A stretch of DNA of 64,000 bases from Bacteroidota bacterium (lineage in GTDB: Bacteria > Bacteroidota > Bacteroidia > JAFLBG01). The position numbers and the translations under genes are program-made. The notes below the pieces were generated by a model. It did not search any database. It was not told the DNA's origin and saw only the letters and a list, made by a program, of their open reading frames with translations. Positions 1-64,000 of the stretch are shown here, in pieces; the stretch's first letter is position 1; the number at the start of each line of letters is the position of its first letter. Location: assembly GCA_017303975.1 (NCBI GenBank), contig JAFLBG010000003.1:65157-129156 (forward strand), given 5' to 3'.

Positions 1-43
1 AAATATCTAGAATTGTTGATTGGGTCTGAAATAGAACAACAAA

Positions 44-120
44 GGGTAGCACAGTTGGTTAGAGTCCCGATGCATCGGGATTAATCATGGGGTCGCTGGT
101 TCGAGCCCAGCCCGGGGAGC
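44..120 (+). other. Degenerate tRNA-like sequence (tRNA remnant or att-like fragment)
   Basis: The segment carries a D-arm-like stretch around 47-65 and a canonical T arm: stem 95-99 paired with 107-111 around the 7-nt loop TTCGAGC. The part that should hold the anticodon arm is occupied by a 16-bp perfect palindrome. The 3' acceptor strand CCGGGGA at 112-118 has no complementary 7-nt strand before the D arm. I could not fold an intact cloverleaf or assign an anticodon. It could be a decayed tRNA, a tRNA fragment left by integration, or a coincidental T-arm-like sequence. Confidence 0.45.
65..80. repeat. 16-bp perfect palindrome inside the tRNA-like sequence
   Basis: TCCCGATGCATCGGGA is its own reverse complement. 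It sits exactly where the anticodon arm of the surrounding tRNA-like sequence would be. It could form a short hairpin, but its function is unknown. Confidence 0.7.
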
Positions 121-130
121 TGAAAAGAAT

Positions 131-168
131 AGGGATTCAGAGCTTTACGCTTTGAGTCCCTTTTTATT
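131..168 (+). terminator. Strong rho-independent terminator
   Basis: Bases 131-143 pair with 149-161 over 13 bp, counting two G-U pairs, around the loop TTTAC. The stem is followed directly by a T-rich tract (TTTTTATTT). It lies just after the tRNA-like sequence and would end transcription entering from the left edge. Confidence 0.75.
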
Positions 169-204
169 TGCGTAGGAAAATAGTCTGTTTTGAACCATAT
201 TCTT

Positions 205-414
205 TTACTTTATTCTAACAAGGTCAGATAGCTTTATGCTTAAAGCATTTGAAATTTTTAAGAGTGTTTTGATCGTAGGATTTGTATTGCCGTTTTCTAA
301 TCTGCCAATACTTGATTCTTCAAAACCGCAGGAGGCAGCCAAATCAAGTTGAGTTAAGCCTTTTCTTAGCCTATGCTTTTTGATGTTTGCGCCAATCTGC
401 TTTAATTCTTGCAT
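205..414 (-). CDS. Small XRE-family helix-turn-helix regulator
   Basis: This 69-residue protein is almost entirely one Cro/C1-type helix-turn-helix domain (roughly residues 7-66). It shows the family pattern: LRKGLTQLDLA for the first helices, a SSIGRLENG recognition segment, and a NPTIKTLLKISNAL tail. There is no effector or protease domain, so it probably acts as a stand-alone DNA-binding repressor or as an orphan antitoxin-like regulator. No toxin-like partner is visible next to it. It lies beside the tRNA-like remnant, a position common for genes brought in by mobile elements, but that link is only inference. Its target is unknown. Confidence 0.8.
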   Translation of the reverse strand: MQELKQIGANIKKHRLRKGLTQLDLAASCGFEESSIGRLENGNTNPTIKTLLKISNALSIKLSDLVRIK

Positions 415-531
415 TACACATCAAAAGTGGGGCATCTCAAATAATATTAGCCCAACATTTATGTAGAGTCCGTTTTTTTAGTAGTTTAGATTTTAGGAAT
501 GATTTTATTTTATTAACTAAACGAAAAGTCG

Positions 532-906
532 ATGAGAAAATTTATTTTTTTATTAATTGTATTGGTATGTAACAGTTTGTTTGCACAAGATTCGATATAC
601 AAAGCAAGGCAAGAGCAGTTGATTAAAGAGGTAAAAGAGATGAAAATGGATATGGAAAGTTTACATATTACTATTAATACATCAGGTGAATATTTACAAA
701 AGACCCGAAAGCAATTTTTTATTGGTTTAGCAATGTCAGCAGGATCTATACTGTCCTTTTCTGTGGGGGCTGTTTCACAAGAGAATTCTTTTTATTTTAT
801 TGGAGGTGCAATGTCCCTTGCAAGTTTTGGGCTGTTTACAGCCTCTTATTTAAATATTGGAAAGGCAGGTGATAATTTAGTATTAGAAGATGAATTGAGT
901 GAATAG
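532..906 (+). CDS. Small exported or membrane protein of unknown function
   Basis: This 124-residue protein starts with a signal peptide (MRKFIFLLIVLVCNSLFAQ, likely cleavage near residue 19). A charged, probably helical stretch follows (about 20-60). Two short hydrophobic glycine- and serine-rich segments follow at about 65-80 and 88-107, separated by a few polar residues. This suggests an envelope protein with a membrane hairpin. The acidic C-terminus (LEDELSE) is unremarkable. I do not recognise the family. The ATG at 532 directly precedes the signal peptide and is the natural start. The gene stands alone between the XRE gene and sodA. Confidence 0.6.
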   Translation: MRKFIFLLIVLVCNSLFAQDSIYKARQEQLIKEVKEMKMDMESLHITINTSGEYLQKTRKQFFIGLAMSAGSILSFSVGAVSQENSFYFIGGAMSLASFGLFTASYLNIGKAGDNLVLEDELSE

Positions 907-953
907 AGTTTATTGGTTAACAACATAATTTACACCGTTGCATACCGCTACAA

Positions 954-1667
954 CTATTTAATAGCTGCCAAATAAAGACTATTTACGTACTCCCAATTTA
1001 TTGCTCCGCTTATCTCAGATAGGTATTTTATTCTGTTGTTTTGGTGTTTTAAATAGTAAGCATGTTCCCATACATCTATTGCTAATATTGGCGTTCCTTT
1101 AAGTTGTTGTTCTGCAATATTCATTAGAGGGTTGTCTTGGTTTGGTAGTGAGCCAATTTCAATTTCCCTTTTACTATTTACAATTACCCAAACCCATCCG
1201 GAGCCAAAATGATTTATTCCCGTTTTTTTTACAAGTGTTGAAAATTTACTGATATGACCAAATTGTTTCGTTATGGCTTCTGCAAACTCGCCTATTGGTT
1301 CTGTGTAATCTGTTGTTTTTAATAGTTTCCAAAAAAAAGAGTGGTTGTAGTGTCCTCCGGCATTGTTTCGTATGGTGGTATTATAAAGCGAAATGTTTTT
1401 ACATAAATCCTCTATACTTCCAATTTGCTTGTGATTTTCAATTAATGCTTTATTTAGATTAGATACATAAGCTGCATGGTGCTTACTATGGTGTATTTCC
1501 ATCGTTTGCGCATCTATAAGTGGGTCGAGTGCATCATAACCGTATCCTAATTCCGGTAGTGTAAACAAAGTAGGCTCTTTAGGCCCCTTAGCCCAAACTG
1601 TAGAGTCTGCAAGTGTTACGGCCCCTGCAGCAAGTATAGATTTTTTTAAAAATAATCTTCGTTTCAT
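954..1667 (-). CDS. sodA: Tat-exported superoxide dismutase, Mn type
   Basis: This 237-residue iron/manganese superoxide dismutase converts superoxide to oxygen and hydrogen peroxide. The four metal ligands are visible: His59 (MEIHHSKHH), His109 (GGHYNHSFFW), and Asp198 and His202 (DVWEHAYY). The GGH before the second ligand and Gln177 in NQDNPLM fit the manganese-type signature rather than the iron type. Residues 1-28 form an extra leader with RRLFLKK, a hydrophobic stretch and an A-x-A-like end, that is a twin-arginine signal. The enzyme is therefore probably folded with its metal in the cytoplasm and exported to the periplasm. It lies 30 bp after the biotin carrier gene on the same strand, so the two may be co-transcribed. 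Confidence 0.93.
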   Translation of the reverse strand: MKRRLFLKKSILAAGAVTLADSTVWAKGPKEPTLFTLPELGYGYDALDPLIDAQTMEIHHSKHHAAYVSNLNKALIENHKQIGSIEDLCKNISLYNTTIRNNAGGHYNHSFFWKLLKTTDYTEPIGEFAEAITKQFGHISKFSTLVKKTGINHFGSGWVWVIVNSKREIEIGSLPNQDNPLMNIAEQQLKGTPILAIDVWEHAYYLKHQNNRIKYLSEISGAINWEYVNSLYLAAIK

Positions 1668-1697
1668 GCGTAGTTTTTTGGTTTTGATTTTTAATTT

Positions 1698-2204
1698 TTA
1701 CGCAAATGATACTAAAACTTGGTTCTTTTCAACTGCATTTCCTTTTTTGACTTCAATAGATTTTATAGTGGCATCTGCAGGCGACTTTAAAATATTTTCC
1801 ATTTTCATGGCTTCTAGCACTAATAGGGAGTCTCCTTTTTTTATCGAGTCACCATCTTTAACTAAAATATCTATTACCAATCCCGGCATTGGAGCTTTTA
1901 GCTCGTTTATTTTACTGTTGGAGGCAGTATCCATCCCTAAGCTCTCTAGTAGCAAATCGTACTTGTCTTTCAGCTTAAGTTCGTATTTTATACCATTTAT
2001 TTTTAACACAACTTCTTTTGTCAATTTATCAATGGCGATAAGTTCTACGTTGTAGGATTTATTGTCAGATAAAACATGATAATGGTTGCCGGCTGTTTTA
2101 ATGCAATCCAAAATTATTTTTTTCGAATTAGCCGTTATTTCATATCCATTTTGTTTGTTTTGCTCAACATCAACAATTTTATTTTCGATAGAAACTTTAT
2201 ACAT
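1698..2204 (-). CDS. Biotin/lipoyl-domain carrier protein (acyl-CoA carboxylase type)
   Basis: This 168-residue protein ends in a biotinyl domain (about residues 100-168). The biotinylation motif is EAMKM with Lys134 as the acceptor, preceded by the MPGLV segment typical of the swinging-arm fold. The N-terminal half resembles the linker region of stand-alone biotin carrier subunits of acetyl-, propionyl- or methylcrotonyl-CoA carboxylases. The carboxylase and carboxyltransferase subunits are not in this window, so the substrate cannot be decided. The gene precedes sodA on the same strand with a 30-bp gap. A tandem 13-bp repeat lies immediately upstream of the start. Confidence 0.88.
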   Translation of the reverse strand: MYKVSIENKIVDVEQNKQNGYEITANSKKIILDCIKTAGNHYHVLSDNKSYNVELIAIDKLTKEVVLKINGIKYELKLKDKYDLLLESLGMDTASNSKINELKAPMPGLVIDILVKDGDSIKKGDSLLVLEAMKMENILKSPADATIKSIEVKKGNAVEKNQVLVSFA

Positions 2205-2209
2205 GTTGT

Positions 2210-2235
2210 TTAAATTTATGACTTAAATTTATGAA
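2210..2235. repeat. Tandem 13-bp direct repeat upstream of the biotin carrier gene
   Basis: TTAAATTTATGAC is followed directly by TTAAATTTATGAA, identical at 12 of 13 positions. The pair lies 6 bp before the start codon of the minus-strand biotin carrier gene, in the probable 5' leader. It could be an operator, but it is AT-rich and may be fortuitous. Confidence 0.6.
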
Positions 2236-2390
2236 ATATACTTGTTATAATACCTTAAACGTTATTCACTGTTTTTAGTTTGGTGGTTATCAATACTCAG
2301 GGTGTTTGAAAAGTTCAATATTTTGCCGTCCTTTAGATTGCGCTACTGCATTAAAACACAATAGCACAACAGCTTTAATATAATAAGTGC

Positions 2391-4997
2391 ATGAGAAAAA
2401 TTTCATTTTTGTTTCTGTTCTCTTTTTTGTTTCTGTTTTCTTGTAAAACGAAGAAAAGCATAAATAAAGATGTTGTTAGTAATCCTATTTTGCTCGACAC
2501 AGTATCGGTTACAGATAAAGCAGAACAAGAATATCGTGCGAGTAATACAAGACACTACGATATTATTCATACCAAATTAGACGTTGGTTTTGATTGGGAA
2601 AAGGCGCAATTAAAAGGAAAAGCGTGGATTAAGATTCGACCGTATTTTTATCCAATTAACAAACTCGAGTTGGATGCTCAAGGTTTTGAGATAAAAGAAG
2701 TGTGTTTGTACAATAATCTCAATCCTGCCAAAATCCCCGTAAAATATACCTATTCGGACAATATATTAGCCGTTTCATTAGATAAAAATTACCAGCGAAC
2801 AGATTCTTTTTGGGTATATGTTGACTACGTAGCAAAACCGGAAGATTTGCCTAAAAAGGGAAGTGCTGTAATCAATGATTCCAAAGGACTTTATTTTATT
2901 AATTACGATGGTAAAGATGAAAATAAACCCAAGCAAATTTGGACACAAGGTGAAACAGAATCCAATTCTGCTTGGTTTCCAACATTTGACCATCCAAACG
3001 AAAAAATGACTCATGAAATTTCGATAACTGTAGAAAAAAAATACGTTACACTATCGAATGGGATTTTGGTTACGCAACGAGAAAATGCAGATGGTACCCG
3101 TACTGATTATTGGAAAATGGATTTGCCGCATTCGCCCTATTTGGTAATGATGGCAATAGGAGAATATGCCATTGTAAAGGATACTTGGCGCTCGAAGGAA
3201 GTTTCTTACTATGTTGAAAAGGAATACGAACCCTACGCCAGAGATGTGTTTGGGCATACTCCTGAAATGATGGAATTTTTTTCTACTAAGCTTGGTGTAG
3301 ATTATCCTTGGAGCAAGTATGCTCAAATAGCAGTAAGAGATTATGTTTCAGGAGCTATGGAAAATACTACTGCAACAATTTTTGGCGATAAGTTTGTTCA
3401 GAAAACTGATAGGGAATTATTAGATGATGAACAATTTGCCGAAGATGTTATTGCACACGAGTTGTTCCATCATTGGTTTGGAGATTTAGTTACAGCAGAG
3501 TCCTGGTCTAATTTGCCCCTAAATGAATCGTTTGCAACCTATGGAGAATATTTATGGCGTGAATATAAGTATGGAAGAGATAACGCAGATTACCATGCTA
3601 AACAAGATTTGAATAAATATATTTTCGAGTCATCTTACAAAAAGGTTGATATGGCTCGTTTTTACTACGATGACAAAGAAGATATGTTTGATGCGCATTC
3701 GTACGAAAAAGGTGGGCGAATATTGCATATGCTTAGAAAGTATGTTGGAGATGAAGCTTTTTTTGAAGCACTAAAAATGTATTTAACAGAATATAAATTT
3801 CAAAACACCGAGATTCATCAACTGCGATTGGTTTTTGAAAAAGTTACCGGAGAAGATTTGAACTGGTTTTTTAATCAGTGGTTTTATGCAAAAGGTCATC
3901 CAAGTTTGTCTATAGAAACAATTTATGATGATGTGCAGCGAAAAACAAAAGTTGATATAGAACAAACGCAAGACATTACTAAATACCCATTGTATAGGTT
4001 GCCTATCAAAATTGATTTTTATTTTAAAGATAGTGTGGTCCGAAAAGAAATTGTGGTAACAAAACAAAAAGAAACCTTTGATTTTACATTTATACACCAA
4101 CCTCGTCTAGTGAATGTAGATGCCGACAAATCATTATTAGCATTAAAGAAAGAAGATAAATCTATTGAAGAGTGGCGTTACCAATACTACAATGCCCCTT
4201 TGTTTATTGATAGACAGGAGGCCTTAGTAAAATTAACGATGTCGAAAATTTATTTAGCCAACCCTTTGGTAAACGAAACGCTTAAAGAAGCATTGACAGA
4301 CAAAAGCCCTGTGTTAAGAGAGTACACGATAGATTCTTTTGACAGTACTCTTACCAGGTTACTTAGAGTTGACTTATTTACTATAGCCGCCACAGATAAA
4401 AGTTCTTTTGTACGAACTGCCGTATTAACTAAGTTGAATAAGTATGATTACAACGCTGAAGTTTTAGACCTTGCTAAGAAGCAAATGTTAGATTCGTCTT
4501 ATTTGGTGGCTGCAACAGCTATCAAAATAGTTTCTAAAAATGAACCCAAGTTGGCAATTGAAGAAGCAAGAAAGAATAGTACTCTTACAAAAGGAGCTGT
4601 GCCCAGTGTGCTGGCAGAAGTTTTTGCAGAATTAGGTGAGGAGAGGGATTATCCTTTTTTTCAAAACCAATTTAAATATAATTCGAAGAATAAGTTAGGT
4701 TTTCTCGCCAGTTTTCAACAGTTTTTAATTAGATGTTCTAATGACAAGATTGCAGAGGGTGTTGAGTTGGTTAAGCGTGAAGTTAAAGTGGAATCGTCCA
4801 AGTATTTAAAATTTATGTTAAAACGCTTTTATACAGCCATTGCAGAGGAATATGCTAAAAGGGAAGTAACGCTTAAAGCAGAAGTTGAAAAACTGAAATC
4901 AACCGAGTCGGCTACCTTAATTGAAAAAGAATACCAATTACAAAAACTGATAGCTAGTAAAGAGAAGGTGGATATACTTATGAATGAACTTAAGTAA
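2391..4997 (+). CDS. M1 family zinc metallo-aminopeptidase, lipoprotein
   Basis: This 868-residue aminopeptidase removes N-terminal residues from peptides. The zinc site is H356-E-L-F-H360 with the distal ligand Glu379 (NESF), the spacing expected of gluzincins. The substrate-recognition motif GAMEN is at 321-325. The N-terminal M1 beta domain precedes it, and the C-terminal part (about 600-800) looks like helical HEAT-type repeats. Residues 1-18 form a lipoprotein signal with Cys18 as the lipidated residue (LFSC), so the enzyme is probably anchored at the envelope. Its 3' end is 2 bp from that of convergent folB. No pathway partner is adjacent. Confidence 0.93.
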   Translation: MRKISFLFLFSFLFLFSCKTKKSINKDVVSNPILLDTVSVTDKAEQEYRASNTRHYDIIHTKLDVGFDWEKAQLKGKAWIKIRPYFYPINKLELDAQGFEIKEVCLYNNLNPAKIPVKYTYSDNILAVSLDKNYQRTDSFWVYVDYVAKPEDLPKKGSAVINDSKGLYFINYDGKDENKPKQIWTQGETESNSAWFPTFDHPNEKMTHEISITVEKKYVTLSNGILVTQRENADGTRTDYWKMDLPHSPYLVMMAIGEYAIVKDTWRSKEVSYYVEKEYEPYARDVFGHTPEMMEFFSTKLGVDYPWSKYAQIAVRDYVSGAMENTTATIFGDKFVQKTDRELLDDEQFAEDVIAHELFHHWFGDLVTAESWSNLPLNESFATYGEYLWREYKYGRDNADYHAKQDLNKYIFESSYKKVDMARFYYDDKEDMFDAHSYEKGGRILHMLRKYVGDEAFFEALKMYLTEYKFQNTEIHQLRLVFEKVTGEDLNWFFNQWFYAKGHPSLSIETIYDDVQRKTKVDIEQTQDITKYPLYRLPIKIDFYFKDSVVRKEIVVTKQKETFDFTFIHQPRLVNVDADKSLLALKKEDKSIEEWRYQYYNAPLFIDRQEALVKLTMSKIYLANPLVNETLKEALTDKSPVLREYTIDSFDSTLTRLLRVDLFTIAATDKSSFVRTAVLTKLNKYDYNAEVLDLAKKQMLDSSYLVAATAIKIVSKNEPKLAIEEARKNSTLTKGAVPSVLAEVFAELGEERDYPFFQNQFKYNSKNKLGFLASFQQFLIRCSNDKIAEGVELVKREVKVESSKYLKFMLKRFYTAIAEEYAKREVTLKAEVEKLKSTESATLIEKEYQLQKLIASKEKVDILMNELK

Positions 4998-4999
4998 AA

Positions 5000-5344
5000 T
5001 TAATAAACAACCGAAACCTTTTCAACGTTTCCATTCATAGGAGGTACGATTTTAGTAACCTTTACTTTTACTTGGTGTATTTCTGCAAAAGTATTTTTTA
5101 TAGATAAGTTTATTCTTCTGGCAACATGCTCAATTAACTTAGACCGTATTGCCATTTCTTTTTTCACGATATCGTAGACAGTAACATAATCAATTGTTTT
5201 GGCCAAATCATCAGTAATGGCAGACTCTTCAAAATCAACATTTATATATACATCAACAATATAATGCCCGCCAATTTTAGCTTCTTCGGCTAAGCATCCA
5301 TGATACGCATAAATTTTTATACCTTCAATTTCAATTGAATTCAT
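5000..5344 (-). CDS. folB: Dihydroneopterin aldolase
   Basis: This 114-residue enzyme of folate synthesis cleaves dihydroneopterin to 6-hydroxymethyl-dihydropterin and glycolaldehyde. Family features are YAYHG with the following E-E, TIDYVTVYDIV, LIEHVARRI, and the catalytic-lysine region VKVTKIVPPM near the end. An upstream in-frame start would add 21 residues (from 5407). The ATG at 5344 (MNSIEIEGIKIYAYHG) gives the usual family length and avoids overlap with the divergent DUF5522 gene, so I chose it. No other folate gene is nearby. Confidence 0.92.
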   Translation of the reverse strand: MNSIEIEGIKIYAYHGCLAEEAKIGGHYIVDVYINVDFEESAITDDLAKTIDYVTVYDIVKKEMAIRSKLIEHVARRINLSIKNTFAEIHQVKVKVTKIVPPMNGNVEKVSVVY

Positions 5345-5390
5345 AGTAAAGATTTGTATAAATATATAAATTCGTTGTTTGATTTGCAGT

Positions 5391-5588
5391 ATGGAAGGAT
5401 TTAGCAAAAGACATAATTTAGAACCGGATGATTATTATTTATCCGAAGAAGGATTTGTTGTATTTACAGAAAAATATTTGTCTAAACGAGGGTATTGTTG
5501 TAAAAGCGGCTGCAAGCATTGTCCTTATGGGTACAATAAAAGAACAGGATTGTTTGATAAGAAGATAAAACCTGAAGATAAGAAGTAA
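5391..5588 (+). CDS. DUF5522 small cysteine-rich protein
   Basis: This 65-residue protein has the core EGFVVFTEKYLSKRGYCCKSGCKHCPYGY, given here only as a description of residues about 21-48. Its C-C-x3-C-x2-C cluster could bind a metal ion. It resembles the short DUF5522 family of Bacteroidota, for which I know no established function. The ATG at 5391 (MEGFSKRHN) is preferred over an in-frame start 12 bases earlier. The gene is divergent from folB across 46 bp and 39 bp upstream of hutU, with which it may share a transcript. Confidence 0.75.
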   Translation: MEGFSKRHNLEPDDYYLSEEGFVVFTEKYLSKRGYCCKSGCKHCPYGYNKRTGLFDKKIKPEDKK

Positions 5589-5627
5589 GAATAGAGACGC
5601 AAGAATAAAGAAATAAGAAATTAGATT

Positions 5628-7649
5628 ATGAATAGTTTTAAAAAAATAATACTAGAAGGTATTCCATCAACACTTCCTAAGTTAAAACCATTGGATTCCT
5701 TACTAAATCATGCCCCCAAACGAAAAGATATTTTAACGACAGAGGAAAAGAAATTAGCATTGAAAAATGCGTTGCGTTATTTCGATAAAAAACATCACGC
5801 GGTTTTAGCAAAGGAATTTGCTCATGAGTTGAAAACGTATGGTAGAATATACATGTATCGCTTAAAACCCGATTACAAAATGTATGCTCGACCAATAAAT
5901 GAATATCCTTATAAAAGCAAACAAGCTGCCGCAATTATGCACATGTTGAGCAATAATTTAGATCATGCAGTTGCACAACACCCAGATGAGTTGATTACCT
6001 ATGGTGGCAATGGAGCGGTATTTCAGAATTGGGCTCAATATAGATTAACAATGAAATATTTGGCCGAGATGACAGATGAACAAACATTGGTCATGTATTC
6101 AGGGCATCCTCTTGGTTTGTTTCCTTCGCACAAAGATGCGCCAAGAGTAGTAGTTACAAACGGAATGATGATTCCAAATTATTCCAAGCCGGATGATTGG
6201 GAAAAATTTAATGCACTCGGGGTAACTCAATACGGACAAATGACAGCGGGTTCATTCATGTACATTGGTCCGCAGGGCATTGTACACGGCACTGCTATTA
6301 CGTTATTAAACGCTGCTCGTATATATAAAAAGGGAGCTTTGTCTCCTAAAAGAAAAGCCGGAGAAGGACTTTTATTTGTTACATCCGGCTTGGGAGGCAT
6401 GAGTGGAGCGCAGCCGAAAGCGGCTGTTATTGCAGGGGCAATTTGTGTGGTTGCTGAAATTAATCCCAAAGCAGTTCAAACAAGACATTCACAAGGGTGG
6501 GTAGATGAAGTGTTTTCTGACTTAGATAAAATAATTATTCGAATAAAAAATGCTCAGCGAGCAAAAGAAGCGGTGTCTATTGCCTACCAAGGGAATGTAG
6601 TTGATTTATGGGAAAAACTAGTTAAAGAAAATATTAAAGTAGATTTAGGTTCTGACCAATCTTCCCTGCACAATCCCTTTGCAGGTGGCTATTATCCGGT
6701 GGGCATTTCTTTAGAAGATGCTCAGAAAATGATGGCAAAAGATCCTCAAAAATTCAAACAAGAAGTTCATAAGACACTAATAAGGCATGTAACTGCAATA
6801 AACAAACTTGTTGCGAAAGGAATGTACTTTTTTGATTACGGTAATGCTTTTATGCTAGAGGCTAGTAGAGCAGGATCCGATATTTTAAAACCCAACGGAG
6901 ATTTTAAGTATCCATCTTATGTGCAAGATATAATGGGGCCAATGTGTTTTGATTATGGTTTTGGCCCGTTCCGGTGGGTATGTACATCTGCTAATCCGAA
7001 AGACTTAGAGATGACGGATAAGATTGCAACTAAGGTGTTGGAAGATATTTATAAAAAAGCACCAAAGGAAATAAAGCAACAATTGGCTGATAATATTTTA
7101 TGGATAAAAGAAGCGCAAAAAAATAAATTGGTTGTTGGCTCGCAAGCCCGCATATTATATGCCGATGCCGAAGGTCGAACCAAAATTGCAAAAGCGTTTA
7201 ATGACGCTATTAGAAATAAAAAAATAAAATCGCCTATCGTTCTAGGTCGCGACCATCACGATGTTTCGGGCACCGACTCTCCGTATCGTGAAACATCTAA
7301 TATTTACGATGGCTCTCGCTTTACGTCTGATATGGCTGTTCAGAATTTTGTAGGCGATGCATTTAGGGGCGCTACTTGGGTTTCGTTGCACAACGGTGGT
7401 GGTGTAGGTTGGGGTGAGGTAATAAACGGAGGCTTTGGAATGGTATTGGATGGTAGCAAAGATTGCGAACGAAGATTGAAAAGCATGTTGTTTTGGGATG
7501 TGAATAACGGCATTGCACGCAGAAGCTGGGCTCGCAACAAAGAAGCGGTGTTTGCTATAAAACGTGCTATGCAAGCCGAAAAGAGATTGAAAGTTACGCT
7601 GCCTAATTTTGTGGAGGATGCGATAATTAATAATGTGAACTTTATTTGA
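5628..7649 (+). CDS. hutU: Urocanate hydratase (urocanase), long form
   Basis: This 673-residue enzyme catalyses the second step of histidine degradation, hydrating urocanate to imidazolone propionate with tightly bound NAD+ acting as an electrophile. Recognisable parts are YGGNGAVFQNWAQYR near residue 125, the dinucleotide-binding stretch TSGLGGMSGAQPKAA near 253, and MCFDYGFGPFRWVCTS near 445. It is over 100 residues longer than the common bacterial form of about 555 and matches the longer form also seen in animals. No other hut gene is in the window. A MerR regulator starts 2 bp after the stop. Confidence 0.95.
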   Translation: MNSFKKIILEGIPSTLPKLKPLDSLLNHAPKRKDILTTEEKKLALKNALRYFDKKHHAVLAKEFAHELKTYGRIYMYRLKPDYKMYARPINEYPYKSKQAAAIMHMLSNNLDHAVAQHPDELITYGGNGAVFQNWAQYRLTMKYLAEMTDEQTLVMYSGHPLGLFPSHKDAPRVVVTNGMMIPNYSKPDDWEKFNALGVTQYGQMTAGSFMYIGPQGIVHGTAITLLNAARIYKKGALSPKRKAGEGLLFVTSGLGGMSGAQPKAAVIAGAICVVAEINPKAVQTRHSQGWVDEVFSDLDKIIIRIKNAQRAKEAVSIAYQGNVVDLWEKLVKENIKVDLGSDQSSLHNPFAGGYYPVGISLEDAQKMMAKDPQKFKQEVHKTLIRHVTAINKLVAKGMYFFDYGNAFMLEASRAGSDILKPNGDFKYPSYVQDIMGPMCFDYGFGPFRWVCTSANPKDLEMTDKIATKVLEDIYKKAPKEIKQQLADNILWIKEAQKNKLVVGSQARILYADAEGRTKIAKAFNDAIRNKKIKSPIVLGRDHHDVSGTDSPYRETSNIYDGSRFTSDMAVQNFVGDAFRGATWVSLHNGGGVGWGEVINGGFGMVLDGSKDCERRLKSMLFWDVNNGIARRSWARNKEAVFAIKRAMQAEKRLKVTLPNFVEDAIINNVNFI

Positions 7650-7651
7650 AA

Positions 7652-7981
7652 ATGGAATCAAACTCCGAACGCTTATTCTACTCCATTGGCGAAGTAGCCG
7701 ATATGTTTAATGTAAATGCATCTCTGATTCGCTTTTGGGAAAAGGAGTTTGATTGTTTAACTCCAAGAAAGAACAAAAAAGGAGACCGTTTGTTTACTAC
7801 CGATGATATTGAGCAAATTAGGTTGATTTATTATTTAGTTAAAACAAAGGGGTATACATTACAAGGCGCCAAGGAGCATCTTAAAAATGATAGAGCGTCT
7901 GTACTAGCAAAATCACATGCAATAGAAACCTTAATACGCGCAAAAGAAATTTTACTTCAAATTAAAGAAAATTTAAAATAG
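7652..7981 (+). CDS. MerR-family transcriptional regulator
   Basis: This 109-residue protein has an N-terminal winged-helix MerR domain: YSIGEVADMFNVNASLIRFWEKEF, then RLFTTDDIEQIRLIYYLVKTKGYTLQGAKEHL. A short C-terminal helical tail (about 80-109) could form the dimerisation coil. There is no effector-binding cysteine cluster, so the signal is unknown. I chose the ATG at 7652. A TTG at 7646 would overlap the hutU stop and add only two residues. The 2-bp gap to hutU implies co-transcription, though control of histidine degradation by this protein is only inference. Similar short MerR proteins are widespread in Bacteroidota. Confidence 0.87.
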   Translation: MESNSERLFYSIGEVADMFNVNASLIRFWEKEFDCLTPRKNKKGDRLFTTDDIEQIRLIYYLVKTKGYTLQGAKEHLKNDRASVLAKSHAIETLIRAKEILLQIKENLK

Positions 7982-7986
7982 GAAAC

Positions 7987-8017
7987 TCTGGAAAATAAAA
8001 ATGTTTCCTTAGTTTTG
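7987..8017 (+). promoter_or_regulatory. Bacteroidota-type promoter for the TonB receptor gene
   Basis: TCTG at 7987-7990 is followed after exactly 19 bp by TAGTTTTG at 8010-8017. This matches the Bacteroidota sigma-A consensus TTTG-N19-TAnnTTTG with one mismatch. Transcription would start near 8024, about 13 bases before the ATG at 8037. Confidence 0.6.
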
Positions 8018-8036
8018 CCTCTGATTTATATAAATT

Positions 8037-10391
8037 ATGAAAAAAATATTTTTTACTCTTTTTGTTTTAGTTGCATCAGTTTTTTATTCTGTATCACAAG
8101 AAAAATATACCATTAGTGGTTATGTAAAAGATGCAACAAATGGAGAAACTATTATAGGAGCCAATGTATATATTGATGGCACTACCACAGGTACAACTTC
8201 TAATGTGTACGGTTTTTATTCCTTAAGTCTGCCCAAAGGAAATTACTCGATTGCGTATTCATTTGTTAGTTACAAGAAAATAATTAAACCTATTGAGCTC
8301 AATGCTAATATTACCATAAGTGTTGAGATGGAAACTGACGATAAAACACTTACAGAGGTTGTTATTTCATCGGAGCGTGAAGATAAGAATGTGAAATCCC
8401 AAGAGATGAGTGTTAACAAATTGGATATAAAAACGATTCAAAAAATTCCTGCATTGCTTGGAGAAGTGGATGTAATTAGAAGTATTCAGCTTTTGCCGGG
8501 GATTACCACAGTTGGGGAGGGTGCTACCGGCTTCAATGTGCGTGGTGGAAATATCGATCAAAATCTAGTGTTGTTGGACGAGGCTCCTGTATTTAACTCT
8601 TCTCACTTATTTGGATTTTTCTCCGTATTTAATCCTGATGCAGTTAAAGACATTAAACTTGTAAAAGGTGGAATTCCTTCTCAGTATGGTGGACGATTGT
8701 CTTCATTACTTGATATTCGAATGAAAGAAGGAAACAGCAAAAAGCTGGAATTGAATGGAGGAATTGGTAGCATTTTTAGCCGTTTTTCATTAGAAACCCC
8801 AATAATAAAAGATAAGATGTCTTTTATTATTGCTGCTAGACGGTCTTACATTGATGTGCTTGCCAAACCCTTTTTGCCAGATGAGTTAAAAGGTTCGAAA
8901 TTTAGTTTTTATGATTTAACTGCAAAAATAAATTATAGAATAAATGAGAAAAATAACGTCTTTTTAAGTGGTTATTTAGGACGAGATGTTTTTGGAGGGC
9001 CTAGCTTTGGATTTAATTGGGGAAATACTACTGCTACAGCTCGTTGGAACCATTTGTTCAATGAAAAACTTTTTATGAATGCTACTGCATTTTATAGTAA
9101 TTATGATTATGTACTTAAGTTTTCTGACGATGAGAATGACCAAGGATTTGATTGGAACGCAAAGATTATAAACAATAGCATAAAACCCGATTTTACATAT
9201 TACATAAACCCATTGAATACACTACGTTTCGGAGCGCAAGCAATTTTGTATAAGTTTCAACCGGGTAATGCCGTTGTTACTAGTGGAGATATAAAAAACA
9301 ACATAAGTATTCCTAATCAACACGCATTAGAAAATGCGCTTTATATAAGCAACGAGCAAAAGGTAAATGAGAAATTGAGTTTTGAATATGGGTTGCGTTA
9401 TTCTTGGTTTACGTTTATGGGCGAAGGGAATGCGTATACATACAGAGATACTACTTCCGGAATACGAAAACTACTAGCTTCTGAAAAAAAATACGATAGT
9501 TTCGAACCAATAAAAACATATGGAAATTTAGAGCCTCGTGCTTCTGTAAAGTATGAATTGAATGATGTAAGTTCTGTAAAAGCTTCTTATAATAGAATGG
9601 CGCAGTATTTGCATCTAGTTTCCAATACTGCAGCTGCAAGTCCTTTGGATATCTGGACTCCAAGCACGAATAATATAAAGCCCCAATTGGCAGATCAAGT
9701 AGCTGTTGGGTATTTTAGAAATTTAAAAGACAATATGTTTGAAACCTCCGTTGAGGTGTTTTACAAGGCAATGCAGAATCAATTAGATTATGTTCCTAAT
9801 GCCAATTTGTTGTTGAATAACTATTTAGAGGCAGATTTAATACAAGGCATTGGTCGTGCTTATGGTGCTGAATTTTTTGTAAAAAAGTCTAAAGGTAAAT
9901 GGAACGGTTGGGTAAGTTATACACTATCTCGCACTGAACGAAAGGTTGAAGGCATCAGTAAGAACGAGTGGTTTTTAAATAGGTTCGATAGAACTCACGT
10001 GATAAATACTGTACTTACATACGACATGAATAAACGATGGAGCTTTGCTGCAAACTTTACTTTTCAGTCCGGAACTCCGGGTACTTTTCCTACGAGCAGG
10101 TTGGAAATGCAAGGATATATTATACCTCATAATACAACTGAACTCCGCAATAATTTCAGGATTCCGGCTTACCATCGTTTAGATTTTTCTGCTACCTATC
10201 AAAGCAAAAAAAATGATACTCGCAGATGGCAAGGCAATTGGGTATTCGGGGCGTATAACATTTATAACCGTCAAAACCCGTATAGTATTTATTTTAGAAC
10301 GAATAAAGACAATTCAACAAAAACCGAAGCGGTTCGTATAGCCATAATAGGCTCTATAATACCTTCCGTTACTTATAATTTTAAATTTTAA
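8037..10391 (+). CDS. TonB-dependent outer-membrane receptor with carboxypeptidase-like N-domain
   Basis: This 784-residue protein has a signal peptide (cleavage near residue 21), a CarboxypepD_reg-like domain (about 22-110, YTISGYVKDATNGETIIGANV), and a plug domain (about 120-230). The plug contains GFNVRGGNIDQNLVLLDEAPVFN and a conserved GGIPSQYGGRLSS. An outer-membrane beta barrel fills the remainder. It should import a large or scarce nutrient using TonB energy. The substrate cannot be read from sequence. It is not a classical SusC: the partner gene 13 bp downstream encodes a DUF4249 lipoprotein, not SusD. A good promoter lies 20 bp upstream. Its architecture is shared with the receptor at 40773-43109. 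Confidence 0.93.
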   Translation: MKKIFFTLFVLVASVFYSVSQEKYTISGYVKDATNGETIIGANVYIDGTTTGTTSNVYGFYSLSLPKGNYSIAYSFVSYKKIIKPIELNANITISVEMETDDKTLTEVVISSEREDKNVKSQEMSVNKLDIKTIQKIPALLGEVDVIRSIQLLPGITTVGEGATGFNVRGGNIDQNLVLLDEAPVFNSSHLFGFFSVFNPDAVKDIKLVKGGIPSQYGGRLSSLLDIRMKEGNSKKLELNGGIGSIFSRFSLETPIIKDKMSFIIAARRSYIDVLAKPFLPDELKGSKFSFYDLTAKINYRINEKNNVFLSGYLGRDVFGGPSFGFNWGNTTATARWNHLFNEKLFMNATAFYSNYDYVLKFSDDENDQGFDWNAKIINNSIKPDFTYYINPLNTLRFGAQAILYKFQPGNAVVTSGDIKNNISIPNQHALENALYISNEQKVNEKLSFEYGLRYSWFTFMGEGNAYTYRDTTSGIRKLLASEKKYDSFEPIKTYGNLEPRASVKYELNDVSSVKASYNRMAQYLHLVSNTAAASPLDIWTPSTNNIKPQLADQVAVGYFRNLKDNMFETSVEVFYKAMQNQLDYVPNANLLLNNYLEADLIQGIGRAYGAEFFVKKSKGKWNGWVSYTLSRTERKVEGISKNEWFLNRFDRTHVINTVLTYDMNKRWSFAANFTFQSGTPGTFPTSRLEMQGYIIPHNTTELRNNFRIPAYHRLDFSATYQSKKNDTRRWQGNWVFGAYNIYNRQNPYSIYFRTNKDNSTKTEAVRIAIIGSIIPSVTYNFKF

Positions 10392-10404
10392 ATAGAATAA
10401 AGTT

Positions 10405-11304
10405 ATGTTCAATTTTAAGAAACTACATATTGTAAAATATACACTAACCCTACTTTTTGCTAGTGTTATCTTAACAGGATGTGAAAAGGTTGTAGATGTT
10501 GATTTAGAGGAAGGCGAAAAATTGTTGGTGGTTGATGCCTGGCTTACCAATCAAGACAAGCCACAGGTAGTTAGGCTAACTGAATCTGCCCCTTATTTTT
10601 CTAATGTGCCTGCACCTGTAATTTCAAGTGCACAAGTAAAAGTAAAAGACCTTACCAATTTAAAAGAGTATGTTTTTTCGTATGCCGGAGATGGTAACTA
10701 TGTGTTTACTCCAAGTGTATTGGATACTTTTGGAATTGTAAACCATTCTTACCAATTAGTAGTTGATTACGATGGTGATAGTTATGTTGCTAATTCTTTT
10801 TTAAATAGAACAACCCTTGTTGATACTATAGAATATGAGTTTCGGGAAGAGTCAATTGGCGTAAAGGAAGGGTATTTTGCATTTTTTGTTGGACAAGATT
10901 CTATAGGTAAACAAGATTTTTATTGGGTTAGAACTTATCGCAACAACTCATTTTTAAATAAGCCCGGGCAAATTAATGTTTGTGTAGATGGCTCTTTTGG
11001 AAGTGAAGGGAACAATGGTTCTGATGGAATATATTTTATACCTCCAATTGCACAAGGTATTAATGATTCTGATGATCCCTATCAACTTGGGGATAGCTTG
11101 CGCGTAGAGATACATTCACTTACCGCTGGCAGTTATTTTTACATTACACAAATGCAAGGTCAGTTAACAAATGGTGGATTATTTGCTATAACTCCGGAAA
11201 ATCTAACCACCAATATTGTAAAGAAAACAAGTGCAACTTCGTTAAAGGCTGTTGGTTGGTTTAATATGGCTGCTGTGCATAGCAAAGGAGTTAGAATACA
11301 ATAA
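10405..11304 (+). CDS. DUF4249 outer-membrane lipoprotein, partner of the TonB receptor
   Basis: This 299-residue protein starts with a lipoprotein signal ending in LTGC (Cys26). It continues with the DUF4249 pattern: VDVDLEEGEKLLVVDAWLTNQDKPQVVRLT, then a mainly beta protein with repeated Tyr and Asp. DUF4249 proteins are typically encoded directly after TonB receptors of this type, and I infer a surface-exposed substrate-binding role analogous to SusD. The 13-bp gap to the receptor indicates one operon. Its 3' end is 12 bp from the convergent deacetylase-like gene, with no clear terminator between them. Confidence 0.85.
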   Translation: MFNFKKLHIVKYTLTLLFASVILTGCEKVVDVDLEEGEKLLVVDAWLTNQDKPQVVRLTESAPYFSNVPAPVISSAQVKVKDLTNLKEYVFSYAGDGNYVFTPSVLDTFGIVNHSYQLVVDYDGDSYVANSFLNRTTLVDTIEYEFREESIGVKEGYFAFFVGQDSIGKQDFYWVRTYRNNSFLNKPGQINVCVDGSFGSEGNNGSDGIYFIPPIAQGINDSDDPYQLGDSLRVEIHSLTAGSYFYITQMQGQLTNGGLFAITPENLTTNIVKKTSATSLKAVGWFNMAAVHSKGVRIQ

Positions 11305-11316
11305 AAAAATCTGTAC

Positions 11317-12129
11317 TTATCTCTTTTCCAGTTTTTTTATAGCAGTTTTGTAATTGCAGAACTCAAATTTGTTTTGTTGGCAGTATTCTATTACCCAAGT
11401 GTACCAAGCAAACCAAGTGTAAAAGGATTTTTCGTCAAAATACCTGTCGTGAAATAAAATATTCAAATAATCTAATTTTAAATCAACGGCTTTCTGAACG
11501 TTTATTTTTGTTTGTTCAATTGCTTGTTCTAGTGTTCTTGTTTGTCTACGTTTGTTACCTAATAGAATATGTCCGTCCATAATTTGTAGCGGAAACTCCC
11601 ACATATTGCCAATCTGATAGGGATTTTTAAATGCCAATTCTGTACAATCAAATTTATAGCCAGCCTTGTTCAATAAATTTAATGTAGAAGAATCATTCCG
11701 TAAATAATGCATTCGAATGCCAAACGAATCAAGGGCAGTAGCTTTCTTAAAGAGAGTAAATTCGTTTTCTATCGCAGATAAATTGTCAAATGCTATTCCA
11801 TGTACGCCAACTTCTACCTGTTGGTTCGCAATGTAATTTGCCCAATAAAAAGCTAGTTCATTTTTGTACGATAGCCCTTTTCCGTTTGCCATTCCAACAA
11901 AAAAGGAAGTGTCTATATTTTTTGATTTATTGTATGCAATTAGCTCCGGAATGCGATGCCACTTGTTTTTTAGCAAGTCGGTAATTCGAAAATAAAATTC
12001 TGTCAATGATATTTTTCCGGTAAATAAGTCGAGTTTCGCCCTAATAATAAATTTCGGGACTATTAAGTCTTTTGTTAAGTGCTCCGAAACACTTATGTGA
12101 TCAACATCGTGTGAGATAATAATATTCAT
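11317..12129 (-). CDS. Polysaccharide deacetylase-like (CE4-type) protein
   Basis: This 270-residue protein begins IIISHDVDH, the catalytic Asp/metal-binding motif of NodB-type carbohydrate esterases. It later shows EVGVHGIAFDN, the His-containing second motif, then FGIRMHYLRND and a final region with LNILFHDRYF. It has no signal peptide, suggesting a cytoplasmic enzyme acting on a sugar precursor or a divergent family member. The start overlaps the stop of the upstream FemAB-like gene by one base (TAATG), so the two are probably translationally coupled. Together they suggest modification of a surface glycan or amino sugar. The substrate is unknown. Confidence 0.75.
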   Translation of the reverse strand: MNIIISHDVDHISVSEHLTKDLIVPKFIIRAKLDLFTGKISLTEFYFRITDLLKNKWHRIPELIAYNKSKNIDTSFFVGMANGKGLSYKNELAFYWANYIANQQVEVGVHGIAFDNLSAIENEFTLFKKATALDSFGIRMHYLRNDSSTLNLLNKAGYKFDCTELAFKNPYQIGNMWEFPLQIMDGHILLGNKRRQTRTLEQAIEQTKINVQKAVDLKLDYLNILFHDRYFDEKSFYTWFAWYTWVIEYCQQNKFEFCNYKTAIKKLEKR

Positions 12130-13094
12130 TAAAAGCTAGTACGTTTAATAAATTTTAAACCTAGTTCCAATAGTAGGCTTGCTTTGTTAATAGTGTTGTA
12201 TGGTTTTAATTCGCCTCCAAATCCTCTAAAAAAAGATTCTACCTCAGTAATCATGGAGCCTTCAAAGTCGAATATTTTTTTCTCTAATTTTTTACTGTGC
12301 TGGATAGCAGCATGAATTAACGATGTGCCCGCACTTCCTTGTTTGCTGTCGGCATCATATCCCCCTAAAAGATAATATGCATTGGCGCTATCGGTTAAAC
12401 AAAAGCAAATTGCAACAATAGTTTCTTCTTTATAGGCCGCAAATGCAAACGAATTTTCGTTGGTAGCAAATTGTAACAGTATTTTATCTAGAATTTCGGA
12501 AGGTAAATTTTCTTTTTTTCGCTCAAACGTTTTTGCAACAAGTTTTTTTACAATACTATAATCTGTAATCTGTTTTACTACAATACCCTCTTTTTCTGAT
12601 TTTTTCAGTTCATTTCTTTTTTCAGTCGAATAGCTGGAAATTATGGACTCTTCTGAGTTTTTCAAATTTATATGGTAGGTGTAGTTGGGCACAACTTTGT
12701 ATTTACTCCAAAAAAAAGGTTGAGAGTCAATAAAATTTTCCGGCAACGAAAAGGTGTAAATGGAAGCGTGTAGATTGCTTATAAAGTCGCATATGGTACG
12801 AATGCAATTTTTTTCAAAAGTTAATCTGCTAGCTTGATTGGAGCTTTTGTTTTTTATAAACAAACCAATATGCGGAATAAATGGAGGATTTTTAATATGT
12901 GAGAATCCTGATGTTGTTGATTTATATAAATGAAATCCGCCAATTAATTGTCCATCATTTTGGTGAATTCCATAAATGGTCAGGTTGCTGCCATACACAG
13001 CTAATAATGTTCTGTTATTAAACACACTGCCAAGTTCAGCACTTAGCGAATCATATTTTTCAAAATAAGTAGTATTTAAAATTTCAATTTTCAT
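12129..13094 (-). CDS. GNAT/FemAB-like acyl- or aminoacyl-transferase
   Basis: This 321-residue protein resembles the FemAB/BioF2-like GNAT group. It has an N-terminal degenerate half and a C-terminal half with SSYSTEKRNELKKSEKEGI near residue 155, then SFAFAAYKEETIVAICFCL, NAYYLLGGYD and a FDFEGSM segment that matches the group's fold pattern. Members transfer amino acids or acyl groups to cell-wall or surface precursors. Nothing here shows which donor is used. It is the first gene of a coupled pair with the deacetylase-like gene (stop/start overlap TAATG). rsgA lies 19 bp upstream on the same strand. Confidence 0.7.
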   Translation of the reverse strand: MKIEILNTTYFEKYDSLSAELGSVFNNRTLLAVYGSNLTIYGIHQNDGQLIGGFHLYKSTTSGFSHIKNPPFIPHIGLFIKNKSSNQASRLTFEKNCIRTICDFISNLHASIYTFSLPENFIDSQPFFWSKYKVVPNYTYHINLKNSEESIISSYSTEKRNELKKSEKEGIVVKQITDYSIVKKLVAKTFERKKENLPSEILDKILLQFATNENSFAFAAYKEETIVAICFCLTDSANAYYLLGGYDADSKQGSAGTSLIHAAIQHSKKLEKKIFDFEGSMITEVESFFRGFGGELKPYNTINKASLLLELGLKFIKRTSF

Positions 13095-13113
13095 TATCGT
13101 GTTACAAATATAC

Positions 13114-14046
13114 TTATTGCTCGTATTCTTTTTTTAATTCATCCCCACTTAATATTGATAAGTAGGTGCTATATCTAAAAAGAGCAATCTCTCCTTGCTC
13201 TATTGCCTTTGTTACAGCACATCCGGGCTCATTTACATGTAAGCAAGAATTAAATTTGCAATTATTTGAAGTTCTAAAAATTTCAGGAAAATAGTGTGAT
13301 AGCTGATTTTTTTCGAGGTCGACAACTCCAAACTCTTTTATTCCAGGAGTGTCTATTAAAAATGTGTTATGGTCTAGTATAAACATTTCTGCAAACGTAG
13401 TAGTATGCATGCCTTTGTCGTGAGCTTCTGATAGATTGCCTGTTTTTAGATGTAATGAAGTGTCTAAACAATTTATTAAACTCGATTTGCCAACCCCAGA
13501 GTGTCCTGCAATTAGGTTTGTTTTTCCTTTCATCACATCTTTTAGTTCTGCAATGCCATGCATGTTTGTTGTAGATGTAAAGTAGCACTTGTATCCAATT
13601 TTTTCATAGATGTTTTTGAGTGTTTGTAATTCACTCATGCCTGCTTCATCGTACAAATCTATTTTATTGAAAATTATATTTGCAGGAATAGCATAGGCTT
13701 CGGCAGTAAGTAAGAATCTGTCAATAAATCCGGTTGATGTACGAGGCATAGCCAATGTTGCCATTACAAATGCTTGGTCAATATTAGCCGCTATTATATG
13801 CGTTTGTTTTGATAGATTGGTTGATTTACGAATAATGTAATTTTTTCTTTCGTGAATTGTGTCTATAATAGCAACATCTAAATCAGGTTCTTTTTTTATT
13901 TCTACAGAATCGCCTACGGCAATAGGATTGGTCGCTTTCATGCCTTCTATTCTGAATTTACCTTTTAATCTACACTCTATTTTTGCACCATTTTCTGTTA
14001 AAACGGTGTACCAACTGCCGGTCGATTTAATTACAATTCCTCGCAT
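13114..14046 (-). CDS. rsgA: Ribosome small-subunit biogenesis GTPase RsgA
   Basis: This 310-residue circularly permuted GTPase checks late 30S subunit maturation. It has an N-terminal OB domain, then the G4 motif NKID before the G1 P-loop GHSGVGKSS and the G3 motif DTPG. That order is diagnostic of the YjeQ/RsgA family. A C-terminal zinc module follows with Cys, Cys, His and Cys in NCKFNSCLHVNEPGC. It binds the 30S decoding region. It is divergent from gldA across 96 bp. The two downstream genes on the same strand follow closely but are functionally unrelated. Confidence 0.96.
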   Translation of the reverse strand: MRGIVIKSTGSWYTVLTENGAKIECRLKGKFRIEGMKATNPIAVGDSVEIKKEPDLDVAIIDTIHERKNYIIRKSTNLSKQTHIIAANIDQAFVMATLAMPRTSTGFIDRFLLTAEAYAIPANIIFNKIDLYDEAGMSELQTLKNIYEKIGYKCYFTSTTNMHGIAELKDVMKGKTNLIAGHSGVGKSSLINCLDTSLHLKTGNLSEAHDKGMHTTTFAEMFILDHNTFLIDTPGIKEFGVVDLEKNQLSHYFPEIFRTSNNCKFNSCLHVNEPGCAVTKAIEQGEIALFRYSTYLSILSGDELKKEYEQ

Positions 14047-14142
14047 TTACTCAAAGAGTATTATAGTTTTTTTGTGTAAATTAATGTATTCCAAACAAAG
14101 TAGAAACAAATACTAAGTTTTAATTTTCTTTAATACGCAATA

Positions 14143-15048
14143 ATGTCTGTAGAAGCTAAGAATATTACCAAATTGTACGGAGCACAAAAAGCTCTAGATA
14201 ATGTGTCGTTTACCATAAAAGAGGGTGAGATTGTTGGTTTTCTTGGTCCTAATGGTGCAGGTAAATCTACTATGATGAAAATTTTAACAGGATTTATTCC
14301 TCCTAGTAGCGGCTCTGCAAGTGTTTATGGGTTTGATGTAGAGAAAGATAGTTTAAATGTTAGAGCAAACATTGGGTATTTGCCTGAGCACAATCCGCTG
14401 TACTACGATATGTATGTAAAGGAATACTTAGATTTTGTTTCCGGGTTACACAAATTAAAGAATAGAAAAGAGCGTATAGCCGATATCATAAACCTTACAG
14501 GGTTGTCGTTAGAACAAAATAAAAAAATTGGTTCTTTATCTAAAGGATATAAGCAACGCGTGGGATTAGCGCAGGCATTAATTCACAATCCCAAGGTTTT
14601 GATTCTTGACGAGCCTACTACCGGCTTAGATCCTAACCAGCTAGCAGAAATACGGAAATTGATAATTGAGATTGGGAAAACCAAAACAATAATGCTATCT
14701 ACTCATATAATGCAAGAGGTAGAAGCAATGTGCCATCGAGTAATTATAATCAACAAAGGAAACATTGTTGCTGATAAACCAACGCAAGACATTCAACAAG
14801 GGGTGGATAGTAAAATTATTGTTACCGTTGAATTTGATAAAGCAGTAGAGAAGACTAAGTTGCTTTCTATTAAAGGTGTGCAGCGCGTAGAAGCAAAGTC
14901 GTCAACCATTTGGGTGTTGGAGTCGGCTGATAGTATTGATATTAGACCCTTATTGTTTCAGTTTGCGGTTCAGAATGAATTAACTGTGTTAACTATTACA
15001 AAGGAAGAGCAACGGTTGGAGGATGTGTTTAAGCAGTTAACTAAATAG
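14143..15048 (+). CDS. gldA: Gliding motility ABC transporter ATPase GldA
   Basis: This 301-residue ABC ATPase has Walker A GPNGAGKST (near residue 34), a signature LSKGYKQR, Walker B VLILDEPTTGLDP and a C-terminal domain of about 80 residues. Sequence and length match GldA, which with GldF and GldG forms an ABC complex needed for gliding in flavobacteria. gldF and gldG are not adjacent, so the assignment rests on sequence alone. A generic ABC-2 type ATPase is the alternative. It is followed after 10 bp by murF-alr, so they are probably co-transcribed. Confidence 0.85.
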   Translation: MSVEAKNITKLYGAQKALDNVSFTIKEGEIVGFLGPNGAGKSTMMKILTGFIPPSSGSASVYGFDVEKDSLNVRANIGYLPEHNPLYYDMYVKEYLDFVSGLHKLKNRKERIADIINLTGLSLEQNKKIGSLSKGYKQRVGLAQALIHNPKVLILDEPTTGLDPNQLAEIRKLIIEIGKTKTIMLSTHIMQEVEAMCHRVIIINKGNIVADKPTQDIQQGVDSKIIVTVEFDKAVEKTKLLSIKGVQRVEAKSSTIWVLESADSIDIRPLLFQFAVQNELTVLTITKEEQRLEDVFKQLTK

Positions 15049-15058
15049 TAAAAATTAA

Positions 15059-17545
15059 ATGGAGTATTCGATTAATGATATTGCTAAAATTTTATTGCCG
15101 GACAGCTCTCTACGTTTTTCGGATGTTAAGATTAGCGCTATTCTTATTGATAGCAGGCAACTTATAAACCCTGCCGAGACACTTTTTTTTGCTATTGAAG
15201 GAGATCGGAACGATGGTCATACATTTATTCCATCTCTTATTGATTTAGGCGTTCGGAATTTTGTTGTAAGGAAAGTGCCCGACAATTATTCGGGAGTAGC
15301 CTGTAATTTTATTTGTGTACAAAATACATTAACCGCACTGCAAAAGTTAGCCGGTACACATAGAGCTAAGTTTAACTTTCCGCTTATTGGTATTACCGGA
15401 AGCAATGGCAAGACTATTGTGAAAGAATGGATTTACCAGCTCTTGAAGGAGGACAAACATATTGTGCGAAGCCCTAAGAGTTACAATTCGCAGGTAGGGG
15501 TGCCTCTATCTTTATGGCAAATAACAGAAGAACATGAGCTGGGGATTTTTGAAGCCGGAATTTCGAAGCCAAATGAGATGAAAAACTTAGAGGCTATCGT
15601 AAAACCTTCTATTGGTATATTTACCAATATTGGTCAAGCACATGCCGAGAATTTCGATTCGTTGGAACAAAAGATAGAAGAAAAAATACTTTTGTTTGAA
15701 AATGCTGAAATCCTTATCTACTGCAGAGATTATGCTGCTATTCACGAAGCAATTGTGAAAAATGAACATTTTTCAAATGCCAATATTTTTTCATGGTCAA
15801 AAAAAAGTAAGGCTAATTTGCAAATAGGTCGAATTTCTAAAAAGCTTCATGAGACAGATATTCAAGGGATATACAATAATAATTTTATTTCTATAACAAT
15901 TCCTTTTATTGATGATGCCTCTATCGAAAATGCTATTCATTGCTGGGCATTGTTATTGTATTTGAAATATGATAACGCACTTATTGCAAATCGTATAAAG
16001 CATTTAGCGCCAGTAGCAATGCGATTAGAGTTAAAGGAGGGAATTAATGATTGCTCGATTATAAATGATAGTTATAATTCTGATATAGGTTCTTTGGCAA
16101 TTGCGCTTGACTTTTTGAATCAACAAAAGCAGTATGCAAAAAGAACAGTTGTTTTGTCGGATATCCTACAAACTGGAAAGAGTGAAAGTGCCTTGTATAA
16201 AGAGGTTGCCGATTTAATACACCAAAAGGGAGTTACCCGTATTATTGGTATTGGGCCCTCCATAAGTAAGCAGTTTGATGTATTTAAAATAGAAAAATAT
16301 TTTTTTCAAACTACTCAAGAATTTATTCAAAAGTTTCCGTTAAATACCTTTTATAAAGAGACTATTCTTTTGAAAGGGGCTCGTGCATTTGGTTTCGAAC
16401 AAATAAGTAAAATGTTGCAACAGAAGGCACATGAAACTGTTTTAGAAATTAATTTGAATGCGCTTATTCATAATTTAAATTTTTACAAAAGTAAAATTCA
16501 AAAAGGCACAAAATTAATGGCAATGGTAAAGGCTTCCTCTTACGGAAGCGGTAGCTTTGAAATTGCAAACACACTCCAACACAATGGTGTTGATTATTTG
16601 GCGGTAGCGTATGCAGACGAGGGGATAGAATTAAGAAAAGCAGGAATCACATTGCCTTTAATGGTTATGAATCCTGAGGAGCAGAGTTACAATGCAATGA
16701 TAGAGTATAAATTAGAGCCTGAGATATTTAGCTTTAGAGTACTTAATTTGTTCGAAGATGCAATTAAGAAATATCATTTTGAAACCGGAGGTTCTACCTC
16801 TCAACACCCTGTGCATATTAAGCTGGATACGGGAATGCATCGATTAGGTTTTGAGGAGAAAGAGTTGAATGAACTAATAGTGCGATTGAAAAACAATAAG
16901 AGCTTAGTTGTTAAAAGTGTTTTTTCTCATTTGGCAGCCAGCGATGATAGTCGTTTTGATGATTTTACCAGAATGCAAATAAAGAAACTTCAAGAGTTAG
17001 CGGCTCAAATCGAAAAACATTTTTCGTACAGTTTTGATAAACATATTTTGAACTCTTCTGGTATATCAAGATTTCCGGATGCACAATTTAATATGGTGCG
17101 TTTGGGTATTGGTTTGTATGGCATTCCTCAAACTGATGAGGAAAAGAAATTTTTGACAAACGTTAGTTCTCTTAAAACAACAATATCGCAAATAAAAACA
17201 ATAGCAAAAGGAGATAGCGTGGGTTATGGAAGAAGTTTTATTGCTGAAAAAGAAATGAAAACAGCCACTATTCCAATTGGTTATGCAGATGGATTGAGCC
17301 GAAAACTTAGCAATGGAGTAGGGCGGGTTTATATAAATCATAAACCTGCACCTATTGTGGGTAGGGTTTGTATGGATATGACAATGGTTGATGTTACTGA
17401 TATTGCTGCTAACGAGGGCGATGAGGTAATTATATTTGATGGGAAAAATTCTATTCTTGAATTGGCTCAGCAAATGGACACAATTCCTTATGAGGTGCTT
17501 ACGAGTATATCTGCACGTGTAAAGCGGATTTATTTCCAAGAATAA
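15059..17545 (+). CDS. murF: Bifunctional MurF ligase / alanine racemase fusion
   Basis: This 828-residue fusion covers two peptidoglycan steps. The N-terminal MurF part (about 1-455) adds D-Ala-D-Ala to the UDP-MurNAc-tripeptide. Its ATP loop is ITGSNGKT with Lys118. The C-terminal part (about 460-828) is a PLP-dependent alanine racemase: the PLP lysine is Lys491 (AMVKASSYGSG) and the opposite catalytic base is Tyr723 (SVGYGRS). It therefore both makes D-alanine and uses its dipeptide, although the D-Ala-D-Ala ligase is elsewhere. This fusion is known in Bacteroidota. Both sets of motifs look intact. Confidence 0.95.
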   Translation: MEYSINDIAKILLPDSSLRFSDVKISAILIDSRQLINPAETLFFAIEGDRNDGHTFIPSLIDLGVRNFVVRKVPDNYSGVACNFICVQNTLTALQKLAGTHRAKFNFPLIGITGSNGKTIVKEWIYQLLKEDKHIVRSPKSYNSQVGVPLSLWQITEEHELGIFEAGISKPNEMKNLEAIVKPSIGIFTNIGQAHAENFDSLEQKIEEKILLFENAEILIYCRDYAAIHEAIVKNEHFSNANIFSWSKKSKANLQIGRISKKLHETDIQGIYNNNFISITIPFIDDASIENAIHCWALLLYLKYDNALIANRIKHLAPVAMRLELKEGINDCSIINDSYNSDIGSLAIALDFLNQQKQYAKRTVVLSDILQTGKSESALYKEVADLIHQKGVTRIIGIGPSISKQFDVFKIEKYFFQTTQEFIQKFPLNTFYKETILLKGARAFGFEQISKMLQQKAHETVLEINLNALIHNLNFYKSKIQKGTKLMAMVKASSYGSGSFEIANTLQHNGVDYLAVAYADEGIELRKAGITLPLMVMNPEEQSYNAMIEYKLEPEIFSFRVLNLFEDAIKKYHFETGGSTSQHPVHIKLDTGMHRLGFEEKELNELIVRLKNNKSLVVKSVFSHLAASDDSRFDDFTRMQIKKLQELAAQIEKHFSYSFDKHILNSSGISRFPDAQFNMVRLGIGLYGIPQTDEEKKFLTNVSSLKTTISQIKTIAKGDSVGYGRSFIAEKEMKTATIPIGYADGLSRKLSNGVGRVYINHKPAPIVGRVCMDMTMVDVTDIAANEGDEVIIFDGKNSILELAQQMDTIPYEVLTSISARVKRIYFQE

Positions 17546-17563
17546 TCTACTCTGCTTATAAAC

Positions 17564-17593
17564 GTTGTTTTCTTTAGGGTTTTAGTATCTTTA
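17564..17593 (+). promoter_or_regulatory. Candidate promoter for the RluB-type gene
   Basis: GTTG at 17564-17567 is followed after 18 bp by TATCTTTA at 17586-17593, one mismatch from TAnnTTTG. It lies about 96 bp before the ATG at 17690, leaving a fairly long leader. Confidence 0.4.
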
Positions 17594-17689
17594 TGTAAAT
17601 AACAGTGTTGTGAAATAGCTATTAGCAAAACGCATAAACAGTTGCGAAGATAAAATGGCGATGCTGAATGACAATAAAAATACATAGAT

Positions 17690-19219
17690 ATGAAAAGAGG
17701 AAAGCCTGCTCGACCAAATTTTAGCAGAGATAAAAAAGATTTTAAAAAATCAGATAGAAGTAGTTCTAGATTTTCTAAAAACGATGGAGCAGCATCAAAG
17801 AGAAAATTTGAGCGAGGCGATAAACGAACATCAGATTTTAAAAGAGACGATAAGCGCTCTTCTCGCTTTGATAGAAAAGAAAGTAGTGACAGAGGAACAC
17901 GATTCAAGAGGGAGGAAAGAAAGGATTCATATTCTGATAAGAAGCCAAGGTTCAAATCGAACGATGAAAGGCCGTCTCGCTTTGACAGAAAGGAAAGTAG
18001 CGACAGAGGAACACGATTCAATAGAGAGGATAGAAAAGATTCGTATTCCGATAGGAAGCCAAGATTCAAATCGGATGATGAAAGACCGACTCGCATTGAC
18101 AGGAAAGAAAGTAGCGACAGAAAGCCTAGATTTAATAAGGAAGACGACAGAAGCACCGGTTTTGATAAAAGATCAAGATTTAAATCGGATGAAGAGCGCC
18201 CTTCTAGATACGACAACGACCGAAAATCAGCATCTTCGAGAGGTTTTAAAGACGATAGAAAAAAAAGGAAAGATTCGAAAGAGCCTGTGAAATTTAAAAA
18301 AGAAGGGGCAGGTAATTTTGATATTTTCAAAAAGAAAAAGTTTGTTAAGCCCAAGCGAGACAAAGAGTTTGAGTCGAGAGGTAAATCTAGGTTTAGAGAT
18401 GAAAAGCAAGATTATCGAGAAAGAGGTTCTCGTGACTTTGATTCTAGAGAAAGAGATTTTAATGCTCCTTTAGCAGTTGGATTAACAAGACTTAACAAAT
18501 ACATTGCCAATAGTGGGATTTGCTCTCGTAGAGAGGCGGATAGCTTAATTACTTCCGGTGTTATTACGATTAACGGTAAAACAATAACCGAGCTTGGCTA
18601 TAAAGTTAATCATGGAGATGTGGTAAGAATGAATGGAGAGCCCATTAAGCCAGAGAGAATGGCGTATGTCTTGTTAAACAAGCCAAAAGATTATATCACC
18701 ACATTAGATGATCCGGAAGGAAGAAGAACCGTATTGCAGTTGCTTGGTAATATTTGCTCTCAAAGGGTTTATCCTGTGGGCAGATTAGATAGAAATACCA
18801 CCGGCTTGTTGCTTCTTACCAATGATGGAGAGCTTACGCAACAACTTACGCACCCTAAATTTGGAGCTCGTAAAATATATCAAGTGTCATTAGACAAGAA
18901 TTTAAGACAAGAAGATTTTGATAAAATTGTAGAAGGCTTTGAGTTAGAAGATGGACCTATAAAGGTTGATAGCATAACTTATGTGCAAGATGCAGGTAGC
19001 AAGAAAGAAATTGGTATTGAAATACACTCCGGAAGAAATAGAATTGTGCGAAGAATATTTGAGCATTTAGGATACGATGTTGTGAAATTAGACAGAGTAT
19101 TTTTTGCAGGATTAACAAAGAAAGATCTTCCAAAAGGTCGCTGCAGGTTGCTTTCCGATAAAGAGATTTCTTTTTTGAAAATGACGCCCAAAGCAAAGGA
19201 TTTACGTGTAGTAAAATAA
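17690..19219 (+). CDS. rluB: RluB/RsuA-type rRNA pseudouridine synthase with long basic repetitive arm
   Basis: This 509-residue protein has an enzyme core at about 262-500. An S4 RNA-binding domain (LNKYIANSGICSRREADSLI) is followed by the pseudouridine synthase domain with the catalytic-Asp motif GRLDRNTTGLLLLTNDG. It should isomerise a uridine in 23S (RluB) or 16S rRNA; the exact site is not decidable here. Residues 1-255 are an extremely charged Arg/Lys/Asp/Ser region containing tandem 38-residue repeats, probably disordered and RNA-binding. Such basic extensions occur in Bacteroidota homologues, but the tandem repetition here is marked. The ATG at 17690 precedes MKRGKPARPNFSRDKK. Confidence 0.9.
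   Translation: MKRGKPARPNFSRDKKDFKKSDRSSSRFSKNDGAASKRKFERGDKRTSDFKRDDKRSSRFDRKESSDRGTRFKREERKDSYSDKKPRFKSNDERPSRFDRKESSDRGTRFNREDRKDSYSDRKPRFKSDDERPTRIDRKESSDRKPRFNKEDDRSTGFDKRSRFKSDEERPSRYDNDRKSASSRGFKDDRKKRKDSKEPVKFKKEGAGNFDIFKKKKFVKPKRDKEFESRGKSRFRDEKQDYRERGSRDFDSRERDFNAPLAVGLTRLNKYIANSGICSRREADSLITSGVITINGKTITELGYKVNHGDVVRMNGEPIKPERMAYVLLNKPKDYITTLDDPEGRRTVLQLLGNICSQRVYPVGRLDRNTTGLLLLTNDGELTQQLTHPKFGARKIYQVSLDKNLRQEDFDKIVEGFELEDGPIKVDSITYVQDAGSKKEIGIEIHSGRNRIVRRIFEHLGYDVVKLDRVFFAGLTKKDLPKGRCRLLSDKEISFLKMTPKAKDLRVVK
17861..18190 (+). repeat. Tandem 114-bp coding repeats in the RluB arm
   Basis: Units start at 17861, 17975 and 18089, with a period of 114 bp (38 codons). The third unit is shortened and diverged. 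Each encodes an SRFDRKESSDRG-like start and a KPRFKS-like end. The period is in frame, so copy-number change would lengthen or shorten the arm without frameshift. Confidence 0.85.
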
Positions 19220-19264
19220 ATACTGTAATTGCTCGTTTAATGAATTAGCTTGTAAATACAGATT

Positions 19265-21841
19265 ATGAGAAGGTTTTTGAAAATACTTGCTTGGTGTTTT
19301 GGGTTGTTACTCGTTTTTCTTTTTAGCGTTGTTGCGCTTGGGTTTTTATACGAAAAAGAAATAAAGCAATATGCAATAAAGGAACTTAATAATTATTTGC
19401 TTACTCCTGTTTTTATAGAGCCTGAAAATATAAATTTTACCTTCCTAAGATCTTTTCCTAATGCAGCTCTTGAGTTTAGAAATGTTAAGGCATTAGAAGT
19501 ACCTAGCTCTAATGTGAAGAATGAAAACGCAAAGGTGGATACCTTGTTTTCGTTGGGTTTTGTGGGTTTCGAATTTAATATTATTGATGTATTTAAAAAA
19601 AAATACAATATCAAAAGTATTAAGGTTTCAGACGGGTATTGCCACACAAAAATATTTCGAGATGGAAGTGATAATTTTCATTTTTTAAAAACAACAGATT
19701 CGCTCAGTGTTAAAGAGTCTTCAGCTGTTTCGTTTGATGTGAAATCAATGGTATTTGAAAAAATACGCATTACTCATACTGATTTTAAAAGTGATTTCAA
19801 GTTAGATTCTTATATTGAACACAACACTCTTTCTGGGAATTTTAAAGAGAAAATATTCGATTTAAAAATCAATGGCAGTTTTCTTGTCAATAATTTCACG
19901 TTAAAAAAGACAAGCTATGTATCTGCAAAAAACATTGATTTAGGAGCAGTTTTAAAAATTAGCGAATCCGATGTTTTGTTTAAAGACGCTACCGTTGTAG
20001 TAAATGATAAGTTGAAGTTTGATGTAGTAGGAAAAATTATCCCCGCAAATACGTATACCGATATAGATGTTTCTATTTCAGGAAAAAAACTTGACTTAAT
20101 TAGCTTGCTCGCATTAGTGCCGAAAGATTTTTCTCGGAAGTTTTCAGATTATTCTAATGCCGGAAATGTAGCATTTTCAACAACAATAAAAGGAGTCGTT
20201 TCCGATACAGAAATGCCTATTATTAAAGGTTTGATTAGTGTTGTAAATGGGAGCATAAGTCACAAGAAAGTAGATTCTGCTATTGATAAAATAAATTTTG
20301 ATGCCGAGTTTTTGTATGAAAAACATAAGAAGAGTATAACGAGCGAGTTTAAAATACAATCCTTTTCCTGTCGCATAAAAAACAACCCAATAGCTGGGAG
20401 TATTATTGTTACCGATTTTGCAAATCCCGAGATGGATTTATTTTTAAAAGGATTAATTGATTTGGAAACTATTTCTTCTTTTGTTCCCGATTCAATTGCT
20501 CAGTCTTTTTCCGGACAGTTGAGTGTGTTAGTATATTACAAAGGTAAATTGGCTGATATCAATAGCTTTCCGAAGCATCGAAAAACTGCATCCGAAGTTT
20601 CCGGAAGGTGCAGATTAGTAAATGTAAAGGGTGATTTTAAAATGTTGGATATGTCTCTTGACAGTTTATCCGGAGATTTTTTAATTGAACCGGAGCAATT
20701 AGTTGTATCCTCTGTATCGGGCATACTTAATAAAACAAAATTTTCTGCAAAGGGGTTTTTGAAGAATCTTATTCCTGCAATTGTAGATACCACTGTAATT
20801 ATACAACTCAGTGGATTAGTTGAAATTGATAAAATTAATTTGAACAATACTTCTTCTGGAAGTTCCGGTGGGGCTGTCTTTTATCTGCCTACTAATTTGA
20901 ATGGCTCAATTAGTTTTACATGCAATAAATTTAATTTTAAGAAATTTGAAGCCACAGCTATTTCGGGCGAGCTCGATTTGAAAAATCAACAATTGTTTTT
21001 TCATCCTGTAAGAATGAATACGGCTGATGGAGAAGTTTCTGCTACCGGTTTTTTTGATACAAGGGATGTTTCTAATATCTCATTGGTGTGCGAGTCGACA
21101 ATAGATAAAGTAAATCTCACGAAAGTGTTTAATCAGTTTGATAATTTTGGTCAACAAACATTATCCGCAGATAATATTAAAGGTATTGCTACCGCAGATA
21201 TTTCTTTACAAGCATTTTGGGATAAAAGTTTTACTCCTAAGTGGGATAAGCTAATAACAACATGTAATTTAACCATAGATAAAGGTGAGCTTATTAAATA
21301 TGAACCATTGAGAGCTCTTTCTAAATATATTAAACTTTCCGAGCTGGAACATATTAAATTTTTTACATTGAAAAATCAGATCGACATCAGAAATGAGAAA
21401 ATTGTAATTCCTAAAATGGATGTAAAGTCCACAGCAATTGATATTGTGTGTAGTGGTATGCACGGATTCGATAATAGTATCGACTATAAAATTAAGTTAT
21501 ACCTGAATGATATTTTATCGAAGAAAGCAAAGAAGGCAAAGAGAGAAAACGATGAATTTGGTCAAGTTGAAGATGATGGATTGGGCAAAATAAGTTTGTT
21601 TGTTTTAATGACGGGCACGGTAGATAATCCAATTATCAAGTACGATAGAAAATCTGCATTTAATTATGTAAAGCAAGATATGCAAAAAGAAAAACAAGAA
21701 ATAAGGAAAATTTTTAAAGAAGAATTCGGAAAAGATAATAGCAAATCTGAAAAGAAAGAACAAGAATCGGATAAGATAAAGGTAATTTGGAAGGAAGATA
21801 AAAAGGATGCGAATGGTAAAGATGAGGATGATGATTTTTGA
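19265..21841 (+). CDS. AsmA-family inner-membrane-anchored protein
   Basis: This 858-residue protein has one N-terminal transmembrane helix (about 5-28). A long mainly beta region of AsmA/TamB-like character follows, beginning with NYLLTPVFIEPENINFTFLRSFPNAALEFRNVKA, typical of Bacteroidota AsmA-like proteins. The last 60 residues are highly charged (Lys, Glu, Asp). AsmA-like proteins span the periplasm and are implicated in lipid transport or outer-membrane homeostasis. That role is family knowledge and is not shown by this sequence. It follows the RluB-type gene by 45 bp. Confidence 0.8.
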   Translation: MRRFLKILAWCFGLLLVFLFSVVALGFLYEKEIKQYAIKELNNYLLTPVFIEPENINFTFLRSFPNAALEFRNVKALEVPSSNVKNENAKVDTLFSLGFVGFEFNIIDVFKKKYNIKSIKVSDGYCHTKIFRDGSDNFHFLKTTDSLSVKESSAVSFDVKSMVFEKIRITHTDFKSDFKLDSYIEHNTLSGNFKEKIFDLKINGSFLVNNFTLKKTSYVSAKNIDLGAVLKISESDVLFKDATVVVNDKLKFDVVGKIIPANTYTDIDVSISGKKLDLISLLALVPKDFSRKFSDYSNAGNVAFSTTIKGVVSDTEMPIIKGLISVVNGSISHKKVDSAIDKINFDAEFLYEKHKKSITSEFKIQSFSCRIKNNPIAGSIIVTDFANPEMDLFLKGLIDLETISSFVPDSIAQSFSGQLSVLVYYKGKLADINSFPKHRKTASEVSGRCRLVNVKGDFKMLDMSLDSLSGDFLIEPEQLVVSSVSGILNKTKFSAKGFLKNLIPAIVDTTVIIQLSGLVEIDKINLNNTSSGSSGGAVFYLPTNLNGSISFTCNKFNFKKFEATAISGELDLKNQQLFFHPVRMNTADGEVSATGFFDTRDVSNISLVCESTIDKVNLTKVFNQFDNFGQQTLSADNIKGIATADISLQAFWDKSFTPKWDKLITTCNLTIDKGELIKYEPLRALSKYIKLSELEHIKFFTLKNQIDIRNEKIVIPKMDVKSTAIDIVCSGMHGFDNSIDYKIKLYLNDILSKKAKKAKRENDEFGQVEDDGLGKISLFVLMTGTVDNPIIKYDRKSAFNYVKQDMQKEKQEIRKIFKEEFGKDNSKSEKKEQESDKIKVIWKEDKKDANGKDEDDDF

Positions 21842-21910
21842 GCTATTTAGCTCTTCGAACCCCTAAAATTGCGTATCTTAAACTAGATTGATTGTAACAA
21901 AGTTGTAAGA

Positions 21911-23422
21911 ATGAATATTTATTCAAAAAAACGTAAGTGGAAAATAATTTTATTTGTTAGCGCTATTGTCATAGTTGCGATCTCTTTATTTTACACCAAT
22001 ACGCTTGTGAATAAGATTGCACAGGAGGAGCGCAAGAAAGTGAAACTTTGGGCAGATGCCATTCAGAAAAAAGCAAGTCTAGTAAAATATACGAACGAAT
22101 TGTTTGAGAAGATTAAGAAGGAGGAAAGGAAAAAAGTGGAGTTGTGGGCGAAAGGCACTAAAATGCTTGCAAATCCAGCATTGCAAATAGATGACTTAAG
22201 TTTTATTTTCGAAGTTATAAAGAACAATGAAACCGTGCCCGTAATATTAGCGGATAGCAAAGGCACTGTTATAGCCACTCGCAATATTGATTCTGTATTG
22301 CAGAGCAATGCCGATTATTTGCGCCAAGAAATAGCAATAATGAATGCTTTGCAACCCCCAATAGAAATAGAGATATACAAAGGTCAAAAGAATTATTTGT
22401 ATTACAGAGATTCACGTTTATTTAATGACTTGAAAATTGTATTAGATGATTTAATTAAATCATTTATCTCGGAAGTTGCTATTAATACGGCCTCTGTTCC
22501 GGTTATTTATACCGACTCTACCAGAATACAAGTTGTTGCATTTGGGAATATAGATTCTGCTATTGTTTCTGACAATGCGGAGCTGCAAGCAACTATAAAA
22601 TCTATGGAGGCTCAGAATAAACCAATAGAGATTGAACTAAGTAATAATGAAAGGTATTATATTTTCTACAACGATTCTTTTTTACTAACTCAATTAAAGT
22701 ACTATCCTTATTTTCAATTTTTAATTATAGGATTGTTTCTTTTCATAGCTTACACCTTATTTAGTACCGCTCGTAAAGCCGAGCAGAATCAAGTTTGGGT
22801 TGGAATGGCCAAGGAAACGGCACATCAGCTTGGTACGCCTCTCTCTTCTTTATTAGCATGGGTTGAATATTTAAAATTGAAAGGATTGGATGCCGAAACT
22901 ATTCATGAAATACAAAACGATGTGTCGCGACTAGAAACTATTACCGAGCGCTTCTCCAAAATAGGTTCAACCCCGGTTTTAGATTTGCATAACTTGGAGG
23001 CGGTATTGTCAGAATCTGTTGATTACATGAAAAAACGCACTTCGAAAAATGTGTTGTTTGAGGTCAAGAATAATGTAAGTTACGATTTGCAAGTAAAAAT
23101 AAATAAACCATTGTTTGAGTGGGTTATAGAAAATTTATGTAGAAATGCCGTAGATGCAATGGATGGTAAGGGTTCTATTTATATTGAAGTTTCTGACCAA
23201 ACCCAATTTGTGTATATAGACATTTCTGATACCGGAAAAGGAATGCCAAATTCTAAGTATAAGACAGTTTTTGAGCCAGGTTATACTACTAAACAAAGAG
23301 GGTGGGGCTTGGGCCTTTCGCTGTGTAAGCGAATTATCGAAAACTATCATCAAGGTAAAATTTTTGTCAGATCATCTGAAATAGGAAAGGGAACAACATT
23401 TAGAATTGTGCTTGCCAAATAA
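21911..23422 (+). CDS. Sensor histidine kinase with duplicated periplasmic sensor module
   Basis: This 503-residue membrane kinase has TM helices at about 10-28 and 260-283. The cytoplasmic part has the phospho-acceptor His305 (ETAHQLGTPLSSL), an N box (NLCRNAVDAM), a G box (DTGKGMP) and GWGLGLSLCK. The periplasmic part contains two related copies of one module: VPVILADSKG...NIDSVLQS...PIEIEI...YLYYRDS and VPVIYTDSTR...NIDSAIVS...PIEIEL...YIFYNDS. The basic EERKKV-LWA segment is also repeated. No response regulator is adjacent. The stop overlaps the hemW start (TAATG), so the two are translationally coupled. The signal sensed is unknown. Confidence 0.9.
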   Translation: MNIYSKKRKWKIILFVSAIVIVAISLFYTNTLVNKIAQEERKKVKLWADAIQKKASLVKYTNELFEKIKKEERKKVELWAKGTKMLANPALQIDDLSFIFEVIKNNETVPVILADSKGTVIATRNIDSVLQSNADYLRQEIAIMNALQPPIEIEIYKGQKNYLYYRDSRLFNDLKIVLDDLIKSFISEVAINTASVPVIYTDSTRIQVVAFGNIDSAIVSDNAELQATIKSMEAQNKPIEIELSNNERYYIFYNDSFLLTQLKYYPYFQFLIIGLFLFIAYTLFSTARKAEQNQVWVGMAKETAHQLGTPLSSLLAWVEYLKLKGLDAETIHEIQNDVSRLETITERFSKIGSTPVLDLHNLEAVLSESVDYMKKRTSKNVLFEVKNNVSYDLQVKINKPLFEWVIENLCRNAVDAMDGKGSIYIEVSDQTQFVYIDISDTGKGMPNSKYKTVFEPGYTTKQRGWGLGLSLCKRIIENYHQGKIFVRSSEIGKGTTFRIVLAK

Positions 23423-24579
23423 TGTCATCAATTTATATTCATATTCCTTTTTGTAAGCAAGCGTGCATCTACTGCGACTTTCATTTTTCCACACAAACTA
23501 ATTATGTAGATGATTTTGTAAAGGCGTTAGTGCAGGAAATTCATTTGCGCAAAGATTATCTTCAAAATAGAAATATTGAAACAGTTTATTTTGGCGGAGG
23601 AACTCCCTCTATTATTAGCTCTGACCATTTGTTTAGAATTATCGAGGCGCTTCACCACGTATATAAAATTAGCTCTACTGCCGAAATTACACTAGAGGCT
23701 AATCCGGATGATGTAACAGAGCAAAAGCTACGAGATTGGATAGCAGTGGGAGTTAATCGGCTTAGTATTGGTACGCAATCGTTTGATGAAAATGATTTGC
23801 AATTGCTCCATAGAGCCCATAATGCCAGTCAAGCGGAATATTGCATTAAACAAGCACAAGATAAAGGAATAACAAATATCAGTATTGATTTGATATACGG
23901 ATTGCCGAATTCTACCTTGCAAACGTGGGATGCAAATTTGAGAAAGTTTATAGCATTTCAAATCCCTCATTTATCTGCATATTGTTTAACGGTAGAGCCA
24001 AAGACTGTTTTAGCGCATCGTGTAAAAAATAATTTAACCCAATTGCCAACGGACGAAAAGGCTGCCGCTCAATTTATACACCTACTTGATTTTTGTGAGC
24101 ACAACAATATAATTCAATACGAGATTTCTAATTTTTGTAGGCCCGGTTTTATTTCCAAGCACAATAGCAACTATTGGAAGAACAAAGAATATATAGGCTT
24201 AGGGCCATCGGCACATTCTTATAGTGGAACAAGCAGACAATGGAATGTATCAAACAATCATTTGTATATAAAGTCTGTTGTTTTGGGTAAGCTTGATTTT
24301 GAAAAGGAAAAATTGGCAAAAAACGATTTGTTTAATGAGTATGTAATGACATCGTTGCGCACAATGTGGGGTGTGGATAGAAATTATATTGTGTCTCAGT
24401 TTGGCAATGAGTATGAGAGCCATTTTGCAGAAGGAATTGCTCCTTTTGTAGAAGGAAAGAACGTGCTAGTAAAAGAAAATAATTATACGTTAACAAGAAC
24501 CGGAAAATTAATAGCAGATAAAATTGCTTCCGATTTATTTTTTACAAAACATGAAAATGGAAAGTACAATCAAGTATAA
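23422..24579 (+). CDS. hemW: Radical SAM heme chaperone HemW
   Basis: This 385-residue radical SAM protein has the cluster motif Cys11-x3-Cys15-x2-Cys18 (FCKQACIYCDF), then GGGTPS and LSIGTQSFDE, and a C-terminal HemN-like domain with GLGPSAHSY. It matches HemW, a heme-binding chaperone formerly annotated as coproporphyrinogen oxidase-like. It lacks the HemN-specific extra N-terminal part. It starts inside the stop of the histidine kinase gene, and its 3' end overlaps the cyclase gene by 29 bp, forming a compact three-gene unit. Confidence 0.92.
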   Translation: MSSIYIHIPFCKQACIYCDFHFSTQTNYVDDFVKALVQEIHLRKDYLQNRNIETVYFGGGTPSIISSDHLFRIIEALHHVYKISSTAEITLEANPDDVTEQKLRDWIAVGVNRLSIGTQSFDENDLQLLHRAHNASQAEYCIKQAQDKGITNISIDLIYGLPNSTLQTWDANLRKFIAFQIPHLSAYCLTVEPKTVLAHRVKNNLTQLPTDEKAAAQFIHLLDFCEHNNIIQYEISNFCRPGFISKHNSNYWKNKEYIGLGPSAHSYSGTSRQWNVSNNHLYIKSVVLGKLDFEKEKLAKNDLFNEYVMTSLRTMWGVDRNYIVSQFGNEYESHFAEGIAPFVEGKNVLVKENNYTLTRTGKLIADKIASDLFFTKHENGKYNQV

Positions 24580-25315
24580 AAACGATACATATAAATTTGA
24601 TTTATCTCAACCTCTTGATATATCAATGTCGTTGAGCAATACAGATGCTAATGTTAAAGCCTGGTATGTAGGTAATCCGAAATTTGAGCCAGTAGTAATG
24701 GGCAATTGGGTAGGAGATGTGAATCAAGGAGGTTCGGTAAATTTTAAAAATTTATTTATTAACCCACATGGCCATGGAACCCATACGGAATGCGTGGGGC
24801 ATATTAGCACGGAAAACTATACGATAAATAAATGCCTTACTAATTATTTTTTTATTGCTCAGTTGATTTCTGTTGAGCCAATTGAGGTTGGAAAAGATAA
24901 GGTGATTGTGAAAAAGCAAATAGAGCAAATAATAAATCGGTCTGTGCAACCCGAAGCACTTGTAATTAGAACACTTCCAAATACGAAGGAAAAATTGACA
25001 AAGAATTATAGCAATACGAATCCGCCTTATTTACATCCGGAAGTTTGCGAATTTTTGGTAGAATGCGGTATAAAACATTTGTTGATAGACTTACCCTCTG
25101 TTGATGCGGAAGTAGATGGAGGAAAATTGCTTGCACACAGGGCATTTTGGCAATATCCCCAAAATACACGAGTAAACTGTACTATTTCTGAGTTGATTTT
25201 TGTACCGGAAAATATACCGGATGGAATTTATTTATTGAATATTCAGATTACTTCTATTGAGAGCGATGCATCTCCATCAAAACCTGTTTTGTATAAATTA
25301 GACAAGGTATTTTGA
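24551..25315 (+). CDS. Cyclase-family metal-dependent hydrolase (kynurenine formamidase-like)
   Basis: This 254-residue protein of the cyclase/KynB-type family has the metal-binding motif NPHGHGTHTECVGH at about residue 75, and late conserved segments LLIDLPSVDAEVDGGKLLAHRAFW. The fold is shared by arylformamidases and other amide hydrolases, so the substrate is uncertain. The longest in-frame start (24524) would extend deeper into hemW. I chose the ATG at 24551, with 24557 also possible. Both overlap the end of hemW. Its 3' end overlaps the convergent DinB gene by 18 bp. Confidence 0.82.
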   Translation: MKMESTIKYKNDTYKFDLSQPLDISMSLSNTDANVKAWYVGNPKFEPVVMGNWVGDVNQGGSVNFKNLFINPHGHGTHTECVGHISTENYTINKCLTNYFFIAQLISVEPIEVGKDKVIVKKQIEQIINRSVQPEALVIRTLPNTKEKLTKNYSNTNPPYLHPEVCEFLVECGIKHLLIDLPSVDAEVDGGKLLAHRAFWQYPQNTRVNCTISELIFVPENIPDGIYLLNIQITSIESDASPSKPVLYKLDKVF

Positions 25316-25810
25316 ACGTAGAATTTTAATGTGGTGCTCTGTATGTCCTGCAATCATGTATAATAGAGCTCTTACTGAAGCTTGCTTACCATCGGCAGTT
25401 CCTTTTTTTTCTAAATCAAGATTGTCGAAGGTTTTAAAAAGTGCGATGTTAGCGCCTCTTACATAGCTAAATTCGTGCGCTAAATCGTACAAACTTCTTC
25501 TAGAAAAATTTCCATTCTTAACGTACATATCACTGTCAAATCCGGGCAAAATACTTTCATCTCCTCTTACATAGCGCAATACACGATAGCCTACAACTCT
25601 TTCGGTATCTATTATGTGCCCAATTACTTCCTTTATTGTCCATTTGCCGGGAGCATAGGAATGGTCTTCCATATCTTCATCTACGCTTGATAATACAGCT
25701 CGAATAGAAAGCGTTTGCTCTTCCAAAACTTTAATTACGTTGTCTCCGTTAACTAAAGAAATATACTGCTCGTAACTTGTAGGGTACTCGGAAGCTTGCG
25801 GACGACTCAT
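25298..25810 (-). CDS. DinB-family putative metal-dependent protein
   Basis: This 170-residue four-helix-bundle protein of the DinB/YfiT-like superfamily carries the expected metal-ligand histidines in WTIKEVIGHIIDTERV and in AGHTEHHIKIL. Family members bind a divalent metal. Some are thiol transferases using bacillithiol or mycothiol, while many have no known activity. The real 3' end overlaps the cyclase gene on the other strand by 18 bp. It runs in the same direction as the DUF5606 gene 63 bp upstream. Confidence 0.85.
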   Translation of the reverse strand: MSRPQASEYPTSYEQYISLVNGDNVIKVLEEQTLSIRAVLSSVDEDMEDHSYAPGKWTIKEVIGHIIDTERVVGYRVLRYVRGDESILPGFDSDMYVKNGNFSRRSLYDLAHEFSYVRGANIALFKTFDNLDLEKKGTADGKQASVRALLYMIAGHTEHHIKILRSKYLV

Positions 25811-25873
25811 GACAATGGTTTTACAGATTAGTTAAATGGTAGACAAGCTGTACTGTATCAATAATGCTAAAGC

Positions 25874-26422
25874 TTAAGCAGTGCCAGATTTTCTAACACC
25901 TGCAACTTTCACTTTTCCTGCACTTGTTTTACCTACTTTTGCAACAGACGCTTTCTTTGTTTTTTTAACAGCGTCTTCCTTCCCTGCGGCTAGTGCTTTA
26001 GCAGCTTTGTCTGTTTCTTCGCCTGCTTTTTTATCAGCTTCTTTATCTTTTAGTAAATCATTTTTTTGCAAAATGTTATACCAGCCAATAATTTTTTTGA
26101 TGTCGGATGTATGAACTCTTTCTTTGTCAAACTCAGGAAAGGCCGATTCAAAATACTTTCTTATTTGAGCATCATCTCCTTTGATTTCTGCAGCAGCACC
26201 TTTTTCTTTAGTCATTATTTTTTTTAATACCTCTGCCAAGGGTACATCATCTCCTGTAGAATAAACGCTAATTTCTTCTATCGTACTTATTTTATAGCTG
26301 GAGTATGCAGGAATTCTTCTTTTATCCAACAACGACTCTACTATAAATCCATTTTTAGATTGAGCTACTACTTTAAAAAGTCCACTCATTCCTGATATTG
26401 ATATAATTCCTTTTAAATCCAT
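25874..26422 (-). CDS. DUF5606 protein with Lys/Ala-rich tail
   Basis: This 182-residue protein has a conserved N-terminal region (about 1-125): MDLKGIISISGMSGLFKVVAQSKNG, then SYKISTIEEISVYS and a helical HTSDIKKIIGWYNIL segment. A low-complexity, strongly basic Ala/Lys tail follows (about 126-182) that may bind nucleic acid. The N-terminal part matches the Bacteroidota DUF5606 family, whose function I do not know. It lies between the DinB gene and the secreted subtilisin, all on the minus strand. Confidence 0.8.
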   Translation of the reverse strand: MDLKGIISISGMSGLFKVVAQSKNGFIVESLLDKRRIPAYSSYKISTIEEISVYSTGDDVPLAEVLKKIMTKEKGAAAEIKGDDAQIRKYFESAFPEFDKERVHTSDIKKIIGWYNILQKNDLLKDKEADKKAGEETDKAAKALAAGKEDAVKKTKKASVAKVGKTSAGKVKVAGVRKSGTA

Positions 26423-26463
26423 AATTATAAGTTAGATATTAATTTTGTTCTAAAATAATGATT

Positions 26464-29316
26464 TTATTCTATTATTAGTTTTTCTACCTCATGAAAATTC
26501 TTGTTTTTTATTGTAACGAAGTAAATTCCTTTTTCTATTGCCGGTAAGAGAATTTTTGTAAGCCTGTTTCCATGCGCCTTAGTCTGAATTAAAGTGCGAC
26601 CTAGAGCGTCACTTATTGAAAGTTGAAATTCCTCCTCTTTATCGTTGTTTATTTCTAGGTTAAAATACCCACTGCTAGTTGGGTTGGGAAATAGATGAAT
26701 CGTAATTAATGGTAGTGTAGATTTATTAATGCTTAATGCGTATTGGTTCCAATTTACTTGGGCGTTTTGCGCACTCGCTTTTAAATCAGCAAGGCTATCT
26801 CCTGCAAGTATTGCAAACCCTACAATTACAGAGTCATTTGCGTTAATGGAATATGGGCCGGTACTTACCAAGCTTATAATGTCATCTCCATTGCCGGATC
26901 CTCCTGCATTTGAACGAGGCGTAGATAATGCAATGTATTTCTCCGCTGTATCAAAGCCATCACTCACGTTTATTCCGCCAGCTCCATTGTTATTATTGTC
27001 TAGGGCATAATGATTTGCTCCCGCACTGGTTGACACAACTTTTATACCACAGTAAAGACCTTGATTTGCGGTGTGAAATGCGTATCCCATATTTGTTGAA
27101 GCATCAAATGCGGCTTTATTTTCTGTGTATGTTAAGTCGTCAATGTCCCAATCTGCCAGTATGCCTGCATATAAATTGTTTAGGGGTGTATTTCCGGTGT
27201 TTTTAATCACATATTTTAGAATGATATACTTGGTGTGTCCCGCAGTATTCCATGCATGCGCGCTATGTCTTACGGAAACAGGAAGTGCATTGGCTCCTGC
27301 TCCACTATCGTTAAAAAGGCCTTCTATGTCAAAGTTTGAAATGATATTAGGGATTTTTTTTACAACAGTAGTTGCAATAAAATCAGAATCGTAATTGCCG
27401 CTTGCTGCCCTAGCTCTGTCAGAAACACTCAGCGTAGACGTTCCAATCATAAAACTGCTTTCGTACAATAAGCTGCTGCTACTTTTATAAGTAAATCCAA
27501 GTCCTTCTGTTTGATTAATATTGTTAAAACCAATTAATCCCTTGCTGGTAATAGTTGTGCTTATATCGTTAATAGATACGTCTATATAATCAGCATTAAT
27601 AAGTATTTCAAAGTAATCGTTGTGGGTTACAGTTCCATCGCTTATAGATACACGCAGTTTGATACTAGTGTTGATGGGGACTGTATTTGTTATTGTAAGT
27701 AGAAATGGGTCTGTTGTGTTTTGAGCGGAGCCCAGCGTGTTTAAGGCTCCTAGTGTTGTAGTGCTATCTAATAGCGCAACATAGTTGTTTCCCGAGATTA
27801 CTGAAAGAGAAGCCGTAAGACTGGAAATTGGCGAGAGGTAGTTTAGAAATGTTCCTGTAATTCGTATTGTATCATTTGTGAGAAAAATGTCGTTGTTGTT
27901 GTCAGTTTCTGTATGTGTTGTCAACGAAAAATATTTTGTATTTGTATTGGTAAGTGCTTTGTACAGATTTATTCTACCCGTTCCTAGTTTGTTTTTATAA
28001 GAGGGGTTATTAAGTGCATCTATATTATCACATGTAGCTTTTAATTGTGCTGCAATTTGTCCGGATGTATAGCTTGGGAAAAAAGATTTTACAATGGCTG
28101 CCGCACCTGCTGCATTTGGCGATGCCATAGATGTTCCGCTCATTGTTGAATAGCTATTCCCTGAAATAGTAGAGTAGATGCCATCTCCGGGAGCGCATAA
28201 ATCAACTTGGTAGGACCAGTTAGAACCTGCCCATTTAATATCGCTTCCATTTGTTGCAGCTACCGATAGCACGTTGTCTAGCGCAGCAGGATAGAAATTC
28301 ATAAAAGCACCGTTGTTCCCTGCGGCAGCAACTATTAGGGCGTTATGGTTGTATGTTGCATAATTTACCACTGTTTGTCCGAAAGGGGAGTATGTAGGAG
28401 CCCCCCAGCTGCAATTTATAATTTTACAATTATGGTCTGCAGCGTACACAATACTTTGGTATGCTCCTGTTAAAAAGCCACTTGCATTTGTGGCCTTAAT
28501 CGGTAAAAATTTACAAGTAAATCCTATCCCCGCTACACCAATTGTGTTATTGGTACTTGCCGCTGCAATGCCCGAAACATGTACTCCGTGGTCGCTTCCT
28601 TGATAGCTAGGGTCATTGTCGTTAGAACCCAAGTCCCATCCCATATAATTATCTACATAACCGTCTCCATCATCATCAATCATATTTAATGGGTCGGAGT
28701 AGTTGTATTTTATATTATTTTTTAGGTCGGGGTGAGTTAGTTCTACTCCACTATCAATAATTCCAATTACCACATTTGTATCGCCTCTGGCGGTGGTAGT
28801 GTTTATGCCCCACGCACTGTCTGCCCGCATTTTTTGAATATGGTACTGCAAGCCAATATTGGCATCATTGGGAGTAAACGATACCGACTTTGGCAGGTAA
28901 TAGGGTTGAACATATTCAAAAATACCTATTGAGTAAAGTTGGTTAATTGTTTTTTCTAAATTTTTAGTTGAGCTATAGTATAGGGTATAAATAAGAGATA
29001 GGTCTTCTAGTTTTTGTCCCAAGTTATTGTAAGTTTCTGCTGGAGCTGTGTGGTTAGGAAATATTTTTTCCAGTTTAGTTACTTGTATAGCAGAAAATAA
29101 AGTAGAAATTTTTTCTATCCCATCAATCGATTTGTTTGAGCAATTAGCTCGATAACTACTTTTTACCTTAAAAATAACAGTGTTTGGTAAATACTCATCA
29201 GCAGCTATTTCAGGCATCTTAAAGTATGTTTGACTCGTTTTCGGATAAGATAGCGTTTGGTTAATCCCAACAAAAGAGAAAAGCAAAAATAAGAGGGTAC
29301 TGATTTTTTTAAACAT
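26464..29316 (-). CDS. Secreted subtilisin-like S8 protease with T9SS type A sorting domain
   Basis: This 950-residue serine protease shows its catalytic triad: Asp188 (GIIDSGVELTHPD), His243 (SDHGVHVSG) and Ser396 (SGTSMASPNAAG). A signal peptide (about 1-22) and a propeptide-like region to about 160 precede it. Beta-rich domains follow the protease (about 480-860). The last 75 residues form a type A sorting domain (LFPNPTSSGYF ... GIYFVTIKN ... KLIIE), so it should cross the outer membrane through T9SS. It probably degrades extracellular protein. No specific substrate is implied. Confidence 0.94.
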   Translation of the reverse strand: MFKKISTLLFLLFSFVGINQTLSYPKTSQTYFKMPEIAADEYLPNTVIFKVKSSYRANCSNKSIDGIEKISTLFSAIQVTKLEKIFPNHTAPAETYNNLGQKLEDLSLIYTLYYSSTKNLEKTINQLYSIGIFEYVQPYYLPKSVSFTPNDANIGLQYHIQKMRADSAWGINTTTARGDTNVVIGIIDSGVELTHPDLKNNIKYNYSDPLNMIDDDGDGYVDNYMGWDLGSNDNDPSYQGSDHGVHVSGIAAASTNNTIGVAGIGFTCKFLPIKATNASGFLTGAYQSIVYAADHNCKIINCSWGAPTYSPFGQTVVNYATYNHNALIVAAAGNNGAFMNFYPAALDNVLSVAATNGSDIKWAGSNWSYQVDLCAPGDGIYSTISGNSYSTMSGTSMASPNAAGAAAIVKSFFPSYTSGQIAAQLKATCDNIDALNNPSYKNKLGTGRINLYKALTNTNTKYFSLTTHTETDNNNDIFLTNDTIRITGTFLNYLSPISSLTASLSVISGNNYVALLDSTTTLGALNTLGSAQNTTDPFLLTITNTVPINTSIKLRVSISDGTVTHNDYFEILINADYIDVSINDISTTITSKGLIGFNNINQTEGLGFTYKSSSSLLYESSFMIGTSTLSVSDRARAASGNYDSDFIATTVVKKIPNIISNFDIEGLFNDSGAGANALPVSVRHSAHAWNTAGHTKYIILKYVIKNTGNTPLNNLYAGILADWDIDDLTYTENKAAFDASTNMGYAFHTANQGLYCGIKVVSTSAGANHYALDNNNNGAGGINVSDGFDTAEKYIALSTPRSNAGGSGNGDDIISLVSTGPYSINANDSVIVGFAILAGDSLADLKASAQNAQVNWNQYALSINKSTLPLITIHLFPNPTSSGYFNLEINNDKEEEFQLSISDALGRTLIQTKAHGNRLTKILLPAIEKGIYFVTIKNKNFHEVEKLIIE

Positions 29317-29356
29317 ACAGAAAATCGATGATACTTAATATACGCAAAAAATGCAG

Positions 29357-29830
29357 TTAAAGCAAGTTGTTTATGGATGTATAGTCTGGAATTTCATTAA
29401 GAAAAGTATGTGAATTGGTTGCTATATCTAGTTTGCATGTTGTATGTGTTATTCCATTTGTTGCAATTAAGAAAGGCACTTTAAGCTCAATATTATATAC
29501 CAGTGCCTGCTCAAAGACTACATTGTTAATTGCAATATCCGGAGCCTTGCATTCAACTAATAACAATGGTTTTCCTTTGGTGTCGTGAATTAATATGTCG
29601 GTTCTTTTAGTTACTTTGTGTACTTTTAATAACCGTTCTACTTTTAGTAAAGAAGCCGGATAATTTTTGTGTAAAACAAGGAAGTGAACAAAATTCTGTC
29701 GAACCCACTCTTCGGGAGTAATTACCACATATTTTTTCCGAATGATGTCGAATATTTGTAATTTATCAGACTCATTATCCAATCTTATTTTGAAATCGAA
29801 GGTGGGTAAATTGAGTTGTGGAAATTGCAT
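29357..29830 (-). CDS. HsdR N-terminal-like PD-(D/E)XK nuclease-fold protein
   Basis: This 157-residue protein corresponds only to the N-terminal nuclease-fold region of type I restriction HsdR subunits. It shows RTDILIHD followed by LLLVECKAP, the Asp and Glu-x-Lys of the PD-(D/E)XK signature, after an N-terminal helical part (EEWVRQNFVHFL). There is no helicase or translocase domain and no hsdM or hsdS nearby, so it is not part of a restriction system here. In Bacteroidota such short proteins commonly sit divergent to holA, as here (29-bp gap), suggesting a housekeeping DNA role. That role is inference. Confidence 0.82.
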   Translation of the reverse strand: MQFPQLNLPTFDFKIRLDNESDKLQIFDIIRKKYVVITPEEWVRQNFVHFLVLHKNYPASLLKVERLLKVHKVTKRTDILIHDTKGKPLLLVECKAPDIAINNVVFEQALVYNIELKVPFLIATNGITHTTCKLDIATNSHTFLNEIPDYTSINNLL

Positions 29831-29859
29831 TTAAGTAAGGTAAAAAATAGTACGAGTAC

Positions 29860-30900
29860 ATGCAAGAATTTGAACAAATTGTAAGCGAATTAAAAAAGCA
29901 AAAATTTGCGCCCGTTTATTTTTTAATGGGGGAGGAGCCTTATTTTATTGATGCAATAGCTGATTTGATTGAGAATAAAATATTAGATGAGTCTGAAAAG
30001 GAGTTCAATCAAACTGTTGTGTATGGAAAGGATACTGATGTTTTAAGTGTAATTAGCGCTGCTAAGCGTTTTCCAATGATGAGCGAAAGGCAGGTGGTAA
30101 TTGTAAAGGAAGCTCAAAATTTGAAAGATCTAGTAGGAAGAGAAAAGGCAGATGATGATGGGAAAAGCAAACATCCATTTGTAGTTTATCTAGATAATCC
30201 GCAGCCTTCCACGATTTTGGTTTTTTGCTATAAATATAAAACAATTGATAAGCGGACTTCATTAGCAAAAGCAATTGCCAAAAAAGCTGTATTGTTTGAG
30301 TCCAAAAAATTATACGATAACAAAATCCCAGACTGGATAGAAGCTTATTTGAGATCAAAAGGATATTCAATAGAGCCGCGTGCAGCTGCTATGCTTACAG
30401 AGTATTTGGGTAATGATTTAAGTAAGGTGGCAAATGAGTTGGATAAATTGATGATTAATCTCCCAGCAAAAAGTGAAGTTACTATTGAACATATCCAAGC
30501 AAATGTAGGAATTAGTAAAGATTACAATACGTTTGAACTACAAGCAGCTTTGGGTAGAAAAGATGTTTTAAAAGCCAATAAAATAGTTAACTATTTTGCT
30601 GCGAATGAAAAGGATAATCCAATGGTTGTTACCATTAGTACATTATACGGCTATTTTTCTAAATTAATTATATATCATTCCTTGCCCGATAAATCGAAAA
30701 TGGCTGTTGCTTCAGGGTTGGGGGTTAATCCATTTTTTGTACAAGATTATGAGCGCGCTGCAAGAATGTATTCGCTCCCGAAGTTAAGAGCAATTGTTAA
30801 TTATTTGCGTGAATACGATTTAAAATCAAAAGGCGTTGATGCCGGAAATATTCCCCAAGGAGAATTGTTGAAAGAAATGGTGTTTAAAATATTACATTAA
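29860..30900 (+). CDS. holA: DNA polymerase III delta subunit
   Basis: This 346-residue clamp-loader subunit opens the sliding clamp. The sequence follows the HolA pattern: PVYFLMGEEPYFIDAIADLI near the N-terminus with a degenerate nucleotide-binding region, then a central FELQAALGRKD and a C-terminal DLKSKGVDAG segment. The length is typical. It is followed, after 10 bp, by a truncated copy of the EVE gene start, which marks the left edge of the apparent insertion. Confidence 0.92.
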   Translation: MQEFEQIVSELKKQKFAPVYFLMGEEPYFIDAIADLIENKILDESEKEFNQTVVYGKDTDVLSVISAAKRFPMMSERQVVIVKEAQNLKDLVGREKADDDGKSKHPFVVYLDNPQPSTILVFCYKYKTIDKRTSLAKAIAKKAVLFESKKLYDNKIPDWIEAYLRSKGYSIEPRAAAMLTEYLGNDLSKVANELDKLMINLPAKSEVTIEHIQANVGISKDYNTFELQAALGRKDVLKANKIVNYFAANEKDNPMVVTISTLYGYFSKLIIYHSLPDKSKMAVASGLGVNPFFVQDYERAARMYSLPKLRAIVNYLREYDLKSKGVDAGNIPQGELLKEMVFKILH

Positions 30901-30910
30901 AATTAATAAG

Positions 30911-30954
30911 ATGAACTACTGGCTTGTAAAATCAGAACCCTTTAAGTATTCGTG
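30911..30954 (+). repeat. Left copy of 44-bp direct repeat flanking the 9.3-kb segment
   Basis: It matches 40274-40317 at 43 of 44 positions, 38 of them consecutive. The two copies are in direct orientation and 9,363 bp apart. Confidence 0.92.
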
Positions 30955-30955
30955 A
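30911..30955 (+). pseudogene. 14-codon stub of the EVE-domain gene
   Basis: The reading frame MNYWLVKSEPFKYS followed by TGA matches the first 14 residues of the intact EVE protein at 40274. DNA identity runs over 44 bp with one silent difference (AAC versus AAT), then ends abruptly, and the junction creates the stop codon. It lies 10 bp after holA. I infer that this was the original position of the EVE gene before the 31-40 kb segment entered. Confidence 0.85.
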
Positions 30956-31003
30956 ATCTTGTTTGTGGTATTCAAGGCAACGATTCTGCTGTCCACTTTA
31001 TAT

Positions 31004-32527
31004 TTATAGTAAATTACGTTTTTTTTCAACTTTCGCAGTTAAAAAACTTGACAAGCTCTGATTTTGTAATTTAGAATCAATCCATGAAATAAAATCAATA
31101 TACTCTAGTGATTTTGCTTCAATAGGGTTGTTGTTAATAATAGATTGTAATTCTTTTTTTAGTAATGTAAAATCCTTTTTTTTAGTTTCATTGGAATTGC
31201 TTTCGGTAGCTGACTTTTGTAAAAAGCGAATTAATGTTTTTTCCATTTCATTAAGTCCACCTAGTTTTTTCAATAATCGTATAGTTGAATTGGCCATGTT
31301 GTTTATCAAATCATAGCAATTTGTCTCGTAGTAAATAAGTAAGCTGAATAATTTCGAATAACATACAATGTTTTTTGAAATTAAATTTTGATCATTGGTT
31401 ATTTTAGCAAACAAGGTAAGAGCTTTATTGTATTTTTCAAGAATAAAAAGTATAGAAGCCATATTGAAGTATAATTGATATAGTTTAAACTTTATTTTAT
31501 CCGTCTCTTTTACATTATTCAACCATTTTAAAATATCAGGAATATGCTGCTCAATATCTTTGTACTTGCCATATTGTAGGTAAATTTCGGTAAGGGTGCA
31601 ATAATATCTTACCTCAATTTCATCCTGATTCATAACGGTTTGTGGGGGGATTGCTTTGTAAAAATTTAAATACTTTATTGCCCTCTCAAATGACACTTCG
31701 GGAATGTAAACAATTGTAGATAATATATTTCCAATGGTTAATATGTAGCGTAAGCTAAATAATTGATACAAATTTTTATCCGAGTCAAGAATAGTTTTAA
31801 TTTTCAAGAAATACTCCAAGCTTTTTCTGTAGTCTCCTTCGCAGTTTAAATAGTATATGCCACTTATATAGTTGAATATTATTTTTGCTCTTTTAGAGAG
31901 GGCATTTGACTCATGAGAGAATAGCTTATTCGAAAAAAGATCAACATATAATTTTTTGCTCTTTATATTTTGTGCTCTGCCCACGGTTAAAATAAGTACT
32001 CCAAGCTTTCCTTCTAAAACAGCAAATCGAGTAAGGTTTTCAAACACATTTGTATAGTGGACTATCGCTTTACAATTTTTCTCAAAAACAGTTTCTAACA
32101 CTTTCAAATCTTTAAGAGTAATGTATATACGTTGTTCGGCTGTTAGTAATTCAATTAAACTATTAAACTGTTCGTATTTTATAGCGATAGACTTTGCTTT
32201 TGAAATAACTGTTAAAGCTTGGTAGTAAAGATTCTTTTGTTGAAGTAGTTCAATATAGTCAAGTAGTTCTCGAAGCAATAATTGTGGAGTTTTCCCGCTG
32301 TTAAAAGACCTGAGACTCTTTAATAGTCTTTGTTGTAGTCTGTTCTTGGTCACACGAATATGTGTAATCTTTAGTTGTTCAATCTCATCTTTGTTTTTGT
32401 CAATAAGGTCGAACAATTTAGAATAACTACTATCCTTTTCATAAAAGGAGTTATACATCTTAAAGTATCTTTTCTCATTCATTGTTAATGAGTGAATTAA
32501 AGTTTTAATGGAGTCTTTCTTTCTCAT
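31004..32527 (-). CDS. Uncharacterised all-helical (TPR-like) protein
   Basis: This 507-residue protein has no signal peptide or membrane segment. It starts with a basic KKDSIKTLIHSLTMNEKRYFKMY region. The rest reads as repeated amphipathic helices with Tyr and Leu spacing suggestive of TPR-like repeats, for example YYLNCEGDYRKSLEYFLKIK and FNMASILFILEKYNKALTLFAKI. I do not recognise a named family. It is divergent from the SBBP-repeat T9SS gene across 313 bp that contains a perfect 14-bp palindrome. It lies at the left end of the segment bounded by the EVE duplication. A scaffold or regulatory role is possible but not shown. Confidence 0.75.
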   Translation of the reverse strand: MRKKDSIKTLIHSLTMNEKRYFKMYNSFYEKDSSYSKLFDLIDKNKDEIEQLKITHIRVTKNRLQQRLLKSLRSFNSGKTPQLLLRELLDYIELLQQKNLYYQALTVISKAKSIAIKYEQFNSLIELLTAEQRIYITLKDLKVLETVFEKNCKAIVHYTNVFENLTRFAVLEGKLGVLILTVGRAQNIKSKKLYVDLFSNKLFSHESNALSKRAKIIFNYISGIYYLNCEGDYRKSLEYFLKIKTILDSDKNLYQLFSLRYILTIGNILSTIVYIPEVSFERAIKYLNFYKAIPPQTVMNQDEIEVRYYCTLTEIYLQYGKYKDIEQHIPDILKWLNNVKETDKIKFKLYQLYFNMASILFILEKYNKALTLFAKITNDQNLISKNIVCYSKLFSLLIYYETNCYDLINNMANSTIRLLKKLGGLNEMEKTLIRFLQKSATESNSNETKKKDFTLLKKELQSIINNNPIEAKSLEYIDFISWIDSKLQNQSLSSFLTAKVEKKRNLL

Positions 32528-32716
32528 GTTTTTTGCCCTTGAGGCTATTTCATTAAGTAGTTTAGTTTTATTTAATTTTTATTCGTATTCGATTAGAAAT
32601 TATAGTTCTGTTAGCTCCCGTTATCTATTCAAAAAAAGTAGTATGTCTTGTAATAGCTGTTTTTGAAATAGGCGAAATGTGTTTTCATTTATCACTTTTT
32701 TAGAAACGAAAATATT

Positions 32717-32730
32717 GATACGATCGTATC
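32717..32730. promoter_or_regulatory. Perfect 14-bp palindrome, candidate operator
   Basis: GATACGATCGTATC equals its own reverse complement. It lies between divergent genes, 111 bp from the plus-strand start and 190 bp from the minus-strand start. A dimeric regulator could bind it, but no other copy or cognate regulator was identified. Confidence 0.45.
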
Positions 32731-32761
32731 TTAAATAATTTTTTATGCAATTTAGCATATT

Positions 32762-32780
32762 AAATCTAAAATGTTACAAA
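32762..32780 (+). repeat. 19-bp upstream motif, copy 1
   Basis: AAATCTAAAATGTTACAAA recurs at 36803-36821 with one mismatch. This copy is 61 bp before the start of the SBBP-repeat gene. It may be a shared control element or shared ancestry of the two upstream regions. Confidence 0.5.
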
Positions 32781-32840
32781 TGAAATTTTCTGAGTTGTTG
32801 TCACAATGTAAGATAAGTACATTAAGAAAAATTATATACT

Positions 32841-35800
32841 ATGTTAGTCGGTAATACCAACTTAAGGTTTTTAGTTGCATTACTTATGTTGTTTGGGGCA
32901 AGGGCGTGGGGCACGAAGAATATTAAAATGGATTGGTCAACGTATGTTGGTTCTACACAATCAACAAGTTATTCCTCGGTACGAGATATGGCTATTGATA
33001 ATGCCGGCAATATATATTGCACCGGTTATTATGAAGGTAATTTTCCTGTAACTGATGGTAGCGTGAACAAAGGTGGGCAAGATGTATTTATCTATAAACT
33101 CGATCCAACCGGTAGTAACCTTATTTGGAGCATATCTATTGGAGATGTGGCTCATGAAAGAGGAAATGGAATAACTATAGACCATGCTGGAAATATATAT
33201 ATAACAGGGTTTACTTATTCGCCTAATTTTCCAACTACAGCAGGAGCATATAACCAAAACTTAAACTTAGGGGTAAATAATCCTTTAGAATCAGATGCAT
33301 TTGTGATGAAGCTCGATAACTCTGGGAATATTATATACTCTACATTTATTGGAGGCATTGATACAGAGGCGGGTGATGATATTAAGGTAAATGCGGCCGG
33401 AGAAGCTATTGTGTATGGGTTAGTAACTGAGCTTTTTAATCCCAATTCTTTTCCAACAACTTTTGGTGCATATGATAGCACATACAATGGGGGGCAAGAC
33501 GACATTGTCATATTCAAGCTCAATAGTACTGGATCTTCCTTGCAATATTCAACTTATATAGGAGGAGATAGGTCAGACGGCTCTGCTGCATTGTCAGCAA
33601 GTTTTGGCACCGCAAGTACAGGTAAAGGTTTATATATAGATGCGGCAAGTAACATTTATATAACAGGTTATACACTTTCGAAGAATTTCCCTACCACATC
33701 AGGATGCTATGATGCAGTTATGAATACAACTACTACCGCTTGGAAAAAGGATGTTGTTATATGTAAGTTAAATCCTTCAGGGAATGGTGCCTCTGATTTG
33801 GTTTGGAGTACATATTTAGGTGGTGATGATGATGAATATGGAATTGACTTAACCCTAAATTCCGCACAAGAAGTTGTAGTTACGGGGGTAACTTATTCTG
33901 CAAATTTCCCTACCACGCCTGGGGTTTATGGTATAAACCGGATTGGAAGTACCGATGCTTTTATAAGTATTTTATCTAATTCGGGAAGCATGTTACTCAG
34001 AAGTACTCATTATGGAGCACTTCCCAATTGGGGGGCTATTGTAGGTTCGAATATTAAGTGTGATGCCAATGATAATTTGTTTATTTGCGGCTTTGCCAAC
34101 TTTCAATCTGGAATCCCAAATCTATGTAGCGGAACTACTATTGTTTCCAGAGGAATGTATGTTGCAAAATTAAATGTGGCTTTAACATCGGTACTCTCAA
34201 GTAATGTCTATGGAACCAATGGGCAATCGCTTAGGCATAGTATGGAATATAAATCTACGGGGTGTGATAACTATATCGTTATTGCTCACGATGCCGTAGG
34301 ACAAGCCAATCCTCTTTTGAACCCAAACTTCCTAACTACTTCTGGAGCCTATCAAACCTCACCTCCTTCGGCAGGAAAATCTTCCACAGCAGTTTTTAAA
34401 CTCATACAAAAAAGTAATGTTGGATTTGTTACTTCCTCTGGAACAATAGCTAATTGTTCTACACCCATTACTTTTACAGACACAACAAGCCAATGTAATA
34501 AATGGGATATAACTACCTCATACATGTGGGATTTTGGCGATGGTAATACTTCATCGGCCACAACTCCAACACATAGTTATTTAACTCCTGGCACCTATTC
34601 AGTTAAAATGAAAGTTGCCTGCCCCTTGGATAGTGTCACTTTACAAATAACAGTAGCATCGCCCACATTGGCTGCGGGGATTCTTACCAACGATACAACG
34701 CTTTGTGATGGAAGCTCACTTATACTGAGTTCAACAGGAGGGCAAAATTATTCGTGGCAGCCATCAATAGGGTTAAATGCTACAAATACAGCTACAGTTT
34801 TGGCAACACCAACTACTTCGGCAACATATTATTTAGCAATTACTACAGCACAGGGTTGTATACTAAAAGATAGTATTGCTATAGCAATGATAAATGCGCC
34901 ACAAATAATAGTAAATGGGGTCTCTGGGTTTTGTGCAGGAGATAGTACGCAACTAATAGCATCAAATGCATCCGGATATTTATGGAGCACAGCCAGTACT
35001 AATGTTGCCATTACAGTAGTTCCTGTTGCAACTACAACTTATACATTATTCGAAACTTCAGGGGTTTGTAATTTGTTTGATACTGCGACTATTACTGTGC
35101 ATCCCGATCCACTTGTGTCAATTGTATTGCCAACAAGTTCAGTATGTGTGGGGGAAACTATAACTCTCACAGCAAATGGAAATGGAATAGCCTACTCCTG
35201 GGCTCCCGCCAATACCCTTAGTGTGTCAAGTGGTACAACTACTATAGCCTCACCAACAATATCTACAACTTATTCCGTTCAAGCATTAAGTGCATTTGGA
35301 TGTACAGCAACTACTACTGTATCAATTCAAATGGTTCAGCCTCCTGTTGTTTCATTGAGTAGTAATACTACTATTTGTAACGGTGCAAGTGTATCATTAA
35401 GTGTTTCAGGTGGCACCAATTATTTATGGAACAATGGTTCTAGCAATACATCGATCACCGTATCGCCTTTGGCAAATGCTGTTTATACTGTGTCAGTTTC
35501 TAATGGCAGTTGCACTTCGGTTGATTCTGTTTTAATTAATGTATTGCCTATGCCTACCATAAGTTTGTCGCCCAACCAAACAATTTGCTCATCGCAAGCA
35601 ATTACGCTTACAGCATCCGGAGGAACAACTTATTTGTGGAGTACTGGAGAAACCACTACATCTATTGTAGTTTCACCCGCCACGACTTCAATTTATTCAG
35701 CAAGTGTGTATAACAGCAATTGCATTACAAGTGGTAGTGTAACCATTGTTATATCTCAACCAATAGCTGATGCAGGTGTTGACATTACACTCACTGAAGG

Positions 35801-36272
35801 AGAAAGTGCAACACTAAATGCAACCGGAGGAATTAGTTACAATTGGATTCCAATTTCAAATTCTAGTTGCGCCAATTGTCAAACAACAGTGGTTACGCCT
35901 AGTGTTTCAACGATGTACTACGTTACAGTAACAGATGCGTATGGGTGCTCTGCAATGGACTCGGTATTTATTCTTATTGATGCTAGTTGTAGTAAACAAG
36001 CGCTTTTTGTTCCTAATGCCTTTTCTCCCAATGGTGATGGGCAAAATGATGTATTGAAAATTTATGGGACAGCTTGCGTAAAAAAACTACTTTTTACTAT
36101 ATACAATCGTTGGGGCGAAAAAATAATAGAGACAGAAGATATAAACTTTGAATGGGATGGTGTGTTGAAGAATAAAAATGCGGATACCGGTGTTTATGTC
36201 TATAAACTTATTTCAACCACCACTAAGAATCAAAATGTTTCCGTATCTGGAAATATTACCTTAGTAAGGTAG
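32841..36272 (+). CDS. SBBP-repeat/PKD surface protein with T9SS type B C-terminal domain
   Basis: This 1143-residue secreted protein has a signal-like hydrophobic start (about 8-24) and a beta-propeller-like SBBP region (about 30-530) with repeated DxxGNIYxTGY and TxGAYxxxxxGxxDxFxxKL patterns. A PKD domain follows (near 570, YMWDFGDGNTSSATTPTHSY), then several Ig/PKD-like units of about 75 residues with TICNGASVSLSVSGGTNYLW patterns. It ends in a gliding-motility-associated type B sorting domain (PNAFSPNGDGQNDVLKIYG to NITLVR). It should be exported by T9SS and attached to or released from the surface, probably as an adhesin. It belongs to the putative inserted segment. Confidence 0.92.
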   Translation: MLVGNTNLRFLVALLMLFGARAWGTKNIKMDWSTYVGSTQSTSYSSVRDMAIDNAGNIYCTGYYEGNFPVTDGSVNKGGQDVFIYKLDPTGSNLIWSISIGDVAHERGNGITIDHAGNIYITGFTYSPNFPTTAGAYNQNLNLGVNNPLESDAFVMKLDNSGNIIYSTFIGGIDTEAGDDIKVNAAGEAIVYGLVTELFNPNSFPTTFGAYDSTYNGGQDDIVIFKLNSTGSSLQYSTYIGGDRSDGSAALSASFGTASTGKGLYIDAASNIYITGYTLSKNFPTTSGCYDAVMNTTTTAWKKDVVICKLNPSGNGASDLVWSTYLGGDDDEYGIDLTLNSAQEVVVTGVTYSANFPTTPGVYGINRIGSTDAFISILSNSGSMLLRSTHYGALPNWGAIVGSNIKCDANDNLFICGFANFQSGIPNLCSGTTIVSRGMYVAKLNVALTSVLSSNVYGTNGQSLRHSMEYKSTGCDNYIVIAHDAVGQANPLLNPNFLTTSGAYQTSPPSAGKSSTAVFKLIQKSNVGFVTSSGTIANCSTPITFTDTTSQCNKWDITTSYMWDFGDGNTSSATTPTHSYLTPGTYSVKMKVACPLDSVTLQITVASPTLAAGILTNDTTLCDGSSLILSSTGGQNYSWQPSIGLNATNTATVLATPTTSATYYLAITTAQGCILKDSIAIAMINAPQIIVNGVSGFCAGDSTQLIASNASGYLWSTASTNVAITVVPVATTTYTLFETSGVCNLFDTATITVHPDPLVSIVLPTSSVCVGETITLTANGNGIAYSWAPANTLSVSSGTTTIASPTISTTYSVQALSAFGCTATTTVSIQMVQPPVVSLSSNTTICNGASVSLSVSGGTNYLWNNGSSNTSITVSPLANAVYTVSVSNGSCTSVDSVLINVLPMPTISLSPNQTICSSQAITLTASGGTTYLWSTGETTTSIVVSPATTSIYSASVYNSNCITSGSVTIVISQPIADAGVDITLTEGESATLNATGGISYNWIPISNSSCANCQTTVVTPSVSTMYYVTVTDAYGCSAMDSVFILIDASCSKQALFVPNAFSPNGDGQNDVLKIYGTACVKKLLFTIYNRWGEKIIETEDINFEWDGVLKNKNADTGVYVYKLISTTTKNQNVSVSGNITLVR

Positions 36273-36367
36273 ATGCTTAGTTTAAATTATTTCTAGTTTA
36301 TTATAGAAGATGGGTGAAATAAATTTAATTGCTTCTAGTTCTAGAAACCCATTTACTTTTGTGTTAA

Positions 36368-36724
36368 GATGTATATGTTATTTCGAACGACAAAAAGAAT
36401 ATTATTTATAATCCAACAAACTTAGATTCAGATGCACGCATACGTGTAATCAAACGAAGTAAATTCAACGCTGTAAATATTCTTAACAAAACTGACATTC
36501 GCATATATCCGAATCCCTCCGAAGGTCTTATTACTGTTTATGACACTTTGCAAAAATGTACTAATGCAGAGTTATATACCGTAAGTGGTACAAAAATTAT
36601 GGATGCCGAAATGAAAAATGGCATAGCAACTTTTACCACCTCCTAATTGCCCAAGGGAATTTATTTTTTGAAACTAAATCGCAACAGTCACACCTTGCAA
36701 GTTGAGAAAGTAGTAGTAAAATAG
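36368..36724 (+). pseudogene. Decayed T9SS type A sorting domain
   Basis: One frame reads IRIYPNPSEGLITVY, then AELYTVSGTKIMDAEMKNG, an in-frame TAA at 36644-36646, and then LPKGIYFLKLNRN ending EKVVVK with TAG at 36722. This is the normal ending of a type A secreted protein interrupted by one stop codon. The frame is open upstream only to 36368, with no start or main domain. It is therefore the tail of a lost gene. It fills the otherwise empty interval between the two large T9SS genes. Confidence 0.85.
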
Positions 36725-36802
36725 CCATCTGTAATTTTCCAACACAACAATTGAGTGGGGGTATAAACTGTATATTTTTGCGCTGTTTCAACAAATTTTT
36801 AG

Positions 36803-36821
36803 AAATCTAAAATGTAACAAA
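36803..36821 (+). repeat. 19-bp upstream motif, copy 2
   Basis: AAATCTAAAATGTAACAAA matches 32762-32780 at 18 of 19 positions. It lies about 185 bp before the probable start of the glycosidase-like gene. I see nothing else recognisable in the interval 36725-37005. Confidence 0.5.
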
Positions 36822-37005
36822 GTCGATAGTTTAAATTGATTTGTTTTACAATTAGAAGTACCTTTTGTTATTGCCTAGCGATTGGGCAGGAAATGGGGGG
36901 CATGTTCAACTCCTTCGAATAGAGAAAAAGAGTTTGTGTTTATTATAATTTATTTAGATAAATTGAAATTTGATCATGTAAGTGTTATCAATTGAACAAA
37001 TACAA

Positions 37006-40000
37006 ATGATAAAGGATAATATCAAATATAGTTTTGTATTCTATTGCGTTTTGAGCTTTAGTACAGCTCTTTCCGCAAGTGTACTATTTGATCATACAAG
37101 TAAAAAATATTTATTTTACGCCATATCCCAATCCGACACGGTGATTTATGAATACGATGCCAATTTAAAAGGAACATTGAAATCTCTTAAGTGCTTTCCT
37201 GACGGGTTGTCCAAACCTTTTTTTTATCCAAGTAATGGTGGCGGAATTAAGGTAGAGTATTTTGGAAATACATACTACCCTACCGGGAACAATATATTGT
37301 ACACCCTTTTGTCGTGCACTAATAACGGAGATACCCTGGATGTGCATTGGAATATGAATTTTGGTGTGAGCTCCATTAATTATCATTACTTTTTTTATTT
37401 AAAAAACAAAAAAAGTTTGGCCATAAAAGTTACCTGCAATTCCAATTATGGCTCTCGTTTTGATCTTGACCGGGCAGCTAATTGTGTAAATCCAAAAGTA
37501 ATTGGCATACCTTATTTACCAATGATAAACGTATTGTTCTCAAACAATCATTTTACAACCCTTTATACAAATTGGGAGAATACCGAAAGTTCAGAAATAT
37601 TTCCATACAGCTCTGTCTATTCAAGCTCATCGGTATATTTTGCTCAACGAATGGAATATGAGTGTCGGGCCAACTTTACACGAAGAAACATTTATGAAGA
37701 AATTATTTTAACGTGCTCCGCCAATTTAGATAATGTTTTGCCCGATATAAATAATCCTGTTTCTCCCTACCTAAAAAAATCGGGTGAAAGTCTTATTTTC
37801 GATTCATGGATTGGCTCATTTGCTAATGTGTCGAAATATATTGATACGCTAACTAATGCAGGGGTGACCAATGTGTGGAGTATAATTCACAATTGGCAGT
37901 ATGGTGGTTACGACAATATGTTTCCACAATTTATGCCAGCCGGATCTATGTATGGAGGTGATAATGCGCTAATAAATCTTAAGAATAAAATAAAATCACA
38001 TAATTATTTGTTTACTCTCCACGAAAACTATGTTGATTATTATCCAAACTCTGCTATGTATAATTTGCCGGATGTTGCGCTAAATGCAGATGGCACTCAA
38101 AAAACAGCCTGGGTAGGATCTTATCAAATGAAACACAACAAGGTGTTTAATTATGCGAATTTAATGGCTCCACTAATTCATTTAACATACAATACCGATG
38201 GATGCTATTTGGATGTTCACTCAGCCACCAACCCTTCGAGTAAAATAGATCATGATGATAAAAATGTGGAGAGTGTTTCTTTTAAAAGCGTATTAAAGTC
38301 ATACCAACAATTAGCATTAAATTTAAGAACCCATCACAATGGCCCAATCTCGGGCGAAGGAAATAACCACTTTTTATACAGTGGATATTTTGATGATTTT
38401 GAAGCGCAATTAAATTGTGGAAAGGATCTTAAATACTCACAAGGAGAAAGACTTCCCTTGTTGGTTAATTTCAAATTAAATAAACTACATCATCTGAATG
38501 TATCGCATGGAGTTGGCTACATCGAAAGATTTTACTCCAATCCATTAGACGGAGAATCTGTTTTTAAAAAGTATTCGACAGATTCTGTACTTACCTATAT
38601 CGCCACCCAATTAGCTTATGGAAATGGAGCGTTTATTCCCACACCAAGTCTATTAAAATCGTTTTCTAAGGTTGCCAAAATACAATACAACTATGTATAC
38701 CCTGTTCAGAGGAAAATTTACAATGCAACTCCTGTTTTTATTTCATATAACCTAAATGGACAAATGCTAAATGCCTCTGACTATATTCGTGCAGCCGACA
38801 CAAACTACGACAGCCTTTATCATGACAACTTTATGTCGCAAGTAAAAGTAGAATATAACAACGGGGTGGTGGTATATGTAAACCGAAATAAAAATAAATC
38901 CTGGAACGTTACGCTGCCACAAAGTGGTATATTGAGTTTTAATTGTACCATAAATGGTAAGGATTCGCTTTATTATGGTTCAACTAATTCTACATCCTTT
39001 ACCCTTCCTAAGAACAACGGATGGTTAGTGTATATTCCGGAGCTAAGAATTACAGCAGCTTCCGATTCACTTTGTCAAGGAGATAGTTTAAATTTAGTAG
39101 CCAACGGTGCACATCAGTATAATTGGTTTCCACAAAATGCAGTTGGACAAACCAATTCGGTTGCGCCAACAGCCCAAACTACATACACATTGGTAGGAAC
39201 AGATATTAATGGCAATATAACAAGTACAACAAAAACCATTTATGTAAAGTCGTCACCAACACTTTCTGTATATTCCACAGCAACTAAACTGTGTGCTGGT
39301 GACTCTGTTGTTCTACAAGCTAACGGAGCAGTTGCTTACAATTGGCAGCCAACAAATAATACTAAAAGCTCATTCGTTGACTCTCCAACAAATACAACCA
39401 CCTATTTGGTTACTGGAACAGCTGCAAATGGATGCACTGCACATGCCCAAATTACAGTTCTCGTCAATCATTTTAATCTATCTATAGCCCTAACACCAAT
39501 TACTACGTGCTACGACTCTAACGGAATTTCACTTTTAACTGGAGTAAACAATGCTGACTATTATACAGGAACCGGAGTTTCCGGGTCTAACTTTTTTTGC
39601 ACTATAGCTGGGGTTGGCACGCACACTGTTTTGCACCATTACATAGATAATAACGGCTGTTTGGGAATTATTCCCCAGTCTATTACTGTTGTGGAATTAC
39701 CTCAAAAACCTACTATTCTGCAAAGTGGATATAGTTTATTTACCGATGGGGTGTATAACAATTGGTATTTAAACGGTCAATTAATACCAAATTTTAATGG
39801 GCAAACCATAGTCATATCGGAGAATGGTATTTATACTGTATGCGCTTTGAATGAAGATGGGTGCGCAAGTTGCTCTAATGATATACAGGTGATAGCTCTG
39901 TCTCAGGATGAAAACTTCCCAGCAAAAAGACGGGTAGACGTTGCCCCAAATCCTGTTTTAGATGGAAGAATGAACATTGTTATATCCGGATTTGAGAACG

Positions 40001-40158
40001 AAAATTTGAATATGATTTGTATGATTGATATAAACAACAAAATTGTAAAAAAAATTAAAACCGAATCAAAGAAAATTAGTGTTGATACATCAGATCTAGC
40101 CCCAGGAATGTACTTTTTAATGGTTAGTAACTTTACGACAAAAATTATTGTGAAGTAA
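37006..40158 (+). CDS. Secreted GH101/DUF5696-like glycosidase candidate with T9SS type A tail
   Basis: This protein is 1050 residues from the ATG at 37006, chosen because the signal peptide (about 5-24) begins there. An earlier in-frame alternative start lies at 36982. A beta-sandwich-like region (about 25-255) precedes a probable TIM barrel (about 260-690). Asp403 in DGCYLDVHS is a candidate nucleophile and Glu451 in ISGEGNNH a candidate acid/base, resembling GH101 and DUF5696 proteins. Two Ig-like repeats follow (DSLCQGDSLNLVANGA and TKLCAGDSVVLQANGA), then a type A sorting domain (VDVAPNPVLDGRMNIV to TKIIVK). It could act on host or algal glycans. The substrate is unproven, and the family match is by eye. 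Confidence 0.65.
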   Translation: MIKDNIKYSFVFYCVLSFSTALSASVLFDHTSKKYLFYAISQSDTVIYEYDANLKGTLKSLKCFPDGLSKPFFYPSNGGGIKVEYFGNTYYPTGNNILYTLLSCTNNGDTLDVHWNMNFGVSSINYHYFFYLKNKKSLAIKVTCNSNYGSRFDLDRAANCVNPKVIGIPYLPMINVLFSNNHFTTLYTNWENTESSEIFPYSSVYSSSSVYFAQRMEYECRANFTRRNIYEEIILTCSANLDNVLPDINNPVSPYLKKSGESLIFDSWIGSFANVSKYIDTLTNAGVTNVWSIIHNWQYGGYDNMFPQFMPAGSMYGGDNALINLKNKIKSHNYLFTLHENYVDYYPNSAMYNLPDVALNADGTQKTAWVGSYQMKHNKVFNYANLMAPLIHLTYNTDGCYLDVHSATNPSSKIDHDDKNVESVSFKSVLKSYQQLALNLRTHHNGPISGEGNNHFLYSGYFDDFEAQLNCGKDLKYSQGERLPLLVNFKLNKLHHLNVSHGVGYIERFYSNPLDGESVFKKYSTDSVLTYIATQLAYGNGAFIPTPSLLKSFSKVAKIQYNYVYPVQRKIYNATPVFISYNLNGQMLNASDYIRAADTNYDSLYHDNFMSQVKVEYNNGVVVYVNRNKNKSWNVTLPQSGILSFNCTINGKDSLYYGSTNSTSFTLPKNNGWLVYIPELRITAASDSLCQGDSLNLVANGAHQYNWFPQNAVGQTNSVAPTAQTTYTLVGTDINGNITSTTKTIYVKSSPTLSVYSTATKLCAGDSVVLQANGAVAYNWQPTNNTKSSFVDSPTNTTTYLVTGTAANGCTAHAQITVLVNHFNLSIALTPITTCYDSNGISLLTGVNNADYYTGTGVSGSNFFCTIAGVGTHTVLHHYIDNNGCLGIIPQSITVVELPQKPTILQSGYSLFTDGVYNNWYLNGQLIPNFNGQTIVISENGIYTVCALNEDGCASCSNDIQVIALSQDENFPAKRRVDVAPNPVLDGRMNIVISGFENENLNMICMIDINNKIVKKIKTESKKISVDTSDLAPGMYFLMVSNFTTKIIVK

Positions 40159-40273
40159 ATCCATTGCCAGTTTATAGAACAAAACACCCCCAAACTATAA
40201 TTTTTACAAGAAAAATAAATACCCTACATTTAGTTTGTAAAAATTCCCCCTTAAATTTTATGTGTTTAATTAT

Positions 40274-40317
40274 ATGAATTACTGGCTTGTAAAATCAGAA
40301 CCCTTTAAGTATTCGTG
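40274..40317 (+). repeat. Right copy of 44-bp direct repeat, start of the intact EVE gene
   Basis: It is the partner of 30911-30954. Here the repeat continues into the complete EVE reading frame. Confidence 0.92.
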
Positions 40318-40684
40318 GGATAAATTTGTAAAGGACAAAAAAGCAACGTGGGATGGTGTGCGGAATTATACCGCCCGCAATTTTTTAAAGGCAATGAAAA
40401 AAGGCGATTTTGTTCTTTTTTACCATAGTAACGAAGGACTTGAAGTGGTTGGAATTGCGAAAGTTGTAAAAGAATATTACCAGGACCCAACAACAGATGA
40501 AACTGCTTGGGTGGTAGTAGATATTGCTCCATACAAAAAATTAAAAAAGTCGGTTACGTTAGCTGCTATTAAAAAAGAGCCAATGCTAAAGAATGTGTAC
40601 TTGGTTAAGCAAGCTAGGTTGTCTGTAATGCCTTTAAAGGTAGAGGAATTCGACAAAATTATAGAAATGTCTGAATCAGCGTAA
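40274..40684 (+). CDS. EVE-domain protein
   Basis: This 136-residue protein is a single EVE domain: MNYWLVKSEPFKYSWDKF at the start, then TWDGVRNYTARNFLKAMKKGDFVLFYHS and a GIAKVVKEYYQD region. EVE domains belong to the PUA-like group and can bind modified bases in DNA or RNA. Some are coupled to restriction systems, which is not the case here. An in-frame start 12 bases upstream exists. The ATG at 40274 is preferred because the duplicated stub after holA starts at the same codon. I infer that the gene formerly followed holA. Confidence 0.93.
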   Translation: MNYWLVKSEPFKYSWDKFVKDKKATWDGVRNYTARNFLKAMKKGDFVLFYHSNEGLEVVGIAKVVKEYYQDPTTDETAWVVVDIAPYKKLKKSVTLAAIKKEPMLKNVYLVKQARLSVMPLKVEEFDKIIEMSESA

Positions 40685-40772
40685 ATCCGTTTAATTTTAT
40701 AATCCACCGCTTATACAGTTGTAGTTATCCTACACTTAAAAATGTATATCTTGCATCTTGCTTATTAATGAT

Positions 40773-43109
40773 ATGACAAAGAAAATACTTAAACTTCAAT
40801 TTATATTTTTGTTTTTTGTTGCACATATTGCTGCGCAACAGTCTCAAAATGCCAATATTCGCGGATTTATCTATGCAAAGGACAATGGCGAGCCGGTATT
40901 GTTTACCAATGTTTATTTAAAAGGAACTTCTTATGGCGCTACATCCGATGTAAATGGTTATTATTCCATTACCAAGGTCCCTCCCGGAAGCTATGTGTTA
41001 ATGGTAACGTATCTTGGTTACGATACCTTACAAGAAAATATTACAGTAAAAGCAGGAGAAATTGTAACAAAAAAAGTATTTCTGAATAAGGCAAGTGTAA
41101 GACTTGGTGCTGTTGAAATATCGGCAGCAAAAATGGAGCGAAAAACAGAAACCCAAGTTTCTGTAAATAAAATTACTCCCAAAGAAATTAATTTAGTGCC
41201 ATCTGTTGGAGGAGAACCCGATTTAGCACAATACCTGCAAATTTTGCCTGGTGTAGTGTTTACTGGCGATCAAGGTGGGCAGCTCTATATTCGTGGTGGT
41301 TCTCCTGTGCAAAATAAAGTATTGCTGGATGGGATGATTGTATATAATCCATTTCACTCTATTGGATTGTTTTCTGTGTTCGATGCAGATATTATTCGTA
41401 ATGCAGACATTTATACCGGAGGTTTTGGTGCAGAGTATGGAGGACGTATATCTTCTATTATGGATATAAAAACACGTGATGGAAATAAGAAAAGAATATC
41501 AGGTAAAGTTTCCGCCAGTCCGTTTGTAGCTAAAGCACTACTTGAGGGACCCCTAAAAAAGAATTCTGATGAAGATCGTGGAAGTTCCTCTTTTGTGCTT
41601 AGTGCCAAGCATTCTTATTTGCCACAAACGTCCAAAGCTGTTTATAATTATGTAGATACAGCTGGTTTGCCATTTGGGTTTACTGATTTTTATGGTAAAG
41701 TATCTGCTAACAGTGCAAACGGAAGTAAGATAAATTTGTTTGGATTTAATTTTAGAGACAATGTAACTTATAAAGCATTATCAAAACTAAATTGGAAATC
41801 ATCGGGTGTAGGAAGTAATTTTATTCTTATACCACCATCTTCAGCAACATTGATTCAGGGTAATTTTGCGTTCTCCAAATATGGAGTAGAAATGTTGGGG
41901 CAGTCTGATGAAAAACCACGCAAAAGCGATATAAATGGGTTTAATGCAGGATTGAATTTTACCTATTTTTTCGGATTGAACGAGGTGCAATATGGACTGG
42001 ATATGCTTGGGTTTAAAACCAATTTCGAGTTTTATAATTCCGTAAATCAATTTATTAGCCAAACAGAAAACACTACCGAGTTAGCTGGATTTGTGAAGGT
42101 TAAATTTTTAGGCAAGAAGAAGAAACTTATTTTGGAACCAAGTTTTAGAGCACACTACTATGCTTCATTGGCAAACTTTTCTCCGGAACCTCGCTTAAGT
42201 GGTAAGTACAATATCACCAATAAGATTAGATTTAAATTTGCAGGAGGATTGTATTCTCAAAACTTAATTAGCGCTAACTCAGACCGGGATGTAGTTAATC
42301 TATTTTACGGATTTCTTTCCGGATCAGATAATTTGCCTGCACGTTTTACAGAAGAAGACGGTTCTGTGAGAGATGTTAAACACAAACTACAAAAAGCTAA
42401 TCATATTATTTTAGGAACTGAGTTTGATTTAACTTCTAATTTAGAATTGAATGTAGAAGCATATCAGAAAAATTTTACACAGCTAACCAATATCAATAGA
42501 AATAAACTGTACGAAGACAATGCAAATTATGCAACCAAGCCGGATGCGTTGAAAAAAGATTTTATTATTGAAACCGGTTATGCTCGTGGGTTAGATTTCT
42601 TGCTAAAGTATGATTACAAACGTTTCTATGTTTGGACAGTATACTCGTTGACCTATGTAAGACGCTGGGATGGTATAGAGAAATACGCTCCCCACTTTGA
42701 TAGAAGACATAATATCAATATTGTTACAGCGTATAAGTTTGGCAAACACACAGATTGGGAAGTTGATCTGCGTTGGAATTTCGGCTCTGGCTTTCCATTT
42801 ACACAAACACAAGGATTTTATGAGAAGCTATCATTTACCAATGGTATAAATTCCAACTATACTAATCAAAACGGAGAATTGGGTATTTTATATAGTTCAT
42901 TGAATGGTGGTCGATTACCCGATTATCACAGATTAGATATTACAGTTAAAAAAAGGTTTGAGTTTTCTGAACGTAGCCGAATGGAAGTCGCTGCTGGTGT
43001 TACAAACGCATACAATCGTGACAATATATTTTATTTCGATAGAATTTTGTACAAGCGTGTAAATCAATTGCCATTGCTACCTAGCTTAAGTGCTAATTGG
43101 ACTTTTTAG
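40773..43109 (+). CDS. TonB-dependent receptor with carboxypeptidase-like N-domain (second copy)
   Basis: This 778-residue protein has a signal peptide (cleavage near residue 21), a CarboxypepD_reg-like domain (IRGFIYAKDNGEPVLFTNVYLKG ... DVNGYYSI), a plug (GGQLYIRGGSPVQNKVLLDGMIVYN ... GGFGAEYGGRISS), and an outer-membrane barrel ending in an aromatic residue (ANWTF). The ATG at 40773 gives a clean signal peptide; the TTG at 40758 adds five residues. It is unlike the receptor at 8037, which is followed by a DUF4249 gene. Here the neighbour is convergent mnmD, overlapping by 17 bp, so no binding-lipoprotein partner is present. The substrate is unknown. Confidence 0.93.
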   Translation: MTKKILKLQFIFLFFVAHIAAQQSQNANIRGFIYAKDNGEPVLFTNVYLKGTSYGATSDVNGYYSITKVPPGSYVLMVTYLGYDTLQENITVKAGEIVTKKVFLNKASVRLGAVEISAAKMERKTETQVSVNKITPKEINLVPSVGGEPDLAQYLQILPGVVFTGDQGGQLYIRGGSPVQNKVLLDGMIVYNPFHSIGLFSVFDADIIRNADIYTGGFGAEYGGRISSIMDIKTRDGNKKRISGKVSASPFVAKALLEGPLKKNSDEDRGSSSFVLSAKHSYLPQTSKAVYNYVDTAGLPFGFTDFYGKVSANSANGSKINLFGFNFRDNVTYKALSKLNWKSSGVGSNFILIPPSSATLIQGNFAFSKYGVEMLGQSDEKPRKSDINGFNAGLNFTYFFGLNEVQYGLDMLGFKTNFEFYNSVNQFISQTENTTELAGFVKVKFLGKKKKLILEPSFRAHYYASLANFSPEPRLSGKYNITNKIRFKFAGGLYSQNLISANSDRDVVNLFYGFLSGSDNLPARFTEEDGSVRDVKHKLQKANHIILGTEFDLTSNLELNVEAYQKNFTQLTNINRNKLYEDNANYATKPDALKKDFIIETGYARGLDFLLKYDYKRFYVWTVYSLTYVRRWDGIEKYAPHFDRRHNINIVTAYKFGKHTDWEVDLRWNFGSGFPFTQTQGFYEKLSFTNGINSNYTNQNGELGILYSSLNGGRLPDYHRLDITVKKRFEFSERSRMEVAAGVTNAYNRDNIFYFDRILYKRVNQLPLLPSLSANWTF

Positions 43110-43785
43110 TTGCACGTACCATTTCTCTTTTGCCTGGAGGGCCTTGCAGACTTTCAACTTCAAAACCGATAGATTTTAAATTTCTTTTTAATTCGCCTTT
43201 TGCACAATAGGTAACGAATACACCGTTGCTCGCTAAATTTGAATACAATTTTTCAAATAGAAATTTTTCCCACATATCGGGTTGTGCTCTTGGCCCAAAA
43301 GCATCGTAAAAAACAATATCGAAAGAGTTTGGGAACACTGTTTTTTGTAGTGTTTCTTTTTTTTTCTCAAAGTAAAAATTAGTGCTTAGTTCTATGTTGT
43401 TTTCAAAATCACAGCTATGTATTAATTCGAATATGTTCTGTTCTAAATCGCTCAAGCTAAGTATTGTCGAGTAGTTCAGCTGACTTACAATTGCAGTGTC
43501 TATCGGATATGGTTCTAGTGCAACATAATTTATTTTTAAAGGGAGATTGTTTTTTGCTAAATACTGCCACGCTAAAATCGAGTTTAATCCTGTCCCCAAG
43601 CCAACTTCCAGTATAGTTATGTTTTTTGTAGTTGGATTATTCTTAATATAATGAGTCAATCCATTCTGTATAAAAACATGATTAGACTCTTGTATAGAGC
43701 CATGTGTAGAGTGGTAGGTCTCATTTAGTGTTTTGTTGAATAAAGTATGAGAGCCATCTTCGGTTGTTATCAGTTCTACTTTCAT
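43093..43785 (-). CDS. mnmD: tRNA 5-methylaminomethyl-2-thiouridine methyltransferase MnmD
   Basis: This 230-residue SAM-dependent methyltransferase has the SAM-binding motif ILEVGLGTGLNSILAW, the catalytic segment FYDAFGPRAQPDMW and a C-terminal GPPGKREMVRA. It matches MnmD, the methyltransferase half of the bifunctional MnmC of enterobacteria, here as a stand-alone enzyme without the oxidase half. It completes the mnm5s2U wobble modification in tRNAs for Lys, Glu and Gln. Its 3' end overlaps the TonB receptor. ung lies 3 bp upstream on the same strand, implying co-transcription. Confidence 0.92.
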   Translation of the reverse strand: MKVELITTEDGSHTLFNKTLNETYHSTHGSIQESNHVFIQNGLTHYIKNNPTTKNITILEVGLGTGLNSILAWQYLAKNNLPLKINYVALEPYPIDTAIVSQLNYSTILSLSDLEQNIFELIHSCDFENNIELSTNFYFEKKKETLQKTVFPNSFDIVFYDAFGPRAQPDMWEKFLFEKLYSNLASNGVFVTYCAKGELKRNLKSIGFEVESLQGPPGKREMVRATKKSN

Positions 43786-43788
43786 ACG

Positions 43789-44484
43789 CTACTTTTCTAT
43801 CCTCCAATCAATTTCAGGTAGATTGTGTTTTTTTAGTAATTCGTTTGTTTTTGAAAAATGCTTGCACCCGAAGAATCCTGCACTTGCAGAGTATGGAGAC
43901 GGGTGTGCAGCTTTTAGAACATAATGTTTAGATGTATCAATTAATGCTTCTTTGGCTTGAGCAAACTTCCCCCAAAGAAGAAAAATCAAATTTTTTTTCT
44001 CCGATGAGAGTTTTTTTATAATTGTATCCGTAAACTGCTCCCATCCTTTGCCTTGGTGCGAACCGGGTTCTCCCGCTCTAACAGTCAATGTTGCATTTAA
44101 AAGTAAGATGCCTTGGTCTGCCCATGGTTCTAGGTTTCCTGTTGTTGGAATTTCTACTCCTAAATCAGTTTTCATTTCTTTATAAATGTTGACTAGGGAA
44201 GGAGGGGGCTTTATGCCTGGCGATACCGAAAAGCACAATCCGTTTGCTTGTCCTTTTCCATGATAGGGATCTTGTCCAATTATAACAACCTTTAGGTTTT
44301 CAAAATTGGTACGATTAAATGCAGAAAATATTTGTGGTCCTGGAGGATAAATTGTTTGTGTTTTTTTTTCCTCTACTAAAAAAGCTTTTAGCTCTTTAAA
44401 ATATGGAGCATTAAATTCTTCTGTTAAAACGTTTTTCCAACTTTCGTTTAGTTGAGGGTTAATTTGAACTTCTGTGGTTTGCAT
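43789..44484 (-). CDS. ung: Uracil-DNA glycosylase
   Basis: This 231-residue family 1 uracil-DNA glycosylase removes uracil from DNA. The water-activating motif is GQDPYHG with Asp72, and the second motif is HPSPYSASAGFFG near residue 195. The intermediate LLLNATLTVRAGEPGSHQGKGWE region is typical. It begins an operon with mnmD (3-bp gap). The 109-bp region between it and the divergent small lipoprotein gene holds a candidate promoter for that lipoprotein. Confidence 0.97.
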   Translation of the reverse strand: MQTTEVQINPQLNESWKNVLTEEFNAPYFKELKAFLVEEKKTQTIYPPGPQIFSAFNRTNFENLKVVIIGQDPYHGKGQANGLCFSVSPGIKPPPSLVNIYKEMKTDLGVEIPTTGNLEPWADQGILLLNATLTVRAGEPGSHQGKGWEQFTDTIIKKLSSEKKNLIFLLWGKFAQAKEALIDTSKHYVLKAAHPSPYSASAGFFGCKHFSKTNELLKKHNLPEIDWRIEK

Positions 44485-44543
44485 CTATAGTTAGTAGTTT
44501 AAAAAAGGATATATTTATTTAAATAAGAAGATTAGTTGATATT

Positions 44544-44575
44544 TTTGTTTTTTGAAAGTTTTTGGTTTATATTTA
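44544..44575 (+). promoter_or_regulatory. Candidate promoter for the small lipoprotein gene
   Basis: TTTG at 44544-44547 is separated by 20 bp from TATATTTA at 44568-44575, one mismatch from TAnnTTTG. The ATG at 44594 is 18 bp downstream. A further exact TAnnTTTG (TATTTTTG, 44540-44547) overlaps the left element, so the true start is ambiguous. Confidence 0.4.
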
Positions 44576-44593
44576 TACAAATAGTCATTTAAA

Positions 44594-44725
44594 ATGAAAA
44601 AATCAATCGGTTATACCCTTTTAGTATTATTTGTTTCAGCAATCGTTTTGTCATCTTGTAAATCTCATGAACGTTGCCCTGCCTATACAAAAGCTGTTGT
44701 AAAGTCAACAGAAAAATCTATCTAG
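44594..44725 (+). CDS. 43-residue lipoprotein
   Basis: This short reading frame encodes a lipoprotein signal (KKSIGYTLLVLFVSAIVLSSC) with Cys22 as the lipidated residue. About 21 mature residues follow, including KSHERCPAYTKAVVK and ending in TAG at 44723. After processing only a small basic peptide with one further Cys (Cys28) would be attached to the membrane. A candidate promoter lies just upstream. I recall similar tiny lipoproteins in other Bacteroidota but no function. It may be missed by annotation because of its length. Confidence 0.7.
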   Translation: MKKSIGYTLLVLFVSAIVLSSCKSHERCPAYTKAVVKSTEKSI

Positions 44726-44743
44726 TTTCTTTTGTTTCCCACT

Positions 44744-45148
44744 TTATGGGTAAATAAAATTTATAGTTTGAATTAGTTCTGTATTTAAGCTCAATGCTAC
44801 AGGACACGTTTTGGCTGCATTTTCAAGCATTTGTTTTTCTTTATCGGTATATGATTTTGGAAATTTAACGTCCAGTTTTATTTCATTCACTTTTCTAGTA
44901 TTTACATTCATTATTTTCGTTACATCCACTACTGTATTAGTAATATCTACGTTTATGCGTTCCGCTAAAATGCCCATAATGGTCAGCATGCAATTTCCCA
45001 AAGAAGTTGAGAGTAAATCAGTGGGCGAAAAAGCTTCTCCTTTCCCATTGTTATCTAATGGGGCATCTGTAATTATTTTATTACCGGATTTTAGATGTGT
45101 AGCCTCTGTTCTTAAATTTCCTTGGTAAATTATTTGGGCAATGTGCAT
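44744..45148 (-). CDS. OsmC-family redox protein
   Basis: This 134-residue OsmC/Ohr-type protein has the two catalytic cysteines Cys53 (LGNCMLTIMG) and Cys115 (AKTCPVALSL) in their expected positions. Members detoxify organic hydroperoxides as dimers, using a dithiol. The sequence lies closer to the OsmC/YhfA side than to classical Ohr, so peroxide is not the certain substrate. It is divergent from the outer-membrane protein gene across 69 bp and convergent with the tiny lipoprotein. Confidence 0.9.
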   Translation of the reverse strand: MHIAQIIYQGNLRTEATHLKSGNKIITDAPLDNNGKGEAFSPTDLLSTSLGNCMLTIMGILAERINVDITNTVVDVTKIMNVNTRKVNEIKLDVKFPKSYTDKEKQMLENAAKTCPVALSLNTELIQTINFIYP

Positions 45149-45217
45149 AAGCCTTTGTATATTTAATGTAGCTTAAAATTACAGTAAGCAAATAACTATT
45201 CCAACAAAGCAGTAGCT

Positions 45218-46063
45218 ATGTTACTACAAATTAAACAACATATTTTTTTTTCAGTGATTCTGCTTTTACTAAGTAGTACATTCAACTCTTTTTCTCAGAA
45301 TATACTTATTGGATTTGATAACTCATCAGCAATTCCACCTAGTCCATCAAAACCTGAATTGAAAGATGCTCTTTCTGCATCACAGCGAGGAGAAAATCTA
45401 AATGTATTGTATCGCAACGAATCATCGTTTGGTATTCTTGCGCACTCGAATGGATTTGGAGCAAATTACCGAAGAGGTAAGCATATAACTGCCAAAAAGA
45501 AAGGCATATTGGAGGTTGAGTTTGTAACAATGCGACATCCAAAAGAAGTAAAAATAAAAAATCAGAGTTACCAAAATTCAAAAGGTTTCTTCTACGGAAA
45601 AGTCAATTCGCTTTTTCTTATTCGTCCGGGTGTAGGGTATCAGAAAGTATTATTTGATAAAGCAGAGCGCAAGAGTGTGCAAATTCGTTTAGGTACTTTT
45701 TTGGGCGCCTCTCTGGGTTTTGCAAAGCCGGTTTATCTCGAAATATTGCAACCCTCTATTTTTCCCGGAGAGTTTAATGTAAAAGAAGAAAAATACAATT
45801 CGACCGAACATTATCCCGATAATATTTATGGCAGGGCTCCCTATTTAAGAGGATTTGATGAAATGAAAATTTATCCCGGAGGATACGCCAAGTTGGCTTT
45901 AAGTGTAGAATATGCCGATCATAACGAAGAAATTAAAGCAATTGAGACAGGTATTTCTGTTGATGTATTTCCGAAAACAATACCAATTATGGCACTAACA
46001 CAAAATAATCAAGTGATGGTAAATTTGTATGTAAGTATGGTGTTTGGAAAAAAATGGTTTTAA
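45218..46063 (+). CDS. Putative outer-membrane beta-barrel protein upstream of lipA
   Basis: This 281-residue protein has a signal peptide (cleavage near residue 26, SFSQN). Alternating hydrophobic strands follow with many Tyr and Gly, ending in the strand VMVNLYVSMVFGKKWF with a terminal Phe, as in outer-membrane proteins. Near residue 85 it has RRGKHITAKKKGILEVEF, and RPGVGYQKVLF follows. I do not recognise a named family. It lies 15 bp before lipA on the same strand, which implies co-transcription but not a shared function. Confidence 0.7.
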   Translation: MLLQIKQHIFFSVILLLLSSTFNSFSQNILIGFDNSSAIPPSPSKPELKDALSASQRGENLNVLYRNESSFGILAHSNGFGANYRRGKHITAKKKGILEVEFVTMRHPKEVKIKNQSYQNSKGFFYGKVNSLFLIRPGVGYQKVLFDKAERKSVQIRLGTFLGASLGFAKPVYLEILQPSIFPGEFNVKEEKYNSTEHYPDNIYGRAPYLRGFDEMKIYPGGYAKLALSVEYADHNEEIKAIETGISVDVFPKTIPIMALTQNNQVMVNLYVSMVFGKKWF

Positions 46064-46078
46064 GCGCATTGGTAAATT

Positions 46079-46951
46079 ATGTCTGATACACTTCTAGAAA
46101 AAGAATCTTCAAAAATTAGTAAGCCCAATTGGTTGCGTGTTAAACTGCCAACAGGCAAGGAATATTTACACGTTCGCAAAACTGTTGATACACACAAGCT
46201 TCATACTATATGCGAAAGTGGAAATTGTCCGAATATGGGCGAATGTTGGGGTGCAGGCACGGCTACATTTATGATACTTGGAAACATTTGTACTCGCTCG
46301 TGTGGATTTTGTGCGGTGGCTACCGGGCGCCCAAAGCCTGTAGATTGGGAAGAGCCAAAGCGTGTGGCAGAATCGGTTAAGTTAATGGGAATCAAGCATT
46401 GCGTTATTACTTCTGTAGATAGAGACGAATTAAAAGATGGCGGTTCCATTATTTGGGAAATGACTATAAACGCCATTCGTGAGGCTAATCCGGGCACTAC
46501 GATTGAAACATTAATTCCTGATTTTAAAGGCGAAATAGAGAATATACAACGCATTGCAAATGTAAAACCTGAGATTGTTTCACATAATATGGAAACAGTG
46601 CGGAGGCTTACTAAGCAAGTGCGCATACAAGCTAAGTATGATAGAAGCCTTGCTGTGCTTAAACAATTGGCTGATAGCGGTTGTACAACCAAATCGGGCA
46701 TTATGCTAGGTTTAGGAGAAACAGAAGAAGAGATTTATGAAACAATGGATGATTTGCGTAAAGCAAATTGCAAAATTTTAACATTGGGTCAATATCTACA
46801 ACCAACAAAAAATCATTTACCGGTGAAAAGTTTTGTTCATCCCGATAAATTTGCTTTGTATAAAAAGGTAGGCCTAGAAAAAGGTTTTGATTATGTAGAA
46901 AGCGGACCATTGGTACGTTCTTCTTACCACGCAGAAAAGCATTTGAAATAA
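46079..46951 (+). CDS. lipA: Lipoyl synthase
   Basis: This 290-residue radical SAM enzyme inserts two sulfur atoms into protein-bound octanoate to give lipoate for the 2-oxo-acid dehydrogenases. The auxiliary cluster cysteines are Cys45, Cys50 and Cys56 ([12 protein letters not shown]). The radical SAM cluster is Cys71, Cys75 and Cys78 (CTRSCGFC). The late RSSYHAEKH motif, whose serine contacts the auxiliary cluster, is present. All key residues are intact. lipB is not in the window. Confidence 0.97.
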
Positions 46952-46970
46952 AATTCTTGTTTACATAACT

Positions 46971-47573
46971 CTATAATTGGCACTTGCAATTATTCGAGAA
47001 AAATATTTTGGTGCTAGGAAGAAGTATCATCAAGCGCATTTGTTCTTCATCGCTTATTAGTATTACTCGCAAATCTAAGCGCTTTAAATTTTTCATATAC
47101 TTAATTTCTTCCGGAAATGTTTCTATGTTGTTGCTCCAAAGGTCTAGCGTTTCTAAGTTTTCGAGCTTACCCATTTGTGCCGGTATAGAAGTTAATTCAT
47201 TTTGATTGATGTTTAGATACGTAAGGTTTGCTAAGTCGCCAATTTGCTTGGGAAGTGTAGTGAGTTTATTTTTAGATAAAGTTAGAGATTGTAAGTTCTC
47301 TAATTCCCCAATGTTTTCGGGTAGTTCGGTGATTTTATTTTTACTTAAATCTAAATGGGTTAAGTTTTTAAATTTCAAAATTTCTTGTGGAAAAGCTTTT
47401 AGTTTTTGCTTTTTTAAATCCAACTTGTAAACCTCATTGGGTGTTTTTAGTGCTTCTTGCAAGGAGGTAAATGTTTTGGCATTGGCTAACCCTATTGAAT
47501 CAAGAACTTGAGCTTGGGTAGCGAATGTAGAAAGCAAAAAACAAAAAATAAAAAGAAATTTATTTGCGTACAT
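46971..47573 (-). CDS. Exported leucine-rich-repeat protein
   Basis: From the ATG at 47573 this is 200 residues with a signal peptide (YANKFLFIFCFLLSTFATQAQ). About five leucine-rich repeats with a 23-residue period follow: LTHLDLSKNKITELPENIGEL, LQSLTLSKNKLTTLPKQIGDL, LTYLNINQNELTSIPAQMGKL, LETLDLWSNNIETFPEEI, LKRLDLRVI. The frame extends to 47642, but those 23 residues would place the signal peptide internally. It probably mediates binding in the envelope. It follows ribF on the same strand. Confidence 0.82.
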   Translation of the reverse strand: MYANKFLFIFCFLLSTFATQAQVLDSIGLANAKTFTSLQEALKTPNEVYKLDLKKQKLKAFPQEILKFKNLTHLDLSKNKITELPENIGELENLQSLTLSKNKLTTLPKQIGDLANLTYLNINQNELTSIPAQMGKLENLETLDLWSNNIETFPEEIKYMKNLKRLDLRVILISDEEQMRLMILLPSTKIFFSNNCKCQL

Positions 47574-47638
47574 AATTGTAATAAGAGCAATAGAATTGTT
47601 TTCTGACTTAGCAATGAATCGGTTCATGTCTTTCATTT

Positions 47639-48583
47639 TCAATTTTTCAAATCATCAAATCGCTCAAGTACTTTTAATGAATTTACTTTGTCTAAATGTA
47701 GTTGATTTTTCAACTCATCCAACCCTGCAAATTTAGCTTCGTTTCGTAGTTTTTCAAAAAAGTAAATAACAAGATTCGTGCCATAAATGTCAAAATTAAA
47801 GTCAAAAATGTGTACTTCAATAGTTTTGTGAATGCCATTAACAGTGGGATTCATGCCTATGCTCAACATCCCTTTGTAAAAAACATTTTTGTGTTTTACG
47901 TGTACGGCATAAATTCCATCTCCTGGTATTAACTTTGTTTTGTCCTCTGCTTCAATGTTTGCTGTTGGATAGCCGATTGTTCTACCCAATTTTTTTCCTT
48001 CTACCACTTTGCCTGAAATAGAGTAGGTATAACCCAGATAAGAGTTTGCTGTCTTCAAATCGCCTATTGATAAAGCATTTCGGATTCTAGTAGAGCTTAT
48101 TTCTATTTCATTTATATCAAAAGCAGATATCTCTTCAATATAAAAGTTGTGCGTTGCCGAATAGCTTTTTAATTGCTCAAAAGAACCTTCTCTATTTTTT
48201 CCAAAGTGATGATTGTAGCCAATAACAATGGCTTTAGGTTTAATAGAATTGAGTAAAATTTGCTCTATAAATTCGATTGAAGTCAGTTCCGAGAATTCTT
48301 TGGTAAACGGGTGAATAATTAGATTTTTAATGCCCGCTTTTTCGAGTAATTGTTTTTTTTCGTCTATGGTAGATAAAAGTCGAATTGAATAATCATTGGC
48401 AAGCACAATGCGCGGATGTGGGTGAAACGTAAGTATAGTGCTTTCTCCGTCAAATTTAGTCGCAAGTTCATTTAGTCGATTGATCAGCTTTTTATGCCCT
48501 AGGTGAACGCCATCAAAAGTACCAATGGTAATAATTGGGTTGTTGATTTTTTTATTTTCGTTTGTATGGTAAAAAATATTCAC
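47639..48583 (-). CDS. ribF: Bifunctional riboflavin kinase / FAD synthetase
   Basis: This 314-residue enzyme makes FMN and then FAD from riboflavin. The N-terminal adenylyltransferase part has TIGTFDGVHLGH and GYNHHFGKNREGSFE. The C-terminal riboflavin kinase part has GRTIGYPTANIE and a GIYAVHV strand. The start codon is GTG at 48583, with no ATG in frame just upstream. The reading frame overlaps the longest possible form of the LRR gene by 4 bp, but not its preferred start. Confidence 0.95.
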   Translation of the reverse strand: MNIFYHTNENKKINNPIITIGTFDGVHLGHKKLINRLNELATKFDGESTILTFHPHPRIVLANDYSIRLLSTIDEKKQLLEKAGIKNLIIHPFTKEFSELTSIEFIEQILLNSIKPKAIVIGYNHHFGKNREGSFEQLKSYSATHNFYIEEISAFDINEIEISSTRIRNALSIGDLKTANSYLGYTYSISGKVVEGKKLGRTIGYPTANIEAEDKTKLIPGDGIYAVHVKHKNVFYKGMLSIGMNPTVNGIHKTIEVHIFDFNFDIYGTNLVIYFFEKLRNEAKFAGLDELKNQLHLDKVNSLKVLERFDDLKN

Positions 48584-50403
<1,820 letters not shown>

Positions 50404-50407
50404 ATTA

Positions 50408-50447
50408 TTTGAAGGTGTGTTAATTGTATAATTAATGCACCTTCAAA
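50408..50447 (+). other. Long hairpin between atpD and atpC
   Basis: Bases 50408-50425 pair with 50430-50447 over 18 bp, including two G-U pairs, around the loop GTAT. The stem begins just after the atpD stop. Downstream is an A-rich tract, not a T tract, so it does not look like a simple forward terminator. It could protect or process the mRNA, or set the atpD:atpC ratio. Confidence 0.75.
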
Positions 50448-50474
50448 TTAAAAAAATTTCAAAATCGATATTTT

Positions 50475-50711
50475 ATGTTTTTAGAAATTATTACTCCCGA
50501 TACAAAGTTATTTAGTGGCGAAGTTGTATCCGTTTCTTTACCAGGCAAGGAAGGCTCTTTTGGAGTTTTAGATAAACATGCTCCAATTGTATCTAGCTTA
50601 AAACCCGGTAAAATTAAGATAATCGATAAAGACAAAAAGGAACTTTTTTTTGATGTAAAAGGTGGAGTAGTGGAACTTTCAAAAAATACACTTACCGTTT
50701 TGGCTCAATAG
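50475..50711 (+). CDS. atpC: F1Fo ATP synthase subunit epsilon, short form
   Basis: This 78-residue protein consists of only the N-terminal beta-sandwich domain of epsilon (LEIITPDTKLFSGEVVSVSLPGKEGSFGVLDKHAPI). The C-terminal helical hairpin that inhibits ATP hydrolysis in other bacteria is absent. Short epsilon subunits are common in Bacteroidota, so this is not a truncation artefact. It couples the F1 rotor to Fo. Confidence 0.93.
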   Translation: MFLEIITPDTKLFSGEVVSVSLPGKEGSFGVLDKHAPIVSSLKPGKIKIIDKDKKELFFDVKGGVVELSKNTLTVLAQ

Positions 50712-50730
50712 TTTTCGAATTAAATTCAAT

Positions 50731-51942
50731 TTATTTTTCTTCCAAATACACAAACATTGTTGCCATTGCAGTATGAGTTACTTGCTGTGGGTTGTTGTAT
50801 TCGCTAATCAATACATATTCGTGAGTTTTGTATAACTGAATTCCAGTTGTATCGGAATATGAATCTAGGTAAGCCAATCCAATCTTGTCTGAAAATGATT
50901 TGTTTTTGCCTTTAAATAAGCTTTTATTTTCTGTTTTATCTATTAACTCCAACGATTCTGAGTACGGATGTGCGTGTATACCAATAAAACGAATCTTGGT
51001 GTCGTATTTTAGGTCTAGCATTAATGTAATATTGCTGGTTAATTTTTCATATCCAGGTGCTATATTCCAGTGTCCAGTGTAGGTTCGGTTGTAGTTGTCT
51101 TTGTATGGATTAAAATTTTCGTCAAACACTCTTCCTGTGCAGCAAGCAGAATATGAAATAGTACTGCTTGTGTCGCCAATTGTAATTGGACTTGTGGGGC
51201 TAAATTGCTTGGGTGGTTTGGCAAATTCCCCTTCCGGACCAGATAATTGTTTGGTAACAAAAATGGCTTGCTGATATACCGGCTGCATTGAAAAATCTAA
51301 CTCACTATCTTTTAAATAATATACTTTTACTCGTTGTTTAGTTGCAAGATGAATATTTGGGTAATTGTGATTTAGTGCTTGTGATGTAACGGTTAAATCT
51401 TGCCATGATGCAATAGGTACGCCATATCCTTTCGGTAATTTAATTTCGGTTTGACCACCGGTTAAAGTGAAAATTCTGCAAAAAGTGCCAATAGTATTGA
51501 TTTGCCAAGGCGCTGTTGTTTTGTCGTATATGTCTAAATTATTGTGACATAAAAATATATCGGGCAATGGTTTGTTGTTCGAGTCTAGAATTTCTACAGA
51601 ATAACCAACCAACCAATAAATTTCTGTTTTTTTTAAATAATTTAAGAAACGATTATTTCCTTTTGGACTGAGATTAATGTAGTTTACGTTAAACGGTCCT
51701 TTCATCGACATGTAAATACTGTCAATTACTAAATTGGGTGATACATATTCAAATGTGTGTAGGGGATATTTTTGTGAGTTGTTGAACGATTCCTTTTTAG
51801 ATACATGTTTTTCATACCACTGAACAAAGCTTGGCTTGTTTTTTTTTGAACGAAAAAAATTAAATCCAAAGAATACTAAAATTGCAACGATGCAAAGTGT
51901 AATAAGGAAATTTAATTTATTTTGTTTTATGTAGTGTAGCAT
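50731..51942 (-). CDS. Membrane-anchored protein, possibly copper type II monooxygenase-like
   Basis: This 403-residue protein has one N-terminal TM helix (about 12-29) and a large external domain. Family membership is not certain, but several features recall the two-domain peptidylglycine/dopamine monooxygenase fold. These are a His in LCHNNLDIYD (His133), His192 in NHNYPNIH, His323 and His325 in GIHAHPYSESLEL, and SEYNNPQQVTHTAMATMF with a Met after an Asn pair (Met393 or Met396). Only some ligands of the classical copper sites are evident. It lies 33 bp downstream of a T9SS PKD protein gene on the same strand, suggesting one operon. Without support it should be treated as unknown. Confidence 0.5.
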   Translation of the reverse strand: MLHYIKQNKLNFLITLCIVAILVFFGFNFFRSKKNKPSFVQWYEKHVSKKESFNNSQKYPLHTFEYVSPNLVIDSIYMSMKGPFNVNYINLSPKGNNRFLNYLKKTEIYWLVGYSVEILDSNNKPLPDIFLCHNNLDIYDKTTAPWQINTIGTFCRIFTLTGGQTEIKLPKGYGVPIASWQDLTVTSQALNHNYPNIHLATKQRVKVYYLKDSELDFSMQPVYQQAIFVTKQLSGPEGEFAKPPKQFSPTSPITIGDTSSTISYSACCTGRVFDENFNPYKDNYNRTYTGHWNIAPGYEKLTSNITLMLDLKYDTKIRFIGIHAHPYSESLELIDKTENKSLFKGKNKSFSDKIGLAYLDSYSDTTGIQLYKTHEYVLISEYNNPQQVTHTAMATMFVYLEEK

Positions 51943-51975
51943 GGAACTGCTTATATCTGGTAAAGATAGCGGTAA

Positions 51976-54660
51976 TTAGCGTAACAGTGTAACATGACCA
52001 ACGAAAGTGTGTTCTTTTTGCTCAACATCGTCTGTAAAGGTAATTTGATAAATATACACACCTGTTTGGCATTTATTAGTTTTATATTCTCCATTCCAAC
52101 CTTCTTGCGTGTTGTGTGTTTCAAAAATAAGTTGTCCCCAGCGATTAAAAATTCTAAATGTGTAGTCAGACGCCCCAATTACCTTAGGCAAGAACGTTTC
52201 ATTGAGTTGGTCATTGTTGTAGGTAAATGCGTTTGGTACAAAAAATCTAAATTCCGGTAAAACTTCAAACGCTAATGCAAATGTATCTGAGCAGCCAATT
52301 CCATTTATTAGTATTTGCTGAATTGTATAGGTTCCTGGTGTTGTGTAGGAATGACTTATGTTGTTAAAATTACAGGTGCTATCTATCGTTCCATCGCCAA
52401 AATGCAAGTAGCAATTTACACCATTGATGCTTAAATCTGTTACCGTAACTTCCGGGTCAAAAATTGAAGTTGCCGTTTCGCTAATGCTTATTCCTGCTGT
52501 TGGAGATGGATTTACGGTTATACTATTGTTTTTAGGAAATGTAAATGTTTGTGTGCACCCGTTGTTGTCAATTGCTGTTAGTTGAACAGTAAATGAAAAC
52601 AAACCAACGTTGGTATACGAAAACGATGTGGTTGGAGACGAAGATGTGGTGCCATCGTGAAATGTCCAATTGTAGGAGGCTACAGAGCCGGTTGCATTTG
52701 TAGTGTCTGCAAACAAAATGGTATATGGATTACAAACAACCATAGGCGAAAAATTAAATTGTGCTGTAGGCAATGGGAAAACCTCCACAGAGTCGATATA
52801 GTATTTAGTACATCCGTTTTCTGAAATGGTAAGTGTAACTGCATAAATTCCGGCTGCTCCGTAATTTACATTAGTTACATTTTGTTGATTACTTGTGTTT
52901 ATGGAAGCCCCGTTTTCAAAGTCCCAAGTAAATAAAGTGCCCGGACCGCTAAATCCGGAAGCGGTGAACGAAAAATTATTATTTGTAATACATTGTCCGG
53001 AAGGTTTTATAAATGAGGGTTGCAGCAAAGGCTGAATATCATAGGTTGTGTAGGCTGTATCTTTGCACCCAAATCCGGTGGCTGCAATAAGTGTGATTGT
53101 ATAATTTCCGGGTGCGGAAAATGTATAGGTAGGAGAGGATTGCGATGAGGTGTCTTGACTAGTAGTGGGGTCGCCAAAATTCCAAAAAAACGAGTTGGCA
53201 TTTAAACTAGCGTTTGTGTAGGTTACAGATAGCCCACCACAGAACGATTGTTGTGCAGGTACAGATGCTGTAGGCATTGGGTGCACTGTAATTGTTTGAA
53301 CAGAAGTTTTAGTGCACCCATTTTCTGATACACTAAGAGTTACAGTTTTTGTTCCTGGGGTAGAATATGAAATTCCGCTTGGGTTTTGTTGGTTAGAATT
53401 TGGTGGCGCTGCTCCTTGTCCAAAGTTCCAACTGAAATTTGTAATTGGTCCACTAAACGTCCCCCCTGCGGCAAACGAGAAATTACTGGTATTTAGACAC
53501 TGTCCCGTTGGAGCTGTAAAGCTTGGGCTTAACAACGGTTGTATGTTAAAAACGGAGTATGCTGTATCTACGCAAGAATAACCTGGGTTTACAACTAGCA
53601 TAACGGTATAAGTGCCTGCTGCAGGATATGTCCAGGTTGGAGCAACTATATTAGAAGTGTCGTTTGTAAGGGCGGCCTCTCCAAAGTCCCAATGGTAGCT
53701 AAATCCATTGATGCTATTGTTTAGAAAATTTACATTAAACCCGGTGCAAAATGTTTGCTGAGACGGAATAGATGCAACCGTATTATTCGGGCAGTTCATT
53801 ACATTGAATTGAAAATCTCTTTTATGTATGTTTATTAAATTTCCATTTCGGTATTCTTTTACGCAAACGCCAACAACCCACTGTCCAATGGTATTGGGTG
53901 TTCCTGTCATTAATCCGGTTGATGGGTTTATACTCAGTGCAGGGTTAGAGGCCATTGGATAAGAGCCGTTGTATCCCGAAGTTGTATTGAATGGAACTGC
54001 TGTGTAAGGTGGGCCGGAAGGAGGAACCGGCATTGGGTTTAATGTGGTACCTCCATCGTATGGATCGCATAGCTCATATACCAACGAATCTCCATCGGGG
54101 TCGTTGGCAGAATGATCGAAAGTTATGGGCAAGCCTGCACACAAAAAAATGGGCGGGTAATTTATAAATCGGGGACTGTTATTAGTGGTAGCCACACTTT
54201 GGTCGGGAATGTAGGTCCAATACGTAGAGCCTACATTGCCCGGATTTACTAGATTTAAAATGGTGTTATTTCTACAGCAGCGTTGGTAGGCAAGATAGTA
54301 GCCACCTGCAATGGGTGGAAGTTGAATAAAGCCAACATAAACGGCTTCTTCAACACAAATATTTGTAGGTGTCTGGTAGCATGGATTATTAAAATTAGAG
54401 CTCAATAACGTAGAGCCAGGAAATGGAATACTTAACGTTGTAATAAGTACTCCGGAAGCATCGAAAATGCCAACGGAAGCAGGATTGTCAAACGGAGCTT
54501 GCCCATTAATGCAATCTCTGTAAACCTTGAGCGTGATATTGTAATTATTGTTCCCTAAGTAATCATAATAAATTTCTCCTCCTACAATGTGTGTTGACCA
54601 CATGGATAAGCTTAGAAGTGTAAAGGTAAATAGTAGTTTATATTTTAGATTCAATACCAT
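51976..54660 (-). CDS. PKD-repeat surface protein with T9SS type B C-terminal domain
   Basis: This 894-residue protein has a signal peptide, then the N-terminal region THIVGGEIYYDYLGNNNYNITLKVYRDC that is frequent in large Bacteroidota adhesins. At least four PKD domains follow (FSYHWDFGEAALTNDTSN, NSFFWNFGDPTTSQDTSS, NWTFHDGTTSSSPTTSF and LFTWDFENGASIN). The end is a type B sorting domain (PNAFTYNNDQLNETFLPKVIGA to GHVTLLR). It should be exported by T9SS and act in adhesion or motility. It leads an apparent operon with the possible copper-enzyme-like gene downstream. Confidence 0.92.
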   Translation of the reverse strand: MVLNLKYKLLFTFTLLSLSMWSTHIVGGEIYYDYLGNNNYNITLKVYRDCINGQAPFDNPASVGIFDASGVLITTLSIPFPGSTLLSSNFNNPCYQTPTNICVEEAVYVGFIQLPPIAGGYYLAYQRCCRNNTILNLVNPGNVGSTYWTYIPDQSVATTNNSPRFINYPPIFLCAGLPITFDHSANDPDGDSLVYELCDPYDGGTTLNPMPVPPSGPPYTAVPFNTTSGYNGSYPMASNPALSINPSTGLMTGTPNTIGQWVVGVCVKEYRNGNLINIHKRDFQFNVMNCPNNTVASIPSQQTFCTGFNVNFLNNSINGFSYHWDFGEAALTNDTSNIVAPTWTYPAAGTYTVMLVVNPGYSCVDTAYSVFNIQPLLSPSFTAPTGQCLNTSNFSFAAGGTFSGPITNFSWNFGQGAAPPNSNQQNPSGISYSTPGTKTVTLSVSENGCTKTSVQTITVHPMPTASVPAQQSFCGGLSVTYTNASLNANSFFWNFGDPTTSQDTSSQSSPTYTFSAPGNYTITLIAATGFGCKDTAYTTYDIQPLLQPSFIKPSGQCITNNNFSFTASGFSGPGTLFTWDFENGASINTSNQQNVTNVNYGAAGIYAVTLTISENGCTKYYIDSVEVFPLPTAQFNFSPMVVCNPYTILFADTTNATGSVASYNWTFHDGTTSSSPTTSFSYTNVGLFSFTVQLTAIDNNGCTQTFTFPKNNSITVNPSPTAGISISETATSIFDPEVTVTDLSINGVNCYLHFGDGTIDSTCNFNNISHSYTTPGTYTIQQILINGIGCSDTFALAFEVLPEFRFFVPNAFTYNNDQLNETFLPKVIGASDYTFRIFNRWGQLIFETHNTQEGWNGEYKTNKCQTGVYIYQITFTDDVEQKEHTFVGHVTLLR

Positions 54661-54876
54661 TTAAGTCTTTAAAGATAAGCGAACTAATTATGCTAGTCAA
54701 TTTGTTATTAGATGTTCCTATCCCTTTCAAAGCTACTTTTTTCTAAGATTTAGTTCTAACCAAAATTTTATCATTATTAGGTTTTGGGTTGAATAATTGG
54801 TATAGCCTAGAATGAGAAAATTCTATTTTCTACTACTAATGGGCTTTACAAGAATTATTGTAACTTCGACTCCCAT

Positions 54877-56775
54877 ATGAATTACCTATCAGTTGACAAT
54901 CTTTCCAAGACCTATGGAGAACGAATTCTGTTCAAAGGAATAAGCTTTGGATTAAGTAAAGGCGATAAAATTGCCTTAATTGCAAATAATGGTTCAGGAA
55001 AATCAACCCTTTTGAAAATAGTGGTTGGGAAAGACGATGCAGATAGCGGAATTGTTACCATGCGCAATGGTGTTAGAGTTGGCTACCTAGGTCAAGAGCC
55101 CGAGTTTAAAGCTGATGTTACGATAGAAGACATTATAAAAAACACCAATTCTACCTTAGTAAATGTTATAAAGGAATACGAAAAGGCACTTGCAGAGCAA
55201 ACAGAAAACTACAATCCTGAAACATATGCTGTGTTTGAAGCTGCATCGCATAAAATGGACGAGCTGCAAGCTTGGGATTACGATACCAAAATGAAAACCA
55301 TTTTGTCAAAATTTGGAATCGTACATATAGGACAAAAAATCTCCGCGTTATCCGGAGGACAAAAGAAGCGATTGGCATTGGCAATTTTGCTGTTAGATAA
55401 TCCGGATTTAATTATAATGGATGAGCCTACCAATCACTTGGATGTTGAGATGATAGAGTGGTTGGAAGAGTATTTAGATCAGGATTCTATAACACTTTTG
55501 ATGGTTACCCACGATAGGTATTTTTTAGATCGCGTGTGTAATTCTATTCTAGAACTTACAGATGGTAAGTTGTACAGACATGCCGGTAATTATTCTTATT
55601 TTCTAGAAAGACGTGCAGAGCGAGAGCAAGTTTACAATGTTGATTTAGGTAAGACTCAAAAGCTGATGAAGCACGAGTTGGAGTGGATGCGTAAAATGCC
55701 AAGAGCGCGTACTACAAAATCTAAATCTAGAATTGATGCGTTTTATGAAATAGAGGAGAAAGCAAAAAGCAGAAAAGTACAACAAGAATTAAAATTAGAA
55801 GTGAAGATGTCTCGTGTGGGTGGAAAGATTTTGGAGTTAAAAAAAATAAATAAAAATTTTGGAGATAAAAAAATATTAGCTGGTTTTGATTATACATTCA
55901 AAAATGGCGAGCGTATTGGTATTATTGGAAAAAATGGAGTAGGGAAATCTACTTTCTTAAATATTATTATTGGCACCGAGCAACCCGACTCAGGAAAAGT
56001 AAATACAGGAGAAACGATTATATATGGCTATTATTCGCAATCCGGAATAAAATTAAAAGAAGATAAGCGTGTAATTGAAGTAGTAAAGGATATTGCGGAA
56101 GTTATTCAATTAGCCGATGGATCTAAGCTTTCAGCTTCCCAATTTTTGCAGCATTTTATGTTCTCTCCGGAAATGCAATATACTTTTGTTTCTAAGCTGA
56201 GTGGTGGAGAAAAAAGAAGGTTGTATTTATTGACCGTGCTTATAAAAAATCCTAATTTTTTAATTCTGGATGAGCCAACAAACGATTTAGATATTCTAAC
56301 ATTAAATAAGTTGGAAGAGTTTTTAATGAGCTTTGGCGGCTGTTTATTGGTTGTTTCGCATGATAGGTATTTTATGGACAAATTAGTAGATCATCTTTTT
56401 GTATTTGAGGGTGATGGGGTTATTTCTGATTATACCGGTACGTATACCGAATATAGAAATGAATTGGACGAGAAAAAGGATGCTGGTGCAATAGAAGTAG
56501 CAATTCCTGTAGAAAAGGAGACTTCGAAAAGCAGCAATCTGGAGCCACAGGAAAACGCAAAGAAAAAGTTGTCGTATAAGGAAAAATTAGAGTTCGAAAA
56601 TTTAGAAAAAGAAATAGCAATGTTGGAGTCGCAACGAAAACAACTGGAGCTTGAAATTTCAAACCCCGAAATTTCTCACGATGTACTATCTGAAAAGTCT
56701 CTGCAAATAGGAGTTTTGTTACAACAGATAGAAGAAAAAACCACTCGATGGATTGAATTGAGCGAATTGATTTAA
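54877..56775 (+). CDS. ABC-F ATPase of the Uup type
   Basis: This 632-residue protein has two ABC domains and no membrane segments. Walker A motifs are NNGSGKST and GKNGVGKST; signatures are LSGGQKKR and LSGGEKRR. A linker between the domains carries the charged RKMPRARTTKSKSRIDAF segment. The C-terminal about 65 residues form a coiled coil of the Uup type (LEKEIAMLESQRKQLELEI). ABC-F proteins act on the ribosome or, for Uup, possibly on DNA or ribosome assembly. It is distinct from the EttA-type protein at 61521. Confidence 0.9.
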   Translation: MNYLSVDNLSKTYGERILFKGISFGLSKGDKIALIANNGSGKSTLLKIVVGKDDADSGIVTMRNGVRVGYLGQEPEFKADVTIEDIIKNTNSTLVNVIKEYEKALAEQTENYNPETYAVFEAASHKMDELQAWDYDTKMKTILSKFGIVHIGQKISALSGGQKKRLALAILLLDNPDLIIMDEPTNHLDVEMIEWLEEYLDQDSITLLMVTHDRYFLDRVCNSILELTDGKLYRHAGNYSYFLERRAEREQVYNVDLGKTQKLMKHELEWMRKMPRARTTKSKSRIDAFYEIEEKAKSRKVQQELKLEVKMSRVGGKILELKKINKNFGDKKILAGFDYTFKNGERIGIIGKNGVGKSTFLNIIIGTEQPDSGKVNTGETIIYGYYSQSGIKLKEDKRVIEVVKDIAEVIQLADGSKLSASQFLQHFMFSPEMQYTFVSKLSGGEKRRLYLLTVLIKNPNFLILDEPTNDLDILTLNKLEEFLMSFGGCLLVVSHDRYFMDKLVDHLFVFEGDGVISDYTGTYTEYRNELDEKKDAGAIEVAIPVEKETSKSSNLEPQENAKKKLSYKEKLEFENLEKEIAMLESQRKQLELEISNPEISHDVLSEKSLQIGVLLQQIEEKTTRWIELSELI

Positions 56776-56808
56776 TCTGTTGATTTTTAGTGTGTTAAAT
56801 TGAGGTGA

Positions 56809-56832
56809 AATGCGATTGTTTTCTGTCGCATT
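56809..56832 (+). terminator. Weak hairpin after the ABC-F gene
   Basis: AATGCGA at 56809-56815 pairs with TCGCATT at 56826-56832, a 7-bp stem with a 10-nt loop. A T8 run follows only after about 12 bases, so it is a weak candidate intrinsic terminator. Confidence 0.35.
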
Positions 56833-56956
56833 CTAATAATTACATTTTTTTTGTTTGAAAAACCGTAAGGATTGCAGTTACTTAATAGTATAGTAACCTT
56901 ACCCCGTTTAAGCATGTGTTTTGTTTTAGTATTAAATACAATCAAACAAAAGATTC

Positions 56957-59900
56957 ATGTGTAAAAAAATAAAAATTTTACTTTTTGTTTTCACTCTGCT
57001 ATGCGTAAGTGTGGGCTTTTCAGCATCCGGTTTTATCGAGAATAAAGGGCAGGTGTTAGATTTTAATGGAAATTCAAGGAGTGATATAAAGTATGTAAAG
57101 ACAACTCCTGATTTAAATTTATATTTCTTTGATACTAAAATTTCGTATGTACTTCATAATATAAATTCCGTAAACAAAGTTTATTTCGAAGCGTTAGAAA
57201 CAAAAACAAAAGAACTTTTTGAAGGCACGATAACTAAAGCTCAGTTTGACGAAGTTGCCCTTTCTAACCCCCGTATTTCATATCATCGATTGGATTTGGA
57301 GTTTGTTGGCGGAAATTACAATCCTCTGATAAGTGCCTCTAATCAATTAAGTGGATACAACAATTATTATTATTCAGGGATAAAAGCTGAGAATGTAAAG
57401 TCGTACAATAAATTAGGTTATAGTGGTGTTTACGAGGGAATTGATTTTAGCTTTTACGAAACAGAATCAAAAATAGTAAAGTATGATATTGTTGTTCATC
57501 CTACCGGAGATGTGAATGATATAAAATTAAAGTATACGGGAGCAGATAAGGTTGAATTGGAGAATAATGTACTTTCAATACATACTGGATTGCAAGTAAT
57601 AAAGGAAAATCTGCCTAAAATTTACCAGACAATTAATGGGAGAATAGAGGAGGTAAAATCGGAGTATAAGATTATTGAGCAAAATGAAAACTATACTGTT
57701 ATTGGGTTTCAAGCCCATCGATATAATAAGCAATACGATTTAGTTATCGACCCTGCTGTTTGGACTACCTATATGGGGGGCACGAACGGGGAAATTCCAT
57801 ATTCTGTTGTTGCCGATAATCAAGATAATTCTATTTTTTGTGGAACAACTGCTTCACTAAATTTTCCTGTAACTGTTGGAGCCTTTCAAACAAATCACGC
57901 AGGAGGTATTAACAATAATATGGCCGGGCTTTGGCCTATAGGGCAATGCGATGCGTATTTAATTAAATTTGATTTTAATGGGAATAGGCTTTGGTCGACC
58001 TATTTTGGCAGTACTGCTGGTAATGATGATTTTAGAGCAGTTTGTGTTGATCCAAATGGAAATATTGTTGCTGGTGGATTATCTACAAATGGCGTGATTC
58101 CTGGCTTGGGTTCTGGCTTGCAAAATACCTATAGCGGAGGAAATACAGATGGATATTTGGCAAAATTTAATTCAGCCGGAAATTTAGTTACCTCTACATA
58201 CTTTGGAGGTAACGGACAGGATTGGTTGTTAGATGTTGCCAGAGATAATGCTGGAAATTTTGTGGCTGTAGGTTATACTACTTCTTCAAATTTGCCTATG
58301 GTTGGAAATACTTACCAAGCAAGCAATGGGGGATTTATAGATATTTACATTGCAAAATTTAACAATAACTTAAATGCGTTGCAGTTCTCTACTTATTATG
58401 GAGGAACAGGATCAGAGTATGCATTCGGAGTTGATGTAGACTCGAATAATGATATTTGCATTGTAGGTTCAAGCAATGGATTGGGTAGCGGGTTTCCAAC
58501 TACTGCCGGTGCATTTCAAACTACTTACGGAGGGCAAAACAATTTTTTAACAGCTGGAGGAGATGGAGTAATACTAAAATTTTCTTCTGCCGGAAACCGT
58601 TTGTGGGCTACCTATTATGGAAATCCAGGTACTGATTATACGACAGCTGTAGCAGTTGATCAAAATGATGATATTGTAATTTGTGGTATTACAAATAAAA
58701 GCGCACCTGCTAATAATACTTATTTTAGCACTCCGGGTGCTTTCCAACTATCGCATGCCGGAGGCGGTACTGCATCTTATTCTTTGGATAGTTATGTGGC
58801 AAAATTTTCTCCTTCAGGCACTAGAATTTGGGGTACCTATTTAGGAGGATCAGTTGGTGGAGCAAGTTCATCAAACAAGCCGGATGATTATGCAATGGGA
58901 ATTGCAATTACAAGTGAGAATGATATTGTAGTAACCGGAGATTCTTATACAACAGATTTTCCAAATACAACTTGTTCATACCAAGGCAATGTTGTCAATC
59001 AATACGAGCAAATTTTCATTACCACATTCAATCCTTCCGGGAAGTTAATTTGTTCCAGCTTGCTAGTAAATTCAGCTAGTGCAAGTGGTCATAATGATAT
59101 GTCTATTTTTTCAGGATGGGGCACATCGGGTGGATATATTGATGCACGTAAAGGATTTGGATATCTAACAGCTCATAATTTAGCAGGAAATGCACCTGTT
59201 ACTACTGGTGCATTTCAAACAACAAAAATGGGGAGCAGAGAACCAATAGCCTCCAGAATATGTTTATACACTTGTGGCAATAGCACTCTTACCGCAAGCT
59301 ACACAAGTACAACACCAACAATTTGTATCAATCAAAGTGTAACATACACCGGCATCCCTAATACATGCGATACCACTAGAACCAAGTATCTATGGACATT
59401 TCCGGGAGGAACCCCAGCAACTTCTACAAATAAAACACCTACTGTTAATTATAATGCAGCCGGACTTTTCAATTTCAAGTTGAGAATTACTACTCCGTGT
59501 GATACAGATTCTGTGGTGGTAGCAAATTATGTAACTGTTTCTAATCCGATACTAACTAGTACTATTACTAATGCTAGTTGCTTTGGATTAGCAGATGGGC
59601 AAGCTACTGCAAGCTTAAGTTCCGGTATAGCGCCATATACGTATTCATGGAGCAATGCACAAACAAACTCAGCTGCGACATTTTTGGGTATTGGTACCTA
59701 TAGTGTGGTAGTTTCGGATGCAATTGGTTGCTCCGCAACCGGACAGGTTACCATTACAGAGCCACCTCAATTACAGTTTTCGTTACAGCTCCAACAAGGT
59801 GTTTTGTGTAACGGAATACCTACCGGACAAATTACCTCTCAAACATCAGGTGGTGTGGGTGCTTATACATATGTGTGGTCTGTTGTCAACAATACAGGAG

Positions 59901-61477
59901 CTGCGGCTTCAAATTTAAACGCAGGCATATATGGTGCTACGGTTCAAGATGGGAATGGATGTATTGCAAGTGATACTATACATTTAAATCAACCCGGCTC
60001 TTTGATAGGATTTATTTCCACTTTAACCAATGTGCTTTGCAATGGAGATGCCACGGGGTCTGCTACTGCTGCTGCTATTGGAGGTGTTGGTGCATACACG
60101 TATTCGTGGAGTAGTGGACAAAATACTGCTGTTGTTAATTCATTTACAGCTAATACGTATACGGTAACAATTACAGATGCCAATGGATGCACTGCACAAG
60201 CGTATGCAAATATTACCGAACCACCTTTGCTTCAAGTGTCATCAGTAGTTCAATCTACTGTTGATTGTTTTGGAAATAATAATGGCTCTGCAATAGCGAA
60301 TCCTAATGGCGGGACAGGAAGTTATACGTATTCTTGGAGCAATGGACAGCAAACACATGTAGCCAATGGGTTGCCCGCAGGTACCTATCAAGTTTTAGTT
60401 ACAGATGCAAATGGTTGTACAGAAAATGCATCTATGCAAATTACAGAACCAACAGCTCTAACAGCTCAAATAACAGGGCCCACAGATATTTGTATGGGGG
60501 CTGCAAATGCAAGCATATTGGCTACTCCGGCAGGAGGCACGCCTAGTTATTCATTTAGTTGGAGCAATAATCAACAAACAGCGGGACTCAATAACATTGG
60601 AGCTGGAGTATATAATTTAGTTGTTACAGACGCCAATGGATGTACTTTGGCAACAAGCCATACTATACAATTAAATCCAGCATTGCAGCCACAACCAACC
60701 TTTACAGTTGATAAACTATCGGGGTGCGGGCCATTATGTGTAAATTTTATAAATACAACTACTAATACACAAAGTTTGATGTGGGAATTTGGTAGTAACG
60801 GTATAACGTCCACTAACTCTTCCGAACAATATTGCTTTACAAGTCCAGGTAGTTTTAATATTGCATTAACTGTTGTAGATAATAATGGATGCAGTGCTAC
60901 TCTTACACAAACAAATTTTATTACTGTACATCCCAATCCAGTGGCGCAGTTTAACTCTAGTGTAAGTGAGACCAGTATTTTGGAGTCGCAGGTTCAATTT
61001 GTTAGTACATCAATTTTGTCTAACAGTTTAAATTGGAGTTTAGGAGATAGTACTTTTGTAAGTACCTTATTCCCGGATAATTCAATAAGCCACACCTACA
61101 AAGACACAGGTGTGTATGCGGTTAAACTAGTAGTAGTAACAGAATTTGGGTGTAAGGATAGTACAATCGAATATATTTATATAAAAGATGATTACACACA
61201 ATACATTCCCAATAGTTTTACTCCGAATGGCGATGGCATTAATGATGTATTTATGCCATCAGGTATTGGGGTTGAGGCTAAGGATTATTTATTTGAAATA
61301 TACAATCGATGGGGCGAAAAAATTTGGAGCACTAAAGAAATTTATAAAGGGTGGGATGGCAGAGCTAATGATGGAAAACTGATAGCCCAACAAGATGTGT
61401 TTATATACGTATTACACATCAACGATATCTACGAAAGAAAACATCGCTTTGTAGGAAGCGTTACTATTATTAAATAG
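56957..61477 (+). CDS. Giant SBBP/SprB-repeat adhesin with T9SS type B C-terminal domain
   Basis: This 1506-residue secreted protein has a signal peptide (to about residue 24). An N-terminal domain of about 240 residues beginning GFIENKGQVLD precedes an SBBP propeller-like region (about 270-760, with DVDSNNDICIVGSS and STYFGG patterns). After a PKD unit (near 800), SprB repeats of about 80 residues fill 860-1240 (CFGLADGQATASLSSG, CNGDATGSATAAAIGG, CFGNNNGSAIANPNGG), each with YTYSWSNGQ-like cores. A PKD domain and a type B sorting domain (PNSFTPNGDGINDVFMPSG to SVTIIK) close the protein. SprB-type repeats occur in gliding adhesins. Confidence 0.93.
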   Translation: MCKKIKILLFVFTLLCVSVGFSASGFIENKGQVLDFNGNSRSDIKYVKTTPDLNLYFFDTKISYVLHNINSVNKVYFEALETKTKELFEGTITKAQFDEVALSNPRISYHRLDLEFVGGNYNPLISASNQLSGYNNYYYSGIKAENVKSYNKLGYSGVYEGIDFSFYETESKIVKYDIVVHPTGDVNDIKLKYTGADKVELENNVLSIHTGLQVIKENLPKIYQTINGRIEEVKSEYKIIEQNENYTVIGFQAHRYNKQYDLVIDPAVWTTYMGGTNGEIPYSVVADNQDNSIFCGTTASLNFPVTVGAFQTNHAGGINNNMAGLWPIGQCDAYLIKFDFNGNRLWSTYFGSTAGNDDFRAVCVDPNGNIVAGGLSTNGVIPGLGSGLQNTYSGGNTDGYLAKFNSAGNLVTSTYFGGNGQDWLLDVARDNAGNFVAVGYTTSSNLPMVGNTYQASNGGFIDIYIAKFNNNLNALQFSTYYGGTGSEYAFGVDVDSNNDICIVGSSNGLGSGFPTTAGAFQTTYGGQNNFLTAGGDGVILKFSSAGNRLWATYYGNPGTDYTTAVAVDQNDDIVICGITNKSAPANNTYFSTPGAFQLSHAGGGTASYSLDSYVAKFSPSGTRIWGTYLGGSVGGASSSNKPDDYAMGIAITSENDIVVTGDSYTTDFPNTTCSYQGNVVNQYEQIFITTFNPSGKLICSSLLVNSASASGHNDMSIFSGWGTSGGYIDARKGFGYLTAHNLAGNAPVTTGAFQTTKMGSREPIASRICLYTCGNSTLTASYTSTTPTICINQSVTYTGIPNTCDTTRTKYLWTFPGGTPATSTNKTPTVNYNAAGLFNFKLRITTPCDTDSVVVANYVTVSNPILTSTITNASCFGLADGQATASLSSGIAPYTYSWSNAQTNSAATFLGIGTYSVVVSDAIGCSATGQVTITEPPQLQFSLQLQQGVLCNGIPTGQITSQTSGGVGAYTYVWSVVNNTGAAASNLNAGIYGATVQDGNGCIASDTIHLNQPGSLIGFISTLTNVLCNGDATGSATAAAIGGVGAYTYSWSSGQNTAVVNSFTANTYTVTITDANGCTAQAYANITEPPLLQVSSVVQSTVDCFGNNNGSAIANPNGGTGSYTYSWSNGQQTHVANGLPAGTYQVLVTDANGCTENASMQITEPTALTAQITGPTDICMGAANASILATPAGGTPSYSFSWSNNQQTAGLNNIGAGVYNLVVTDANGCTLATSHTIQLNPALQPQPTFTVDKLSGCGPLCVNFINTTTNTQSLMWEFGSNGITSTNSSEQYCFTSPGSFNIALTVVDNNGCSATLTQTNFITVHPNPVAQFNSSVSETSILESQVQFVSTSILSNSLNWSLGDSTFVSTLFPDNSISHTYKDTGVYAVKLVVVTEFGCKDSTIEYIYIKDDYTQYIPNSFTPNGDGINDVFMPSGIGVEAKDYLFEIYNRWGEKIWSTKEIYKGWDGRANDGKLIAQQDVFIYVLHINDIYERKHRFVGSVTIIK

Positions 61478-61520
61478 CGCATAGCTTTCGTAGATTTTTC
61501 TGAGATGCCTACATGTTTTT

Positions 61521-63197
61521 TTACACAGCTAATTTTTTATAGCGAATGCGTTTAGGTTCTTCATTGCCCATACGTTTCTTTCTGTTTTCTTCATAGTCAG
61601 AATATCCACCTTCAAAATAATATACTTGAGAGTTTCCTTCAAACGCAAGAATATGAGTACAAACCCTGTCTAAAAACCAACGGTCGTGGGAAATAATTAC
61701 AGCACATCCTGCAAAATCTTCCAACGCCTCTTCTAGAGCACGTAAGGTGTTTACATCTAAATCGTTGGTGGGCTCATCCAATAAAAGCACATTGGCTTCC
61801 GATTTTAATGTTAATGCTAAATGCAATCTGTTTCTCTCTCCGCCCGATAGTACACCACACTTCTTGCCTTGATCAGAACCATTAAAATTAAATCGAGAAA
61901 TATATGCGCGCGAATTAAGCGCTCTGCCGCCAATTTCAACAATTTCGTTTCCTCCACTCAGTACTTCATAAATTGTTTTGTTTGGATCAATGTCGGTATG
62001 TGCTTGATCTACGTAGGCAATTTTAACTGTAGGTCCAACTTTAAATTCGCCACTTGAAGGAGTTTCTTGTTTCATTATCATGCGGAACAAAGTTGTTTTC
62101 CCTGCACCGTTAGGTCCAATAATACCAACTATTCCGGCCGGAGGTAATTTAAAATTCAACCCCTCGTATAACAATCTATCGCCAAACGCTTTTGAAACAT
62201 TAATTGCTTCAATTACTTCATTTCCTAAGCGTGGACCATTTGGAATAAATATTTCCAGTTTCTCTTCTTTTTCTTTTGTTCCCTCACCCAACATTTTTTC
62301 GTAGTTCTGCAAACGCGCTTTCTGCTTGGTTTGTCGGCCTTTCGCTCCTTGGCGAACCCAATCCAATTCTCGTTCTAAATTCTTTCTACGTTTACTTTCT
62401 TGTTTTTCTTCTTGTGCTAAACGTTTTGCTTTTTGATCTAACCAAGAAGAGTAATTTCCTTTCCATGGAATACCTTCGCCTCTGTCCATCTCTAAAATCC
62501 AGCCGGCTACGTTGTCTAAGAAATACCTGTCGTGGGTAATAGCCAATACGGTGCCTTTGTAATTTTGTAAATATTGCTCTAGCCAATCAACAGACTCGGC
62601 ATCCAAGTGGTTGGTAGGCTCGTCTAATAATAAGATGTCGGGATTTTGAATTAGCAATCTACACAATGCTACCCGTCTTCTTTCTCCACCGGAAAGATTT
62701 TTTACAGCAGCTTCCGATTCCGGGCAACGCAGCGCATCCATAGCTCTTTCGAGACGATTATCTAAATTCCATAAATCGTGTTGTTCAATTAAATCGTTTA
62801 AGCGAGCTTGCTTTTCAATGAGCTTGGTCATCTCCTCATCGCTCATGGGCTCCATAAACTTGTTGTTTACTTCTTCGTATTCTTTTAAAATATTTACGTG
62901 TTCTTTGGCACCTTCGCGCACAATTTCAATAACTGTTTTAGTGTCGTCTAATTGAGGTTCTTGCTCTAAATAGCCAATGGAATACCCCGGAGAGTAATGC
63001 ACTTCGCCTTGATAGGATTTTTCAACGCCTGCAATAATTTTCATTACGGTAGATTTACCAGAACCATTAGAACCGATAATGCCAATCTTAGCACCATAAT
63101 AAAATGAAAGGTAAATATCTTTTAAAATTGTTTTTCCGGTATTAAGTGATTTAGTCACATTTACCATGGAAAATATTATTTGACGACCTTCTGACAT
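61521..63197 (-). CDS. ettA: Energy-dependent translational throttle protein EttA
   Basis: This 558-residue ABC-F protein has two ATPase domains: Walker A GSNGSGKST and GPNGAGKTT, signatures LSGGERRR and LSGGERN. The arm region after about 85 residues and the linker WVRQGAKGRQTKQKARLQNYEKM are typical of EttA. It binds the ribosomal E site and gates the first elongation step according to ATP level. Length and motifs fit closely. Upstream on the minus strand there is a candidate promoter element TACATTCG (63222-63229). Confidence 0.95.
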   Translation of the reverse strand: MSEGRQIIFSMVNVTKSLNTGKTILKDIYLSFYYGAKIGIIGSNGSGKSTVMKIIAGVEKSYQGEVHYSPGYSIGYLEQEPQLDDTKTVIEIVREGAKEHVNILKEYEEVNNKFMEPMSDEEMTKLIEKQARLNDLIEQHDLWNLDNRLERAMDALRCPESEAAVKNLSGGERRRVALCRLLIQNPDILLLDEPTNHLDAESVDWLEQYLQNYKGTVLAITHDRYFLDNVAGWILEMDRGEGIPWKGNYSSWLDQKAKRLAQEEKQESKRRKNLERELDWVRQGAKGRQTKQKARLQNYEKMLGEGTKEKEEKLEIFIPNGPRLGNEVIEAINVSKAFGDRLLYEGLNFKLPPAGIVGIIGPNGAGKTTLFRMIMKQETPSSGEFKVGPTVKIAYVDQAHTDIDPNKTIYEVLSGGNEIVEIGGRALNSRAYISRFNFNGSDQGKKCGVLSGGERNRLHLALTLKSEANVLLLDEPTNDLDVNTLRALEEALEDFAGCAVIISHDRWFLDRVCTHILAFEGNSQVYYFEGGYSDYEENRKKRMGNEEPKRIRYKKLAV

Positions 63198-63271
63198 AGG
63201 AGTAGTATTTTATATAGTTAGCGAATGTAAAGTTTTAATAATTAGAGATTGCAAATATCGGAAAATAGCGC

Positions 63272-63628
63272 TTATTTAAAATAAGTAATGTAATTATTAT
63301 CAATCTCCACTATAAAACGGGATTCATTATTAAGTTTTTGGATGGAAGTTAGATTTTCTGATAAAATCCTTATAAGTTCTAGATTTGATATATTACCGAG
63401 GCTAATTTTTATGAGTTTTTTGGGAGTGTTTTTTATAAAAAAGCTATTCCTAAAATCGTGGTCTTTTGTAATTATTATTAAATCGTTAGTGTCGGCATAA
63501 CTGGAAATATCATCATCTTTTGTGTGCCAACTATCTAAAATTTTATTAACGTGAAATGTTTCAAAATTTAGTGAATTTAAATAATTCACAACCTTGTATT
63601 AAATGTGCACATCACAAAGAAATCTCAT
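63272..63628 (-). pseudogene. DUF5615 PIN-like toxin-type gene with stop at codon 10
   Basis: From the ATG at 63628 the frame reads MRFLCDVHI, then TAA (63599-63601), then YKVVNYLNSLNFETFHVNKI and a complete C-terminal part ending at 63272. The restored product would be 118 residues. It fits the DUF5615 family, whose members have a PIN-like fold and an early acidic residue (here Asp6), DxDI (TKDDDISSYA) and TKDHDF. A GTG at 63589 could restart translation but would lose the first strand and Asp6. It overlaps the DUF433 stop by one base (TAATG). Confidence 0.85.
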
Positions 63629-63855
63629 TAAGCAGCGTCTTTTATCGATTTGCCGGACAAATAAAGTTTAGCAAAGTTTAAACTTGCCAGTATATCTTCT
63701 TTTTCCAGCTCAGGATGATCTGCTATTATTTGCTCAATCGTCATACCCGAACCAAGCAAATCAATTATAACTTCTACAGGCCATCGCATCCCTCGAATGC
63801 AAGGTTTCCCATGACAAATATTTTGGTCTATTGTAATTCGATCTAATAAATTCAT
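63628..63855 (-). CDS. DUF433 antitoxin-type protein
   Basis: This 75-residue protein has the DUF433 pattern: RITIDQNICHGKPCIRGMRWPVEVIIDLLGSGMTIEQIIADHPELEKEDI. The ATG at 63855 (MNLLDRITI) is preferred over longer in-frame starts, which add hydrophobic residues not typical of the family. DUF433 proteins often pair with DUF5615 PIN-like proteins and are considered antitoxins. Coupling to the downstream gene through TAATG supports the pairing. It should remain functional even though its partner is broken. Confidence 0.87.
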   Translation of the reverse strand: MNLLDRITIDQNICHGKPCIRGMRWPVEVIIDLLGSGMTIEQIIADHPELEKEDILASLNFAKLYLSGKSIKDAA

Positions 63856-63911
63856 GATTGTATTTTGCATAAAATTAATGATTTTTGGTAACAAATAGAG
63901 GCTCCTCAAAA

Positions 63912-64000
63912 TTAACTAAATGAAGTTTTTTTTAAGTCGGATGCTTTTTTACCGTTATTTTTTGCCATAGTTGCGAAAGCAGGAATCTCTTTTATTGAAA
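63912..64000 (-). CDS. C-terminal end of an unidentified gene, cut by the window
   Basis: On the minus strand an open frame enters from the right edge and ends with TAA at 63912-63914. The visible residues, SIKEIPAFATMAKNNG and a lysine-rich tail KKASDLKKTSFS, are too few to identify. It would lie upstream of the DUF433 gene on the same strand. Confidence 0.4.
   Translation of the reverse strand, partial: SIKEIPAFATMAKNNGKKASDLKKTSFS

Follow-up and report, generated by a model that had tools for sequence, protein, structure and literature searches.

A membrane-anchored bacterial protein family with a predicted PHM/DBH-like fold that keeps the CuM ligands and not the CuH triad

Background

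The PHM/DBH class comprises the animal copper enzymes responsible for peptide hormone amidation and for the synthesis of noradrenaline. The N-domain of PHM is built of eight strands. In a structural report on PHM (PMC6123673), the CuH ligands are H107, H108 and H172, the CuM ligands are H242, H244 and M314, and mutation of any of the three CuH histidines is stated to give an inactive enzyme. The same report describes PDB entry 6ALA as the citrate-bound H108A mutant, whose domains have closed by some 18 degrees; its single copper is ligated by H107 along with H242 and H244 and is no longer bound by Met314 (PMC6123673). For DBH, the structure paper (PMC4846438) supplies the ligand numbers used here and identifies chain A of 4ZEL as the closed chain. 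Whether these enzymes work with two distant coppers in an open arrangement or with closed domains is discussed there as an open matter, to which the H108A structure of PHM adds a closed, single-copper form (PMC4846438, PMC6123673).

The stretch of DNA analysed here, referred to as the window, comprises 64,000 nucleotides of a Bacteroidota genome (GCA_017303975.1, contig JAFLBG010000003.1). An initial annotation of the window, made from its letters and open reading frames, had proposed that the gene at 50731-51942 encodes an incomplete match to PHM-type type II copper monooxygenases and that it is paired with a type IX secretion (T9SS) adhesin. We followed up that proposal by sequence searches, structure prediction, profile-profile comparison and a survey of neighbouring genes.

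Methods

Single-sequence searches with the window protein were made against Pfam, NCBIfam, the PDB and sampled genomes, and family profiles were searched against genomes and the PDB. Genome contigs were also scanned with two sequence patterns, one of which was [FY][ML]CHNN[LF][ND]; the HxH motif and the Met were in neither pattern. Left out of the 51-member family set were L074 and L030 (the same gene, with ambiguous bases), the short or weak L004 and L096, as well as repeat retrievals of whole or partial genes that were already in the set.

AlphaFold2 was used to model the window protein, metal-free and with 29 sequences, and models were compared with PDB structures using Foldseek and VIA-align. 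The canonical profile used in hhalign comparisons combined rat PHM with 13 bacterial proteins retrieved by PF03712. Alignment register was read from 20 hhalign runs, which combined two family alignments, two column rules and five settings. The Pfam scan of neighbouring genes covered 40 proteins from 21 loci (22 loci with the window), while the neighbours of L051, L054, L058, L060, L061, L063, L069 and L071 were clustered only and lay outside the Pfam scan.

Results

Gene and protein

The gene is an ORF of 403 codons with an ATG start, and its features are as follows.

50731 to 51942, minus strand: membrane-anchored protein of 403 residues with a predicted PHM/DBH-like double jelly-roll (ORF, AlphaFold2 model, fold and profile matches)
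51853 to 51939, minus strand: N-terminal hydrophobic helix, residues 2-30, taken as the membrane anchor of an exported protein (DSSP of the model)
51238 to 51777, minus strand: N-terminal jelly-roll, about residues 56-235 with an approximate boundary, putative counterpart of the PHM CuH domain (model, structural alignment)
51544 to 51549, minus strand: Cys132-His133 on strand 131-138, conserved in 50 of 51 members, a candidate counterpart of PHM His107-His108 by strand order only
51367 to 51369, minus strand: His192, between Q188 and N193, a His in only 28 of 51 members
50734 to 51087, minus strand: C-terminal jelly-roll, about residues 286-403, putative counterpart of the PHM CuM domain (model, structural and profile alignments)
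51067 to 51072, minus strand: His291-Trp292, invariant (51/51), aligned with PHM 211-212 in part of the profile runs, not a metal ligand in PHM
50968 to 50976, minus strand: His323-x-His325, invariant (51/51), putative counterpart of the CuM ligands H242 and H244
50764 to 50766, minus strand: Met393, invariant (51/51), putative counterpart of the CuM ligand M314 (DBH M487) by profile alignment and by the ends of the structural alignments

The residues singled out by the initial annotation (His133, His192, His323-x-His325 and the late Met393) are all located where it placed them. Met393 lies within ...YNNPQQVTHTAM... and comes after ...YNNPQQVTHTA. An extracytoplasmic location is supported by a hydrophobic N-terminal stretch in 46 of 51 family members and a lipobox-like motif in 26 of 51. 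Two cysteines are highly conserved, C132 (51547-51549) in 50 and C267 (51142-51144) in 48 of 51 members, the latter in a low-confidence insert between the two domains of the window protein. Three members keep C132 without C267, so that a strict C132-C267 disulfide pair is not supported.

Distribution of the family

Single-sequence searches of Pfam, NCBIfam and the PDB with the window protein gave no usable match, and a 7-row family profile returned only chance matches from the PDB. Among genomes, the single sequence matched 4 of 296 from the phylum (the protein's own genome counted, and one match being a weak fragment) and 4 of 60 near relatives (own genome counted), while the 7-row profile matched 17 of 395 Bacteroidia genomes, own genome again included. 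Pattern scanning of genome contigs yielded 29 loci, including some in two Myxococcales MAGs and in one Omnitrophota MAG. A 29-row profile then matched 11 of 188 genomes in the phylum of one Myxococcales MAG (that MAG counted, and one match short and weak) and 1 of 145 in the phylum of the Omnitrophota MAG, this being the MAG itself. The 51 family members collected come from Bacteroidota, the phylum of Myxococcales and the one Omnitrophota MAG, and their pairwise identity has a median of 30% and a minimum of 19%. The Omnitrophota MAG holds four copies, two of them in direct tandem (L065, 6132-7319 and 7319-8455); with none in the 144 further genomes sampled from its phylum, these copies were either acquired and expanded or are a matter of binning.

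The family has no name in Pfam or NCBIfam. Neither PF01082 nor PF03712 produced a match at E up to 10 among the family members scanned. The initial annotation had suggested a search with Cu2_monooxygenase profiles; it did not find the protein, although PF03712 finds a canonical member of the same genome (L043), which serves as a positive control. PF01082 matched nothing anywhere in that genome, controls included, and, as a model without a positive control, is uninformative there. No paper describing the family was found by titles and abstract openings in a literature search that left subscription journals mostly outside its coverage.

Predicted fold

The AlphaFold2 model of the window protein (pLDDT 87.2, pTM 0.84, with residues 250-270 unreliable) consists of the N-terminal helix followed by two beta domains. 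In Foldseek comparisons with the PDB, ranks 1-30 were occupied by two DBH chains and 28 PHM chains, all with probability 1.00 and E from 1.8e-7 to 3.6e-5, and ranks 31-50 by other proteins. The Foldseek superpositions on DBH and PHM scored low (query-normalised TM 0.34-0.46, target-normalised up to 0.55, rmsd 7-11). VIA-align gave Z 17.8 for 6ala_A (rmsd 3.2, 235 residues aligned) and 17.2 for 4zel_A (rmsd 3.3), Z 13.3-16.0 with rmsd 3.9-5.8 for the other 24 PHM entries, and Z 7.9-8.8 for PNGase-type folds and a putative hydrolase; the rest of the best 50 matches reached at most 7.4. A second AlphaFold2 model, of the Myxococcales member L064 (pLDDT 82.7, pTM 0.79), behaved similarly, with Z 18.1 and rmsd 3.4 for 6ala_C, Z 16.9 and rmsd 3.4 for 4zel_A, and Z 13.9-16.5 with rmsd 4.0-5.7 for other PHM entries. 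In a viral structure library, TM-scores went only up to 0.29 among the best 50 matches.

In both models the predicted tandem jelly-rolls superpose on PHM and DBH over both domains, which is the fold of the PHM/DBH superfamily. The paired jelly-roll that had been proposed is therefore the one predicted, for the window protein and for L064, and no other fold took its place. The structural alignments of the window model end at residue 403 opposite 324 of PHM and 497 of DBH, and those of L064 at 378 opposite 327 (PHM) and 377 opposite 499 (DBH). If the last strand is gapless, the models would put the family Met (M393; M365 in L064) opposite PHM M314 and DBH M487.

The two best VIA-align matches for both models, with one chain shown per entry, are the known closed conformers 6ALA and 4ZEL chain A. 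They lead the remaining PHM entries by 0.4 to 4.5 Z units and by 0.6 to 2.6 Å, the smallest lead being a tie (L064 model, 4zel_A at 16.9 against 5wja_D at 16.5). In the Foldseek ranking, chain B of DBH, which is open, comes just above the closed chain A. The VIA-align fits suggest a predicted arrangement in which a single copper site would span the domain interface and might include His133.

Profile comparison and alignment register

A profile of six canonical bacterial members searched against the PDB did not reach PHM, so the bridge from the family to PHM needed profile-profile comparison. In hhalign, the 51-row family profile matched the 14 canonical PHM cores with a probability of 81.8%, E 1.1e-5 and a score of 47.6, whereas 60 column-shuffled profiles, a lenient control, scored 15.3 on average and 23.9 at most (0/60 as high) and the reversed profile scored 17.1. 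When the first sequence defined the match columns, the probability was 64.6% and E 6.3e-5. Smaller profiles were weak (29 against 6 rows, probability 4%; 36 against 14 rows, 3-6%), and significance was reached only at 51 rows, once more distant members had been added. Remote homology to the PHM cores is thus statistically supported.

H323, H325 and M393 stood opposite H242, H244 and M314 in all 18 of the runs that covered them, and also in the 29-row against 6-row comparison. The CuM ligands of the PHM/DBH dicopper monooxygenases, HxH and Met, are accordingly present in the family. His291-Trp292 was opposite PHM 211-212 in 11 of 20 profile alignments. The position opposite PHM H172 was taken by Q188 (four Viterbi runs and the 29-row against 6-row comparison) or by N193 (the realigned runs that covered it), and H192 itself was never opposite H172 in any computed alignment. 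PHM H107/H108 were reached in only 5 of the 20 runs, where they were paired with residues 105/106 or 109/110, and C132-H133 were paired with them in no profile alignment of the 20 runs. These pairings make the relation of the C-domain firm and leave the register of the N-domain unsettled.

By strand order, another assignment is available for the N-domain, whose strands in the model are 62-73, 84-89, 108-120, 131-138, 156-161, 166-178, 183-189 and 199-211. Set beside the eight strands of PHM, this order would make Cys132-His133 the counterpart of the His-His strand.

Conserved residues

Thirteen residues are invariant in 51/51 members: M80, G82, W110, G163, P170, P176, N191, H291, W292, H323, H325, Y376 and M393. 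C132 and H133 are each conserved in 50 of 51, and because one scan pattern contained CHNN, C132, H133, N134 and N135 are partly conserved by construction in the 28 members that came through that scan. The fair measure of C132 and H133 is therefore the set of 23 members that came by other routes, in which C132 and H133 are each kept in 22, HxH plus Met in all 23 and H192 in 7. In L025 (1351-2544, plus strand), Gly-Arg replaces Cys132-His133 and the HxH, the Met and His291 are retained, which makes this gene a natural test of the role of the N-domain His.

No conserved His-His pair is found in the 51 members, which have Cys132-His133 instead (50/51). Near the position of H172 there is no invariant His: a His occupies position 188 in none of the members, position 193 in 3 of 51 and position 192 in 28 of 51, the other 23 having at position 192 Leu (15 members), Val, Asn, Gln, Asp, Ser or Pro. 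On a maximum-likelihood tree the presence or absence of H192 requires 6 changes, 5 of them forced by well-supported branches, whereas H323, H325 and M393 never vary. H192, counted among the ligands in the initial proposal, is thus dispensable in the family (28/51 overall). Under any register of the N-domain, the CuH triad, an adjacent His-His and a third His, is not kept as a family feature, and with neither the pair nor an invariant third His, the dicopper definition fails as a family property. A CxxCH or CxxxxCH haem motif was found in 0/51 members.

Neighbourhood

The gene next to that of the window protein encodes an exported T9SS cargo.

51976 to 54660, minus strand: PKD-repeat protein with a type IX (CHU_C / type B) sorting domain, upstream gene, with 33 bases between it and the start of the 50731-51942 gene

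The PKD/CHU_C gene lies upstream on the same strand, so co-transcription is possible. A second large T9SS cargo is encoded close by at 56957-61477 (plus strand), a protein of 1506 residues with DUF7948, a beta-propeller (SBBP), SprB and PKD repeats, and a type IX sorting domain.

Adhesin pairing of the kind seen in the window is not conserved across the family. Above-cutoff T9SS sorting domains were found next door in 5 of the 22 scanned loci (the window, L052, L070, L072 and L074, with L062 below cutoff), and the cargo kinds across the five loci were CHU_C/PKD, SprB, PhoD, sortilin-PKD and a plain tail. A T9SS pairing as a system was rejected, since the neighbourhood of the 51976-54660 type is not conserved in relatives. 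Pfam families among the scanned neighbours included helicases, a photolyase, an IPP transferase, a bestrophin, fatty-acid modifying enzymes, a glycosyltransferase and others, and clustering of neighbours found no recurrent neighbour gene beyond local synteny. MORN_2-repeat proteins directly adjoin the family gene in three Bacteroidota loci (L052, L059 and L067), too few for a link.

Discussion

We consider it probable that the window protein belongs to an exported, membrane-anchored family of the PHM/DBH superfamily, unnamed in Pfam and NCBIfam, in which the CuM site is kept and the CuH triad is not kept as a family feature. The initial reading as a PHM-type type II copper monooxygenase thus stands as regards superfamily, fold and the register of HxH and Met, and does not stand as a full two-site PHM. 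In the scheme that we favour, the site of His323, His325 and Met393 would bind copper, and the two domains, closed as in the models, would let His133 approach the CuM ligands. The protein could oxidise an extracytoplasmic substrate in an O2-dependent reaction, or act on it by some other copper chemistry, and would draw its electrons from outside instead of from CuH or a fused cytochrome c. The most likely role would be oxidation of an external substrate. Each of H107, H108 and H172 is needed in PHM, so that a monooxygenase lacking CuH would have to receive its electrons in some other way.

Within this family assignment, a more specific form would be a natural single-copper, closed PHM/DBH protein, in which His133 would join His323 and His325 across the interface, with Met393 and perhaps His291 nearby, much as in the H108A mutant of PHM (6ALA), and which would do without an electron-reservoir copper. 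Such a single interface site is favoured by the near-constant presence of the N-domain His together with an intact CuM. The role of His133 is read from strand order, which lowers the odds, and we put this form forward tentatively.

Somewhat less likely is a copper-binding, non-catalytic exported protein on a PHM scaffold, such as a metallochaperone, a copper sensor or a scavenger. It would fit a family without a conserved CuH triad or CxxCH and without a recurrent neighbour to supply substrate or electrons, but the full invariance of W292, N191, Y376, M80, W110, P170 and P176 seems to go beyond the needs of a simple chaperone, and no copper-transport family was matched among the 40 neighbours scanned.

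It is unlikely that the window protein is a functional dicopper monooxygenase whose CuH site has been modified, with a second copper held by Cys132, His133 and His192 as it is by H107, H108 and H172 in PHM. H192 is present in this protein and 27 other members, it adjoins N193, which lies opposite H172 in the realigned profile alignments, and C132 is almost always conserved; yet H192 is replaced in 23 members, with six changes on the tree, while the CuM residues are invariant, and the alignments place Q188 or N193, not H192, opposite H172.

An enzyme that modifies peptides or surfaces and is dedicated to the adjacent T9SS PKD adhesin is very improbable: the shared strand, the 33-base gap and the exported PKD-repeat cargo would suit it, but cargo adjoins few of the scanned loci and is of a different kind in each, and none was found among the neighbours scanned for L064, L065 and L066, the relatives from Myxococcales and Omnitrophota. 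We give hardly any credence to a double jelly-roll of PNGase F or carbohydrate-binding type with histidines that are not a metal site, which shows up at a VIA Z of about 8 and has its double jelly-roll and clan CL0612 in common with PHM (PMC8812541), against Z of 17-18 for PHM/DBH and an invariant HxH and Met in register with CuM.

With the ligands of the catalytic copper apparently kept and those of the second copper not, the family protein may be a natural one-copper version of the PHM/DBH enzyme class. A bacterial family that has the catalytic site only, and whose models prefer the closed form, would be a natural experiment on the need for CuH. It would also show that the PHM/DBH superfamily has a bacterial branch missed by the Pfam and NCBIfam models searched.

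Comparison with known systems

The family resembles PHM (1PHM, 1OPM, 6ALA) in its two predicted jelly-roll domains, in the CuM HxH and Met in register, with 68 residues from the second His of HxH to the Met in the window protein and 70 in PHM, and in its extracytoplasmic location. It differs from PHM in sequence (8% identity in the structural alignment), in about 50 residues inserted between the domains of the window protein, in the CuH triad, which is not kept, in the invariant His291-Trp292, which is absent from PHM, and in the closed rather than open arrangement of the models. DBH (4ZEL) has the same core fold, with Z 17.2 and 13% identity for the closed chain A, whereas the family is without a DOMON or dimerisation domain and does not keep the DBH CuH ligands H262, H263 and H333. 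PNGase F, a hydrolase that is not known to have a copper site and is grouped with PHM in Pfam clan CL0612, shares the double jelly-roll, with a VIA Z of only about 8.

The canonical bacterial proteins found with PF03712 (Cu2_monoox_C), which were matched in 20 of the 198 genomes sampled from the phylum (18 of them above the cut-off), belong by profile comparison to the same superfamily. They carry the series HH...H...HxH...DEM together with an N-terminal haem-c motif, which was present in 14/14 of those inspected as CxxCH (11) or CxxxxCH (3; L032, L035 and L042), whereas the His-His pair and the haem motif are both missing from the new family. One canonical protein is encoded in the genome of the window itself (L043, 1363-2724, minus strand), with an N-terminal CxxCH and the motifs VHH, IHY, HMH and DEM, and it matches PF03712 above cutoff; the organism thus carries both kinds.
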